Of a stretch of DNA of 64,000 bases, positions 1 to 64,000 are shown in pieces. Source of the DNA: Punctularia strigosozonata HHB-11173 SS5 (lineage: Eukaryota; Basidiomycota; Agaricomycetes; Corticiales; Punctulariaceae); assembly GCF_000264995.1 (NCBI RefSeq), contig NW_006767435.1, forward strand, positions 124,001 to 188,000, given 5' to 3'. The position numbers were made by a program, and so were the translations under genes. Under the pieces are notes generated by a model. It was not told the DNA's origin and did not search any database. It was given only the letters and a program-made list of their open reading frames with translations. How positions within the stretch are numbered: the stretch's first letter is position 1; the number at the start of each line of letters is the position of its first letter.

Positions 1-415
1 GCGAGCTCTGCGTGGGCTGACGACAGTGATGTACCGCACTTTTTATCCTCTCTGTGCACAATTCAAACAGGATGCAACTCGTTCGAGAATCCGTGCCCAA
101 CGGAACGTGCTGATTAGCAAGCCTTGAGGGTTCACAATGGCCATTCATGTGCACACTCCCATGCGATGCAAACATAGCTGCTGTGCGAGCATTCATTTCG
201 GCGAAGATTTCACTTGCAACAGCAATTCAACCTCGGCGCGTGAACCACGGTTACGTTTCTCCCTGTACGTGTACCGCCGCTCGTTCGCTGCACCGTTCAT
301 TCATCACCGAGCATCATAGGATTCTCGTCAGACAGCCTTGTAGTCGAACCATCTTCTAAGTCTGCGAGTTTCATGTGCACACATTCGAAGACTATCTGCG
401 GATGCGCTGCCGGTA
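1..415. other. No gene seen
   Basis: Upstream flank of the CHAT gene. Only short open frames without family signatures; no TATA-like box, tRNA or repeat that I can support. Confidence 0.5.
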
Positions 416-3400
416 ATGTCCTCCACCTTGGTGCACAGTCAAGACGCTCACGTCTCAGGGAACGCAGTACCTCAAGAGACGCTTGATGATGGCAACGCTG
501 AGGCCCTGCGCTTATACGAAGAATTCTGCAAGACTGGGAATCTAGGAGCTGCTGCGGCGTGTGTTCAAAAGTGGGAGGACATATCAGTCGCAGATTCCGA
601 CGTACGTACGCCCTACGATCTCCTCCTGTCAGCCGTCTGAGACGTCATAGAATCAGGGGGCTAGGCCACCAGCGCAACTTCACGCTTACATCTACCTCGC
701 TCGCGCACTTCTCGCTCGATATCACTTCGCTGGAGACCAGCAAGACCTCGTAGACGCCGTTACCCGCGCGAAAGAGGCGATAGCCGCAGCCGATACGCAA
801 AACGTATCATGTACGACTGTGTTGGCATTGTCGGGCAATATCCTCCGCGTCGACGCTGATTCCCGCGGCAATGTCGAACATCGAAAGTTAGCGGACGACC
901 TGTGCCGCGAAGCAATTGCACTGCTCCAGGACGATCATCCCCTGCGCGCAAATGCCCTCCGCAACGCCAGTGTCACTCCAATGAGACTCTTCGAAACCAC
1001 GGGCGAGCGCTCGCATATCGACGAAAGCCATCACGTTCCAGCGAACAGCGCTCGAACTCGCATCGACCCACCACTATCCGGACGAGCACGACTACTTCAG
1101 TGTTTTGGGCCTGTACCTCCTCCGGCGCTACGAGGTCCTGGGTCACACGCCGGATTTGGACGAGGCTGTCCCTTTGGTAAGGACGTCGGTTGATCTATGC
1201 CCATCGTCACACGTCGACCGCGAGCGTATCTTGATCAGACTAAGTTGGCCCTGTATCGCCGTTTCGAACGCGACGGTCAAGTAGCCGATCTCTACGAAGC
1301 ATTCGAGGTGGCCAAACAGGCGTTGTCCGCGGGACCTCCCAACGGATCCGCAAGGACGTATACGTTGGCCACAGCGGGAGGAATCCTTACGGGTCTGTTT
1401 GAGGTCTCGGATGTTACGGAGTCCGATCTCGATCAGCTCGTTGCATGGCGGCAGGAGGCTCTTCGGTTGGCCCCTCCCGGCCATCATTCCCGCCCCTATC
1501 ACCTCAACAACGTCGCCGAGGCCCTCCAGCGACGTTTCTTCTGGCACGGGTCGTTGACCGACCTTGAAGATTCCATCGAAGTTCAGCGCCAGCTAATTGA
1601 TAGCGTACCGAGGAGCGACACAGCCTGGCGTGTTCACGTGGGTAATCTAGCGGACAACCTTGGCACACGCTTCAAGGAGCTCGGCCACGTAGACGACATT
1701 TCGGAGGCCGTCGCGTTATACCGTGACGCCCATGACGAAGCCGCGATCACGAATCCTACATATCAATCTCATTATCTCGCGATGATGTCTGCGTTATCCC
1801 TTCGCTTCGAGGTTGTGGGGGACAGGGAAGATTTGGACCAAGTGATAACTCTGTCCAGTGCCATGCTCGATTACATGCCAGCGGACCATTCCGTCGTTCC
1901 CCAAGTCTCACTTGCGCGCTGCGATGCCCTCATTCTGCGAGCACGAGACGGGGGCAGCCTGGAGGATGCGCGTGACGCGGTGCAGTTGCTGGAGCGAAAT
2001 ATCAATCATGTCACGCTGAGCTCATCGTACGGATCGCGCTTTTACAAGGCGCTAGGCTCAGCCTACCTCACCGGATACCGCATCGGAGCCTATACTGGAG
2101 ACGCGAGGGCGGCGAAAGAGGTTTTCATGGACCTTCTGGACCACCTACAGCCTGGACGCCGAGATCGCTTTCAATGTCTCCTGGATGTCGCAGAACTTTA
2201 CCTTGAACCCGGTACACCCTTTCGGGATGCAGGAATTGCCCTAGATTACATCACCGAAGCGATCTCAGACGACAATCGTGATGTCCGATCCCGGCTTCAT
2301 GGTGCCATGCGATTGCTCGAGCTCGCTGAGACGTCGAAGGCGAACTCCATCGATGACACGTCGATCAGGCGCAGGTTGCTGAACACTTCCACTACCCTAC
2401 TGTCCCTGATTCCGCGCGTGGCGTATTTCGGCCTCGATTTAGATTCTCGGCTCAAATCACTCGAACTGAGCCAGCGCCTGACAAACATATGCGCCTCTCA
2501 CGCTCTCCAACTTTCTGAGACTGAAAAAGCCGTGGAGATCCTCGAACAAGGTCGCGCTATGTTCTGGGACCATGCGCTCCGGTTACGATCCCGCTTCGAC
2601 GATGTCCCAGAGGAGTACCGACTCCGATTACTCGGGTTGGCCCAGCAATTGGAGAAGAACGCCGATATTTCCCAGGCTTTCCCCGACCAACGCCACGTAG
2701 AGCAGGCGATCTCTTTGCGCCGAAAGCAAAGCGAAGAGTTCAACTCCATCCTGGGACACGTTCGATCTCTCCCCGGCCTCGACCGTTTCATGCTTCACGA
2801 TCAGTATTCGACGCTCGTTCAGGCGGCGAGCAAAGGACCAGTTGTGATACTCGTCGCAAGCGCAGCCTATTGCCACGCGATCATCGTGAAAGCCATTGGC
2901 AAGCCTATTCATCTCACACTCCCGGAGCTGAACGAAACTTGGATATTAAACTCGAGTATCAGATGGAGGTCCGCCATGGAGATGGCGAGGTCGGAGATGC
3001 GGGACAGATTGCACCTAGCCAAGGTCCCGAGAGTCGCACGACACCCCGTGGACGACATTCTCCACGATTTGTGGGTCAAAGTCGCTCATCCTGTGATACA
3101 AGCACTGGAGCTTCAGGTAAGCACGCGGAAATGACTTGAGGACGCCAGGCTTATGCTTCCCTGCAATAGCCCTCTTCTGGACGGAATCGCCCCCGTCTGT
3201 GGTGGTGCCCTACGGGGAACCTAATACACCTACCGATCCATGCCGCCAACGCGCATGGGCTGTCCTGTTCGGACTATGTCGTGTCGTCATACACTCCAAC
3301 ACTAGGAGCTTTGACGAATGCACGAAGGACGTACAAGCCCGTAGTGCGAGAAAACCTGAAAGCCCTGGTCGGCGCCGTGCCTCGTCCATACGTGGAGGAT

Positions 3401-4086
3401 CTTTGTGACCTGCCCTCCACGCTTGAGGAGATGAAGACCGTCACACAAGCAGTCCCATCCTCCGGGCTCCTATCCCTCCCTAATGGGGAGAACGCACTCG
3501 AAGTCGAGGGAAGCGGGGGTCTATCCGCCCAGGCGCTTCTAGACCGGCTTCCTCAGGCAACGATCCTGCACCTCGCATGTCATGGCACGCAAGACGCAGA
3601 GCACCCGCTTCGGAGCGGGTTTGTTATGCGCGACGAGACGCTCACAATTGAGCGGCTGATGCCTGTACTGCTTCCCGAGGCTTTTCTTGCGTCTCTGAGC
3701 GCGTGCGAGACGGCGAAAGGGTACAAGGTAGACAGCTCCTCGATAGTGTCGATGGTATGCTCACGACTTTTCAGGCCCAACCGGACCAGGCCATTCATCT
3801 CGCGGCAATGATGCTTTACGCGGGTTTTAAAAGCGTCATTGGGACGCTTTGGTGAGCTATCCCGACCAAACTTGCATCGTATGCGCTGAGGATGCCATGC
3901 AGGTCGATGGAAGACGCGGACGGACCGATGGTTGCGGAGATGGTTTACAAGGAGCTCTTCAGAGGCGATTCGGAGATACTCGATCCCGACAACGTTCCCC
4001 ATGCTCTCGACGCGGCCGTTCGGCATCTTCGGTCGGTTCAACCGGAGCCGAGCCGATGGGCTCCGTACGTCCACTTTGGGATGTAG
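416..4086 (+). CDS. TPR-repeat protein with C-terminal CHAT protease-like domain
   Basis: Proposed exons are 416-601, 657-3116, 3170-3727, 3775-3851 and 3903-4086, about 1150 residues, which fits basidiomycete TPR/CHAT proteins. Degenerate TPR-like helical repeats fill the first two thirds. The CHAT domain follows: RLWWCPTG, LPIHAAN, the His box LACHGTQDAEHPL and the Cys box LSACETAKG, then DQAIHLAAMMLYAGFKSVIG and SMEDADGP. His and Cys form the caspase-like dyad of the CHAT family (known for the family). The introns at 3117-3169, 3728-3774 and 3852-3902 have clean GT-AG ends and restore frame exactly. Oddity: within exon 2 two offsetting single-base shifts, near 1026 and near 1243, put about 220 bases in another frame, so the gene is either slightly damaged or the sequence has errors. 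Cellular role unknown; such genes are numerous in mushrooms. Confidence 0.8.
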
Positions 4087-5776
4087 GGCCGCTTTCTGTC
4101 GTATACGGAGATCCAGCGAGCACATATCTCGTCTCGTAGAAATGAATTGATGAATATCTGCGCAGTCTTTTCCATCGCTCTTGACCCCGACCCGATTTCC
4201 GCCGAACAATCCTTGACCTCGACCCTCGCCTTGGCTACCTCGCCTCGATCCCCGTCGACGACAAGACCCCCACCGTTGCCGTCTTCGGCGGCATCGACCC
4301 AGTCCCCGTCTTAAGCAAGGCCGCAACCGTGGCCGTCCAGGGCTACATCATGACCTGTTCTTCGCCGGTCAATGAAGGCCACTCCTATACGCGGTTGACA
4401 TTACGTCCATCTCTTCTCGAGCTCACAGAAGCTTGCTACGAACAGCTCCGCCATCCTCGACATCATCACCACGTTCAACTACGTCCCCACTCCCATGCGT
4501 CTCCTTCATGAGATCTTCTCTGATACCTACTCAAACCCGTTATGCAGTTTGCGAGGCCATCAATACGAATATCTTACCTGCGGTCGAATCCTTTGAGGAC
4601 GAAGAGACACGCTACGTCGATTGTACGGCGTCCGCGCCCGAGTTCGCGGTCACCATTAACAGCGTCCAGTCCAGCGTGAGCGGGAAGGGCAACAACCTGC
4701 CCCCCGGTGCGGACGAGAAGGGCAAGCAGCTCTGCATATCCGGCACGCAGGACGGTGCGGAGGAGGAGGATGGCGAGATCTTCATCCTGTGAGTGCCGCA
4801 ACAGACTGCGAGAACGCGGCGAGGTTGCTGAGACCTCCCTTCTCGCGCGTGACAGGACGTGATTGCGACGTTTATCGTCGCTGCGAACACCATTTTGGAC
4901 ACCGCGCGGAAACGGTACTCGGACTGCGGAGAGCCTTTTACTACCGCCCGTATTTATTACCATGCAAGAACGTCATCCCTTCGTGTCGTGCCTGCCTACA
5001 TCACTCCCGGACGACCTTTCATCCCTATGGATACGTGCATGGCCCTTTTGTTCCTGAGTTTATAGTCCAGGTCATCGCACTCCGGCAGAGGTCAGAGTAG
5101 CGGGGTCATCAAATGGGCAACACTCTTCAACCACTTGGCGGCGGCATAAGCTGTTCTTTACACCGCTGCTCTTACTGTCCCATAACACACTATATATACA
5201 AATCTTATCTACGAGCACTCATAAATGGTCAAAATAGCCACATGCTCGTCTCTAACTCAGTAAACTGTTTAAATTCATAGCACATATATCTGTTGAACTG
5301 GCATGATCAGATCTGTTGGTGCAATCCATCGTGTTGATTGTAATGGGCACTCAGGCGTCGGAATGCCGTCCAGACTTAGGTCGTCAGATTACTTAGGTTG
5401 CGCTATCTTCGACTTCGGCACAAATGCAGGCTCAGCCGTGCGGCCGAACTCTGATTTCAAGCTCAGAAGGACATGCCGATGCGTCGGCAGGAGATGATTC
5501 ATGTACGGAATCCAGACAGAATCGGGAGTTGTAGCGGGGGGTTCAAAGTTGAAAGGTCGATTATGGTCGTGTAGCGACAGGAGAATCAACACATAATCCG
5601 CACATAATCCGACGCAGAATCAGTGCATAATCGCCAACTTTGAGGCCCCCTAATCTGTATGCCCTGCGAGTAGGTACTTGGTATGGGATTCAGTGATGGC
5701 ATTATAAGTATGCGTGTCTCACACGGACTGCGATACGACACGGCCCTGTTGCACTGGCAGTAGTTAACATCCTATC
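4087..5776. other. Intergenic; coding-like pieces of unknown origin
   Basis: On the + strand around 4518-4792 and 4859-5065 there are peptide stretches with gene-like composition (SFEDEETRYVDCTASAPEF; FIVAANTILDTARKRYSDCG). They cannot be joined in frame by a normal intron and match no family I recognise. They may be remains of an old gene. From about 5100 to 5776 the DNA is AT-richer and I see nothing except a short direct repeat (cataatccg) near 5592-5613. Confidence 0.3.
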
Positions 5777-7063
5777 AGGACCCCTGTTTATAGGGTAGGA
5801 TGTCGGAATGTAGGTTGACCTCAAACAGGTCAATTTGTCGGCGAGGATCAGCCGGATTTTGTCGTCAAGTATCCCGACGTCAGGCCTGCGGCGCCAGGTT
5901 TGTCGAGAGCCCTATTCCGACATCGTGGAAAAGCGGCTGTGTATACCCCCGGACGCCGAAATCAAGCCTGTTGGCAGTTCCAGCTTCGGCATGACCCCGA
6001 TGCGAAGCTTAGGAGTATCATACAGTTTCATATGAATTAGATCGAATGTTACACGGTCTACATCGATGAGGAAAAAGTATTGTACTTTGAGAATAGTATA
6101 TTATCAGCGATTAGCCTTCCTCCGAGCCTCGATGAGAAAGTTGACCGCGACGAGGATTGGCTGAGCATACAGAGTGGCCCACACAGCAGCTGCCTCAGCA
6201 TCAAGATCCAGAGTTCGGCTGTCCGGGGTGATCTGAGGGGCACCTGGAAGAACACGAAGGAATTGACCGGAACATATGTTTACGTGCGGGGATCAAGCAA
6301 ACAGCAGGACTTTGGAGGAGGAGAAAATGGGTGAGCACGATTACTGGATGACTATCCGTAAGATCTGGAGCGACAGAAACACAGAATAAACGCTTCAAAC
6401 CCCGACCTGTAGGATATGCTGTAATTTTATACTCCCGTACGGCACTGCAAGCGTGGGGTGGAAACAGGCATATTAAACCGCGGAGGTCCGTTGAGAAGAG
6501 CCGAACAGCGAATCAGAGGGCGAGAAAGTCACGTGAATGACAAATTCAAGTCTGTAAACGGGCATTCTGGTCTGGAAGGGGGGGTCGACCCCCCTCTCCA
6601 GATTAAAGGTCTGTACGACTCACCCTGTATTCCGACAACTTGGCTCGACAATGCCGAAAAATCGGCATGGCTCGCTTAGTGGATTTGTAAGCAAAATCTA
6701 TTCTATTCGGCCTTACAGATCCTTACGGATAGTCACCCACTGTAACAGCAATTTTTCGCCGCTGACGTGGATGAACGTGGCGCAAAATGCCGAAACGAGA
6801 TCACTCAGTGCGGCTCGAACGCACCGCTCACGACCGCGCTTCACTCTGAGCCAAAGCAGGTTCCCATCCGCTCATCACTCACCGCGATGTCGTCGGGTCA
6901 TCCTGGCTCGAACGGCGTATAGTCTCATTTGTCGTCAAAAAATTCGGGCCTACGGCCGCCCTCAGACCTCCTTTTGTCGGCATATATTCCGACATAAGGC
7001 CCTTTCCAAGGCCCAAAATGTCGTCGGAGTATTCGAACATCCTACCCTATAAAAAGGGGTCCT
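5777..7063. mobile_element. Non-autonomous DNA transposon (hAT-like by its 8-bp duplication)
   Basis: The ends are terminal inverted repeats of about 33 bases: the left starts AGGACCCCTGTTTATAGGG, the right end read backwards starts AGGACCCCTTTTTATAGGG, with about three mismatches overall. The element is flanked on both sides by the same 8 bases, ATCCTATC (5769-5776 and 7064-7071), a target-site duplication of hAT length. Inside both ends there are many short TGTCGG/CCGACA motifs, as in subterminal transposase-binding repeats. No transposase-like reading frame is visible in the 1287 bases, so it would depend on a helper element. The right flank is a CCTAT tandem, so the exact duplication length could be misjudged; other superfamilies with 8-bp duplications remain possible. 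Confidence 0.75.
6571..6602. repeat. Near-perfect palindrome inside the transposon
   Basis: TCTGGAAGGGGGGG and its near complement flank a central TCGA. The arms are 14 bases with about two mismatches. It could form a GC-rich cruciform or hairpin in the middle of the 5777-7063 element. Confidence 0.7.
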
Positions 7064-7754
7064 ATCCTATCCTATTCGTGCGACGTGCGACCATATCAAC
7101 TCTGATACTGAGTTGCCGCAGGCCAATGACGTCACCGGCTTCTGATGCGGATCTGCCAAGGCTAAGCAGGGGCGTCGCGGTTATTTGTGTATCTGGAACG
7201 TACCCCGTAACCGCTCCACACCCGGTGATTGACGACTCGGCACCGACTTCAACCACGACGACCAGCCATGCGAGCTTAAGACTCTGTGGACGGGGAAGGA
7301 GGAGAGGAGGGTAAGAGTGCAAAGAAACGAGGCTCGCTGACAGCGGCTGCCACCAACGTTCGTGCAAAGACGCGATGGCGCACGCGGTGCAGCTGGTGAG
7401 GGCGGAAGTAGGAAGTATTATTAGCTTAGAGGGGGCCTGGACCATGTGCGGGGAGAAGAGGCGGCGCCCCTTCCTGGTGCTCACCCCCTTTTCCTGTCTG
7501 CGCTGGCCGTCTCATCTGCCTGATCCCACACCGCGACACGTCCACCACGCACGCCGGCCACCACCCGTCCTGTCTTTACCCAGCCCACCTCTCCCAGTTA
7601 CTTACCACCACCCGCGACACCCACCGCAGGCAACATACAAGTCTCGCGCAGATCCTCCACACAATAGACTTTGATCACCGGGATCGTCGCAGCCTACATC
7701 GGGGAGGCTTGCTACCGTACTCACAACCTTACCGCAAAGGGCCACGCCCCTCAT

Positions 7755-9310
7755 ATGGTAGCGCACATGCTCGGAATGACACCGCGCCCGATGCTCGTCC
7801 GCCTGCTCGCGCTCGGCGGACTCATGACCGCCATCCTCACCCTATACACATACACCTCGCCCTTCCCGCTCCCCTCGCCCTTCTCCTTCTCTCCCTCCTC
7901 TTCCTCCTCCTCCTCCCGCTTACGCACCTCATGCCCGCCCAGGTCCTACGCATCGGGCCGATGGCGGCACCGAACTCTGAACACGACCAAGACGCGCATG
8001 GAGAAGGTGGACGACGTTCTCGAGTTCGCCGGGATGGAGGGATGCGCGGCCGACCGGGAGTACGCCTGGCACCTCGGCGCGGACAAGCCCGACAAATGGG
8101 ACCGGTTCCCGGGTGCGATGGAATGGGAATGGGAGCCCGGACGCGGCTGCGACGACCTCCGGCCCATGAGCAAGGAGAACATGGTTCGCGACATGGTCGA
8201 GGAAGGCGGCTGGCTTCTCATCGGTGGTAGGCGATCCCTCTCAGCGCGGCTGATCTACGGATGCTGACGACTGCTGGGGACGTATAGACTCCGTCACGGA
8301 AAACCACTTCTTCTCGCTTTCCTGCCTGCTCTACCCGCACGTCCGCGCCACGCCCAACTACACCGAAAACCCGTACTTTGACCGCGCCTGGCCACAGCAC
8401 CTTTACCTCTCGCCCCAGTCCCCTCTACTCCCTTCCCTCTCCCTCCCACCCGGCTTCTCGATCTCCTCCACCCCCCTTGTCACCTTCCGCCGCGTCGACC
8501 TCCTCCTCTCCGGCCCCGAACTCGAATCCCTCTACGCCACCTCTCTCCCCGCCCTCGCGGCTTCGAAACCCCTCTTCTCCGACGAAAAGTACTGGAGCCT
8601 CTCCCCCAAGGAATACGTCGACGACCTCTTCCTCCCCGGCCGGTACTCCACCCTCGTCCTCTCCACCGGCGGACACTGGACCACGACCCTCCTCTCCGCC
8701 TTCCGCGACGACTCGGCCCCCCAAGACGGGTACGGCATCTCCGGCGTCCTCGCCTTCTTCCACGACGCCATGGCCCTCTGGGCGTCCACCGTCCAGCGCT
8801 CGCTCGACTCGTACCGCTCCGGCTCCGAATACGACGACCTCGAGGGCGCCTCGGGCGCGACCCCGAACGCAGCAGCCGCCGTCCCGAAACGCGTCGTCGT
8901 GCGCGCGTACCTCCCGGGGCACGAGGACTGCCACGATTACGGCGAACCGTGGACGGCGGTCAAACCCATGCGCTGGAACTGGTACAACTGGGCGAGCATC
9001 AAGGATTTCAACAGCATATTCGAGACGCTGCTCAACGGTGGCGAGGGGAGGAGGAGGTACCCGGATCTGCACTTTCTGCCGATCGACAGGCCGGCGCTGC
9101 TCAGGCCCGATGCGGTACGTACGGGCTTTCTTTTCATCTAAAAATACGTATATCTGTGGGGCCGCGGTGAGGCTGATCAAACGTTTGTTTTTTTGGCAGC
9201 ACGCTGCGGGCGATTGTCTGCACATCATGACCGGCGCCGGCGTCCTCGAAGGCTGGTCGCACTATATCTGGCATTTCGTCACGAGGGAGATCCCGGCCAT
9301 GGTTCGGTGA
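7755..9310 (+). CDS. Membrane-anchored SGNH/PC-esterase-like protein
   Basis: Exons 7755-8226, 8288-9114 and 9200-9310 give about 469 residues. The N-terminus has one hydrophobic segment (MLVRLLALGGLMTAILTLY) followed by a Ser/Pro-rich stem, as in a type II Golgi or secretory protein. The catalytic domain shows the block I motif GGDSVTEN, with Ser at about residue 159 (built across the first intron), and a C-terminal DCLH with Asp about 438 and His about 441. This is the GDS...DxxH layout of SGNH hydrolases and PC-esterase/TBL-type O-acyltransferases. The CRDLRPMS-like segment (CDDLRPMSKENM) just before GDS also fits this group. Likely role: adding or removing acetyl groups on glycans (inference). 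The start at 7755 is the first in-frame ATG before the membrane segment; 7767 is an alternative. Confidence 0.75.
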
Positions 9311-9726
9311 AAGGCCGTGTCTCGCGCGCGTTTCACGAAGGTATAAATAAACGTGAACGTCGACGCCCCCGCGCTAAAGATTTTGGATGGACACTATTAA
9401 TACAGTAGCTTCACCGGACACAGCAATATTGTTACCAATCTCATCTGTTTATATAGTGCATCAATTTTCCCCTCTCTTTCTACGTCTATCTTTCCCCCTG
9501 CGCCGATTTGACCCTTTTTTTTTTTTACTTTATCTTGCCCTCGTTCCGTCGATAATAATATCTGTGTGTCGCGCGTCGTTATTTCACCACGCGATACCGA
9601 AACAGCTATTGCCTTGGATTTTGAGAGCATGGATGATATATCGGCACGTTATGGTGTCTTTGCACAGCGATGAGCGCGTTTTCGGATCCTAGGATCGTTC
9701 ACGTTGCAAAAAAACCGCAAAAGAGC
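9311..9726. other. 3' flank, no gene seen
   Basis: T-rich sequence after the esterase stop codon, including a T tract near 9519-9528. No coding signal. Confidence 0.5.
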
Positions 9727-9810
9727 GGGCCTAGCCGGGAATTGAACCCGGGACCTCCTCCAAACGGCTCAAGTCCCTAAGAAGGAATCATACTACTAGA
9801 CCACCAGGCC
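9727..9810 (-). tRNA. tRNA-Pro(AGG) with 12-base intron
   Basis: Read on the minus strand the sequence folds completely. The acceptor stem is GGCCTGG with CTAGGCC (one G-U pair). The D-arm has GTC/GAT, and the anticodon stem is CCTTC with GGAGG. The T-arm is CCGGG-TTCAATT-CCCGG, and the discriminator is C. The loop begins TT-AGG-G, so the anticodon is AGG (proline). A 12-base intron follows position 37, the usual place in nuclear tRNA genes. The total is 84 bases, 72 after splicing. The CCA end is not encoded, as expected in a eukaryote. Confidence 0.95.
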
Positions 9811-10429
9811 GCTGTGGGATGTGAGTCTGAAAAGTATCTAAGACTCCGCTAGCATGGGCAAAAGGCTCAACTCCATGCTTACGCGTCCTACCGCCATATT
9901 TTACCCACCGCCGGACGTCCAGAACCCGGAGTGGGATCGGCGTATGACTTTCTTCGTTGGGTGGTCAGACGACTCGTTGTCCTGCGAAACCCCCGCGCGT
10001 TGGCTTACTTACTCCGAACGTGTGTTCGGAGAGGCCTGGTGCCACGTCCGGCGTTCCGAAAAGAAGCACGGGAGGATGGGCGGATGTATTATGACGGAGG
10101 TCACGTACTGCAGGGTTATTAGAGACGTCGAGGTTAGGTCGCAGCGAGGGTACGTAAAGGCTGATCATAGATCATGCGTGAACCAGGTTCGCCACTCGAC
10201 CGGAGAGATGCTCCGAGTCTGATCAGCTGCCCAGTGGATACGCACATTGAGAAAAAAAAACGCCGTTTTGTCGCATGCACACAGACGTACAGTACGGCAT
10301 GTATCGACAAACTACCGGAACTCCCATCTGATCAGCGAAAACTCGAGAGATACAGTTCGTCGTATGCGTTGTACAGCATGGCCCATGCGAGCGAGCAGGG
10401 CGCGCTGTCGCATCAGTGGGAGTCAATCG
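9811..10429. other. No gene seen
   Basis: Short open frames only, none with family features. May include the outer fringe of the dispersed repeat that starts near 10430. Confidence 0.4.
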
Positions 10430-12600
10430 TCCAGCAGAGATTGTGCAGGAAGATGAACCGCATATTCAGGTCGCCTCGTGGTGTAGACGTATATCAGACC
10501 GGCGCTATCGAATTATTGTCGGAAAGCCGACCGCATGCTGATCCGTGTCCTGAGATCCGCGCGGAAAGAGAAAGTCGTGGGGTAACGTTAACATGACGCG
10601 TCGCGGCGTCCTGGGAAGGTCAGCTGGGTGCCTGTCTGCCAGAGAGACCAGATCCAGCCATCTCGAGGGTCGTGTGCCCTCCGCACAGAACGGGCGTAAG
10701 CTGTGAGATATCGATTAATGCGCCATCGCGGTGCTGCGTACCGATTGTTGAATCTTGCCGTGTGTGCATTGATTGACCAGGAGCTGAGCCCTGCACGACG
10801 TTACATCGCGTCCTGGGCATTCCGCACAGCGGCGGGAGGAGATGGTATGAGTATAAGAAGCTCCGTCATTCTCGTGGACCGACCGGAAGCATACTCGGAA
10901 GTCCGGCACGTCTAAATGTATTGAATGACGTCCGACTATGGTCAGACGACTGCCTCATGGTGTGGAGTACTAGCGCGTCCATCCTACGCCTGCGAGAACA
11001 CTCCTCAAGGTACGATGGTCAAGACGTGCTCGGTCCGAGCCTAGACTCGCGATGATGGATGGCCGATGCCATTGAAAGTCGGAGCGAATGTGCCCTAAAC
11101 GCCATCGCCCTCGTCGTCCCATGAGAATCGTGCGTAGATCGCCGGTAGGAGAGGGCGATGGTGAGGTAACCGAAGGTGCGCGAAGGATTCGATATCTTCG
11201 CGTCATGCGATGCGGACGTCCTATGAGGACCGGAGTGTCGTAAACGCAAGTCCTCATGACGCGAAAGGAAGTGGTTTCGCAACGGGCGCAGTCAGGCCGA
11301 TGCTTTGCGATGCCTGCGAACAGAGCTGCGATGCTGCGGGATGCAGCCGAGATGCAAGAGCAAGTCCGCCTGTCGGGAGATGGAGTTCACGTACGATGTG
11401 ACGAGTATATCGAGTTCAGAGCAGTCTCTTTGGCGGTGTCGAGCTCGCGATACAGATCGACTGGATTGCGTACCGATGCGACCTCTTCCGAATTTTACCA
11501 GCATTGCGAGCCATCGTGTGCATAAGCAAGCAAATGGAGATCTGTCCGCGAACATGTGAGCTGGTTCCCAGCTGAGTGCGTTAACGAAGACTTCGAGACG
11601 ACGCCATCGCTGTTCCAATTGCCCACAGACGTCCAACGACGCTCGATGCACCATTAGTGTGGCCCACTTCCTCGACAGGCGGCTTCGACAGCTTCTACAA
11701 TAGCGAGATATAGAAGGTACCCAGACAACGTGAATCCAGGTCTGTTGAGTGACCGGACGGTGAGAACGGGACCTGAGAGACCAGTTCGACAAGCTCTAGG
11801 AGGCGAGCCGCATGGGAAACCTAAATCTTGCCGGAGCGAAGACACATTGAATACAGTACGGTGTGGCACGCAGAAGCAGCCGTGGCGGGATCTGCGAGAA
11901 AGCCGGTAGCGTGCCTCAGAGTCACTGGCAATCAGAGGGGGGGGTTGGCGGGAATCGGGAACGCTGCGGAGAGATTGTAGAGTACGGGCGCAAGTGTTGC
12001 AGACTCGGCGAGATCGTAGACGCAAATATCCAGGCTCCGAGCTGGAATACGGGGCGTATCGGTGTTTCGCAGATGAGATATGCAGATAAAACGAAGGAGA
12101 GAGATGGATGGAGATTAGATCATCATGAGGAAGGGACGAGCGGTGGCGTGGCCGAAAGAAGTAAGTTCATGGGAGACAATTATCCAGATCGTCCCGCGGT
12201 CCAAAAGCCATACCGATGTCGACCCTGCAGGACTTGATCAACCACGATATTTGCATGGTATAGCTTCGTGCCGTTGACAGTAAGATCTGGATTATCCGAG
12301 GATACGGATGCGATAGGCGTTAAAACGATCCCCGGGCCTGTCCCTGCCGTAACCGTGTCGTCCGGGCCGTGGCTCTGCGGGCTTGGCAAAGATGTGTGGA
12401 CGAGGAGGGAACACGACCTGACACGACGCGGGATTCGAGAACACAGGGCGCGTAGGTTCGAGGCGGGGGATCTGCGGTCGATCGAGGCCTGATATTCACC
12501 CCGGACTCGTCGGAAAGGGAGGAGGGTATAAAAACCAAGGATCGGCGATAGACGTCGATGTGTGTGCGAGGGTAAGTCGGAAAGCGTTTTGTGCACATTA
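10430..12600 (+). repeat. Unclassified dispersed repeat, copy 1
   Basis: Many blocks match, in order and in reverse orientation, the sequence at about 20560-22600. Examples: CATGCTGATCCGTGTCC at 10533, GGTCGTGTGCCCTCCG at 10667, GAGCCCTGCACGACG at 10787, GGTCAGACGACTGCCTCATG at 10940, GCCATCGCCCTCGTCGT at 11101, GAGGTAACCGAAGGTG at 11162, TCATGCGATGCGGACG at 11204, CGGGATTCGAGAAC at 12429 and GGGGGATCTGCGGTCGATCG at 12466. The two copies have diverged a great deal, so the element is old. I see no intact reading frame and cannot assign a class. Confidence 0.7.
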
Positions 12601-12667
12601 GGACAGGACCTGAGCGCGATGATTTGTATGCGTATCAGTCGGCCGTCGACGACGATTCTTTCCCGGG

Positions 12668-13315
12668 CCGTATCGGACAATAATGGCGGCTTTTGGGACT
12701 TTTCACTCGTTTTCATTGCCGTTCATTCGTTTTCATCCAAAATCACTGAAAATCATCTGAAATCACTCAAGATCATTCAGTTTCACCCAAATTCATCCAG
12801 ATTCATGCAGTAGGACCGCTAACAGGGCATCGTGGCAGTGCAAATATTTTCATCGGATTTCATTTTTCATCCAAATTCATTCGAGCTTACTCGTGGCTGT
12901 GCATATGGAATAAGATAAACTAAGTCATTCTTATACGGATGTTCAGTGTTGCTAAAGTCAAGCAGGTATCAATAGTATGGTGAAATCAAGTATAGCTGAT
13001 GTATGTTATATGTGCACACAGTAGGAGTTGTGATTATTGGATGATTCTAGGTGCATGACCAACATGGTTCTGTGGCTATGTAGGCCTCTGTGAAAACGAG
13101 TGAAAATGACTGAAAATGAAAACGAGTGAAGATGAATGAAAATGAGTGAATCAGGATGAATGTCAATGATTTTGAGTGAAAATGGATGAAAGTACGAGTG
13201 AAAATGGGTGAAAGCGAATGAAAGCGAATGAAAACGGATGAATTACTGTGATTTTGAATGAAAATGGATGAATCTGGATGAATTCTCAGATTGACATTAT
13301 TTTTGTCCGATACGG
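12668..13315. mobile_element. MITE-like element with dense subterminal repeats
   Basis: The ends are inverted repeats, CCGTATCGGACAATAATG on the left and CATTATTTTTGTCCGATACGG on the right, sharing CCGTATCGGACAA and an ATAATG tail. Between them each half is filled with short repeats: TTCATCC, TTTTCACTC and TTCATTC on the left and their complements (GGATGAA, GAGTGAAAA, GAATGAA) on the right. The whole 648 bases therefore behave as a loose palindrome with a non-repetitive centre near 12900-13080. There is no coding capacity. I could not find a convincing target-site duplication, so the superfamily is open. Confidence 0.7.
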
Positions 13316-15117
13316 ACCACCATACGATTCAGAGTTGAGCGTGCGTGCGGCTCGTGGCGATGCCCAGGATCATATGCATTAGAGTAAACGTGCGCGGTAT
13401 ATCCCGGGCAGTCTCTCGAACCGCGGGAAGGGCGTATCGTCTGGTGATGCCTGATTCTGGCTATGCAGGTCAGTATACGAAACGAATCGATGGATCATGG
13501 TCGATGCGCGGCAGACCGAGGGCGGTTGTGTGCGCGATGGTTTCCTTTTTATTATTATTGGGATTCTTCCACCGGCATAAACACGCAGCCAGGTCATGCG
13601 GCGATGCGTGGATGTGGGACCCATATATAACGACAACGTCGACCAGAGCTGTACTTCGCAACTGCTAATGGGACGACGGCCGCGATGCTATAGCCTGCAA
13701 AACGGAAACGCAACGAGATGAAGCCGTTCACGTTTTTTTTTTCCCTTTTTTTTGGGATCTCGTTCGGGGAGCGCGAAATCACATGCGTTATGCATGCAGC
13801 CCGCGATGAACGAAAAGGCAGTTCAAAGTCATCACTCGTCGGGATGGCGTGCACAGCATGAAGCACAAACCGGCCGGGATCTGGCACTCGTATCTTCCGC
13901 CCCCGTCTTCGTTTCTCCATCTCAACGCGGAAGGGTCACTGGCATCCTCGGGCGTGAGGTCCGGAAGAGGAGCCCTCTTTGCAAGTTCCGTTAATCAGTG
14001 TACGAGCTCGAGCTCATGAGCAGGCGACTCTTCCGATCAAGACAAGGGAGTAGTGGATCGAGTTGCCAGCGCAAGGGATTTTATTTTTATTTTTACAAAG
14101 GTGGGCGGTGGCGCGCGCCGAGAGCAGTACAGCGAGAGGAGCGCCGGCGCCCAGAACGGGGAACTTTCCGAGATCGCAGCGTTTTGTTCCGCGCGGAGGA
14201 CCGAGGGAGAGAAGTTAAAGGTATTGGCAGTTACCAAGGCGAGATTATTCCAGCGCATGGAAAGATGCGCGAGTATATAGTGGCCGTGGTCGCGACGCCG
14301 ACGAGCTTGAGCCACGACGCATGTGCTCGTGGCGCACGAGGACGTCGTTGCTGTGGGCGCCGAAGGGAGCGACGTTGCCCGAATAACGCGGTGGACGCAC
14401 CTATGTGATGAGTACGCCTCCGTTATGTATGAACGCCATTTGCAGCAAAAACACTGCGACAACATCAAAATCTGGCCAGACGAGATTGGGTCGTCGCGCA
14501 CGTGGCCCCAACGGTAGTCAAGAAACCGTAACCCAAATTTGGGCTGGATTGTTGATCGAAATCCGAAACCGGAAAAGGCCTGGACTCCAGGAATAGACCG
14601 GCAGGCACCGCCCTTTCATTCGAAGTCCGCTGATTGGCTGAGGCACTTAAACTCGGGTGTAAGCGAGATGACTTTACAGTGAATCAATTGTGACCGGATT
14701 TTGACAGGCTGTGTCCGTGAGCTCTGCGTGACGCGAGACACGCTGGGCATCGGTTCTTGGAGTGAGAACGAGAGAAACGAGAGCAACAACTGTATGGGCG
14801 AGGGCGCCTCCTACGTCGGGAGACCATAACGAAAACCGTACCGTGGCCCGGAAGATTTCTATCTGATGAGGACGGCGGCGGATGACGGTCGGGCGGACGT
14901 CACCAAGGTCACGCTGGCCTTTGATCCCGTCTCCGACGACGCCCAGGCCTGCGAAAAGGGGGTTCCGAATATCGAATGGGGGTTTCTGTTTCTCTCCCCC
15001 GCGCAAAGGTGTTCAGTGTAGCGACTGCCCCAGACCCGCGGTGCGGATTAATGCGCGCCCATATTTCCTGCCCATCCCACCTTTGCCTTTCCTCCTTCCC
15101 CACACCCCGCGTACGCA
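13316..15117. other. No gene seen
   Basis: Mixed sequence with poly-T tracts near 13733-13752 and several short frames on both strands. None has family features or a coherent exon structure. Confidence 0.45.
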
Positions 15118-15122
15118 TATAA
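15118..15122 (+). promoter_or_regulatory. TATA-like box of the GYVSF-family gene
   Basis: TATAA in a pyrimidine-rich context about 160 bases before the first good ATG at 15279. Confidence 0.35.
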
Positions 15123-15278
15123 TCCCTCCCTCCGCGGCGTCCTCAGGCCAGTAACACCAGGGACGAAGCCGCGAGATCGACCAAGTTGGCAGGAAGGAGA
15201 AGACGACGGCCCCGGCCACACGCCCACGCCCGCCTCGTGCCCCCCGCGAAGCTCAAGCCACCAGACCACACGGGCACG

Positions 15279-16759
15279 ATGCAGCAGCCCTCGCCCGCGA
15301 GCACGGCCAGCACTGGCAGCAGCAGCCCACCGAACCTTGCGCCCGCGACGCCTCCCCGGTCCGAGCGTCGCGTGCCACTGCCGCCCCGTCCACACGCGTC
15401 CAGCTCGCCCACCCAGCTCGGCTCGGCTCGCCTTCATATACGCCCCCCGCGCACGTCCCTCCCGTGCACCCCTCCCCGCTCCCGGCCCAAGCACACGCTC
15501 AGCCACCCGTCCTCGTCCCCCTCACCCGCTCCTCTCACCCCGACGCGCAACAAAGCCCCGCCCACGCTCGCCATGTCCGTCCACGCGCCGATCGCGACGC
15601 GCCCCTCCTCCGCCTCCTCCTCCTCCTCCTTCTCCGGTGGCCACTCGCCCGTCGCCCCTCCCTCGCCCTCGCCCAGGCTGAACACCGCCGCGGCCGCCGC
15701 CATCCAGCGCCCGCCCAGCCGCTCCGAGCGCCTCCTGCGCGACACGCTCCGCCGCGCCGACCAGGCCCAGTCGCACCCCCGCCCGCCGCACGGACGCCGC
15801 CGCCCCCGCCGCGCGCCCGACTCGGACGCCTCGTCCGACGACGACGACGACTGGATGCACCGCGTGCGCTCGCGCGCCTCCTCCGTCGATCGCACCGGAG
15901 CAGGAGCACGAGACCACCACCACCACCACCCCGTCCCGGGCTCGCCCCAGCCCCTCCAGCGCTCGCCGGCGTCGAGCCCGCAATTGCCCGTCCGCAGCCC
16001 GCCCCGCTCGCCGCCGCTCGGCCCGCAACGGTCGCAGACGGAGACGGCGCTGCGCGCCCGGTTGGAGACGACGCTCAGCCGACACCGCTCGCGCCCGTCC
16101 GTCGACCGTAGCACCGTCGCGCCGGCCACCGGAGGCGGCAGCGTGCGCCGGCGACAGACGGAGAGCAGCACCGCGAGCCTGAGCCTCAGCCAGAGTCAAA
16201 GCGAGTATCCGTGGAGCAGTTCGCAGACCGTGAGTAGTAGTAGTTAAACCCACCCACGCACAACTTTTTTCCTTTCCTTTTTTAACGGTCCGGGCTGATG
16301 AATATCGATCTTTTTGCGTTTTCTTCCGGATAGTCGCCTATGCTCACCCCGCCGCCCACGCCGCCTCACGGGCTCTCGGGCCTGCCCTCGCCCGCGCGCT
16401 CGCACGCGCACCTCCCCGGGCGCGGCCTCCCCCCGCGCACGCTCACCCTCGAATCGCACGCGTCCTCGTCCTCCTCCGGCTCGGGCTCGGGCTCGGGCTC
16501 GTCCCACTCGGCGCCCCCTTCGCGGCCGTTCAACGTGCGCCACGCGTCCCAGATCTGCAAGCTCAAGGACGGCTACGTCAGCTTTGGCGAGGTCGAGGGG
16601 CTCGGGGCGCCCCCGGGCGCGGACGAGGACGAAGAGGAGGACGGGGAGGGGAGGAAGAGGAGGTGGATCGGGGCGGGTGGGGCGTTGTGGAAGCTGTTGG
16701 GGCTCAGGTCGGCGTCGGCTGCCGCGAGTCCGGCGATGGAGAGGAGCGGGACGGTATAG
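15279..16759 (+). CDS. Low-complexity protein of uncharacterised GYVSF/VEGLG family, long member
   Basis: Exons 15279-16229 and 16334-16759 (104-base GT-AG intron) give about 458 residues. Most of the protein is Ser/Pro/Arg-rich and probably disordered, with a DSDASSDDDDDW acidic patch, a poly-His stretch and many SP/TP sites. The only conserved-looking part is near the C-terminus: NVRHASQICKLKDGYVSF, then GEVEGLGAPPGADEDEEE, then basic residues and GALWKLLGLRS. The same layout occurs in the gene at 24218-24709, so I treat the two as paralogs. No known domain recognised. The start at 15279 is the first ATG downstream of the TATA-like box; 15571 (MSVHAP) is an alternative. Many SP/TP sites suggest phosphorylation (inference). 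Confidence 0.65.
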
Positions 16760-19700
16760 GTGAGCGTGTTTTTTTTTTTTTTGTGTGTTTGACGATCGTT
16801 CGTGGACTGGATGGGCTTATGCGCGCTGTTGTCGATTAGGACTGCCCCTCGTTGTTGTCGTCGTCGTCTGGCCCCCTCAAAACTCGACTCTCCGCATAGA
16901 GGCTCACGCGCTCCGATCCGTCTGCTCGCCTGGTTGCTCGCTTCGGTTTCCTCGTTCTCGCTGCGCCGTATTTCCCTTGTACTACCATCTCTTCAAGACT
17001 TTCAAGCCCATTGCCATTGCATCGCAATACAACCCTGAACCTTCGAAAAAAAGAAAAGAAAAGAAAACTCCCGTGTTGTCTCCATAGCAAACGCCTTAAC
17101 CGCAATGTCTGTCGCACATACATACGCATACACGCTTCAACATTCTACTCTGTACATTCTCAATCCCTGGATTAATGTTCCCCAAGGAAAACGGTTCGTG
17201 TCGTCGCATCTATTGTCATCGGTCGTGCGGGACTCGCGTGCTCATTGTGATGGCGTCTTTTCTAGTGCCCTTGAACTCTGGAAGTTCTATCGATCACTCT
17301 ACGACCGCTCGCGCACACGGACGTCGGACCACAGGATCATTAAAACCATCGAACGACGTCGAGTCATTCGTTCCGGTCCTGATCGATATCACACCGGCAC
17401 GCACGCTGCAAGCCCCTCCCACTTTTAATTATTAATCCCTTTTTCCATTCCTATCCTTCCTCCTTTCGGTTCTGTTCGTTTGTTTCGTCCCTTCCGATAT
17501 ACATAATAATGGCTCTCTCGCTGTTTACATAGACCGACCCTTTTCCGGATATCGCTTTCTCGTCTTACTTTTTTGCTTCCTCTGACCCCATGTCGCATCT
17601 GCATGCCCCCCACCCCCCCACCATTATGACACCCAACACGTATGCACACGACTCCCAGACCTTTCACACCTCTCGCGCACAGGCGCGAGAGAAACGTTCC
17701 GACGTTAGATGTTAGTCAGTACCTTCACGATATTATAACGGTAAAAAGATATGAAACAAATGGAATAAAATGACGATTTATAACCACCACTGCCGTCTGC
17801 TCTGTCTGCTCCGGGGGAGTTCTTGGTTCAGGGGTTGTGGGTTTCTTCTGATGAGTGGGGGGGGGGGCATGGACGAGGGGATTTATCGCCGAGGGATCGA
17901 TCCGTACCGGTAAGCAAAAGCCTCGCGACGGATGCCGTGGGGGATCAAAATTATCCAGGACGAGATCAGCGCGCGCTTTGGTCGCATTTGGGGCGCGCGC
18001 ACCGACGAGGCGGACGTGATATCTCTGCGGACTGGCGTGCGTGTATGCGCATTTTTTTTTGTTCGAGCTGGTGTGTTGATTTTCCCGCGCACCGGCCGTG
18101 GACCCTGGCGACTTGGCGAGGGACTGGAATGTTCCCACCAAATCGCATAGGTGCCGGTACAGTGTGCTGCAGGAATCAGGAACTATCGATTTGAACCGCA
18201 CTGCCCGCGTAGATTCAGGTCCTGAGGTGCTTTAAGGTGTGTGTGATCTGCGGCACTTTCGGGAATACATAGCCATCTGGTATCGACGCTGTCGAGGTCG
18301 AAGCCCATGGTCGAAGGGAGGGGCGGGCGTCGGTGTTCCCCGCGCGAGACGCTCGGGATCATCCACGTCCGCTCGGCCGACGTTGCGCCTGTGCGACCCT
18401 GTATACTACGACCATACTTACCTGCTTTACGAAGCGCACGCAATCGCGAGTCTGTAGTCCCCCGCCAGGCCCTCGGATGAAGTGTTTTTTGGCGGTACGG
18501 GCGGGCTTCTTCTCGCCGAGTATCCCGCGGGACTGCGGGGGATACTGAGCAGGAAGCTAGTAACTCGAATACCCTGCTGCTTCGAGTCCGGGGTGGTGGC
18601 GGGAACGGGCGGCGCCGTAGGTATGTACATATAGCGTACATTACCGGACACTTCCTCTTCCATTTCATCCACAGTATGAACCGTCCTGGCGAAACGCCGC
18701 TTTGCGGGTTCTCTCGAGCTCGAGCGCGCGCTCGTGCACTCGGGAGGTCTGCGTTAGGACGCGGCCGACGCTGACAGGAGATAGCCCTTCAGCTGAGCGC
18801 TTCCGATCCATGTATACGGAAGAGCTTCTTCCTCGGCCGTTATCTAGCTTTGTCGATCCAAGGGGGGCACTGTGTGAGCTATATGGTCGCCAGGGAAGAT
18901 TGCGGTCAGTTCCAGGGTCCTTGCGGGTGAAGATCAAGTGTCAAAGAGTCGGCTTGGTGGATGCAATAGTACTAGCGCGAGTTGGCGCAAGGGCCGAGGA
19001 CGGCGTTGGGTGACCGGTCAGCCGGTAGGGGCGAGGCAGGTGTCGCCGGACTCGAAAGGTAAAACGCAGTTGATCAAGGTTTGTTATCTTGTCGGTATTG
19101 TAGATAGATCTGCGATCGTGGAGGAGCGCAGTGCGTGTTGCGTTCGTCGCGCGTCGCGATGTGTGGGCAATGGCATAGCGCCCCAGCGTTGGTGCACGGT
19201 CCGCAATCAAGAGAGACTCAGAGAGAGCGGCGTGAGGGCGTGCGAACGACCTGTGGGGGTTATTCTGGCGGACGTAAGCAGTCTTTGCAGACCTCGCTCT
19301 TTGTTTTCTCCCGCAACAGCTTCAACGACAGTGCATTCCCGAAGACATCGAACACGATGCTCGTATTACGGAAGAACTGCATGGCGCTTTACATGCTGGC
19401 GGTTCGCCTCCTGTGTATGGGTAGCCTCTCGCCGGCCGGCACGCCTCCATACGTATCCCAAGCCACGGAGATTTCAGCGCTCGGCCACAGTCTATATGTA
19501 TGCACTTACGAGGGCTTCGAACTTCGAAGATGGTGGCGTGGGGTGACGTTCCGTACAACGGCGGGATGCAGATATCGAAGACAACGCCGCGTTCATATCT
19601 CTTGACCATGGCTTGCTCGCTCCCCTTCGATCTCTACAGGCTCTGTATATGCGGCACTGCGCTTTCAGGAGATCTTGCTCTCTATCTCGGTCGTTGATCG

Positions 19701-20559
19701 TATCTACTGCAGAAGATCGGCCTTGAACCGTGCTCAGACACGCAGCTTCCTTGGTTCTGAGGTTCTCGAATCCCGTACTCCTCCTTCTTGTCAAGGCAAG
19801 CATAGTCCCCCCCCCCGTTCGTTCTCTGGATGCAACCTGAGTCTGTTCAATTACTGCGTCGCGGCCGAATCAGGATGGCCTCGCGAGCATTTAAGTTCAT
19901 CCGCGGCCATGTCGGCAGTTCCCGCATGGATTGATGCTAACCTAGGGGCGAATCCGTAGTCCTCCCAAAGTTGGCACTCCAAGCACGGGAATTTTCATAT
20001 CGTATTGGGATGTTACCTGCGGATGTCTTCATCTCACTGACGAACCCCGGGGATCTCTCCGATTCGCAACCCTCTCTTCAACAAAAATCCGCGTTTCACG
20101 GGGACGCTGACCAGATGGTTTACTCACTTTGAACCTGGTCGCTTTACAACATGCACGCTGGCGCAGAGTTACGCGCTCGTTCAATGTTCATACCGACGAG
20201 CCCATCAGTGCCACGTATAGCCCAGAACCGTACAGGGTTGCAGCGTTCACAACAGCGCATCACGAGTTCTTGTCAAGATTAGATAGGCCACGATACGCCG
20301 TATTCCTGGGGCATGCGAAGGTTGTCGGCCTCTAGACGTTAGTTCATCCCGAACGGCAATACCCTCGTATGCTGTATCCTCGTTGCTTGCACGGTACCTG
20401 ACTTCGCTGACAAGTCCCAGCAGGGCCCAAGACTGAGCGCCATCGCTCAGTTCTGCCCCGGTTGAGGCTGCTTCCTCTCGACAATCTGAATGACGGTGGC
20501 TTGGGTCAGTCAGGCATATCGCTCCTTGATCGCGTGGGCGCGCAGCTGCACGGCCTTCA
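16760..20559. other. Long stretch without a supported gene
   Basis: 16760-17100 is probably 3' flank of the preceding gene. 17430-17660 is pyrimidine-rich. From 18200 on there are many short frames on both strands but no family features. At about 19755-19770 (minus) GGGATTCGAGAAC recurs, a motif found in both copies of the dispersed repeat, so a third fragment may lie here. Confidence 0.4.
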
Positions 20560-22600
20560 CACTCAAGTTGGCCCAATGTCTTACGATATCAACGTCTATC
20601 TCCGATCGCGACATCCTCATTCGAGGCAGATACAAATTAAGCCTCGAAGGACCGCAGATCCCCCGTCTTGACATCGACCGATCCTGGAACCTTCGTATAC
20701 ATACGGTCTCTTTCCCAGACGCTCGCCAAGATCAGGTCCTACATATACACAGCTGTCCAGCATCTCCATCCTACGGGCCGAACGCAACATACCACAAGCC
20801 GATCCGCATCCTTGATAGTTCGCGTGTCTCGCGCATCAGAAACTGTGCGATGTAACCACCGTATGCCCGACTCCCGAGGCTGCAACGGACCAAGTACAGC
20901 AACTTGGCTATGGCGCTGGTGTACCCGCAATCTTCGGCTGCATGCCGATGCATTCATTTTTGTTTCGGGCGAGCATATCCAACATAACTCACGCGGGTTG
21001 AATCGCGAGTGGGTTCTCGAATCCCGTTCTTCCCTCCACGTCGAGGCACACACGAATTCCGGCTTTCACGTTGGTCCCGTGCTTCTTGAAAGTCTTCTAG
21101 GCTGCTTCCCACTAGCTCGCTTTGCATTTCGCGCGCACTCGAGCGTGTCGCCTCTCCCACCATCGACCCAACTCTCAGATGCCGCTTGTGCAACCCAAAC
21201 TCAAAATCTCATCTGGGAGAAGCTTCGGGACGCCGTTCCTCATTGATGCGGACTTCCCATCGGAAAAGCCAGTTTCATTGCATCGTGCATCCTTGGACAT
21301 CTCGAACCGCCGCAATGTCTGTATGGCGCTTGGGGACGTCTTTTACGTTGCGGACAAGTTCAGGTGCCGCGACGAAATAGCTTATCGCCCTGCCCGCCGG
21401 TGCTGCGCACGACGCCTTGCTGACGTCCATAAGGCCCGTGCCAGAAGACACGACGGAGTGCGTTAGCCCACACCTGAATCGTGTCCGATCCGCCTTCATC
21501 GCGAACCCGGCAGGACACAATCATCGTCATCATACTTACGCGGGCGTTATAACGTAAGCGCGTCCCGATCTTTCGCCAGGCCACCTTCTTCTCCCATTGT
21601 CGCTGTTCGCGTTCTCGCTGCGGCCCCTTTCAATACATATCGGCGACTTTGCCCTCGTTGCGCCGCGTTGCGAACCACTCGTCAGAGAAGTGGTGTGACG
21701 ACACGTCCGGGTCCTTATAGGACGCCCCGCATCGCATGACCTGTGTATCCAGAATCCCTTCCACACCTTCGGTTACCTCAGACTTATCCTTCATCGTTGA
21801 TGATCTGAACGCCGTTCTCATGATACGACTAGGGCGATGGCGTAGAGGGTATATTCCCTCCGAACTTCATCGGAAGGACGCAAAGACGGCCCTCCGGCGC
21901 ATGGACTCTAGACTCAGATCGTATACCTCATCGCCAGGACAGCATGGTTGCGCGTGCTTATGGTGAGCGCATCTGTTGCATGAGGTAGTCGTCTGACCTA
22001 TGTTCGACGTCATGTAATACAGTTAGCCGTACCGGGCTTTCGGTTCGTGCTCCCGACCAAAGGGGGCGAGGACATGAATTCCTATCACTATCACTAACTC
22101 CTCCGAGTTCGAGTCGGTTGCCCTGAACGCCTAACGCTGCGCCTTGCAGCGTGCAGGGCTCATTTCCCGCAACATCAACGCAAAAGGGCCCCACACAATC
22201 CATCCTTCCCGTCTCCACAAACCTCTGGTCTGCAACGATCCGGGAAACGTACGATTACTTAACTCTCAACCGCTGCGCTCCGAAGGGCACACGACCTCTC
22301 GCAGCTCAGTTCTCCGGACCCGCACCCGGACCTGGACTTTCTCGCAGAGAGCGAGAGGACGCTCAGCTGACCGTTGTATGACGCTGCAGGGCGTCATATA
22401 ACGTTACCTTCCGCGATTGCCTTCCGCGACTTCTCATCGGTCCGCTCAAACTTCGGAAACGGATCAGCACGCAGTCAGCCTTCAGCTATGCATATGAGCA
22501 CGCGGTGACGTTTACTGGTTAAATGAATCGAGATTTGAATGAGTGGATTGGGCAGGAAGATGTCAATGCTAATGTCGCTGGCGTGAACGACACGAGGCGA
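20560..22600 (-). repeat. Unclassified dispersed repeat, copy 2 (inverted)
   Basis: Reverse complement matches copy 1 (10430-12600) block by block: GTGCTGATCCGTTTCC, GGTCGTGTGCCCTTCGG, GAGCCCTGCACGCTGC, GGTCAGACGACTACCTCATG, GCCATCGCCCTAGTCGT, GAGGTAACCGAAGGTG, TCATGCGATGCGGGGCG, CGGGATTCGAGAAC and GGGGGATCTGCGGTCCTTCG in the same order. Overall similarity is moderate and spacing differs, especially between the last two blocks. The element is old and degraded; class not determined. Confidence 0.7.
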
Positions 22601-24053
22601 CGGGTGGAAATGGCAGGTGCTTACCACCCGGAGTGCGGCCTCCGGTGTTCCGTCGTGTTAGGGATCAATGAAAAGAGTCGCGTACGTGAAACTTGTTGTC
22701 AACATAGCCGCATGTCAATATTCGGTATAATATCCGAACCCCAGGTGTACTCTACGTTGTTGATTGCTAGCTGTCGTCTTTGAGCGAGAGTCCAACGAAA
22801 GCGAAACTCATTACCCTTAAAATGAACGCGACCACGCGGATGTCCGGGCCGGGAATGCGGTGGAACACCGGGTGGATTCTTGAACGATCTGTTGGAATAA
22901 GTACTTGAAAAACCAGGAAATCCTGCGAACGACAATCGCGATGGCTCGTGATTCCTGGAAGAGAATCAATCCTCGAGTCGTCGTACATATATACAAAGAG
23001 CACACGCATCATGGCTTCGCTGCCGTCACCCGGAACATAGACTGCACGCCGACCTCCGGTCAAGGATTATCGCCAACCTTGGCCTCCGCATTCATATAGG
23101 AAACCCACGAGGCCGATTTGCTCGACGCTTCTCTCCACAGAGGGCGTGGCACCGATGCGCCATCCGAGCTGATGCGATGTACTAGCCCGCGAACAACGAT
23201 ATATGGGTTCCTCGTACGCGATTTTCGCTGTTGGGACGCTCGGATACGCGGTGTCCGTGACTCATTGACGACAACCCAATGGAATGTCTTGTGGCGCCCC
23301 CACACTCGTCGACGGCTGTGAACTCGGTATGCATCGCGCCTTTCGAGACTACGGTGGAAGCGGAAGATATCGGATTTGTTGCGCGCGCAAAATCCGCGCA
23401 CGATAGCTTCGGGATCCTCGACGGCGCAAACAGCGCGCTGGGCTGTGTTCAAACTCCACTGCTGCGGCGTCCAAGATGGAAGCGAGAGGAATCAACGCTC
23501 GTGGACGATATGGTGAAGTATGGAGGCTTCAGCGAAAGGGACGCACGAAGCGTGGTATTCGCGCACCCGCTGCAACATGGATACCGCCAATGTGCGCCGC
23601 GGTTGCGTGCGTCTCTTCGACGTCAGGGAGTAAACTTGCAATGTGGTCCCGGGCCGCATTTAGCTCGCTCAGCATCTGGGGCGACCTTGATAAGTATGTA
23701 CTCTTGGAGCCTTGGAGCATCGGCTCCTGCTTTGGGGATCGTTCCGCCTGATGCGGCTTTTCCGCGAGTCAAACGTTATCCACGACGGTGTCGGATCGCT
23801 GACCAGTTCCTCTGGGTCGTAGGCAGCTACTCCGCGAAATGTGAGCTCTGTTCGAGCAATGGCCATAGCAGTGGACGACGGACGGCGAGAGACGAATCGG
23901 GGAACAATTCCCTCGCCGCGTTTCTCGGGAAAAAAGGAAATCGCACGCCACTTCTGCACAGACGTTTTACGTCATGAGGCAACGCCTAGGCCGGGCGCAC
24001 GCTGGTCCGCGCCGCGAATCAGGAAGTGGTTTATACTCATGCAGCACAAGCTG
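22601..24053. other. No gene seen
   Basis: The left end may continue the dispersed repeat. Short frames on both strands without family features. Confidence 0.4.
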
Positions 24054-24060
24054 TATATAT
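24054..24060 (+). promoter_or_regulatory. TATA-like box
   Basis: TATATAT about 160 bases upstream of the ATG at 24218. The spacing equals that in the paralog at 15279, where the TATA-like box also lies about 160 bases upstream. Confidence 0.45.
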
Positions 24061-24217
24061 CAAGGACCCGGAGTCTCACCCCAATCATCTCGCTCCAACT
24101 CCAAGCTCCATCTCCACAAGCATTCCTTCCATCTCCATAACCACTCCTCGTCGCGCACTAGCAGCTCTCGCTTTGCAAAATTTCACCCCCTGTGCGCGCT
24201 CTACTGCTCAAAGAAAG

Positions 24218-24709
24218 ATGATGCAGTCGTCTGCCGCATCCTCGCGCACCGCCGGCGCCAGCGCCGCCCAGGCGCAGACGATGCGCCGGAGACCGTCCTC
24301 GGCGTCCAGGACGAGGACGATAACAGCGCACGGCCAGCTGCAACAGCTCGCCGCCTCCTTCCCGCCGTCCACCAGCCCACCACCACTCCAGGGCGCCGCC
24401 TCGCCCTCTCCCTCTCCCTCGCCGACATCCCCCAGCCCGCGCGCGTTCGACGCACGCGTGGCGGCCGAGGCGTGCAAGCGCGTGGAGGGCTACGTGAGCT
24501 TTAAAGACGTCGAGGGCCTCGGCGTGCCGCCGGACTACGACGACGACGGAGAGGATGCGAAAGCCGGCGGAGGACGGCCGGGGCACGCGCGCCGGTGGTC
24601 GCTCTCGCGCTGGCTCGGTTTGGCGCCCGAGGCGGCGGGCGCGAGTGCGCCGGCGAGCCGGCCGACGTCGTTGACGTACGACGGCTCGAAAAACGTTCCC
24701 CGTCTATGA
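24218..24709 (+). CDS. GYVSF/VEGLG-family protein, short member
   Basis: A single exon of 163 residues. The N-terminal half is Ser/Pro/Thr-rich (SPSPSPTSPSPR). The C-terminal half carries EACKRVEGYVSF, KDVEGLGVPPDYDDDGED, a basic turn with HARRWSLSRWLGL and an Ala/Pro tail. This matches the end of the gene at 15279-16759: C-x-K-x2-x-GYVSF, VEGLG-x-PP followed by acidic residues, then aromatic/basic residues and W-L-GL. Function unknown. Two adjacent ATGs (24218, 24221) offer the start; the first is used. Confidence 0.65.
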   Translation: MMQSSAASSRTAGASAAQAQTMRRRPSSASRTRTITAHGQLQQLAASFPPSTSPPPLQGAASPSPSPSPTSPSPRAFDARVAAEACKRVEGYVSFKDVEGLGVPPDYDDDGEDAKAGGGRPGHARRWSLSRWLGLAPEAAGASAPASRPTSLTYDGSKNVPRL

Positions 24710-25679
24710 ACGAAGGTGGTTCGTCTTTTTCGACGCTTCTTGACCCTCTGCCATGTACGCTGACGGCTTCTTTTTTGTGTCTGCCCAGTTCTACTCCATG
24801 CATCGTGTCCTTACCCGCGGACTCTTTTGAACCATAACTTATTCCCTGTATTCTCACCCCCCCAATCCACGCATGGTCCGTTTCTTTTTCTTTTGTTTTT
24901 GCTGGACTAGTTACTACATATCGCTGTCGTTGTCTCTCCCCTCATACCTCTCTCGTCGCATTGTAATTCTATGCTCCAACCGGCTCTCGTCGCAATGTAA
25001 CACCATCCCAGCCTAGACCTCATAAAGTTTGTGTGCATATACTCATCAAGCGGAAGCGCTCTTGTTGCGCTGTCGTCGTCATCGTTTGAGGGGTTGAGGC
25101 GCGGAGTTGACCCGATCTTCTTACGGAAGGAGAGCCAAAAAAGAAGCCAGGGGGGGACGAGATCTAGACAGAAGCCCGGCTTTCAGCAGCTTCTTGCAGA
25201 TCGTGACCTGTAACGAGACCACCTTGCGGTGGACGTCGGAAAGTACGAGCTACATTCACGCTGAGTGGAGAGGTACAGAGGTACGTACGGTAAAGCTAGC
25301 AACTAAATACTGCAAAACCAAAGTGGGGTTGAACTAAAGTAAAACAATCCGCGGAAACATTCCCCGAGAAGCTACTTGGATATATTCCTATACGTTCTTT
25401 TTTTGTCGATGACATGTATCGTCCTGTTCGCCGATAAAACAAAAAGAGGGTTTGACCCGAAGTCCGTTTTTTTTCCTGTCCCGTCCGTCTTGAATGAATG
25501 TGGTATGCGATATGTAAATCTGTCCGTGTCCGATTTGAAGCAAGGAGGGTCTGATGGTTCGTATCGTTTGTTCCAGCGACGACGGATGGTAAAAACTCAA
25601 AGTCCCTGGAAGCGTTTCCGATTTCGTTCGTGGTAGGCGTTTTTCGGTCAGGTTTTGTTATCTTTCGTCGCGCGTGCGT
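24710..25679. other. Intergenic, no gene seen
   Basis: T-rich 3' flank of the GYVSF-family gene, then unassigned sequence up to the 3' end of the minus-strand adaptor gene. Confidence 0.5.
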
Positions 25680-26900
25680 TTATCCGGCGCCGTCCTGTGG
25701 ATCGCCCCAGCTGCGCGAGATCGAGCCGGCGTCTTGATAGCGGATGACGAACTCGCGGTGGACGGGTTGCGGCGTCTTGAGGAGGTCGACGTCGGATTCT
25801 TCTTCCTCTTCCTCTTCCTCTTGTTCTTGTTCTTGTTCTTGCTGTCGCTTCGCGAGCGTCGTCTGCTGTTGAGGCACACGATCGATCGATCATAACAGAG
25901 AGAGCAACATATGCAATGCAATATGAACATCAGAACTTCTATATGCAACAGCGAGAGATGGACAGCAAAGCGGCAAAAAAGAAAAAAAAAAACAGGGTGT
26001 ATGGTGTATGGTTTGTGGTATCGGTGCGCGTTGTGTATTAGGTGGTAGTACCCACATCGTGGTCGTCGTCCGAGTGGTGGTGGTGGTGATTTTGTCCGTC
26101 GTCGTCGTACTCGTGCTCGTGGCTCGCCAACGAATCGATCCGCGAGCTCGCCCGGCTCCCGCCCCGCGACTCTCCCTCCTCCTCCTCCTCCGTGGGCGCC
26201 TCCACCGACACCTGCACGTCCTCCGCGCCCTCGTCGGTGTCCTGCGTCACCCGCCGGCTGCGCGGCCGCCCGCGCGAGAAGGTGAGCACGGACTCGGGCT
26301 CGACGAGGCGCGCGTTGAGCAGCGGCGGCCGGTGCTCGGGCGGCGGGGGGAGGGAGGCGAGGGAGGAGTCGACGGCGCTGAGGGAGAGGGTGGACGGGCT
26401 GGGGGAGGGGAGCGGGGAGCGCGAGGAGGAGGGGTCGAGGGTGTCCGCGAGCGGGTCGGAGGGGCGGAGACGGAAGGGCGCGTGCGCGTTCACGCGGACC
26501 ATCTTTCTGTGGAAAATCCCGGAAAAAGAAGACGTTAGCTGGGATGGGAGGGATAGGATGGGGAAGGTACACGTACCCGCCTTTGGCGCGGACGATGCTG
26601 TCCAGACGCTCTTTGAGCTTTTGGTGGTCGGGCGGTTGGCGCAGGATCGGGCTATGAGGATGGTGCGGTGAGGAATGGGGTCGGGGTCTGAGCGCGCATG
26701 TATGCGCTGATAGGGGACTTACTGGGGAAGCTCATGCGGGTCGTCGAGGAGCCGGGTATGCTCGTCCGGGATCGTCTGTGTTATGTATGTGCATGGGTAT
26801 AAAGCCGAAGAAGGTAGAGAGACGGAGCGATACGCACCGGAGGACTCGGCGAGCGATTGCGGAGGCAGCAGCCAAAGATCTGGCCCAAGAGCCCACTCAT
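25680..26900 (-). CDS. Probable LAMTOR1/Meh1-like lipid-anchored adaptor
   Basis: Minus-strand exons 26900-26838, 26775-26723, 26651-26577 and 26506-26056, with a possible fifth, 25865-25680 (about 275 residues). If the last intron is not removed, the protein ends at 26038 with 219 residues. The N-terminus MSGLLGQIFGCC has a Cys pair fit for palmitoylation. Exon 2 encodes TIPDEHTRLLDDP, like the DERTxLL box of LAMTOR1/Meh1 proteins, which anchor the Ragulator/EGO complex to the lysosome or vacuole. Exons 3-4 encode KLKERLDSIVRAKGGKMVRV, resembling the conserved helix of that family. The rest is Ser/Pro- and Glu-rich. The fifth exon adds QQEQEQEQEEEE and a less simple end, HREFVIRYQDAGSISRSWGD. 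Family assignment rests on short motifs only. Confidence 0.6.
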
Positions 26901-27819
26901 CGCGGTCGCCGCGAGCGACCGGATGATGTCCGGCGAAGACTTGTCGTAGAGCGAGAGTTGTTGGTCGTCAGATACGCGGCGCGCTCCACTTATCGCGCGC
27001 GCGGAGGGAGTAGAGTTTGCGGGAAGAGAGGGAAAGATCCGGGCTGAGGCGTGCGGTATATAAAGTGACTCTAGGCCGGGAGGTGCAGGGAAGATGAGGG
27101 TATAACGCAGCGCTAGGCGCGCTCCGGGACGAGCTGAAGGACGAAGGCAGATGGAACGGGCACGAAAAGCAGCACCGCCCACATGGGGCGCCGATCCGTC
27201 CCAATTTGGAGGTGCCCCTATCGCTGCTGAGGACGGCGCTAACCAGTACCGTCTCGGCTTGTTTTATGCCTCCATACGCTGTGGGATGACCTGCCCGGCG
27301 CGATGCTGTTTCATGCTAATGCTGTGATATGGAGCTATCTGTGAACTCTGCGATTCCTGTGACATGCGCTGCTCCCCTGCTTGGTCGGCACGGACTCGGA
27401 TCCAAGAAGGAAGGAGTTCGAGCCCAGCGCAACTTTACTCGACCTCGGACGCTACGCAGAGCGAGGAAGTACGAGCGGCATGTGAAAGACGCTGTAGGTC
27501 GCGCTCGTTTCCATGTGTTCATGTTCAGGCAGGCGCTCGCTCCGATGCACGCGCTTGAGCTCTATGGGCGTCAGTTGTCTTGTGCGAAAAGAGATGGCAC
27601 AGGCTTCTATCTTCGCAACGAATGACCTCATCGTAGGTATGTACTCGATTAGAAATCCGGTGAGTGCGACCTACTCATTCGATACCAACGCGCTGCCGAG
27701 CTAACTCCGCGTTTCCTGTCGTCGACCTTCAGGCCCGAGACGGAAAATCCAGATATAGTACAAGAAGATATTATGAGGGGATGGGAACGCACCTTTATGA
27801 TGCATCAATGCTCCTTTCA
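26901..27819. other. Intergenic, no gene seen
   Basis: Upstream flank of the adaptor gene and far upstream flank of the first GH30 gene. No supported coding region. Confidence 0.45.
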
Positions 27820-27899
27820 CTATTCCCAACCATGTGCTATGGCTCTGCTCGGGCCGTCAGCGCCCGCGAAGAAGCGTTCCGTCGGATCTGGTGAGCATT
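27820..27899 (+). repeat. Block shared by the upstream regions of both GH30 genes, copy 1
   Basis: About 80 bases (ATGTGCTATGGCTCTGCTCG, then GGGCCGTCAGCGCCCGCGAA) match 30472-30553 and end in a splice-donor-like GTGAGCATT. It lies about 125-200 bases before the GH30 start codon and was evidently duplicated with the gene. Confidence 0.7.
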
Positions 27900-27954
27900 C
27901 AGTACCTCTTCATCTTCGGCTCCATGAATTCACTGTCACCAGCTGCCCAACGCT

Positions 27955-27960
27955 TATAAA
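27955..27960 (+). promoter_or_regulatory. TATA box of the first GH30 gene
   Basis: TATAAA 68 bases before the ATG at 28023; the second GH30 gene has TATATA 70 bases before its ATG. Confidence 0.65.
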
Positions 27961-28022
27961 ATTCCGTCGTCGGCCGCTGAGGATCCCGCTTTCCCTGCTC
28001 CCGATCTGAACGACCTTGCAAA

Positions 28023-30048
28023 ATGCTCGTCAGCACCGCGCTCAACATTGCGCTCCTCCTCGCATCCGCCGCTCTCGGGGCACAGATCACCACGACGACC
28101 CGGCAGACGATTAACGGAATCGGCGCGTCCGGCGCCTGGTGGCCGAACGACCTCGCGCTCTTCCCATCCGAAGTGCGCCAGAACATCTCGCAGCTGCTCT
28201 TGAACCAGACCTCAGGTATGTGGTTGCTCTGATAGGGTATCCTTGATCCGTGTTATGATTGTGACGTGCGTCGACGATTAGGGCTCGGGTTGACGGACTA
28301 CCGCTACAACCTGGGAGGCGGCGGGGTCGGGGTGGGCACGTTCGCAAGGGCGCCCGAGACGCCATATGTTAGGTGCGTTATGCTCGAACCTTTTCGTGTC
28401 TTTTGTACGAGCTGACGGGCTCGCAGCGACGGCGTGTACAATTTCTCGGCGGATCCGCAAGGGACGTTCTTCCTCCGAGAAGCCGCTCGCCAGGGTGTCC
28501 CGCTTATCACGCTCTTCGTGAATAGCGCGGTGGGTGTTGCACAGGCCCGACGAGCTTCGAATAATCCCTGATAAACAAATATTTTCTCTCGCGGGTGTAG
28601 CCGACGACCTTCACCACGAACGGCCAGAATTGCGGCGGCAATCTCATCACGTCGCGTATACCCGAGTACGCCCAGTATCTCGCCGACGTGATCAGCTACT
28701 GGAAGACGCAAGGGGTGGAGATCACCCACGTCTCGCCGATGAAGTACGTAGCACGGAATTTCCTGGAGGTTGTGCGTGTAGGTTCTGACCGTGGATGGAC
28801 GTTGCAGCGAACCCGACAGCACGTTCGGCAGCGGCGATCCCAACACGCTCTGCGGGCAGGAGGGCATGGAGGTCACGCCGGCCCAGCGCGCCGAGGTGGT
28901 CACCACCCTCGCCGCGGCGTTGAAGGATGCCGGCTTATCCACGAGGGTGATCGCGGACGAGTCGTCGTCGACGGGTCAGCGCGGATCACACCATCGTCGA
29001 CAGCCATGTGAAGCTCACGCGAAGTGTATTTTTCAGGCAACTTCGAGAACGACGCTCCCGTCTGGCTCGGCTCGTCGGGCGTAGGCGAGGCGCTCGCCGG
29101 CATCGCGCACCACCAGTATGGGTTCGCGAGCGGGCCGACGCAGCAGGCCATGGCGGAGCTCGGACGCAATCTGAGCGGCGGCGTGTCCACGTGGTTCACG
29201 GAGATATGCTGTCAGTCAAGTCCGCTACACCGGGGTTCGGAACCGGTCTCATGCAGTATACCGTGTATGCCGATGCAGGTTACGTGCAAGTGGACAGCAG
29301 CGAGGCGGACGATCCGCTGGCGACGCTCACGTACGGCGGCCAGTACGACCCGACGATGGTCAGCGCCCTCCGGATGGCGAACTTGATCTTCCAGTCTTTC
29401 ACGTTCGCGGAAGACGAGCACTGGTACTCATGCTCCTTTGCATCGACAGAAAGTCATGAACTGAGCTTTCTCTCGCAGGGATTGGTGGACGGCGCTCTCA
29501 AGCGAACTCGGCTCGTGCTCACCCTCCAGTGACGCCTCTTGCGTCAACGCCGTCAACCCGGACGGGTGGGACGATGGTCAATGCCCAGAGCTCCGACGTT
29601 ATATCATGTTAAGAAAGACTGATGATGATCCTCTGCAGGCCTCCTCTACTACGACCCGAACTACGCCTCGACAGGCTTCTACGGTCTCGGCGTCTCGAAG
29701 CGCTACTCCGTCCTGCGCCACTTCACCAAGGCCGCGCCCGTCGGCGCCGTCCGGCGGAACGTGTCCCTCTCCGCATCCGAGTCCGCGTGGCTCGTCCTCG
29801 CGTTCGACACCGACCCGGCCTGCGCGCCGTTCGCGACCTGCAGCGCGGCGCCGTTCTCCGTCGTCGCGGCGAACGCGCAGGGGGGCGCGGCGACGCTGAC
29901 GTTGACGTCCGCGTTGAGCCAGCCGACGGCGGCGTTCAGGACGAGTCCGACGGAGGATTGGGCGGAGGTGGCTGCGCCGACCTTGGCGGCAGATGGGTCG
30001 CTCGTGATCGAGGCGCCTGGGCTGAGCGTGTATACCCTCTTCTTCTAG
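28023..30048 (+). CDS. Secreted GH30 glycoside hydrolase (endo-beta-1,6-galactanase type)
   Basis: Nine exons: 28023-28215, 28282-28372, 28427-28529, 28601-28743, 28808-28974, 29037-29210, 29279-29423, 29479-29576 and 29639-30048, giving 507 residues. A signal peptide (ALNIALLLASAALGA) opens the protein. The barrel shows INGIGASGAWWPNDL, NLGGGGVGVG, PLITLFVNSAP, then SPMNEPD with the acid/base Glu near residue 178, and WFTEIC with the nucleophile Glu near residue 288. YDPTMVSALRMANLI and DWWTAL follow. A C-terminal beta-rich segment ends in IEAPGLSVYTLFF. These are GH30 hallmarks, closest in style to subfamily 5 enzymes that cut beta-1,6-galactan side chains of arabinogalactan (family knowledge; substrate inferred). 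Secreted, probably for plant-polymer breakdown. Confidence 0.9.
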
Positions 30049-30471
30049 GATGTCGGGCTAGAGGTTTGCGTGCTTTTGCGATCATACATGTACTCGTCAA
30101 GCTTGGAGAAATGAATGTCGTTTGCGCCTGCGGCCACAGCGAGACTGACTGGCACGAAGGGCATCCTCAACGTCGAGATAACGATGACGTCATCACCTCT
30201 ACAATATCAATAATCCCGATCAGAAGCTGGTTGCACAAGTTCAATACGTGCGCTTATCCTCCTTATCTACCCTCTCCGCCACGCCGAACTCACTCCGTGT
30301 TCCGCATAGATTCTGGGTCGTATTGCGAAGGCGTGCCCTCGCCGACCAACCCTCACATCAGGGCCCCAGACAAATACGGCCAGGGCTGCGCGGCCACGGA
30401 GGCACTTCCTGCCTCCTTCCTGCCCACTCTGCGCCATGAGGATGTACCTATCCGAAGCGTTCATGACCCTC

Positions 30472-30553
30472 CCGCTGTTCTTCAACATGTGCTATGCGCT
30501 GCTCGGGCCGCTGTCGTCCGCGCAGAAGCACTTCGAGGAGAATGGTGAGTATT
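30472..30553 (+). repeat. Block shared by the upstream regions of both GH30 genes, copy 2
   Basis: Counterpart of 27820-27899. In this copy the block is open in one frame from an ATG near 30439 (LPLFFNMCYALLGPLSSAQK) and runs into a donor-like GTGAGTATT at 30545. It may be a captured exon fragment or a conserved upstream element. Confidence 0.65.
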
Positions 30554-30608
30554 TAGTCCCTCCTTCATCTTCGGTTCCGTGATAGAAGCGTCGGCCTATG
30601 CTGCGTCT

Positions 30609-30614
30609 TATATA
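30609..30614 (+). promoter_or_regulatory. TATA box of the second GH30 gene
   Basis: TATATA 70 bases upstream of the ATG at 30679, matching the position in the first copy. Confidence 0.6.
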
Positions 30615-30678
30615 GACCCCTCCCCGAGCTGGCATATGGCGTCGAACATATCGCGTTCCTCGCTGTCTCGACAACATT

Positions 30679-32455
30679 ATGCTCGTCAGTAATGTGCTGA
30701 GAGGTTTGTTACCTCTAGTTTCAGCTGTTCAAGGGGCCAGAATCACGACTACGGCCCGGCAAACAATCAATGGTATCGGAGCTTCGGGTGCCTGGTGGCC
30801 GATTGACATCGCACTGTTCCCTCCTGAAGTACGACAGAATATCTCCGAATTGCTATTGAACCAAAAGTCAGGTATTTGTGCCAGTGTGCTCACATCGGTC
30901 TTTGATGTCCTGAAGGCGCATTGGCAGGCCTTGGTCTGACGGACTACAGGTACAACCTTGGAGGCGGAGGTGTTGGCGTCGGCACATTTTCGAGGACGCC
31001 GGAGACGCCATACATAAGGTTCAAATTTCTCGAATGTTTACCCTGGTTCCTCGTGTTGAATCATGCTACAGTGATGGTGTATACAACTTCTCTGCGGACC
31101 CTCAAGGGACGTTTTTCCTGAGAGAAGCGGCTCGCCACGGTGTCCCGCTCATCACCCTCTTCGTGAACAGCGCTGTAAGCTCCCTTTTCCCCACACAACG
31201 GCCCCATCATTGCTCACTACTGCCTGTGCAGCCGACTACGTTCACTACTAACGGCCAAAATTGCGGAGGGACGCTCATCACGGAACGTATACCCGAATAT
31301 GCTCAATACCTCGCCGACGTGATCAGCTACTGGAAGTCGCAGGGGGTGGAGATCACCCACGTTTCTCCCATGAAGTATGTGCAAAGATAGTGTCTGATCC
31401 CCGTCGTTCTGACGTAGTTGAAAGCGAACCGGACAACAACTTCGATGATGGCGACCCCAGCACACTATGCGGACAAGAAGGCATGGAAGTCACTCCGGAC
31501 CAGCGCGCCGAAGTGGTCACGACCCTTGCGAAGGCGCTCAAACATGCGGGTCTCTCTACCAAAGTCATCGCGGATGAGTCTTCTTCGACCGGTACGCAAT
31601 GCTACGTGCAACGGAATCGTTTCCCCTGACACGCCATTCACCAGGCACCTTCAACAGTGATGCACCGATCTGGATTTCGTCGTCGGTGGGCGAGGTCCTT
31701 GGTGGTATTGCACACCATCAGTACGGATTCGCAAGTGGGCCCACCCAGGAGACTATGGCTAGCCTTGGGCGTAACCTGAGCGGCGGCACGCCGACGTGGT
31801 TCACGGAAATCTGCTGTCAGTTATCAACCAGCCAGATTGTACACCATATACCAATGCTCACATGGGCATGACAGGTTACAAGGAGGTTGACAGCAGTCAG
31901 GCGGAGGACCCGCTTGCGGTCGTCGGGTGGGGAGAGCAATATGACCCAACGATGGTCAGCGCCCTAAGGATGGCGAATTTAATCTATCAATCCTTTACTT
32001 ACGCGGAAGACGAACATTGGTGAGTTCTGCGAACGGTCACGGAAAGCACGTGTAGACCACTCTTTCAGGGATTGGTGGACGGCCCTTTCAAGCGGCTACG
32101 GGTCCTGCACGCCTTCCAGCAACTCATCCTGCGTCAACTCCGTACAGTCAGATGGCTGGGACGACGGTGAGACCACGGGCCGATGTCGGTTTCGGAAACT
32201 CATAGAATTTTCATAGGCATCATCTATTACGACCCCGATTACAGTACGACCGGGTTTTACGGAGTGAGCCTCACGAAGCGTTACTCCGTCCTGCGCCACT
32301 TCACGAAGGCGGCGCCGGTCGGTGCCGTCCGACGAAATGTCACCGAGACGGAGGCAAACTGGCTCGTCCTCGCGTTCGAAACCGGTCCGTCGGCAACGCC
32401 GTTCAGCAATAGCAAGGCGCCGCTGTTCTCGATAGTCGCAGCGAACGCTCAGTGA
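30679..32455 (+). CDS. Tandem GH30 paralog, shortened by an in-frame stop
   Basis: Exons 30679-30871, 30928-31018, 31072-31174, 31232-31374, 31425-31591, 31645-31815, 31875-32019, 32069-32166 and 32217-32455. Exons 1-5, 7 and 8 have the same length as in the neighbour; exon 6 is one codon shorter. Both catalytic Glu motifs (MNEPD, FTEIC) are present. A TGA at 32453-32455, right after SIVAANAQ, ends the protein at 449 residues. The same frame stays open for 58 more codons (RLSQPKKAFRSSPTEDW, then EAPEMSIYTIFF) and stops at 32632. The loss is a recent single change affecting only the C-terminal beta-sandwich, which in GH30 packs on the barrel, so activity is doubtful but not excluded. The 3' end converges on elp6. 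Confidence 0.85.
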
Positions 32456-32690
32456 AACGCATCGAGCACGGTCCTATCCGGAGGAGGAGGATTCCGCCTC
32501 AGTCAGCCGAAGAAGGCATTCAGGAGTAGCCCTACGGAGGATTGGGTGGAGGTGGAGGCGCCGAAGCTCGTAGGAGGAGGGTCTCTGGTGATTGAAGCGC
32601 CGGAGATGAGCATATACACCATCTTTTTCTAGAAAGTGAAACGTACATCTCTGGGATCTTCCAGTGTCGGGGATAATAGAGCTACATCGG

Positions 32691-33575
32691 TTACAGTACA
32701 CCAGTGCTTGTCCCCTTGTCGAAGAAGGTTGCTCCCGAGTCGGTTAGACGATATTGAGTGGCCGTCAGCCGCGAGATGAGCTTGACAGACGACGTCGGAG
32801 GGCACGACACTCCGGCGTGTATAGCGATCTGGTGAAAGATGGCTGAGTGCTCGTCAAGACGCTTCGTGAGGATGGTGAACTAGCGTACCTCCCCGGACAC
32901 GGTGCCGCTGCGACCACTTGAGAGTGGCCTCACGTCAACGTGGTAGGCGGAAATTTGCAGCAGTTGACGGAAAAGGTCGTCAGGCTCTCCAGGGGTGGTG
33001 ACATGATATCGGATTACGAGACCGGCGTTTTCCTGCACAATCAGGTTAACAACATGCAACAGGAGAGCCCTATGGAGGACGCACCTGCCGGCATAAGGCA
33101 GTCAAAGCGCGGATAAACCGTGCGATCTCCACGTAAGGGAACCCAATCCATTCCATGACCGCGATGTCATCGACAATGATCAAAGATGGTTTTCCGACGG
33201 CGGATGGTGATTCGAGACCACGTTTAATGTCGTTGAATAGGGGTCGGAGAGACGCGTTCGGCTTGGTGTAACTGAGTAAATCGATATTAACCAATGACCT
33301 CGCGTCAAGATGCTGGTTCAAGTTAACATTATACAATGACTGGTCAGAAATAGTGCAGGGACAAGATGATGATTCACTCGCACAGTTTTCGCGCCGACGT
33401 GTGTCCATCGACTCGCATCGTCCGAGGTCGTGACAAGTATGCATGTCGACTCTGTTCCGGATTTCTTCAAGTGGTACGCGACAAGCCTATGGAGGATGAA
33501 ATCGGCAGGTGACGGCAATTCGTCCGTTATCAATAGGAGTTGTCCAGGATGGTTGAGTTCATCAACGGGAAACAT
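32691..33575 (-). CDS. ELP6: Elongator complex subunit ELP6
   Basis: Minus-strand exons 33575-33384, 33339-33085, 33032-32889 and 32828-32691; all GT-AG joins keep frame and give 242 residues. Recognisable Elp6 features: MFPVDELNHPGQLLLITDE at the start, NLNQHLDARSLVNIDLLS, PSLIIVDDIAVMEWIGFP with the Asp-Asp that replaces a Walker B site, RFIRALTALCRQ, SAYHVDVRPLSSGRSG-TVSGE and the C-terminal TATQYRLTDSGATFF. Elp6 is a RecA-like, ATP-site-poor member of the Elp4-5-6 ring of Elongator, needed for wobble-uridine modification of tRNA. The gene ends only 58 bases from the old stop of the GH30 paralog, a tight convergent pair. Confidence 0.85.
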
Positions 33576-33659
33576 GGTGCTCCGGATGAAGAGAGCGCGA
33601 GCACGCGGCAACGCGTTGACACCTCTCGATTGCTCTGCTCTCTTGTCTATTGTACTTCT

Positions 33660-34237
33660 TCATTCTATCCTGCTGCTGTTCGAAGCTATATTTCTACAGG
33701 AGCTATCATGGATGACCTGAAAATCTCCAGCTGGTGCTTTTTCTCCTACCAACCTCCCCCGAGCTGACAGAAATATCTGCGGGTAGGGATCATTGAACGC
33801 GTCTCGTACTTTTGTTGCCACATCAATTATATCTGCAGTACCGTATATGAGGCACTCATCCTCGGTATCGTCATGCCCGGGGCTCGGAGCTGATTTGCCC
33901 ACTTGCGTCTCTGACGGTCCATGATGCTACATGCTTCTACTTGCGTCTCCGACGGTCCACGATGCCTACATGCTTCTCCGACACTGTGTGGCAGGACACC
34001 TACCGTCAACGAAGTGTGTGAAACATGACGACTGTGTGGCTTTGAACGTTGACATGATTGCTGGTAACTTACTCTAGGTAGCACCGGCCGAGACGCATGG
34101 CAAGTACATGCGAAGCCATTCTTTCTGCGCAAATATTGCGATGACAGTCTGACGGAGATTTGGTGGGTATCTGTAGCTCGATCTTTTTCTTGCCACTCCA
34201 TCCCGTTGCCCTCAATCACTCGATGCACGTTGGACAT
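33660..34237 (-). CDS. Uncharacterised possible small gene, divergent from the kinase
   Basis: Two overlapping minus-strand frames, 34237-33827 (MSNVHRVIEGNGMEWQEKDR...) and 33902-33660 (EDECLIYGTADIIDVATKVR), look gene-like and could be exons of one small protein. I recognise no family and cannot fix the splice sites. It lies head to head with the FHA kinase, about 150 bases apart, so a shared promoter is possible. The internal 38-base tandem repeat at 33901-33977 falls inside the first frame. It may not be a gene. Confidence 0.3.
33901..33977. repeat. Two-copy tandem repeat of 38-39 bases
   Basis: ACTTGCGTCTCTGACGGTCC at 33901 recurs with one change at 33939. The two units (33901-33938 and 33939-33977) differ by two substitutions and one extra base. 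Confidence 0.85.
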
Positions 34238-34387
34238 AGCCGGTGGCGTCAGTTAACGATGTCGGCGTGCCATTTCTGAAAAAAAAAGCCACACCGGTCA
34301 TCCCTGGCCATCTTCTGTCCCGTGGCCACCGTACTTTCGTTTAAATCGGGATGCACAGTTCACGGCTGTGGAGGTGTACGCGACGAA

Positions 34388-36571
34388 ATGGCGGCAGGAC
34401 CGCACCTGGTACCCCCACGGCACATCGTCAGCTATGATCAGATCTCACCTCTCGAACGCAGGAGCGTCTTCTTGTCTACCTATTCGCCCAAGCATGTGAA
34501 CATCAACGTAGCGCGCGACCATTGGGGACTGCTCACGCTCTGCGGGTCGATGGAGGAGCCGGTAATCCTGCTACCAAGAACTAAAAAGACATATGCTATC
34601 GGGGCCGGACCTAAACATAGAGCAGTGCTTGAAGGCCTTCCTATCAGCAGAATCTTCCCATTTGAATCGTTCACAGCATGTGTTGTGAGGTGGAACGGAG
34701 ATTCAAGTCGCGATGCCCGCGTTACTATTCAACGTGTCTCAGAAGCTGTTGTGAAGGTAATTGGTACTTTGTCTTTTTCGCTGGAAAGGTATTGACTGGT
34801 GATGGCGTAGGTTGGCCATAGGATGCTTCGTCCAGATGAAGTCTTCAGATTGGAACCCGGCGATATGATCAAAGTCGGAGACCAAGGTTTGCGATATTGC
34901 CGGATGATATCTGCTTTGTCTCTGAATCAAGTCCATAGTCTATGCGTACGAACTGCTGGCAGATTGTGACGACGGTTACCGAGACATCGAGGAGTTCTAC
35001 GTTCGTTCCATCGGCGCTCGTTCAGCCAAGGGAGGCCAAGGAGGTACGTTATATCACTATAGTTGTGTCTACTGTTCTCATCACTCTGCTATCATTCACA
35101 TCTAGCTGTGTCCTTTCGAGAGATACTATATCTTCCGCAGGCTTCATGCCGCCGATGGACGGAGGGCCCGCGCATGGTTGCAGTCAAATCGATACGCCTG
35201 TACGGTGACGAGCGTTCGCGGCACCTCCGAGACAAAATCATTAGACAGGCAGGTTCGGAACTCTTCCTCGCGAAAACGTTGCACCATCCCCGTATAGCCT
35301 CGTTACGAGAGGCATTTGTGGCAGAAGGCCTCACGAAGCTGGGTGAGATCAGAATATACGCTCCCTTTGTGAACGCTTCAAGCTCACACGCTGGATATTA
35401 GACCTCGTTTTTGACATTGCGCCAGGGCAAACTCTGCGGGAACATTTTATGAAGGCTGGCAAGATTTGTTGTGCGCTTGCATTCATAATAACTCAGAAGT
35501 GAATCACTAAAGGACAATTAGCGGAAACTACTTTGAGACGCATAGCGTACCAGTTGTGCGACGCGCTCGCAGTGAGTTCCGCTCGTTCTTACCTTCCCAA
35601 GTCGTAGCGCAACTCACTATTCCATTATAGTACTTGCACCACAAAGGCGTGGCACATCTAGATATCAAACCAGAGGTAAATCACATTCATCAAAAAGCAA
35701 TTCATTGGGGGCTCAATTGGGTAGAACGTAATTTACCATGATGCTCTGGGGATCACGATAATAGATTTTGGTTTATCACGTATCATGGGCGAGGATGTCA
35801 AGGTATGCTCCCTTTTGTTAGAAGCTATTGCTTCTCCGATTTAGATATACGATTTCAGGGCATTGCGGGTACCGCCAGGTACGCACCTCCGGAGATAACT
35901 CAAGGCATTCTGGACACGTGCGCGGATAGCTTCAGTGTCGGCGCGATGCTGTTCGAACTGTAGGCGAAGTTAATGCTTTGCAATATGTCTCTTCTCTTAT
36001 TTGCATTCAGGTTTGTAGGGAGGACACTGTACAGGATAGCTCGCAATGGAACTCTCCTAGATCAGGTTCGTAGTCGCAAGAGGCGATGGGGTCAGATCTA
36101 TCAAGGTAGACCCATCTCTGAGTTGGGTGGGTTGTTTTGTTGTTTCGTAATTCAACCATCCTAATTCACGCCTACTTAGGGTTAAACTTGATTAGCCTGT
36201 TGGCGGAAGAAGACCGCACAAAACGTCTGAGCATCACAGATGCCCTGCGTCATGCGTGGTTCTTCTCTCTACGGGGCATCGAGCCAAGTCATAGCTGGTA
36301 TCGAGACGCACCCTACAATGGACACCTCCGAGAGGATACGCCAAAGGAGGTCGTTCCAGCGCATGACCATCAGCTTGCCGAATTGACCTTGCTGCGCACA
36401 ACACAGTACACAACACAAATCCAAACGGGAGGAAGTTGGCCCGATGCTCTTTACTCCGATCCAACCACCGTCTGGTGCTCTGCATATGATAATTCATATG
36501 TATTTGCTACTGCTACCACGGATACAGCTATCGTCAACGCAGCATCCCTGCTGCAGCCCTATAGCAGCTAG
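34388..36571 (+). CDS. FHA-domain Ser/Thr protein kinase with non-RD catalytic loop
   Basis: Eleven exons: 34388-34756, 34811-34886, 34939-35043, 35106-35342, 35402-35467, 35522-35571, 35631-35675, 35725-35802, 35859-35959, 36011-36105 and 36180-36571. All keep frame and give 537 residues. An FHA-like domain comes first (VILLPRTKKTYAIGAGPKH, GLPISR, ACVVRWNGD, to about residue 165). The kinase domain follows: GARSAKGGQGAVS as glycine loop, MVAVKSIR with Lys near 211, AHLDIKPEN with Asp near 312, IIDFGLSR with Asp near 330, GTARYAPPEI and LSITDALRHAWF. FHA plus kinase is the layout of checkpoint kinases (Chk2/Rad53/Cds1/Dun1). Here the usual HRD is HLD, so activation-loop control may differ. 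The tail after LRHAW is specific to this protein. The start is the first in-frame ATG before the FHA region. Confidence 0.85.
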
Positions 36572-37144
36572 CTGTAGGTACTGACAACCGAGCACATAGA
36601 TATACGTCCGTGGAAGGACAGGTAGCAGAGGCGTCATTGGTTTTGTTTATTACCGACATATCATTGCTTCTTATCTGCAGCCCTGAATCGGTCTCATAAG
36701 CAATCCTTAACATCAATGTGGCCAGGTGCCGTTAATCTACTCCCAAGATGACGGTGAACGCTGGCAGCGCGAAATAGGGGGTGGCTCAGCTACAGGACCC
36801 CTCCCTGGGACAACTCGATCAGGAACGACCCCCGAGAAAACTTCGCGTTTTCTGGATCTCCTCTAAGATTTGCCTAAGATGCGATCGCAGTCATTGGATC
36901 CGAAAGTAACTCTTGCTCCAGTCCATGAACTAGATCAACGGTCAGGTCGTCTTGATCATCGACGAATTGTCCTGGGCTCACGGTGAGCAACGTCGTCTGT
37001 TAGGGGAGCTCCGGTGTTGAACTCGTTGGAAGCCTCTGGTCTTCTACTTCGGTTCGTTGGGCACACGGATATACCAATTAGAGGGCTGCAGGTGCGTTCA
37101 TAGTACCTCTCTACGGTCGTTTTTTACTGAAAGAACGTTGAGAC
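36572..37144. other. Intergenic between kinase and FGAM synthase
   Basis: No coding signal. Presumably holds the kinase terminator and the FGAM synthase promoter; I see no clear TATA box. Confidence 0.5.
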
Positions 37145-40100
37145 ATGCTAGTATTCTACGGTGCCTCCGTTTTTCCGCCTACGAAGCGCGATGGATTGCT
37201 CTCTAGCATCCAGCGGGTCAACCCCAACATCTCGACTGTAGATGCAGTCTGGGTCCACCTCGTCGATGGCGATGAAGCCATTGCGAATGCGGGCTCTGCC
37301 CAGCGACGAATTCTCCGCGATCTTCTGGACTACGGCGACAACGACACGCTGGGCGGGACGGAGGACGCGCTCGAGGGCCAGCAGAACGTCGTATATGTTT
37401 TGCCACGCCCGGCTTCCATCTCGCCTTGGTCAAGCAAGGCTACCGATATTGCTGGCATCTGTTCTCTGGGCTCGCACGTTCGACGTCTAGAGCGAGGAAT
37501 CGCTTTTGTGTTCACGACGAAGGACGGGTCACAACTAACCCAGAACGTCGTCAACAACTTCTCGTCCCTCATTCACGATCGCATGACGCAGGCTGTCTAT
37601 CTCTCCCTCCCCGAATCTGAAACTATCTTCTCTCATGCACCTCCGAGACATCTCCGGAAGGTCAGCCTCACAGACTCTGCCACAAATCCTCGCGATAGCC
37701 TCGTCAAGGCCAACGTAGAGCTCGGCCTCGCACTCGCCCCGGACGAAATCGACTACCTCGTTTCCGCATTCGTCTCTGGTCCTACGCCGATATCGCGCGA
37801 CCCGACCGACGCCGAATTGTTCATGTTCGCTCAGGTGAATTCGGAGCACTGCCGACACAAGATCTTTAATGCATCCTGGACGATTGACGACGTTGCAAAG
37901 GACAAGTCGCTCTTCAAGATGATTCGTAACACCGAGCAATTGAACGGGACGGGCACCATTTCCGCGTATTCTGATAACGCTGCGGTGCTGGAGGGTCATC
38001 CCGCCCCTCGCATTGGTATCTCGAGCCGCGGCCCGAATGATCCCAATCCAGGCCTGGAGAACGTTTATCTTCTGACCGAAGAGGACATGCCGATCCTCGT
38101 CAAAGTCGAGACGCACAATCATCCGACGGCCGTCTCTCCCTTCCCCGGTGCAGCGACAGGTTCAGGAGGCGAAATCCGCGACGAGGGTGCCGTTGGTCGA
38201 GGTTCAAAGCCGAAAGCCGGTCTCGCCGGTTTCTCCGTTAGCAATCTTCGCATCCCTGGCTACGTCCAGCCATGGGAGGAAACCGACTTCGGCAAACCGC
38301 ACCATATCGCCAGCGCGCTCGACATCATGATCGAGGGTCCGTTGGGCGCGAGCGCGTTCAACAACGAATTCGGTCGGCCCGCGCTCGCCGGGTACTTCCG
38401 CACCTTCTGCGAGGCGACGCCCGACGGCGACGTCCGAGGCTACCACAAGCCTATCATGGTGGCAGGCGGATACGGCAACGTGCGACCGCAGTTCGCGATA
38501 AAGTCGAAGATTTCCGTCGGCGCCAAGATCGTCGTTTTGGGCGGGCCTGGACTGCTCATCGGCCTCGGAGGTGGCGCGGCATCCAGTCAAGCTCTCGGTG
38601 CTTCTTCAGCCGAACTCGATTTCGCCTCCGTGCAGAGAGACAACGCTGAAATGCAGCGGCGATGCCAGCAGGTCATCAACTCCTGCGTGGACCGCGGCCC
38701 TTTCAACCCGATTCAAAGTATCCACGACGTTGGCGCCGGTGGTTTGTCGAATGCCTTGCCAGAGCTCGTCCATGACTCTGGTCTTGGTGCGACGTTCGAG
38801 ATTAGGGACGTGTTGGTCGCAGACACATCCATGTCGCCGATGGAGATCTGGTGTAACGAGTCTCAGGAGCGTTACGTTCTCGCCATATCACCCGATCAGG
38901 AGGATCAATTCGTGCAGATTGCTCAGCGTGAGCGTTGCCCGTTCTCCATAGTCGGCGTTGCCACTGCTGAAGAGGAGCTCGTTGTCACCGACCGGTTGTT
39001 GAAGAACGACGTAGTTCATCTCAGTATGTCTACGTTGTTTGGCAAGCCGCCGCGCATGTCTCGTATCGACTCGACCCGGAAGCCGACGACGAAACCATTT
39101 GATACCTCCCTGGCGCAGTACTTGCCGTCATCGGCCGATCCCCAAGCGCGTCTTCATGAGGCGGTCTCAAGAGTTCTGCGCCTTCCCTCCGTTGCCTCCA
39201 AGTCCTTCCTCATCACCATCGGCGACCGCACCATCACTGGTCTCGTCACCCGCGACCAGATGGTCGGCCCGTGGCAAGTGCCCGTGGCCGATGTTGCCGT
39301 CACACGAACGTCTTACGGCTTCGATGTCGTCGCAGGCGAGGCAATGGCAATGGGAGAGCGCACACCTCTGGCGCTCCTCGACGCACCCGCATCCGCGCGC
39401 ATGGCTGTTGCCGAGTCCCTCATGAACCTTGCCGCCGCCCACGTCGGCGACCTGTCCCGCGTCAAGCTGAGCGCGAACTGGATGTGTGCTGCTAGCAAGG
39501 CTGGAGAGGGCGCGGCGCTGTACGCGGCGGTGCAGGCGGTCGGGATGGAGCTTTGCCCGACGCTTGGCGTTGGCGTCCCAGTCGGCAAGGATTCAATGTC
39601 GATGGCGATGAGGTGGCAGCAGGACGCAGAGCGCCGGGAGGTCAGCGCACCCCTATCACTCATCATCACGGCGTTTGCCCCAGTCGAAAACGTTGGCGCG
39701 ACGTGGACGCCGCAGCTCCGTACGGATGTCGGTGCACCCACCGTGCTTGTGCTCGTCGACCTCGCGGCGGGAAAGCAGCGTCTGGGCGGCTCCGCTCTCG
39801 CGCAGGTTTTCCGGCAGATTGGCTCGGAGCCGCCCGATGTGGAGGATTCAGCGCAACTCAAGGCCTTCTTCATTGCTACCCAGCGCATTCGCACGGAGCA
39901 CCCAAATTTGGTACTTGCGTATCATGATCGTTCCGACGGCGGCCTCTTCACGACAATCGTAGAGATGTCCTTCGCTGGTCGAGTAGGGGTCAATTTGACG
40001 CTGGACCCAGTGGCATCGTCCGATCCGGTCTCTGCGCTATTCAACGAGGAGCTTGGCGCTGTGGTTCAGATTCGCACATCCGATGTGGACCTGCTCAAAG

Positions 40101-41191
40101 CCGTCTTCGCAGACGCTGGCTTCCCCTCCCAGCATCTCCACATTATCGGCCAGGTGAACGCCGACGCTCAGGACCAGAACATCACCGTCACCTCTGGGTC
40201 TGCTACCCTTTACTCCAGCACTCGCGATTCGCTCCAGCAAGCGTGGGCCGAGACGTCGTATCGTATGCAGCTCATTCGCGATGAGCCACTCTCGGCGGAG
40301 GAAGAATATGCCCTCATCTCTTCCCCTCAACACCGTGGTCTATTCTACAACCTCACCTTCACTCCCCGACCGAGTCGCGACATCTTCCGTCGTCCACGTG
40401 TCGCCATCTTGCGCGAGCAGGGTGTCAACGGCCAGGTCGAGATGGCCTGGTGTTTCACCGCCGCTGGTTTCGACGCGGTAGACGTGCACATGTCGGACAT
40501 TCTATCCGGCCGCGTAAGCTTGGAAGACTTCCGAGGGTTCGCTGCATGCGGTGGATTCTCGTATGGCGACGTTCTCGGCGCCGGGAAGGGATGGGCGCAC
40601 TCGGTCCTTTTGAATGACGTAGCACGAGGCGAGTTCGTCCGGTTCTTCGAGCGGCAGAACACCTTTGCCCTCGGCGTCTGCAATGGATGCCAGTTCATGA
40701 GCCACCTGAGAGGCATCATACCCGGTGCGAGCCACTGGCCAAACTTCAAGACGAACAGGAGCGGCAGGTTCGAGGGTAGGGTCTCCATGCTCGAAGTCGT
40801 GGACAGCGACGCGACCAAGTCATCTGTCTTCCTGCATGATATGGCCGGGTCGATGCTGCCTGTCGCGGTAGCCCACGGTGAAGGACGAGCTGCTTTCCGC
40901 TCCGAGGAGGACTACGCCGCCGTCAGGCGCGCGAATGGCGTCGCTGTTCGTTATGTCGACGGCGACGGCAAGCCCACGGAGGCGTACCCCATGAACCCGA
41001 ACGGAAGCCCTGACGGAATCGCAGGTTTGCATGCGGCTGGTGGGCGCGTGCTTGCGATGATGCCACATCCGGAGCGGGTGTCGACGCTGCAGAGCAACAG
41101 CTGGTATCCTCAGGAGATCAAGGAGCAGTGGGGGAACGTCGGTCCGTGGTTCAGGATATTCCAAAATGCACGTAGATGGTGTGGGTCTTAG
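37145..41191 (+). CDS. ADE6: Phosphoribosylformylglycinamidine synthase (FGAM synthase)
   Basis: One uninterrupted exon, 1348 residues, the full length of eukaryotic FGAM synthases. It catalyses step four of purine synthesis: FGAR + glutamine + ATP to FGAM in the cytosol. N-terminal PurS-like domain, then ANSEHCRHK-type motif [15 protein letters not shown], the ATP/metal-binding [35 protein letters not shown] and [14 protein letters not shown]. The C-terminal glutamine amidotransferase domain starts at [17 protein letters not shown] and has nucleophile Cys about 1179 in GVCNGCQF, with His about 1308 and Glu about 1310 in MMPHPERV. Being intronless in an intron-rich window is notable. The start follows CGTTGAGAC and gives the expected N-terminus. 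Confidence 0.97.
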
Positions 41192-41566
41192 TTTGCGGCG
41201 TCCAACATATACGTTGTGTCCGTTCTCTTTAGAAACCGGAGAACGTATTGTATTTTCACGCCAAACATTGTCATCATTTCTTGGGGTATCAAAACTGCAT
41301 ATGTCGTTTGCATCCGAGAAAGCAGTGGCTCCGGGGACAGATGTATGCACGCTGGTGAGCCGGGCTTGCAGCTGGCGTCACCAAGCAGTGTTCGAAGGGA
41401 TTGACTCAGATAGAATGCCGCTCTTTGGGACGTTGCGGAGTGTGTCGTGTTCTAGAAAAATAATATCCAACGTATGAATACAGGAGAAAGTGTGCAACAA
41501 TCACGAGTGCGGCATGATAGCGAAGCGATAGGAGGTTCATGGGAGGTCGGTCAAGTGATACGTCAT
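41192..41566. other. 3' flanks of convergent genes
   Basis: Short region between the FGAM synthase stop and the SNX3 stop; no gene seen. Confidence 0.5.
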
Positions 41567-42269
41567 TCAGATCCATTGGGACTTGTCCCAAGCAGGATCC
41601 TGCAGGAATGCGCAGAGGACCTTGCTTCCCGTCTACAGCAAGTTGAAACGGGTCAGTCATATGCGTCAGAACCTGAACACTATGACGCACTTGAAGCAAG
41701 GGATGGCCCGCAACGATGGTCAGAAACCGCTCCAGACCCTCGCGCCGGCTTTCGATCACCTCGTCTGAAAAACGGTTCGTGAAGACCTTGCCCGGGAGGG
41801 GAGGGATGTTCACGCGGGTGGACTCGCGTTCGAGGATATCACGGAAGGCCTCAAAGTCAGAGTAACGACGGCGAACAAGCGAATGACGGAGCTTGAATGC
41901 CGGAATGTTGGTCTAAGGGGTCGAATCAGTTACGCTCAGGGAAAGCACCAGGTGAACGACGAACCTTGGTCACAATCTCGTAGTCGGTGTACATCTTCCG
42001 ACCAAAGCCTGTCTTACGACCTGAGTTATGCTCGCATCACCTAGAAATATAGCACACACCATGCGTCTGGGGGTTGCGTACTTCAATTTCCAAGAAACTC
42101 TCTGGTACGCTGTACATTTCCTCGATCTATCCAAGGGGGTGCGACAACTAGTTCGTCATTCGGCATTAGACGTTGACACGTTAGACGACCAACGCACAGT
42201 CTGCGCCCGCCCGGAGAGACGGGGCTCATCGAACGCGGGGACACGGGCGAAAGGCGAAGGGGTGGTCAT
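41567..42269 (-). CDS. Sorting nexin SNX3/Grd19 (PX domain)
   Basis: Minus-strand exons 42269-42198, 42126-42060, 42020-41965, 41912-41691 and 41632-41567 give 160 residues, the normal SNX3 length. The protein is almost entirely a PX domain: [36 protein letters not shown], the phosphoinositide-binding [14 protein letters not shown], then [20 protein letters not shown] and [20 protein letters not shown]. The end [20 protein letters not shown] is typical. Known role of the family: binds PI3P on endosomes and recycles cargo with retromer. All five exons join in frame at GT-AG sites. The gene is convergent with FGAM synthase. Confidence 0.95.
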
Positions 42270-42462
42270 CGTCAGTGGTGACGGAAGAAGTCAGAGGCGA
42301 ACCTGCAGCACACGAGCCGCGACCGACGACATCAACGGCGATAGCGTACGGTACAGCCACTGAAGGCTGTTAAGGCTGCGGCGAGTTGGCTCCAGGACTG
42401 CGGCAGAGTACAATGATAATTCCTACATACACTACGGCGAAGGCAAGGAAGTACACAAGGGT

Positions 42463-45400
42463 TCAGCGCGTCGCTCCAAGACCAAGCTTAGTGGTTTTGA
42501 TAACGGCCGTCAGCGGGGCAGCCAAGCCGCCACTAACGCCGATTCTCTGCCCTTCCGACCAACCCATTTTCGCCAACAGCTGGAAACCCATGTTCGACGC
42601 AGAAATCTTGGGCGCAGCCTATATTCATTGTACATTCTATGAGCACACCGAAAGGGGAGCCCAAAAAAGGACGAAAACGTACCTTGCCCACTTCATCTCC
42701 TTCGCGGTGCTTAGGTGCCCTGCCCCCGCCCCTGAACCCATTGGGTGCGTTAAATCTGTCTTCACCTCCTCCATTACGCCGCACTAGTGCCCTGACCTTC
42801 TTCTCCTTGATCGCTACACCCGTCATCGACGTGCGAATTAATGTCGTATACCTGCCTGAGCCCTGCCCTTTGCTCTGACTCTTGAGATTGAACGCGCCAG
42901 CGAGCTCGTGGACGCGCTTGCGGGACTCCTTGTCCATCGGAGGGAGCGCCATGGAGTTCTGGCCCAGGTTCGTGATGAACCTCCGAATCTGAGTCTCGAG
43001 GCTCGCGAGGTCGACGACGGCGTTGGGGATGTCGAGACCCAGCGCGGCCGCCCTTTTCGAAGCCTTTCGGCCTTTCTTGCCGCCCTTCTTTGGTGCCAGC
43101 GGGTCGACAGCTTCCTCCAGGCGTAGTGCCTCCCGCATGCGTTTTCTCTCCGCCTTCTTCTCGCGGTCCTTCTTCCATTGCGCTTGCAACTCGGGAGGTA
43201 AATCTTTCCACTGGTCTTTCTTCCGCCCTGCAAGACGTTGTGAGCAACTGGCCGACATAATGTCACAAAATAATGAAGAGAACGTACGTGACGGTTCAGC
43301 AATCCCCTCGAGATTTCCATCGCAAATCGCACGGAAGATTTCCTTCTTCGCCTTGCGATCGCGGCCGTGGAGTATACCCTCGTTTTCTTCAAGCAATGTC
43401 TATGTCATGGGATGTCAAAATGCGTCTTTTCTGTGACTGGTGCGATTATGGTCTGACCTGGATGCCCTGAATGAGGTCTTCGTCCCTCTCCGCCCACGTG
43501 AAGCGCGAGTCAAAGTCGTCTCTCCCGTCATCCGAGCTCCAGTCCTCGCCATCCTCGCCCTCGCTCTCCTCAAAATCATCTTGACTGACGATCTTCTTTC
43601 CACGCGACTTCTGTCGGAGACGTTCGAGCCGAGCTTGGAAGCTGCTTTTCGGCGAAACGTCGACATCGTCGTCAGAAGACTCAGTTTCGTCATCATCGCC
43701 ATCACCATCGTGATCCTCTGCCTCCTCCCCCTCCCCAACCACTGCTTCTCGCGAGTCAGTACCGGCAGGCCCGTGCACTCCTTCTTCGGCAATGAGCACT
43801 TTTTCCTCCGCGTCAAATACGGCATCCATCTCCTTCCCTTCCTCATCGCTATCTGCGCCGTCGCTCGCCGCACCCTCGTCCTCGCCGCTGCTTCCTCTAC
43901 CTGCTTCCTGCTCTTCATCCTCCTGCCTCAACTTCTGCACATCCGCCACGTCGTCCATGGTTACCCACTCCCCTCCGCCTTTCTTCATGCCCGTCACGAA
44001 CCTTGCCATCGCCTCGCCGTCCAACCCGTCGTCCACCTGCATATCCCCCGTGCCTACGTCCTCCTCCGCCGACACATCGTCGCCCCAGTCCACGTCCGAA
44101 TCGCCCCTCCTCTGCTCGCCCTTGCGCGGGTCACCCCGCATCCGCTCCTCTTGCTCGAGCCGCAGTTGTTGCTCCTCCAGTGCAGCCCCCATCATTCCAA
44201 ACCCGAACTTTCGTTGTCCGGCATTACGCGTACGGCGCTTGAACACCTTCGAACCGATGACGGCAGCACGCGGCGTGCGTAGCGGACGTGGCCCGCGCGA
44301 GGTACGCGAGGGCGCATTCGGTGTACCAAGCACTGTGAACTTGATATCGGCGACCGTCGGCGGATCGGGTGGAGGCGTCCGCATCCGCTCGTGTATGTCG
44401 GGTTTGGTGTCGGATAGCAATTGTGTCGTACCGGTGAGAACAGAAGTTGTAGGGACTGGCGCGAGCTCCGTTTCTGCGTCTGCATCTAGTTTGGGTGCTT
44501 GTGATGTGCTTTGGTGAGACCGAGGGTGGGGCGCGACGTAGACTATGATTTCATCGTCTGGAGAGGGAAGTCCGAGCGCGTCTCCCGAGACGCGGTCCAC
44601 ATCTACGCCGACGCATCCAGCAGCATGAGAAGGCATAGGCGTCGTATCGACGAAGAATGCGGGGCGACCCGCGCCATGTTGTGCATGAGGTTGCGTGTAT
44701 GTCGACTGGACAACAGGCGTCGTGTCAATCCAGAATCCAGTGAAGTCCTGCTGCGTCGCGTTGATTTGCGAAGTCCGCGGGACGGCCTGCTGCGCTGCAG
44801 CCGCGTCTAACTCCTCCTTCAAGCGGCTCATATCCGCGAAGTCGTATTCCTCGATGTCTTCTTCCTCGTCGCCCTCTTTTTCGGAGTCGGATTGTGAGGG
44901 TTCCCCGCCAGTGCCGAACACGCGATCGACGTGTTTCGCGGTCGGTACATGTGCGGCTTCTGTATCCGCTGTAGCACAGGAGGAACCGTCAGATCAGGCT
45001 TCGATCTCGAGTATATGCGTTACTCACCAACATCCTCTACTATAGCGTTCAGAATATCTTCGGCGTGCTCCTCTTTGAATAGCGTCGCAGTGTATACCGA
45101 CCTCACAAATACAATCGGCTTGAGGTACGGCCGGTCTTCGTTCAACACCTTTGAAAGCGGTGCGCCAGCACCCAGTTTTGCTTGGAGGCGGCGACCGAAA
45201 CCGCGGTCGCGGCCTCTTCCTTCGCTTCCAGGACGCTCGAATGTGTCAATGAGGCCCCGTCCACGGCCAGGGAAGCCGCCGCGAGGCGTGTTCCGTCCTG
45301 AATCGTAACCGCCTGGAGTGTTGAAGGTACCGCGACCTCCGCGGCCTCGCGGGCTATCGAATCCACGATATGGAGGAGTAGATGGGCCTACGCAATAGTA

Positions 45401-45663
45401 TTATTTAGATCAAGAACTGATAAAGAAGTAGTTGGCCTGATAAAAAGTGGATGAGAGCGTTCAAAGAGCGGAGTTTCACCATTATACAGCTGAATGTCGA
45501 TCTCAACCTCGTCCATCGGGCGATACCCGCCCCTCGCTCTTCCTCTGAAATTGCCGCCTCGGTTTCCTCCCCTGCCTCGCCCCCCACGTCCCCCTCCACG
45601 ATTTGGCATGGGCGATCCCCGTCCGCGTCCGCCCCTATGGTTGTTGTTGCCGCCTCGGGCCAT
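42463..45663 (-). CDS. SQS1: R3H and G-patch protein of the SQS1 type
   Basis: Six minus-strand exons: 45663-45480, 45387-45028, 44968-43458, 43399-43288, 43227-42683 and 42618-42463, about 955 residues. The start is an RGG-rich, RNA-binding-like segment (MARGGNNNHRGGRGRG). A central acidic, low-complexity region is rich in Asp/Glu/Ser. Exon 5 holds a basic helix and an R3H domain (LETQIRRFITNLGQNSMALP, ESRKRVHELAGAFNL, about residues 790-860). Exon 6 is a G-patch: ASNMGFQLLAKMGWSEGQRI, then TKLGLGATR at the end. This combination is that of Sqs1/Pfa1, which activates the DEAH helicase Prp43 in splicing and ribosome assembly (family knowledge). The G-patch lies in its own last exon. Confidence 0.88.
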
Positions 45664-46564
45664 GACTTACAAGCCGTTCGATCCGATGGATGCAGTATAA
45701 GAGAGATTTCTAGGGCACTTTTAGAATGGTGCAAGGAGCGGTACAGATCACAATATCGACAACAAGCCAAGTGAAAAACAAGCAAAGAGTCACGGCGAGG
45801 ATTGCGGGACGAAGTCAGTCATCCACCCAAAGCATGGTGAGCATAGCCACAGGGATGTTGCCACTTCGCCAGCTACCGTGTTCGCGTTATGCCGTCGCTG
45901 CATACTGGTGCTTTCATTCCCGGCCCCACGAAAAGACGAGAAATGTCAAAGGCAAAGCGGCAACATTTGCGCTTCCTTCGGTTGGAAACGCGCCAGCACG
46001 CTGCTCAGTGGACCACCAACATCGATCGACAAGGAAGTCGTGGAGCAATGGGCTCAAATGTGCGTGCCATGACCACGACAAGGGTATGGATTGCGGACCG
46101 CATGTTCTAAGTTATGGGCCCGGGGATCAGAGAAGTCATTGTGCTTGAAGATTTGCATGTCCTTACTACCATCCTCTACCATCTTTGCCTCAAGGCCGGA
46201 CGAAGGCAAGATCAAGGACTTCGAGATCAGAACGTTCAAACCTCAGATGCGAGAACTTGCGGCATGCGCAATGATTTCCATATTCCCACACCGGTTACTT
46301 ATCTCCAGATCGTGGTGGGCATCATTTACCAGTCAGGCTTAGCCTCACCACTCGCTGCCGTGATCTACGGAGGCAGAAGCGTGGCCATCTAAGTAGGCCC
46401 GAGACATCACGGCCGAGTGCCGGATCGGGCCCGTCGAATCAAAATGTACCTGTTACTCTCACAAGGCTCTCCGGTTGCTTTCGACGGCGCTTAGACATTC
46501 GATATCATAGTGCTTCATCCTATCCTGTTGACGCCTTCCCCCCACAAAAGCGATTCAAACACAG
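45664..46564. other. No supported gene
   Basis: Several short + strand frames (for example 45726-46148 and 46114-46392) without family features. It holds the promoters of the SQS1-type gene (to the left) and the first P450 (to the right). Confidence 0.45.
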
Positions 46565-48807
46565 ATGAGTTTGACGATGATACGGTCGATGTTTGATACG
46601 CCTACGCTCGTGGCGATATGTACTGCCTTGGTCGTGTACGCTTGGACCAAGAAGTCACGGCGCCCACCTGGACCGACGGGATTGCCTGTCATCGGTAATC
46701 TGCTCGATATGGCGGCGCTTGATGACCCAGCAACAATCCAACAGTGGGGGAGGAAGTTCGGTGAGTGATATTCGAACGCCAAACTAAGGGTGATACAGCT
46801 GCTAACGCACCTTCCTCAGGAGAGCTCACGTACCTGCAAGTGTTTCGTACGCCTTTCGTGTTCATCAATGGAGCAAAGGCCGCCATAGAACTTCTCGAGT
46901 CAGTCAGAACACTATTAAATGCCTCAGCAACGTCGCTGACCTTTTTTGACAGCAAGCGGAGCGCTCTGTACTCCGATCGACCTGGTTTGCCTTTTTCTGG
47001 TGGGATGTGAGTCCATCCGCAAGCATGCTCCTCGCTATCATACTGACCATTATCAACAGGGTCGGGCTGGACAAGCTCGTGCCTAACACTCCTCTCGGAG
47101 AGCGATTCCGACTGGAAAGAAAGCTGATGGGGACCGTGCTCAGCATCCGCGCCGTTACGAAGTGGGAGCATACCGTCACGAGGGAGACCAACGTGCTGAT
47201 CAAGCAGCTCTTGGAGGTGCCAGACCAGTTTGCGGAGCATATGCGAAGGCAAGCTTTAACGTTCTGTCCCCCAGACGTTCCACGGCTAACGCAACGTCTT
47301 GTCTCCATCTCGCAGGATGTCCACGGCGTTGTATTTTATGACGCTGTACGGATATCGTATTCAGGGCGATGATGATCCATACGTCAACCTCGCAGAGGAG
47401 TTCATGGCTGCATCCAGTGTCGCCATCCGAGGGGGCTGGCTAGTGGATTTCATCCCAGCTCGTGCGTCGGTAAATTGATCATGCATGCTCAGCGACTGAT
47501 GTCTTTGCCAGTGAAATGGGTGCCATTTCTTAGCTTCCATCGCAAAGCCGCCGAATGGCGAGCGCAGGTGCCAGATTGGGTCGATAAACCGTACAACGAG
47601 CTGCGGAAGTACTTCGTACGTCGATGATATCTCTTATATGGGCTAATGATAGCTCAAATTATGTCTCATTCCCCTGACAGGAGTCGAACCAAGATTGTCT
47701 CTGCGGCGCGATGTTGAATCCTGAAGGAGAGGCGAAAGCTGACGCTAAGACCGAAGAACACATCAAATGGATTGCGACCTCTGTGTACGGTGGTAAGCGT
47801 GTCACTGTCCTTCTATCTAACAACATCTGACGCCCCTCGAGCTGGTTCCGATTCGGTGCGTGGAGACGCGGTCGTTCAGTGGCAGCTCAGAGCTGAGGCC
47901 AACTGAACAGAGCGCTGTTGCCCTCAAGCACTTCATCCTCGCTATGACCATATACCCCAAGGTTTGCGGCCTTGCAGGAGCGGAATTAGACGCGGTTATA
48001 GGGAGAGACAGGCTTCCTTGTCTCGCCGACCGCAGTAAACTGCCCTACGTCGAGGCCGTCTACAAGGAGGTCCTTCGATGGGGAACGCCAATTCCGCTGA
48101 GTGGGTTCCGCGTCGTCCTACGTATGCTACAGTTGTGCTCATAGCATCGCAGGCGTCCCGCATCGTCTCATACAAGACGACGTGTACGAGGATCAAGTAC
48201 TTCCCGAGGGCACCTGGGTTCGTCCACCTATCAACGTCGACTTCATCTGTACTGATGACAAGTCCAGTGTCTAGCAAACATATGGTACGCTGGCGGGATT
48301 TGTTACGCAGGGGATGCCATGCTCATGTGTTCGTTGAAGGGCCATCCTCCACGATGACGATCTGTACCCCGACCCGCACAACTTCCGCCCAGAGCGCTTC
48401 ATGGAAGAGACAGACGCCACTCGTGCCAGGATGATCGACCCCGAAACCTACGTGTTCGGCTTCGGCAGGTGAGCATTCAGTCGTATCTCCCGGCTGCCGC
48501 ACAGTCTGACATAACACCAAAAGACGCCGCTGCCCTGGTCACAATTTTGCGCACGCGTCCGTTTGGCTAGCCATCGCACGTATATTGGCCTGCTTCGAGA
48601 TATCGCCAATCGGCGACAACGAGAAGGACGTTCCCGTACCTGCCTTCACTCCAGGGGCTATCAGGCAAGTCAGCGATCGTGCACTAGTCTACGTTGATAT
48701 ACTGAACGTATCATAGGAATACTCTGCCATTCGCATGCAAGATAACCCCTAGGCACTCGAAAGTTGCCGAGCTGATCGAACAGGATAACCCAAGCGCGAC
48801 GGATTGA
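46565..48807 (+). CDS. Cytochrome P450, paralog 1 of the cluster
   Basis: Fourteen exons: 46565-46760, 46820-46898, 46953-47006, 47060-47248, 47316-47461, 47512-47615, 47681-47792, 47842-47855, 47911-48100, 48153-48217, 48268-48284, 48340-48468, 48524-48664 and 48717-48807. They give 508 residues. N-terminal membrane anchor (LVAICTALVVYAWTK), Pro hinge RRPPGPTGLPVIGNLLD, I-helix AGSDSSAVALK in place of AGxDT, ExxR in YKEVLRW, PERF box NFRPERF and heme loop FGFGRRRCPGHNFA. Two introns use GC donors (at 47249 and 48665). The microsomal monooxygenase is highly similar to the P450 at 52278-54551 and shares its exon plan. Likely a tailoring enzyme of the local pathway. No CYP family assigned. Confidence 0.92.
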
Positions 48808-49122
48808 GATTGGCGACAGCTTTGTACTTATCTTATCTGATAAATGGTTCTAGTCCGGTTGATCTGTGTAAGGAAACATTATAGAGCTTAAGGAGTCCGT
48901 GCTTTGTCCTCTAGGTAGCGTGAAGGTTAGGGCTCAGCGACACCATGTCAACCCGGGCCACTCATGTATCATGTCAAGATCACGTACCAATCGGAACTTC
49001 CCACAGCAGATCGAGATAGGACGATTGACGGGATGCAATTTAACGATTGGTACAATGAACACATTCGCTATGGTAGAGACCGCTTTTGTGGACGAGTGAA
49101 TTACCAGACCGGCGGCGTGATC
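48808..49122. other. Intergenic, convergent ends
   Basis: Short gap between the P450 stop and the UbiA stop; nothing seen. Confidence 0.5.
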
Positions 49123-50631
49123 TCAGTACGCGCTAAGGAGCGAGCCTCGCTCAGACGCAACATAATCCGCCATCAAACCAGCGAATACGACGCCTCCAAA
49201 CGTGAACCCATTGCGATGGAACTGGAAGCGAGAGAGAGATCAGCGGTTGCATCAACAGTAACGATTACACCCCAGGCTGCACGTACCGTTTGCCAGCAGC
49301 TGGCTGGGTTCATGATGTCCACCTGGATTAGCTCGCGCGTGAGTAGCCACGCTGCGCATGCGACGGAGACCGTCCAGTACGGGATTCCCGCCTCAATGAG
49401 CACGCCGCACAGGGCGAGGGAACCGAGGAGCATCACCCCGAAGATGGACAGGATGGGTTTGGTGTACTGGGCGAATAGCAGGGCGGTCGACTTCACCCCC
49501 GCTTTCACGTCGTCGCGCATGTCCTGGCACGCGTAGATTGTATCTATGAAATGATGAGGATACAGGGTTATAGGGACTACTTCGAGGTAAATTATGCGTA
49601 CCGTACCACATCGTCCACCTGAGGGGGTTAAGAGTGAGATAGGTGCTTCGCCGACATGAAGAGTAAGGTACTAACGCCCAGCAGCCGACACTGAGGATAA
49701 GCGCCTGTTTGGTTATCTCACCGGTGACGCTAGCAGCAGCCATCGGCACGCCGCAGTTCATGGCCAGGCCTGTATATGGCATTGGTAGTCTGTATGCAGG
49801 GGAGAGTGATCAACATACCTAGCCATGCTTGAGGCCAGTACGTCACCCGCTTCATCAAGGGATATATCCCCGGCAGCACGAAGATAGAGATTATTCCGAG
49901 CTTCCAGCTGCACAAGACTCAGTATCCTGTCGCAACATTTGGCGTAGAACTGAGAGGGCACGTACGCGAGCGGGTTCAGATCCCAGACCATCATTGTGAG
50001 GATTGAAAGATGTATAGCAAGGAATACGAGGGCACCCTGGACGGATATCCTTCCATCTGCGATAGGCCGGTGCTTGGTGCGTTCTGTGTGTGCGGATTAG
50101 GCACGTAGTAAGAGAAGGTATGTCGATCCATCTAGATCCACCTACCGACTTGCCGGTCGAAATCGCGATCGAGTATATCATTCCAGATGCAGCCTGCGCC
50201 TATGGATAAAATGAGTGATGTCCCAACATATGAGCGGTTCAGAGAACCCTACTGCGAAACAAACGATTAGTCCGTGATCGCGCAACAAAAACAATATCGC
50301 ATACCTATGGAGAAGGCTTGCCCCGATGAACCCGGTTACCAGATAAGCGACGAACGTATACAGCGGCATGTGCTCGGACCGAGCGAGCATTGTGAGCGAC
50401 CATGCTACGGCAACGACGCCTTAGCGGTGCGATTCTGAGGGATAGAAGATGGAGCCTCTTACCGAACGGCCAGAACAAGACCATCGTTCCAGCGAACTTG
50501 GGAAGACGCGAGAGTTCGATCTTGGACGGCCGTCAATTGTATGAATGGGGAGTGGTGTATGGACATATCGCGGCGCTCACCCATGGCCTGATCGTCTGGG
50601 AGAAGGTAGATCGGGAGCGACCGACAGGCAT
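49123..50631 (-). CDS. UbiA-family aromatic prenyltransferase
   Basis: Ten minus-strand exons: 50631-50581, 50520-50463, 50404-50305, 50199-50146, 50083-49966, 49907-49819, 49769-49676, 49618-49602, 49543-49287 and 49221-49123, about 312 residues. Membrane protein with RPWIELSRLPKF at the start. First Asp-rich motif: NDILDRDFDRQVERTKHRP. Second Asp-rich motif: YDTIYACQDMRDDVKAG, built across two introns. These bind Mg-diphosphate of the prenyl donor. UbiA enzymes attach prenyl chains to aromatic acids. No mitochondrial targeting sequence is evident, which argues against COQ2. Oddity: the join between exons 3 and 4 (LLH to AGCIWND) is out of phase by one base with every consensus splice pair I tried, so the gene may be frameshifted or use an unusual site. 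Sits between the two P450 paralogs. Confidence 0.82.
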
Positions 50632-52277
50632 ATCGTGGGCAGATGGCCAGCAATGGGGCACCGCAGGTTCAAATTGCTGTAATATACGGAAAAGCAAGCA
50701 GCCAGGTGCACTGGCAGAGCTCCCGTTTTAAATGTGGGAGACCTCACTCGCAGTCCAGGAAGTTCATCGCCAGCTGCCAAAGATCCCTTCACGGAGATTC
50801 CACAAACGTTCTTTGGTTATGGCACCTCACGGTAGCTTAAGGTCAATGCAGCAGATGATAAGATTGTCACGACCCAAATCCGGCGATAGGAACTGAGACG
50901 CACGGATCTATGCGCCTTGTCAAGAATAGACCGCAGCGGTACAGCCTAGAACTGGGCAAATATGTCTTCCATTCGAAAATACACTTTCTGATGCATCGTC
51001 CAATCATCAGCTTCGGTATGTAACGATAGGACCGTCCGGCGTACTGTAGCAATTATCCAATGGAAACGGGCTAGCCATACCTAAATATGATGGGTGTCAG
51101 CACCTTCGTGCAGATGACGTCCACATGCCCGAGAGATCATTCTCCCATTATCCTGAGTTCCAACAGCATCCACCTGATGAGACTCGTCGAGCGGCTTTTG
51201 AGCAGACAACGCCGTTGCGGACCCTGATAGAAGGTAGGCAGCAAGCTTCACTGTGATGATCAAACGTGCATTGCCACGCGGATCATCGATTCCCTCACCA
51301 TACCATACCTCCAGCTGGCGCGTTACAGTCACGACAATGACGATGCCGAGTTGATACCGAGGGAAAGCGTTGAAGGTCAAAAGATATGCACGCGGAGATA
51401 GGAGATGATGTGTATGTATTCGCCGCCCAAGATGATTTCGCCGTGGCAGTTGAGCTAAGTACGTATAGAGTAGTGCATATACGCACGATAACAGCTTTAT
51501 CCAATCGAGTCTTGCCAAACGATTTCGACTCCGGAGATTCAGGTGACATCTAGTGACTTGCCGCTTGGGTGCCACGATGAAATTGTGGAGAGCTACCGAG
51601 CCGTGGAAGAACATTTGGCGACCTCCATCAGAAAGAAAGCAGCCTGCGGTGCTGGATGAAAATGCACGCCGCCGACCGAATGAGGCAGTATGCGTTGGCC
51701 AAATAAAGCCAAATAATGGCGGCAGCGGGGGCCAAGTCGGAGGCATCAGCGCATGACTTCCGCCTTTCCCGGATGTTCCCAATGCCCACCACTTGGCTCT
51801 GGACGGTGGGTACAGCATTGCAGCGCCTACGTACTCGTGCGACTCCACGTTCGGTGCTGCGGTCTAGGAACCCGGGCTCGCTGTACTTCGTGATCACCAC
51901 TGTCAACCCATGAGACAGATAGCGAGCAAGTACTCAATAGTTGCCCGTCCAACCCGAAGAACGGAAGATTACCACGTGGCAATGTCTGAGACTGGCTTGA
52001 GCTTCTCGGTATGGAGCAGCGGACACGCTCACGAACAGCGCGGAATCACGACTCAGAGGCAAGAGCACTCCACTCTCAAAGAGAGTGTGAGGAAGATGCC
52101 GAGGCCTACAACCAATATTCGACGCAATGCCACTAGGTTTCGAAGGAAACGTTTCTGTCAGCGAACATGGAGAGCGTGCGCTGAGATTCCCAGCTGTGAC
52201 ACCATAAGAAGACGGCGTCCGCATCCAACCACTGGTAGATCCATTGGTTGTTGGTACTCCTCGAGCACGGCATCGAA
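50632..52277. other. No supported gene
   Basis: A 255-codon minus-strand frame (51848-51081) is open but has no family features, odd composition and no homologous motif I recognise. I do not call it. The region contains the promoters of UbiA (left) and of the second P450 (right). Confidence 0.45.
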
Positions 52278-54551
52278 ATGGTCTCTATTCCGTATGGTGA
52301 GGTTGCGACCTTCTTAGCTTTGTTCTTTGGTTTGGTCGTCTACGTCAGAGGAAGAAGACATGGTCGACTCCCCGGACCCTCTGGGTTTCCGATTATCGGC
52401 AACCTGTTGGACATGACAGCGCTGGATGACCCAGCCTCCATCAAGCAATGGGGGAGGAAATACGGTGAGCAGTGTACGTGCGGAGGCGAGCGTTCACGAT
52501 GCTGATTATGAACGTATCAGGGGAGCTCACGTACCTTCGCGTGTTTCGTACGCCGTTCGTGTTCATCAACGGGGCTAAAGCCGTGACGGAGCTTCTTGAG
52601 TAAGCGAGCATGACTTGAACCCTGAGACCCTGGCGCTAACTTCGACGTATCGCATAGCAAACGCAGCGCACTCTACTCTGATAGACCGTACTTGCCCTTG
52701 GCCGGCGGGATGTAAGTGCGACATTGTACAGATAGAGCTCTGAGGACCCGTTGCACGGATGTTCATGGGACCTTTACAGCATTGGACTGGATAAGCTGGT
52801 GCCCAACACTCCGTTTGGAGAGCGATTCCGTCTTGAACGCAAGCTTATGGGCACGGTGCTCAACATCCGAGCAGTCAATAAATGGGAGCATATCATATCC
52901 AAGGAGACACACCTGCTCCTCCAACAGCTCCTTGAAACGCCAGACCAGTTTTCCGAGCATATCCGGAGGTATGTTTTGATGTCTGTTTGCTCACAATGGC
53001 CTTGACTCACGCGTGTCGATCAGGATGTCGACTGCTTTATACTTCATGACGTTGTACGGATATCCTGTCCAGGGCGACTACGACCCGTTCGTCCTCCTCG
53101 CGGAGGAGTTCATGGCTGCATCCAGCGTTGCTATCCGCGGTGGCTGGCTTGTAGACTTCATTCCGGCGCGTGCGTGAACGGTTGTGCATAAATGTCCAAT
53201 CATCGCGATTAATTACTCCCCCCCCCCCCCCGTTGCACAGTGAGATACATCCCATTCCTCAGCTTCCATCGCAAAGCTGCGGCCTGGCGAGCAAAAGTGG
53301 TAGACTGGGTTGACAAGCCTTATGCCGAACTCCGGAAGTACTTCGTGCGTCTCTTTCTATTCGAAGTTCGGGCTAGAAATGGCACGTGTTGAACCCATGG
53401 CAACACACAGGAATCGAACCGAGATTGCTTGTGCGGCGCTATGTTGAACCCTGAAGACGGACCTAGGGCCGACGCCAAGATCGAGGAACACATCAAATGG
53501 ATCGCAACTTCGGTTTACGGTCGTGAGTGTCGTTTAATGCGAGTCACTGCGTTGTACTGATGTGATAATAAGCCGGCTCTGATTCGGTACGTTCGGCTGC
53601 GTCGTATGACGAGCGCATGGTACTCATGGTGTCTGTCATAGAGCGCCGTTGCGATCAAACAGTTCATTCTGGCTCTGACTATCAACCCCGATATTTGCCG
53701 CCGGGCGGGCGAGGAGCTCGACGCCGTCGTTGGAAGAGGAAGACTCCCGACCCTTGCCGATCGCGACAGGCTGCCATACATTGAGGCCGTCTATAGGGAA
53801 GTTCTGCGATGGGGAACTCCGATCCCTCTGAGTGAGTTGGACTCTCTCTATGCTTGCAACCTCGTCATCTGACCCGAATTCAGGTGTTCCGCACCGTCTC
53901 ATCCAGGACGATGTGTATGAGGGTAAAGTGATCCCAAAGGGCTCGTGGGTAAGCTGAACCGCAGTTGATTCTAGCAAACTTGTGCTTATACGCTTCCAAC
54001 CAGTGTCTGGCAAACATTTGGTGCGCCTCGATCACGGCAATGGGTCGGTAATCGATACTAATCGTGCTGCAGGGGCATTCTACACGATGAGGAACTCTAT
54101 CCGGATCCGTTCAGTTTCCACCCGGAGCGATTCATGCAAACAACGGATGCGGTTCACGCTCGCTTGATTGACCCCGAAACCTACGTCTTCGGATTCGGCA
54201 GGTGAGATATCCTCCCTAAATGCAGTACGTTCCGAACAGGGTTTTTCTGATGCTGCGGCTGTCAGGCGCCGCTGCCCCGGCCACAACTTCGCACATGCGT
54301 CCGTCTGGCTCGCAGTGGCGTGTATCTTGGCGTGCTTCGAGGTCGCCCCTATTGGCGACAAAGAAGAGGACGTTCCGAAACCTGCGTTCACGTCAGGGGC
54401 GATCAGGCGAGTCTATCGCCGGCCGTGGTGCTCGGCGATAAATGACTGAATACGTTGCAGAACTCCGCTTCCGTTCGCATGTAAGATAACCCCAAGGCAC
54501 CCGAAGGTTGCAGAGATCATCGAACAGAACACTGAGCGTGCACAGGAGTGA
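52278..54551 (+). CDS. Cytochrome P450, paralog 2 of the cluster
   Basis: Same exon plan as the gene at 46565-48807, with exon borders at corresponding residues. Key parts: RLPGPSGFPIIGNLLDMT, DKLVPNTPFGERFRLERKL, GGWLVDFIPA, AGSDS-type I-helix (here PGSDS), YREVLRWGTPIPL, HPERFMQTTD and heme loop FGFGRRRCPGHNFA. The end ACKITPRHPKVAEIIEQ also matches paralog 1. The last intron again begins with GC (ATCAG|GCGAGT), while the intron after HIRR uses GT where paralog 1 uses GC. The first in-frame ATG (52278) gives a membrane-anchor N-terminus. The pair arose by duplication; UbiA now lies between them on the other strand. Confidence 0.92.
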
Positions 54552-54733
54552 GGTATCCTCTCGCCACTGATTTGCACAATACCTGTGCTTCAATTCTTTG
54601 TCTCCCGGAACTTTATATGTATATTTGCAATGAATGCCAAGCAATGAACGTAAATCTTGTCAAACGTGCGTCGAAAGTAGTGATCTATTCATGAAAGCTA
54701 AAATGAACAAGAGGAGCGTCGTCGTATCATGAC

Positions 54734-55859
54734 TCATTCCTTTCCCTTCCACGATATACCCTCTTCGGCCTCCAGGAGCTCGTACTCGATAAGGCCATTG
54801 AGCCACCCAGCGAAGGGGTTTCCAACCTTCGCACTAGTCGCTTTAGCTTCTTCAGGGTCAATGAGCACAGGCGGCCCCCTCGTGCTCGCCGCATCTACCA
54901 GCAGCTGGATGCGGCACGCCTTCTCGAGGCACAGGTAGAAGTACAGCGCGCCTTCTATCGTGTTCCCGGTGGCGATGATGCCGTGATTGCGCAAGATGAT
55001 GGCCTGGGCGGAAGATGGGGGTCAGGAGGCATGTCCACCTGGCGAGCCTGTCTACAAACCTTGGCGCTTCCCAGCTCCTTGGCGATGGCCTGGCCCTCTT
55101 CGTGGCCGAGCACGACGCCTCTGTATGCACTGTACACCGCATGATCCTTAAGATTACGTCAATATATGGCCGAAATCGATTGACTGCACGAAATCTGACC
55201 TCGTAAAAGGCGCAACTCTCCTGTGAGATCGGCTCCAACATCCGACCGGTCGCAGAGAAAGCCTTGCCATAGATAGAATGACTGCGGGACGGTTGTTCAA
55301 GCAAGTTCCCTCCTGAAGCATGAGAATACCTACCTATGAGCGGCACATGTGATATCTGGGCGAGCGCGATGGATAGCTGAGTGTATCATGAAAGCGGCCG
55401 TGTTGAGCGCTTGCCTCTCGCCATGCTCGATTACCTGGAAATGAAAGTGATCAGCGCTTCCCTCTAATTGGGAATGAAACAATTTCTACCTGTCCTGCTG
55501 AATTCACGAGGAGAAGATCCTTGGGCTGAATGAGCTTGAAGTGTAATCCGAGCGGATTGACCCAAAAATGGCCCGGCAAGACCGGATCGCGAACGGTTAT
55601 GTGTCCCGCAAAGCCTTCGTCATAGCCAAGCTTTCCTGAACACGAGGTTCAGATAATGGTGGATGTTCATAGAGTTAGACCACTCACCGAAGATCCTGTA
55701 CGTCTGCGCGAGCCTGAACTTGCGAAAGGCTCGCTCTTCGTAGGGATCGTCAAAGGTAGGCGGCTTGGGTAGGATAGCCATGAGTTTCGCCTGGATCGCC
55801 TTATCGTCGGGCACTTCGGCACTTTGCCCGTTTTCGCCATTCACGGTGGATGAACTCAT
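54734..55859 (-). CDS. Class II aldolase/adducin-family protein
   Basis: Six minus-strand exons: 55859-55688, 55635-55490, 55434-55334, 55281-55200, 55146-55060 and 55003-54734, 285 residues, all in frame. Typical motifs: FDDPYEERAFRKFRLAQTYR, GYDEGFAGHITVRDP, FWVNPLGLHFKLIQPKDLLL, AAFMIHSAIHRARPDITCAA, and LRNHGIIATGNTIEGALYF. The His residues of GHI, MIHSAIH and NHG correspond to metal ligands in fuculose-phosphate aldolase-type enzymes. In fungi such cytosolic proteins are common near metabolic clusters; the real substrate is unknown. Its stop codon is 182 bases from the stop of the second P450 (convergent). A cluster role is inferred from position only. Confidence 0.9.
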
Positions 55860-57037
55860 GGTGTACGACAGTTGGGACGCTCGGAAACGATGCCACTCGA
55901 GAGGACTGACTCGAAGACCTTGGCCAAGTTCAAAGAGCGTTCGGCCTAATGCATGAACTTGCGTTGATCTCCATGATGATTCTGCTTAGTCATAGCTTAT
56001 CCCGGTCCCAGCGCTGTGTGCATATGTACGGAATGAACCAAGTGGAACCTTCTGAGATTGATCGATGAATTCCGAGCTGCATGACCGAAGCCCAGGGCGA
56101 TGCCCAACGCACCGTAGTCAATATGTTCCCTCCAGCCCACCATGACACTCGTAGAAAAAGATAGCCGAATATCGATCGCAGACTTAAAGCTCTCGACGCC
56201 GACATAGCCGCATCCCAGGACGACAAACGATCTCCTTGGAGATAACACGGAAGTTGCAAGACTAGCTCAGAACAACTTCGCGCACGGCACCACAGACCGC
56301 CAGATCATCTTCGAGTTCCGGACGCACTGATGTAGCACAGCGCTGTGGGTAAGGAGGTGAATGGTCGGTAAGTTAGATATCCTGAGCTTGACGGTTTTCC
56401 TCAACCGGTAAGCAGGTAGCCGGAGCTCCCGGAGCTAGGGGCACGTGCTGCTTGTGAGAAAACTTTGTGGCACATCTCGCCGAGGCAGCCGAGCGCCAAT
56501 GAAATTGTTTCAATTTGCTCCCGGTTAGCGTTGCCTGAAATACATGTGGATATTTTCCTTGTTCGTCACATTTTTCACCAACGGGGTGTTGCAGAGGCGA
56601 ACGAGCTCGAAGATACGAACAGGATCTGTCATGTTTTCGGTACCGCGAATACGGAAGCATCTGAAGCTCTGATAATCTGCACCGGGGTATGACTTCCGGT
56701 TACGAGATGATATCGAACGTTGGTTTGGACTGTGCTCAATCCATGTTGGGGAGATAGAGGGACTTGAGATAGGAATGCACTTGCTCATCGTTGACGTATC
56801 GGCACATCGCCCGGTTTATGTGTGGTAGCTGTCTACCGGACGATGTCTTTTTGTGCCGCCGCTCAATCGACTGGACGTTGCATCGCAACTCGTGTTTTAG
56901 GAAATGTTTGCGGCTGACGTAATGTTACAGCGCGTTCCAAATCATAGCAAGACGAGACGCTGCCCTTACGCAATCGTTCATCCCTCAAGATAATTCCACA
57001 ATCGGTCCTCCTGTAACCTCAGTTAAATGTGAAACTA
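55860..57037. other. No supported gene
   Basis: Promoter side of the aldolase-family gene and unassigned sequence. Short frames only. Confidence 0.45.
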
Positions 57038-57283
57038 CTGTAATTTTACGACCTTAGGTTCGTCCCCTGTCCCCTGGCAACCTGAACTGAACCTAATTTC
57101 ACATGTTGTCCCCTGTCCCGCCACCAATATCCAGGCCTTGAACTGACCGTGGGAATTGTATCTCCTACTGTGAGAATATTGCACACTGACTACAGTCAGT
57201 TTGTGAACTTCCCACGGGCCCGAACTTGCAGCTGTCCCCTGTCCCCCTGGGGGCGGACCGAACCTAAGGTCGTAAAATTACAG
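57038..57283. mobile_element. Tc1/mariner-type MITE
   Basis: A 25-base terminal inverted repeat is identical at both ends: left CTGTAATTTTACGACCTTAG-GTTCG from 57038, right its exact complement ending at 57283. Both ends are flanked by TA (57036-57037 and 57284-57285), the target duplication of Tc1/mariner elements. Total 246 bases, non-coding. Inside, GTCCCCTGTCCC-type repeats occur at about 57064, 57109 and 57232. The perfect end match suggests recent insertion. Confidence 0.88.
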
Positions 57284-59477
57284 TATATTGAATTCCCCGA
57301 CAGGCAACAAGGAGCATACTTACATAGCTTCATCCTGCGGTTTGGCATTTGGAATAACAGAGCAAAATCTGATACACAACGGATGAGTGACATAGCGCAA
57401 GAACGGTTATTGCGCAGACTACTGAATAATCGCCGCCGTAGATGACCAAATTGATCCAACGTAGCACACGCCTGCAGGCGCGCACTCGAGGCCTGTCTCA
57501 TGTCGAAGACTGGAGAGCTGTATCTGACCCCCAGTGCACGCCCCATGGTAGGACAGTATGCGCAGGAACTACACCTCCCTCGAAAGGGGTGGATATCCCG
57601 ATGGTTTGCTCGCCCGACGGGTATGTAGTGTTGTGACCAGTGCCGACGGTGTCTACGGCAATCACCAGGCCGTTGCGGCCTCCGAGAGAGTTCGTCAGAA
57701 CTGTGGGGCAGTGTCACGACGGCAAGGTCGGACAAGAAAAGAACAAATCTAATGAAACGCGCGATTCATCAAGGTGACGACATGATAGATCAGCGCAGCG
57801 GGAGGGACGGTGGAACGGATGCATACTGTGGTGCGGGAGGCAAAAACCCGTACGTCGCGTTCGCAAGGTTCCCGAGTTGGAGCGCACTTGCGCCGGCGGT
57901 GCCTGCGGACGTGGAAGTCACGAAAGGCGCGGCGAGCTGTCAACATTCGATCGCCGAGTAGTTATCAGCGTCGGTGACGATGGCGGTTAGGTCGAGAGCG
58001 CTCGCTCGGTGAGGCGGCGCAATCAGCGAGTCCCAAAGAAACACGCAGCCAGGTATGAGAAAACGAGTTCGTGCTTCATTGTGTTAACTTGTTCAGAGCT
58101 GAGAGGGTGATGTGTCGTGTATCGAAAGATGGCGAATCTTATATGCATTAGGACGAAATTTCATTGATTGCAGTTCTGTGCTACTAGGTGGTTGCGACGC
58201 CGTCCCAACGTCATTAATGTATAGCAGCGGGCGGGAGTTGTCCAAGGTCTATTGAGCCCAACATTCACATATGGAAGCGAAAAACTGATGGTCAGCATCA
58301 AGGAAGTAATTGCATGGCCGGATCCAAGGCACTGCGCACGACTGAATGTATGAGCCATGCCGAAGATGCAGGTGTGCTGGGAAAAGCTGGCCGTATGACT
58401 CCCACCTAAGTTTCATAACTGCACGATATGGGCATGATGTAAAGCAACTTTTAAAAATCACCGAATCCTTTCCGTATCTCCTCTTCTCGAGGACAGCTGC
58501 ATATACAAGTATATGGTTTACCGCTTTACCCTCTCCTTCGTATGAAATCCATTTTGTTTTTGCTGGCCCATACATACGCCCTCTACGTAATGGAGCTACG
58601 AGCTGCACAGCAAGTTTATTCAGAAGCCTCGTTATGGAGAACCTTCGCGCGCCAGCTATCAGAGCATCACTGGTACCGGTAAAGCCAGCGCGGTGAGAAG
58701 AAAGCGAAACATCCATATGCGTTGTATCTTCCCGTTGCCCACACTGCAGCTGCGCGATGGATGATATCCGGCGTTTTCAGCCTGAGATCTGAGAGACAAT
58801 GTCTGGGCGCACAGCATCATGTAATCAGTACAGCCATAAGGAGGTAGGTAGGTAGATTGCCGATACTTCGTGATCTTCGGATGGGAAAGCGTTAAGTAAA
58901 CCGGTTGAAAGCCGGAGCAGGAGCTGGAGTTGCCGACTCACGTGCTCACAACCTCTCGCGCTTCGCGGTCTCCTGTGATGGTCCGAAGCGTTCGCAACTG
59001 CTTCCGAATCCTCGCTTTGATGCCGTGATCTTGATCAGATGGAGCGGACGCTAACTCTGACCACTAATAAGGCGTCGTTGCTTTTCCAGCCTAGCTCTAA
59101 TCTAGCCGACACCAGATAATGTCGCACGTTCCCACAGCGATTTTCATATCGCCATGGGAGGAAGATGCTCTTTGCTTTGTGGAGCACGCAGCGCATTCAT
59201 GAGAAACGAGTACATACTGAGCCAATTGGTGCGGTCTTCGGCGGTGAACATATCAAACGGACCTAGTGTATGACGGAGGTCCCATCAGGACCACTGATTA
59301 CGGGCGAAGGAGAACGAAACTGATTCTATCTGCATGGTTAGCAGGAACTGCCAAACACAAGGTCCCAGATTGGACTTCGACGTCTCACGACATTCGCTGC
59401 GACTGGACATATAAGATATCGCTTCGCATGCTGGACCCGTATTGCCGGAGTCCATACCGACGTCGACGTGAGCAACG
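57284..59477. other. No supported gene
   Basis: Frames up to about 180 codons occur (for example minus 57735-57196 and 58716-58249) but none shows family motifs or a believable exon chain. Confidence 0.45.
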
Positions 59478-60858
59478 ATGGCACCACCTACAGCACTCCA
59501 GCTCGCCATGGCGAGTATGTTCACCGAGTCTTTCTTCTTCGGTGAGTAAGAGCCATCGGACGCAACTCTAACATTATGCTTACCCGGATCATAGGTATAT
59601 ATACAGTGCTCGAGGTGGTGGTGGTCTATATTTTGTTGTAAGACGATCCGGTATTGATGCGGAGCGGTATGTCTGACGCGTTCTCTATTCAGTGCTCGGC
59701 GCCGAGGCGCGCAGAAGTCGCTCGTCGCGCTTCTCTACCTCTCTTTGTTCATGTATGCTCTGGTGACCACGCACATGGTTCTTGAAGTAGTGCAGAGTAT
59801 GCAGACAGTGGTTTCCTTGCAAAACGTGCAGACACGGACAATCGTCGGCTCTCTGTTGGTAAGCAGCTACGAATAGGCTCAACTACCACATGCCGTTGAT
59901 GATACTGGTCGCAGTCCGCCAGTGGAGACTGTATTCTGATATGGAGGGCTTGGGTTGTGTGGTCGTACAACTACTGGGTCATCGTCATACCAGTGATTGC
60001 GGTTCTGCTTGAAACAGGTACATTTCATTGACCGGCGTGCCTGAACCCTTGCTCATACGTCTATGACAGCTTTCAACTTCATTTCCTCCGCAGCAGTGTC
60101 AACATCAAACTCGTTTACTGTGTTCGCATTACCGTCCTCGATCCTCACCATGGTCAACAACATCATATGTACAGCTTTGATTGCAGGAAGAATCGGGTGA
60201 GTTTATCCCATAATCCGGGTAGTGCGGAGGTTGACGGTATACTCTCAGGTACATGCAGTGGACGACGCGCAAGGTGTTGGGCAAGAACAGTGGGACCATC
60301 AGCGCGCGCAGCTACACGGGCATCATGCTGCTTTTCATCGAGAGCGGTTTCATTTTCACGGCCGTTCAGGTGCGATCTCATAGGCATGCACCGCATCTTG
60401 ACGGATGCTAATCTCCCACGAAAGATCATCACCGTCATCCTCGACCAGATTGCGAACCCGGGCATCCATGTACGCGATCTTCTAACTCTATCCCCAGCTG
60501 TCTCACGGGCTAACGGAACTCGAATAAGGTGGTGATAAACCTGTACACGCCATTGATGGGCCTTCTTCCAACCTTGATCATCGTCCTCGTCCACTTTGAG
60601 AAGGTTCCTGGGAGCCATTCAACAAGGCAACACGAGTCGCAGCAAGCGAGCGGACGGACGTATGTGGGCAGCCAGCTCCGGTTCGCCCAATCCGGGAACA
60701 CTGGTGCCACAAGCATCACCGCCTCGCGGGGCCCGATATTCGCCTCAGGCCCGCTCGACTCCATGCAAGAGTACGGAGGCACGTTGGAACTGGACCTGGT
60801 CAAGACAGATAGCGACCTGACCAAGGCGAATCAATTGGGGGCGTACGGTTCGGTGTAA
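59478..60858 (+). CDS. Multi-pass membrane protein, basidiomycete-type (DUF6534-like)
   Basis: Eight exons: 59478-59541, 59595-59637, 59693-59858, 59915-60017, 60070-60196, 60249-60369, 60425-60469 and 60529-60858, 332 residues, all in frame. About seven hydrophobic helices are visible: LQLAMASMFTESFFFGIYTV, SLVALLYLSLFMYALVTTHM, CILIWRAWVVW, WVIVIPVIAVLLETAFNFIS, ILTMVNNIICTALIAGRIGY, TGIMLLFIESGFIFTAVQ and PLMGLLPTLIIVLVHFE. A hydrophilic Ser/Thr-rich tail follows. The order of helices and the D-x-I-L-I-W-R-x-W-V-V-W segment resemble large mushroom families of unknown function with a receptor-like seven-helix fold. Located between the aldolase-family gene and the third P450, so a transport or sensing role in the cluster is possible but only positional. 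Confidence 0.7.
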
Positions 60859-61212
60859 ACGCCATACGTAAACTCCATGACGTGGTTTCACATTGCCTGG
60901 CGCGCATTATTCCAGTCATCCAGGCCGCTTGACTGTATCTTTATCGACCTAATGCTGTACCAATGCTGTACCTTGCACTCTGTTGTGTATTTATTAGACT
61001 TTCCGCGCAGAACGCACACACAGGCTCCGTAATGGTCTCGGAGAATCTGATCGCCTCAATCATTACACTCGTGAGACAGTGTTGTTGCCTCGTCAATGGC
61101 CGCCCGATAGGAGTGTGATCAGCAGCTACCGAACGTATATAATCCCGAGATGAGTTTGTGGTCGCGGATAAGCCTGACAGTGACGGTGCCCACTCCACAC
61201 GCGCGGATAACG
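60859..61212. other. Intergenic with promoter of the third P450
   Basis: TATATAA at 61136-61142 is the only feature seen. Confidence 0.5.
61136..61142 (+). promoter_or_regulatory. TATA box of the third P450
   Basis: TATATAA 71 bases before the ATG at 61213. The earlier in-frame ATG at 61150 is too close to this box to be the main start, which is why 61213 is preferred. Confidence 0.55.
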
Positions 61213-63423
61213 ATGCTCTCTTTAGCCGGGGCGATTCCCACACTCGCCATCGCACTTGCAGTCACCACCGTCGCGACCGTTTTATACAGGAGAATCGTCT
61301 ATGGCGCATACAAGCCCTTGCCTGGGCCGTCTGGTCTTCCAATAATTGGAAATGTACTCCGGATGCCAAAAAGTTACGAATGGCTGCATTGGGCGGAGCA
61401 TAAGGACGTGTATGGTACGTTACTGCAGTTCCGTCGCCCACAGTGCGAGATTCTCAAGTAATATCGTTTAGGACCGATCAGCGCTGTGAATGTTCTGGGA
61501 CAAACTATTGTTATACTCAACACCCTCGAAGTAGCGAATGACATGCTCAAGACTCGGTCCGCCGCGTACTCCGGGCGGCCAGTCCTGCAGTTCGCAGGCG
61601 AGATGTACGTGGTCCTCGAGGATAAGAACAAATGTCGCGCGGAGTGACTTGACTCTGGGGCATAGGATAGGATGGAACAGGCAGATGATTCTCTCAACCT
61701 ACAATGACCATTTCAAGTCTATGCGGAAACTCGTCTACCGATACATAGGGACGAAGGCCGCGATCTCCCGGCATCAGCCTATCCAGGAGCGCGAAATACG
61801 CTATTTCCTTGCACGTGTTCAGGATGACCCATCCCAAATTCTGCACTATCTTCGGGTGTGAGCGAGATTCGCGCCGATGCAGTTAGCTTTGTCGCTCAAA
61901 TGCTGTCCGTAGCGCCGTAGGGAGCATCCACCTCCAGCTCAGTCATGGTTATATCATGGAAACCTCCCGTCCCGACCCGCTCGTCACCCTGGTGGAAACC
62001 GCCGCGCAGCAATTCTACGCCGCGACGCGTCCGGGAGATTGGCTCGTCGACATATTCCCGTCCCTGCGGCGCCTGCCTCCCTGGATCTTAGGCTCGAAGT
62101 TCACGAAGACCCTCAACGAGTTCAAGGGGACGAACCTCGAGCAAGCCAACCGTCCGCATGATTTTGTGAAACGCGAGATGGCATGTATCGGAGACGGGGT
62201 TTTCGGACCATATTCGGTGGCTAACATCCTGCCTGTAGGCTTCCGGCTCAGCCATTCCCTCTTTCACATCTACCCTCATCAACGAGAAAGAAGACGAAGA
62301 ATCGATCAAATGGGCAGCCAACTCGCTATACGGCAAGTCCATGCATACAGGTTCATGTTCCGGGTCCTTGACTGTTTGATTACAGGCGGAGGGACCGATA
62401 CTGTGGGTTGCGGCAAAACGCGTCTCTCACGGCGTTACTGACCTTTAATGCTTGGACGGATCAGGTCGTCGCTACCTTGTGAGTTTGGGTTTTTCTCCCG
62501 AGATGGGATATCTTGCGCGGGGATTCAACGTGAATCGCATTACTCAGGACGGCCTTCTTCCTGGCCATGGTCAAGAACCGCGATGTGCAGCTTCGGGCGC
62601 AGAAAGAGATCGACGATATCGTCGGCACCTCGCGCCTCCCGACCTTCGCCGATCTGGAGCGACTGCCGTACGTCGCCGCACTGCACACGGAGCTCCTGCG
62701 ATGGCACACGATCGGACCCATGGGTGCGCACACGTCTTTCCCACGGAAGAGAATAGGTTAATGATGTCCACACCAGGGATACCTCATGCGACCACCGACG
62801 ACGACGTCTACAACGGGTACTTCATCCCGCGCGGATCGATCGTGTTGAGCAACTTGTGGTCAGACCGGATTAAAGACTTCCCTCAGCAGAGGAGCTAAGC
62901 ATAATCCCGCGCGACAGGCTGATAGCGCATGACCCGGACAACTACGATGACCCGATGGCGTTCAAGCCCGAGCGTTTCCTCGGGCCGGATCCCCAGCTCG
63001 ATCCGAGGAGCTACGTGTTCGGATTCGGACGGAGGTACGCCGCGGCGCTCTCTGTCGTCGTCGTCGAGGACATGCTGCTAAGCGATTTGAACACGGACAG
63101 GCGGTGCCCCGGCCTCGAGCTCGCGGACGCGACGATCTCGTTGGCCATCGCGATGTGCCTCTCGGCCTTCACGTTCTCGTGCGAGGACCAGAGCCCGGTC
63201 GATCCCCGAGAGTCGTTTATCCCCGGGACTGTGTGGTACGTCACCTTACCTCGCAAGCATTCGCGAGACGTGTTTGATGACAATCGTTTCTTCCTCGTTG
63301 TTCGACAGTCACCCCAAGCCGTTCAACTTTGACGTAGCCGTGCGGTCGCCGGAGAAGGCGCGGCTCATGAAGGCGGTCTGGGACGAGCTCCCACCTCCGC
63401 CGAGCAACGCTGACAAACTGTGA
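61213..63423 (+). CDS. Cytochrome P450, third and distinct member
   Basis: About twelve exons. N-terminal membrane anchor ([20 protein letters not shown]), hinge [18 protein letters not shown]-helix GGTDT, ExxR in [12 protein letters not shown] box [12 protein letters not shown] and heme loop [15 protein letters not shown]. The end is [18 protein letters not shown]. Most joins are GT-AG and preserve frame, including the one inside the heme loop (AG|GTACGCC...ACAG|GCGG). The intron before GGTDT starts with GC (62333-62395). It belongs to a different P450 group from the two paralogs: its I-helix, C-helix and helix-K regions differ clearly. Probable tailoring monooxygenase of the same locus. Confidence 0.88.
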
Positions 63424-63634
63424 AGATCAGCAACAGTTGAACCCCTCTCTGCAACACTTGTACATAGAACGCGGGCTCTCCCGTCATCACAAACTATATA
63501 TATCCACAGGGTTATCGTGATACAAATACAAAGAATACTTGCGTATACGGTCGTGGGTGCGGTCAGAGAGAAAGGATGTGAGGGAGCGGGCCCACTGGTA
63601 CGATCCGATGAGGGTTGATCTACGAACGCACGCA

Positions 63635-64000
63635 TCAGTTACCATCGCCGTGAGGTCGACGTGGGTGCCATACCATGGGGTGTGACCAGAAGTAGTGCAC
63701 TTTGATGTGGTCGAAGTTCGTTGTCTCGCCGAACGCCGGCACGGTCCAGTACTGGGTCAAAAGGGCAAGATCGGCTCACGGTCAGCGGTGGGGAATGGTC
63801 ACTCGAAGCTTGCAGGGACACTCACGAGCTTGCGCAACCAGCGGTGCAGGTTGGGGTAGCCGCTGCGGATGGTGCGGATGTTGCATTTGAAGTGGGTGGC
63901 GTACACGACGTCGAAGCGGATCTGGGGGGGTGAGGTGCGGAAGTTATGTACGGGGGCGAAGAGAGAGAGGGGGCAGAGAAGGGGGACTGACGATGGTCGG
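63635..64000 (-). CDS. Xi-class (ECM4-like) glutathione transferase, 3' part only
   Basis: Cut by the right window edge. Visible minus-strand exons: 64000-63992 (PTI), 63921-63826 and 63751-63635. They encode [52 protein letters not shown]. This is the C-terminal half of glutathionyl-hydroquinone reductases (Ecm4/Gto/PcpF-like), which reduce glutathionyl-quinones. The tail after KVHY ([18 protein letters not shown]) differs from the usual family end and may be specific or mis-spliced. Quinone chemistry would suit a neighbouring pathway that makes oxidised prenyl-phenols, but this is only inference. Confidence 0.85.

Follow-up and report, generated by a model that had tools for sequence, protein, structure and literature searches.

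We found that the segment from 46.6 to 55.9 kb of the window (the whole 64,000-nucleotide stretch of DNA analysed here) may be a basidiomycete specialised-metabolism locus for a prenylated aromatic compound (an aromatic meroterpenoid), in which an enzyme with a class II aldolase fold would supply or trim the acid that a UbiA enzyme prenylates; on the sequence, we put the probability of this reading at about 45%. What is new relative to the original prediction is that the nearest characterised kin of the 'aldolase' are, by sequence comparison, the acid-trimming oxygenases NovR/CloR and TqaM, not sugar aldolases. Several bioactive meroterpenoid pathways of mushrooms begin with a UbiA enzyme, and the origin of the aromatic acid is often put down to general metabolism. 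A pathway in which the aldolase-fold gene makes or trims the acid would carry its own supply and would unite, in a eukaryote, two activities that are known side by side from the aminocoumarin antibiotics. One member of the large class II aldolase-like family would then gain a function, and there would be a testable enzyme for possible fungal 4-hydroxybenzoate formation.

We checked both ends of the candidate interval: P450a begins with its start codon at position 46565, and the stop codon of P450c has its final base at position 63423. P450a (46565..48807, plus strand) encodes 508 aa in 14 exons, with two GC-donor introns, no stop and splice sites that are all consistent, and P450b (52278..54551, plus strand) encodes 505 aa in 14 exons with the same intron pattern. 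Between them lies the gene for the UbiA aromatic prenyltransferase (49123..50631, minus strand; 316 aa via the single open splice route found), and the gene for the class II aldolase-fold protein (PF00596, PRK06208 type; 54734..55859, minus strand; 285 aa, 6 exons) adjoins, which places backbone enzyme and tailoring genes side by side. Automatic self-trained gene finding produced false micro-exons and a stricter version missed low-bias genes; the models used here were built with guidance for each region and with inspection by eye. The genes are real, with clean models for the three P450s, the aldolase-fold gene and a Xi-class glutathione transferase (GST), and with one doubtful splice in UbiA. 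The genes and motifs claimed originally hold up, and all Pfam matches are above their cut-offs: p450 in 3/3 P450 models (210, 202 and 217 bits; cut-off 22.8), UbiA (PF01040; 181 bits; cut-off 34.2), Aldolase_II (163 bits; cut-off 22.2) and GST_C_2 (67.5 bits; cut-off 24.9).

The UbiA model keeps NDILDRDFD, YPLMK and DMRDD, which correspond to the NDxxDxxxD, YxxxK and DxxxD set that we took for UbiA aromatic prenyltransferases from an excerpt of PMC12790560. Its best NCBIfam model is TIGR01474 (4-hydroxybenzoate prenyltransferase), with 266.4 bits, below the equivalog cut-off of 275.45. The same model is best, also below the cut-off, for three other UbiA genes of the genome, C8 (252.4 bits), C10a (236.8 bits) and C1 (249.5 bits, from a gene model that held an unspliced stretch), and a further UbiA-family gene, C15, exceeds the cut-off for heme O synthase. 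We found that the window UbiA groups with C10a (81/83), with C8 (100/99) and with C1 (96/96) in a tree from which COX10 (very long), the bacterial L112 (wrong reading frame) and L113/L114 (no usable frame) were left out. By family model, the enzyme thus appears to be of the 4-hydroxybenzoate type, in line with its proposed role in prenylating aromatic acids.

Membership of the same family is what speaks for the UbiA being the mitochondrial COQ2 of ubiquinone synthesis, and the chance of this is close to nil. The COQ2-like gene C4 reaches 321.8 bits and passes the TIGR01474 cut-off that the window copy misses, the pairing of the window UbiA with C4 is rejected (AU p 4e-15), and the window model has 17 residues ahead of the conserved 'IELSR' stretch. 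A grouping with mitochondrial COQ2, named originally as the outcome that would speak against a cluster, was accordingly not seen. On sequence comparison, the genome's COQ2-like gene is separate from the window UbiA, which is of the 4-hydroxybenzoate-prenyltransferase type.

The UbiA could instead be a terpene cyclase of the UbiA type (as are Fma-TC, EriG and Antrodia Tps1A), with P450s that tailor a terpene and an unrelated aldolase-fold gene. Clustered UbiA-type cyclases and P450s are known in basidiomycetes (PMC9835599, in excerpt), and the tps1 and tps2 clusters of Antrodia cinnamomea, which encode UbiA-type bisabolene synthases, resemble the window in that a basidiomycete UbiA gene is clustered with a P450 gene. 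However, those UbiA proteins are terpene cyclases, whereas the family models place the window UbiA with the aromatic prenyltransferases; its score to the one for 4-hydroxybenzoate prenyltransferases is 266 bits, a fit judged against that prenyltransferase model alone, and all three prenyltransferase motifs are kept. We consider a cyclase very improbable. The original remark that no polyketide synthase or terpene cyclase is visible also stands for a wider region, with no ketosynthase (PF00109, 15 matches in the genome) and no terpene synthase (PF19086, 14 matches) on C3:124-226 kb.

The reading frame of the window UbiA bears on whether any product is still made. The splice pattern of the C8 and C10 paralogues has a micro-exon of 5 and 8 nt; by eye, the window equivalent (~50.25-50.34 kb) is 4 nt and the frame is lost. 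Hence, with the window copy off frame by one in the paralogues' pattern, its integrity is uncertain. The locus may be decaying, with the UbiA a recent pseudogene that is frame-broken at the micro-exon, and a clearly decayed UbiA fragment ~7 kb from C10a fits such a course. We regard this as improbable: the remainder of the gene is intact, an alternative splice route (one was found) gives an open frame, no other branch of its group is as short (0.19 vs 0.37 and 0.44), and substitutions against C8 indicate constraint (Ka 0.264, Ks 1.9 over 136 codons). The frame loss is also possibly a base-calling or assembly error.

The three P450s are of two kinds, as first described. P450a and P450b are 76.9% identical (Ka 0.15, Ks 1.89), and P450c (61213..63423, plus strand; 511 aa, 12 exons, one GC donor) has ~33% identity to both. 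P450a carries the heme motif FGFGRRRCPG and the I-helix motif AGSDSS; P450c has the same heme motif and GGGTDT in the I-helix. Outside the locus, the best genomic match to P450a reaches ~41% over the best stretch, and a search of the genome for a close paralogue of P450c found none. P450a and P450b are old, selected duplicates that flank UbiA and are locally restricted. In tblastn searches (E 1e-3) with the three P450s, the aldolase-fold protein, the membrane protein and a flavin oxidase, we found no match within ~12-15 kb of the C1, C4, C8 and C10 UbiA genes; two close UbiA paralogues (C8 and C10a) are thus without these P450s nearby. The flavin oxidase gene itself is present beyond the window.

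The aldolase-fold protein was originally placed in the class II aldolase/adducin family. The family assignment stands; the aldolase label at face value may not, as the nearest characterised kin are acid-trimming oxygenases: NovR/CloR (44%) and TqaM (40%). The identity to NovR extends over ~230 residues, and bacterial members without an assigned function reach 49%. By score, the protein is close to 4xxf (227 bits) and NovR (208 bits) and far from L-fuculose-1-phosphate aldolases (~50 bits), with adducins (120 and 89 bits), 3ocr (107 bits) and other aldolase-named chains (83 bits) falling between NovR/TqaM and FucA. Hence, the class II aldolase family is functionally mixed. The family model does not support a FucA-type Zn sugar-phosphate aldolase, with 51.2 bits to TIGR01086 against an equivalog cut-off of 400.25. 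In the tree, the protein joins 4xxf (86/62), NovR and the window protein are on long branches with no NovR-specific clade, and TqaM is in a separate clade with 9n43 (100/100).

The metal-site histidines H139, H141 and H203 are invariant in 5/5 aligned sequences, and the three are near-universal in the class II aldolase family (84-85 of 85). Hence, the three-histidine test is weak for a NovR/CloR type. We also rejected FYEDH as a mark of NovR kin, since it is family-wide (H169 in 80/85). CloR and NovR are three-histidine iron oxygenases that convert prenylated 4-hydroxyphenylpyruvate to prenylated 4-hydroxybenzoate (PMC13111500), TqaM is a non-heme iron oxygenase for the decarboxylative oxidation of a 2-hydroxy acid (PMC11880133), and a further homologue of class II aldolases is a dioxygenase that uses Fe(II) (PMC5216522), each as given in excerpts of these papers. 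From these relationships, the aldolase-fold protein is putatively an Fe(II) oxygenase or decarboxylase of the NovR/CloR kind. The aromatic acid may be made or trimmed by this protein itself, in contrast to the source in primary metabolism that was first proposed.

The genes could nevertheless be chance neighbours without a joint product: a duplicated UbiA and a class II aldolase-fold gene of unrelated catabolism would lie by coincidence in a P450/GST detoxification area. The 33.6-Mb genome has at least 93 P450 loci, and trios within 17 kb begin at 7/93, the window trio included. Hence, the P450 trio alone is not unique. Xi-class GSTs are found at two other places in the genome, and bacterial members of the aldolase family are very numerous (534/594 pattern-matching stretches among the matches listed are bacterial), where eight neighbourhoods (of 80 aldolase relatives), read by eye, had no consistent partner gene. 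Promoters share no distinctive word: of 300 random sets, 18% and 19% had at least as many shared 7-mers and 8-mers, respectively, and no 9-mer was conspicuous, nor was any 8- to 10-mer in the four core promoters alone. Against this, three or more P450 loci within 12 kb occur at only 0.19% of genome positions (at least 93 loci, window trio counted), and P450a and P450b are a selected pair found only around the window UbiA. We judge chance assembly somewhat unlikely. A second genomic match to the aldolase-fold protein was searched for and not found; one other PF00596 gene was found, on C4.

For the prenylated-aromatic locus, we propose an oxygenase role for the aldolase-fold protein: with Fe(II) at its three-histidine site, it would shorten an alpha-keto or alpha-hydroxy aromatic acid to a benzoate; candidate acids are 4-hydroxyphenylpyruvate or 4-hydroxymandelate, from tyrosine, and the cut could come either before or after prenylation. 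UbiA would attach a DMAPP, GPP or FPP chain to the ring, and P450a and P450b would oxidise the ring or the chain. The neighbouring Xi-class GST, of the glutathionyl-hydroquinone reductase type and optional to the scheme, would suit a product that is a quinone or hydroquinone.

A step close to this scheme is that of NovR/CloR in the novobiocin and clorobiocin pathways of Streptomyces, which shares the class II aldolase fold, the three histidines and the 44% identity noted above. Those pathways also include an aromatic prenyltransferase. The prenyltransferases differ: Streptomyces CloQ belongs to the ABBA/PT-barrel superfamily (PMC5371340, in excerpt), whereas the window enzyme is a membrane UbiA. 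The locus might then be a eukaryotic counterpart of CloQ/CloR, with a NovR/CloR-like iron oxygenase (arylpyruvate or mandelate to benzoate, before or after prenylation) beside a membrane UbiA, and so a dedicated tyrosine-to-4-hydroxybenzoate meroterpenoid route independent of ubiquinone synthesis; this more specific proposal is unlikely, with odds well short of even. TqaM, of the 2-aminoisobutyrate branch of tryptoquialanine synthesis, also combines a class II aldolase fold with a place in fungal biosynthesis, but it is less similar (40%), sits in its separate clade with 9n43, and has no prenylation in its pathway.

The locus was originally put forward as the best candidate in the window for an undescribed system; UbiA-P450 loci in basidiomycetes are, however, already a described kind. 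Among nine characterised basidiomycete UbiA enzymes, the vast majority use 4-hydroxybenzoate (PMC12790560, in excerpt). Compared by description, ClaS (Clitocybe clavipes), VibP1/VibP2 (vibralactone), PanE (Panus rudis), LaPT3 and the pleurotin enzyme HGRIS_000139 resemble the window in having a UbiA with NDxxDxxxD, YxxxK and DxxxD and oxidative tailoring after prenylation. Clustering of the vibralactone genes is called unlikely in the literature. In excerpts of PMC12790560, PMC10257657 and PMC11574748, no class II aldolase-fold gene is mentioned for any of these basidiomycete UbiA pathways, and those of PMC10257657 and PMC11574748 do not use the word aldolase at all; the window has such a gene. 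A cluster of UbiA with a class II aldolase was not found described in the open literature searched.

Beyond the aldolase gene side of the core lies a 3.7-kb spacer, which separates it from the membrane protein gene and P450c; these two are possibly separate from the core. The spacer holds a MITE-like repeat (57036..57285, no strand assigned; 250 bp, inverted ends of ~27 bp), copies of which are scattered over many contigs at 67-98% identity, and the repeat is no part of the pathway. A position near a telomere was not borne out, as the terminal 3 kb on both sides of contig C3 hold no TTAGGG arrays. The multi-helix membrane protein (59517..60858, plus strand; 295 aa model, start uncertain) had been described as seven-helix, and the model has 6 hydrophobic segments, with an uncertain N-terminus. 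It has no Pfam match even at E 10 and no NCBIfam family, and distant kin lie at three other places in the genome.

The 3' part of the Xi-class GST gene (Ecm4/GHR type; 63563..64000, minus strand) follows P450c, and the gene continues past the window to ~65072. Its closest solved chains are 3ppu (448 bits), which is PcGHR1 in PMC5063366, and Trametes GST Xi 1, which bears out the 'Ecm4-like' label. CPWA is strictly conserved in GHRs according to the available part of that paper; the GST model was mis-spliced beside CPWA, and by eye the motif spans the splice junction.

We built the gene models of the region, which has many short introns, one exon at a time. Three cytochrome P450 genes on the + strand, P450a (46565-48807; 14 exons, 508 aa), P450b (52278-54551; 14 exons, 505 aa) and P450c (61213-63423; 12 exons, 511 aa), and a class II aldolase-fold gene on the - strand (54734-55859; 6 exons, 285 aa) are open with consistent splice sites. 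Between P450a and P450b lies the UbiA gene (50631-49123, - strand), and an Xi-class glutathione transferase (GST) of the Ecm4/GHR type follows P450c (63563 to about 65072; 448 bits to the solved chain 3ppu). Pfam found the P450, UbiA, aldolase II and GST domains, confirming these members of the gene set of the original prediction, whose limits, 46565 and 63423, are exactly the start of P450a and the stop of P450c.

The genome (33.57 Mb, 32 contigs) has at least seven UbiA-family stretches: the window copy, genes on contigs C15, C4, C1, C8 and C10 (C10a), and a decayed piece on C10. The C15 protein exceeds the family-model cut-off for heme O synthase, and the C4 protein exceeds that of TIGR01474 and is therefore COQ2-like. 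In a tree including bacterial UbiA (10 rows, two dropped beforehand), the window copy joins C10a (81/83), next C8 (100/99) and next C1 (96/96). Hence, COQ2 identity, for which a UbiA phylogeny had been proposed as the check, is rejected, since placement with the COQ2-like C4 copy is ruled out (AU p 4e-15).

UbiA-type terpene cyclases have been reported from Antrodia (PMC9835599), and the basidiomycete UbiA enzymes described act mostly on 4-hydroxybenzoate and in a few cases on hydroquinone or orsellinate (PMC12790560; PMC10257657). Since the best family model of the window copy is 4-hydroxybenzoate prenyltransferase (266.4 bits, below the cut-off of 275.45), the family model score favours an aromatic acceptor over a terpene-cyclase reading. 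We found no ketosynthase or terpene synthase match in C3:124-226 kb (C3 is NW_006767435.1, and the window is C3:124001-188000), in line with the earlier remark that no polyketide synthase or terpene cyclase is visible; hence, an aromatic acid from amino-acid metabolism would be a natural acceptor.

The nearest solved relatives of the aldolase-fold protein are 4xxf (227 bits, 47% identity) and NovR (208 bits, 44%). Next come 9n43 and TqaM at about 165 bits (40% identity for TqaM). Scores of 120 to 83 bits go to adducins, 3ocr and further chains annotated as aldolases, while L-fuculose-1-phosphate aldolases reach about 50 bits; with the fucA family model the score is 51 bits, where the cut-off is 400. 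The 4xxf entry carries the name fuculose-1-phosphate aldolase, and its source is the basidiomycete yeast Glaciozyma antarctica. The metal-site histidines H139, H141 and H203 are present, as in nearly the whole family.

CloR and NovR are three-His iron oxygenases that take prenylated hydroxyphenylpyruvate to mandelate and then benzoate (PMC13111500), TqaM, an enzyme of a fungal pathway, catalyses a decarboxylative oxidation (PMC11880133), and Fe(II) dioxygenase activity is reported for another class II aldolase homologue (PMC5216522). With NovR/CloR and TqaM as nearest characterised kin, the gene beside UbiA is less likely to encode a sugar aldolase than an enzyme that trims acids oxidatively. 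The original interpretation, a meroterpenoid-type cluster, is right in part and is sharpened for this gene.

The aldolase family is widespread, with a relative in at least 534 of 594 listed pattern-matching bacterial stretches. The best 80 of these at least 534 were retained. Identity to bacterial members of unknown function reaches 49%, and that to NovR is no higher. An 85-row tree joins the aldolase-fold protein weakly to 4xxf (86/62), on long branches, and supports no group for NovR. Hence, we infer its substrate from the adjoining UbiA gene, not from orthology. A stretch first taken as NovR-specific was rejected, its histidine being found in 80 of 85 members.

In the C8 and C10 UbiA paralogues, a micro-exon (5 or 8 nucleotides) comes after an exon ending CAC-AG, a splice context common to three paralogues. 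Applied to the window gene by eye, this arrangement gives a 4-nucleotide micro-exon and a shifted frame; one other route is open and yields a 316-residue protein that keeps the three UbiA motifs. The mismatch may reflect genuine alternative splicing, an error in the sequence or a recent break. Old decay is counted against by the intact other exons, by the shortest branch of its group in the tree (0.19 vs 0.37 and 0.44) and by constrained coding changes relative to C8 (Ka 0.264, Ks 1.9 over 136 codons); Ks to C10a is saturated. The decayed fragment at C10 about 1520068-1520445, ~7 kb from C10a, is probably a tandem copy that died.

P450a and P450b, on either side of UbiA, are 76.9% identical; outside this locus, the best genomic match to them has about 41% identity. 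With Ka 0.15 and Ks 1.89, the pair arose by an old duplication and has been under selection. P450c differs (about 33%) and has no close paralogue in the genome, which bears out the two kinds of P450 first described. Three or more P450 loci fall within 12 kb at 0.19% of genome positions, the window trio counted, and trios begin at 7 of the at least 93 P450 loci; hence, a P450 trio by itself is not special. A series of P450 matches at C3:1671596-1678941 on the same contig are distant kin of the window P450s. The P450 genes contain four GC-AG introns (two in P450a, one each in P450b and P450c), the last at the same position in P450a and P450b, and these would escape strict GT-AG gene models.

A search (E 1e-3) with the three P450s, the aldolase-fold and membrane proteins and the flavin oxidase gave no match in the surroundings, out to about 12-15 kb, of the UbiA genes on C1, C4, C8 and C10. 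Joint action of the locus genes is putative; 7-9-mers shared among six upstream regions were no commoner than in random sets. In the open literature searched, we found no described cluster with UbiA and a class II aldolase.

The GST is close to Phanerochaete and Trametes chains, and its CPWA spans a splice junction. Since Xi GSTs occur at two other genome places, it may serve general quinone defence. Just past the window end, a BBE-type flavin (FAD) oxidase gene (66180-68920, C3:190180-192920) possibly extends the locus.

The membrane protein matches no Pfam or NCBIfam family and has three distant kin in the genome: one that immediately precedes a P450 gene in the same orientation (C20:247001-252000), one about 6 kb from a P450 (C2:2770108 and C2:2763869) and one on C25 with no P450 seen nearby. 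This hints at a family habitually paired with P450s, not with UbiA. For this reason, and because a 3.7-kb spacer divides the membrane protein and P450c from the other genes, we drew the core at 46.6-55.9 kb, with those two as possible members. The spacer holds a 250-bp repeat (57036-57285) with inverted ends of about 27 bp. Dozens of copies, 67-98% identical, are dispersed across many of the contigs; it is a MITE-like non-autonomous element.
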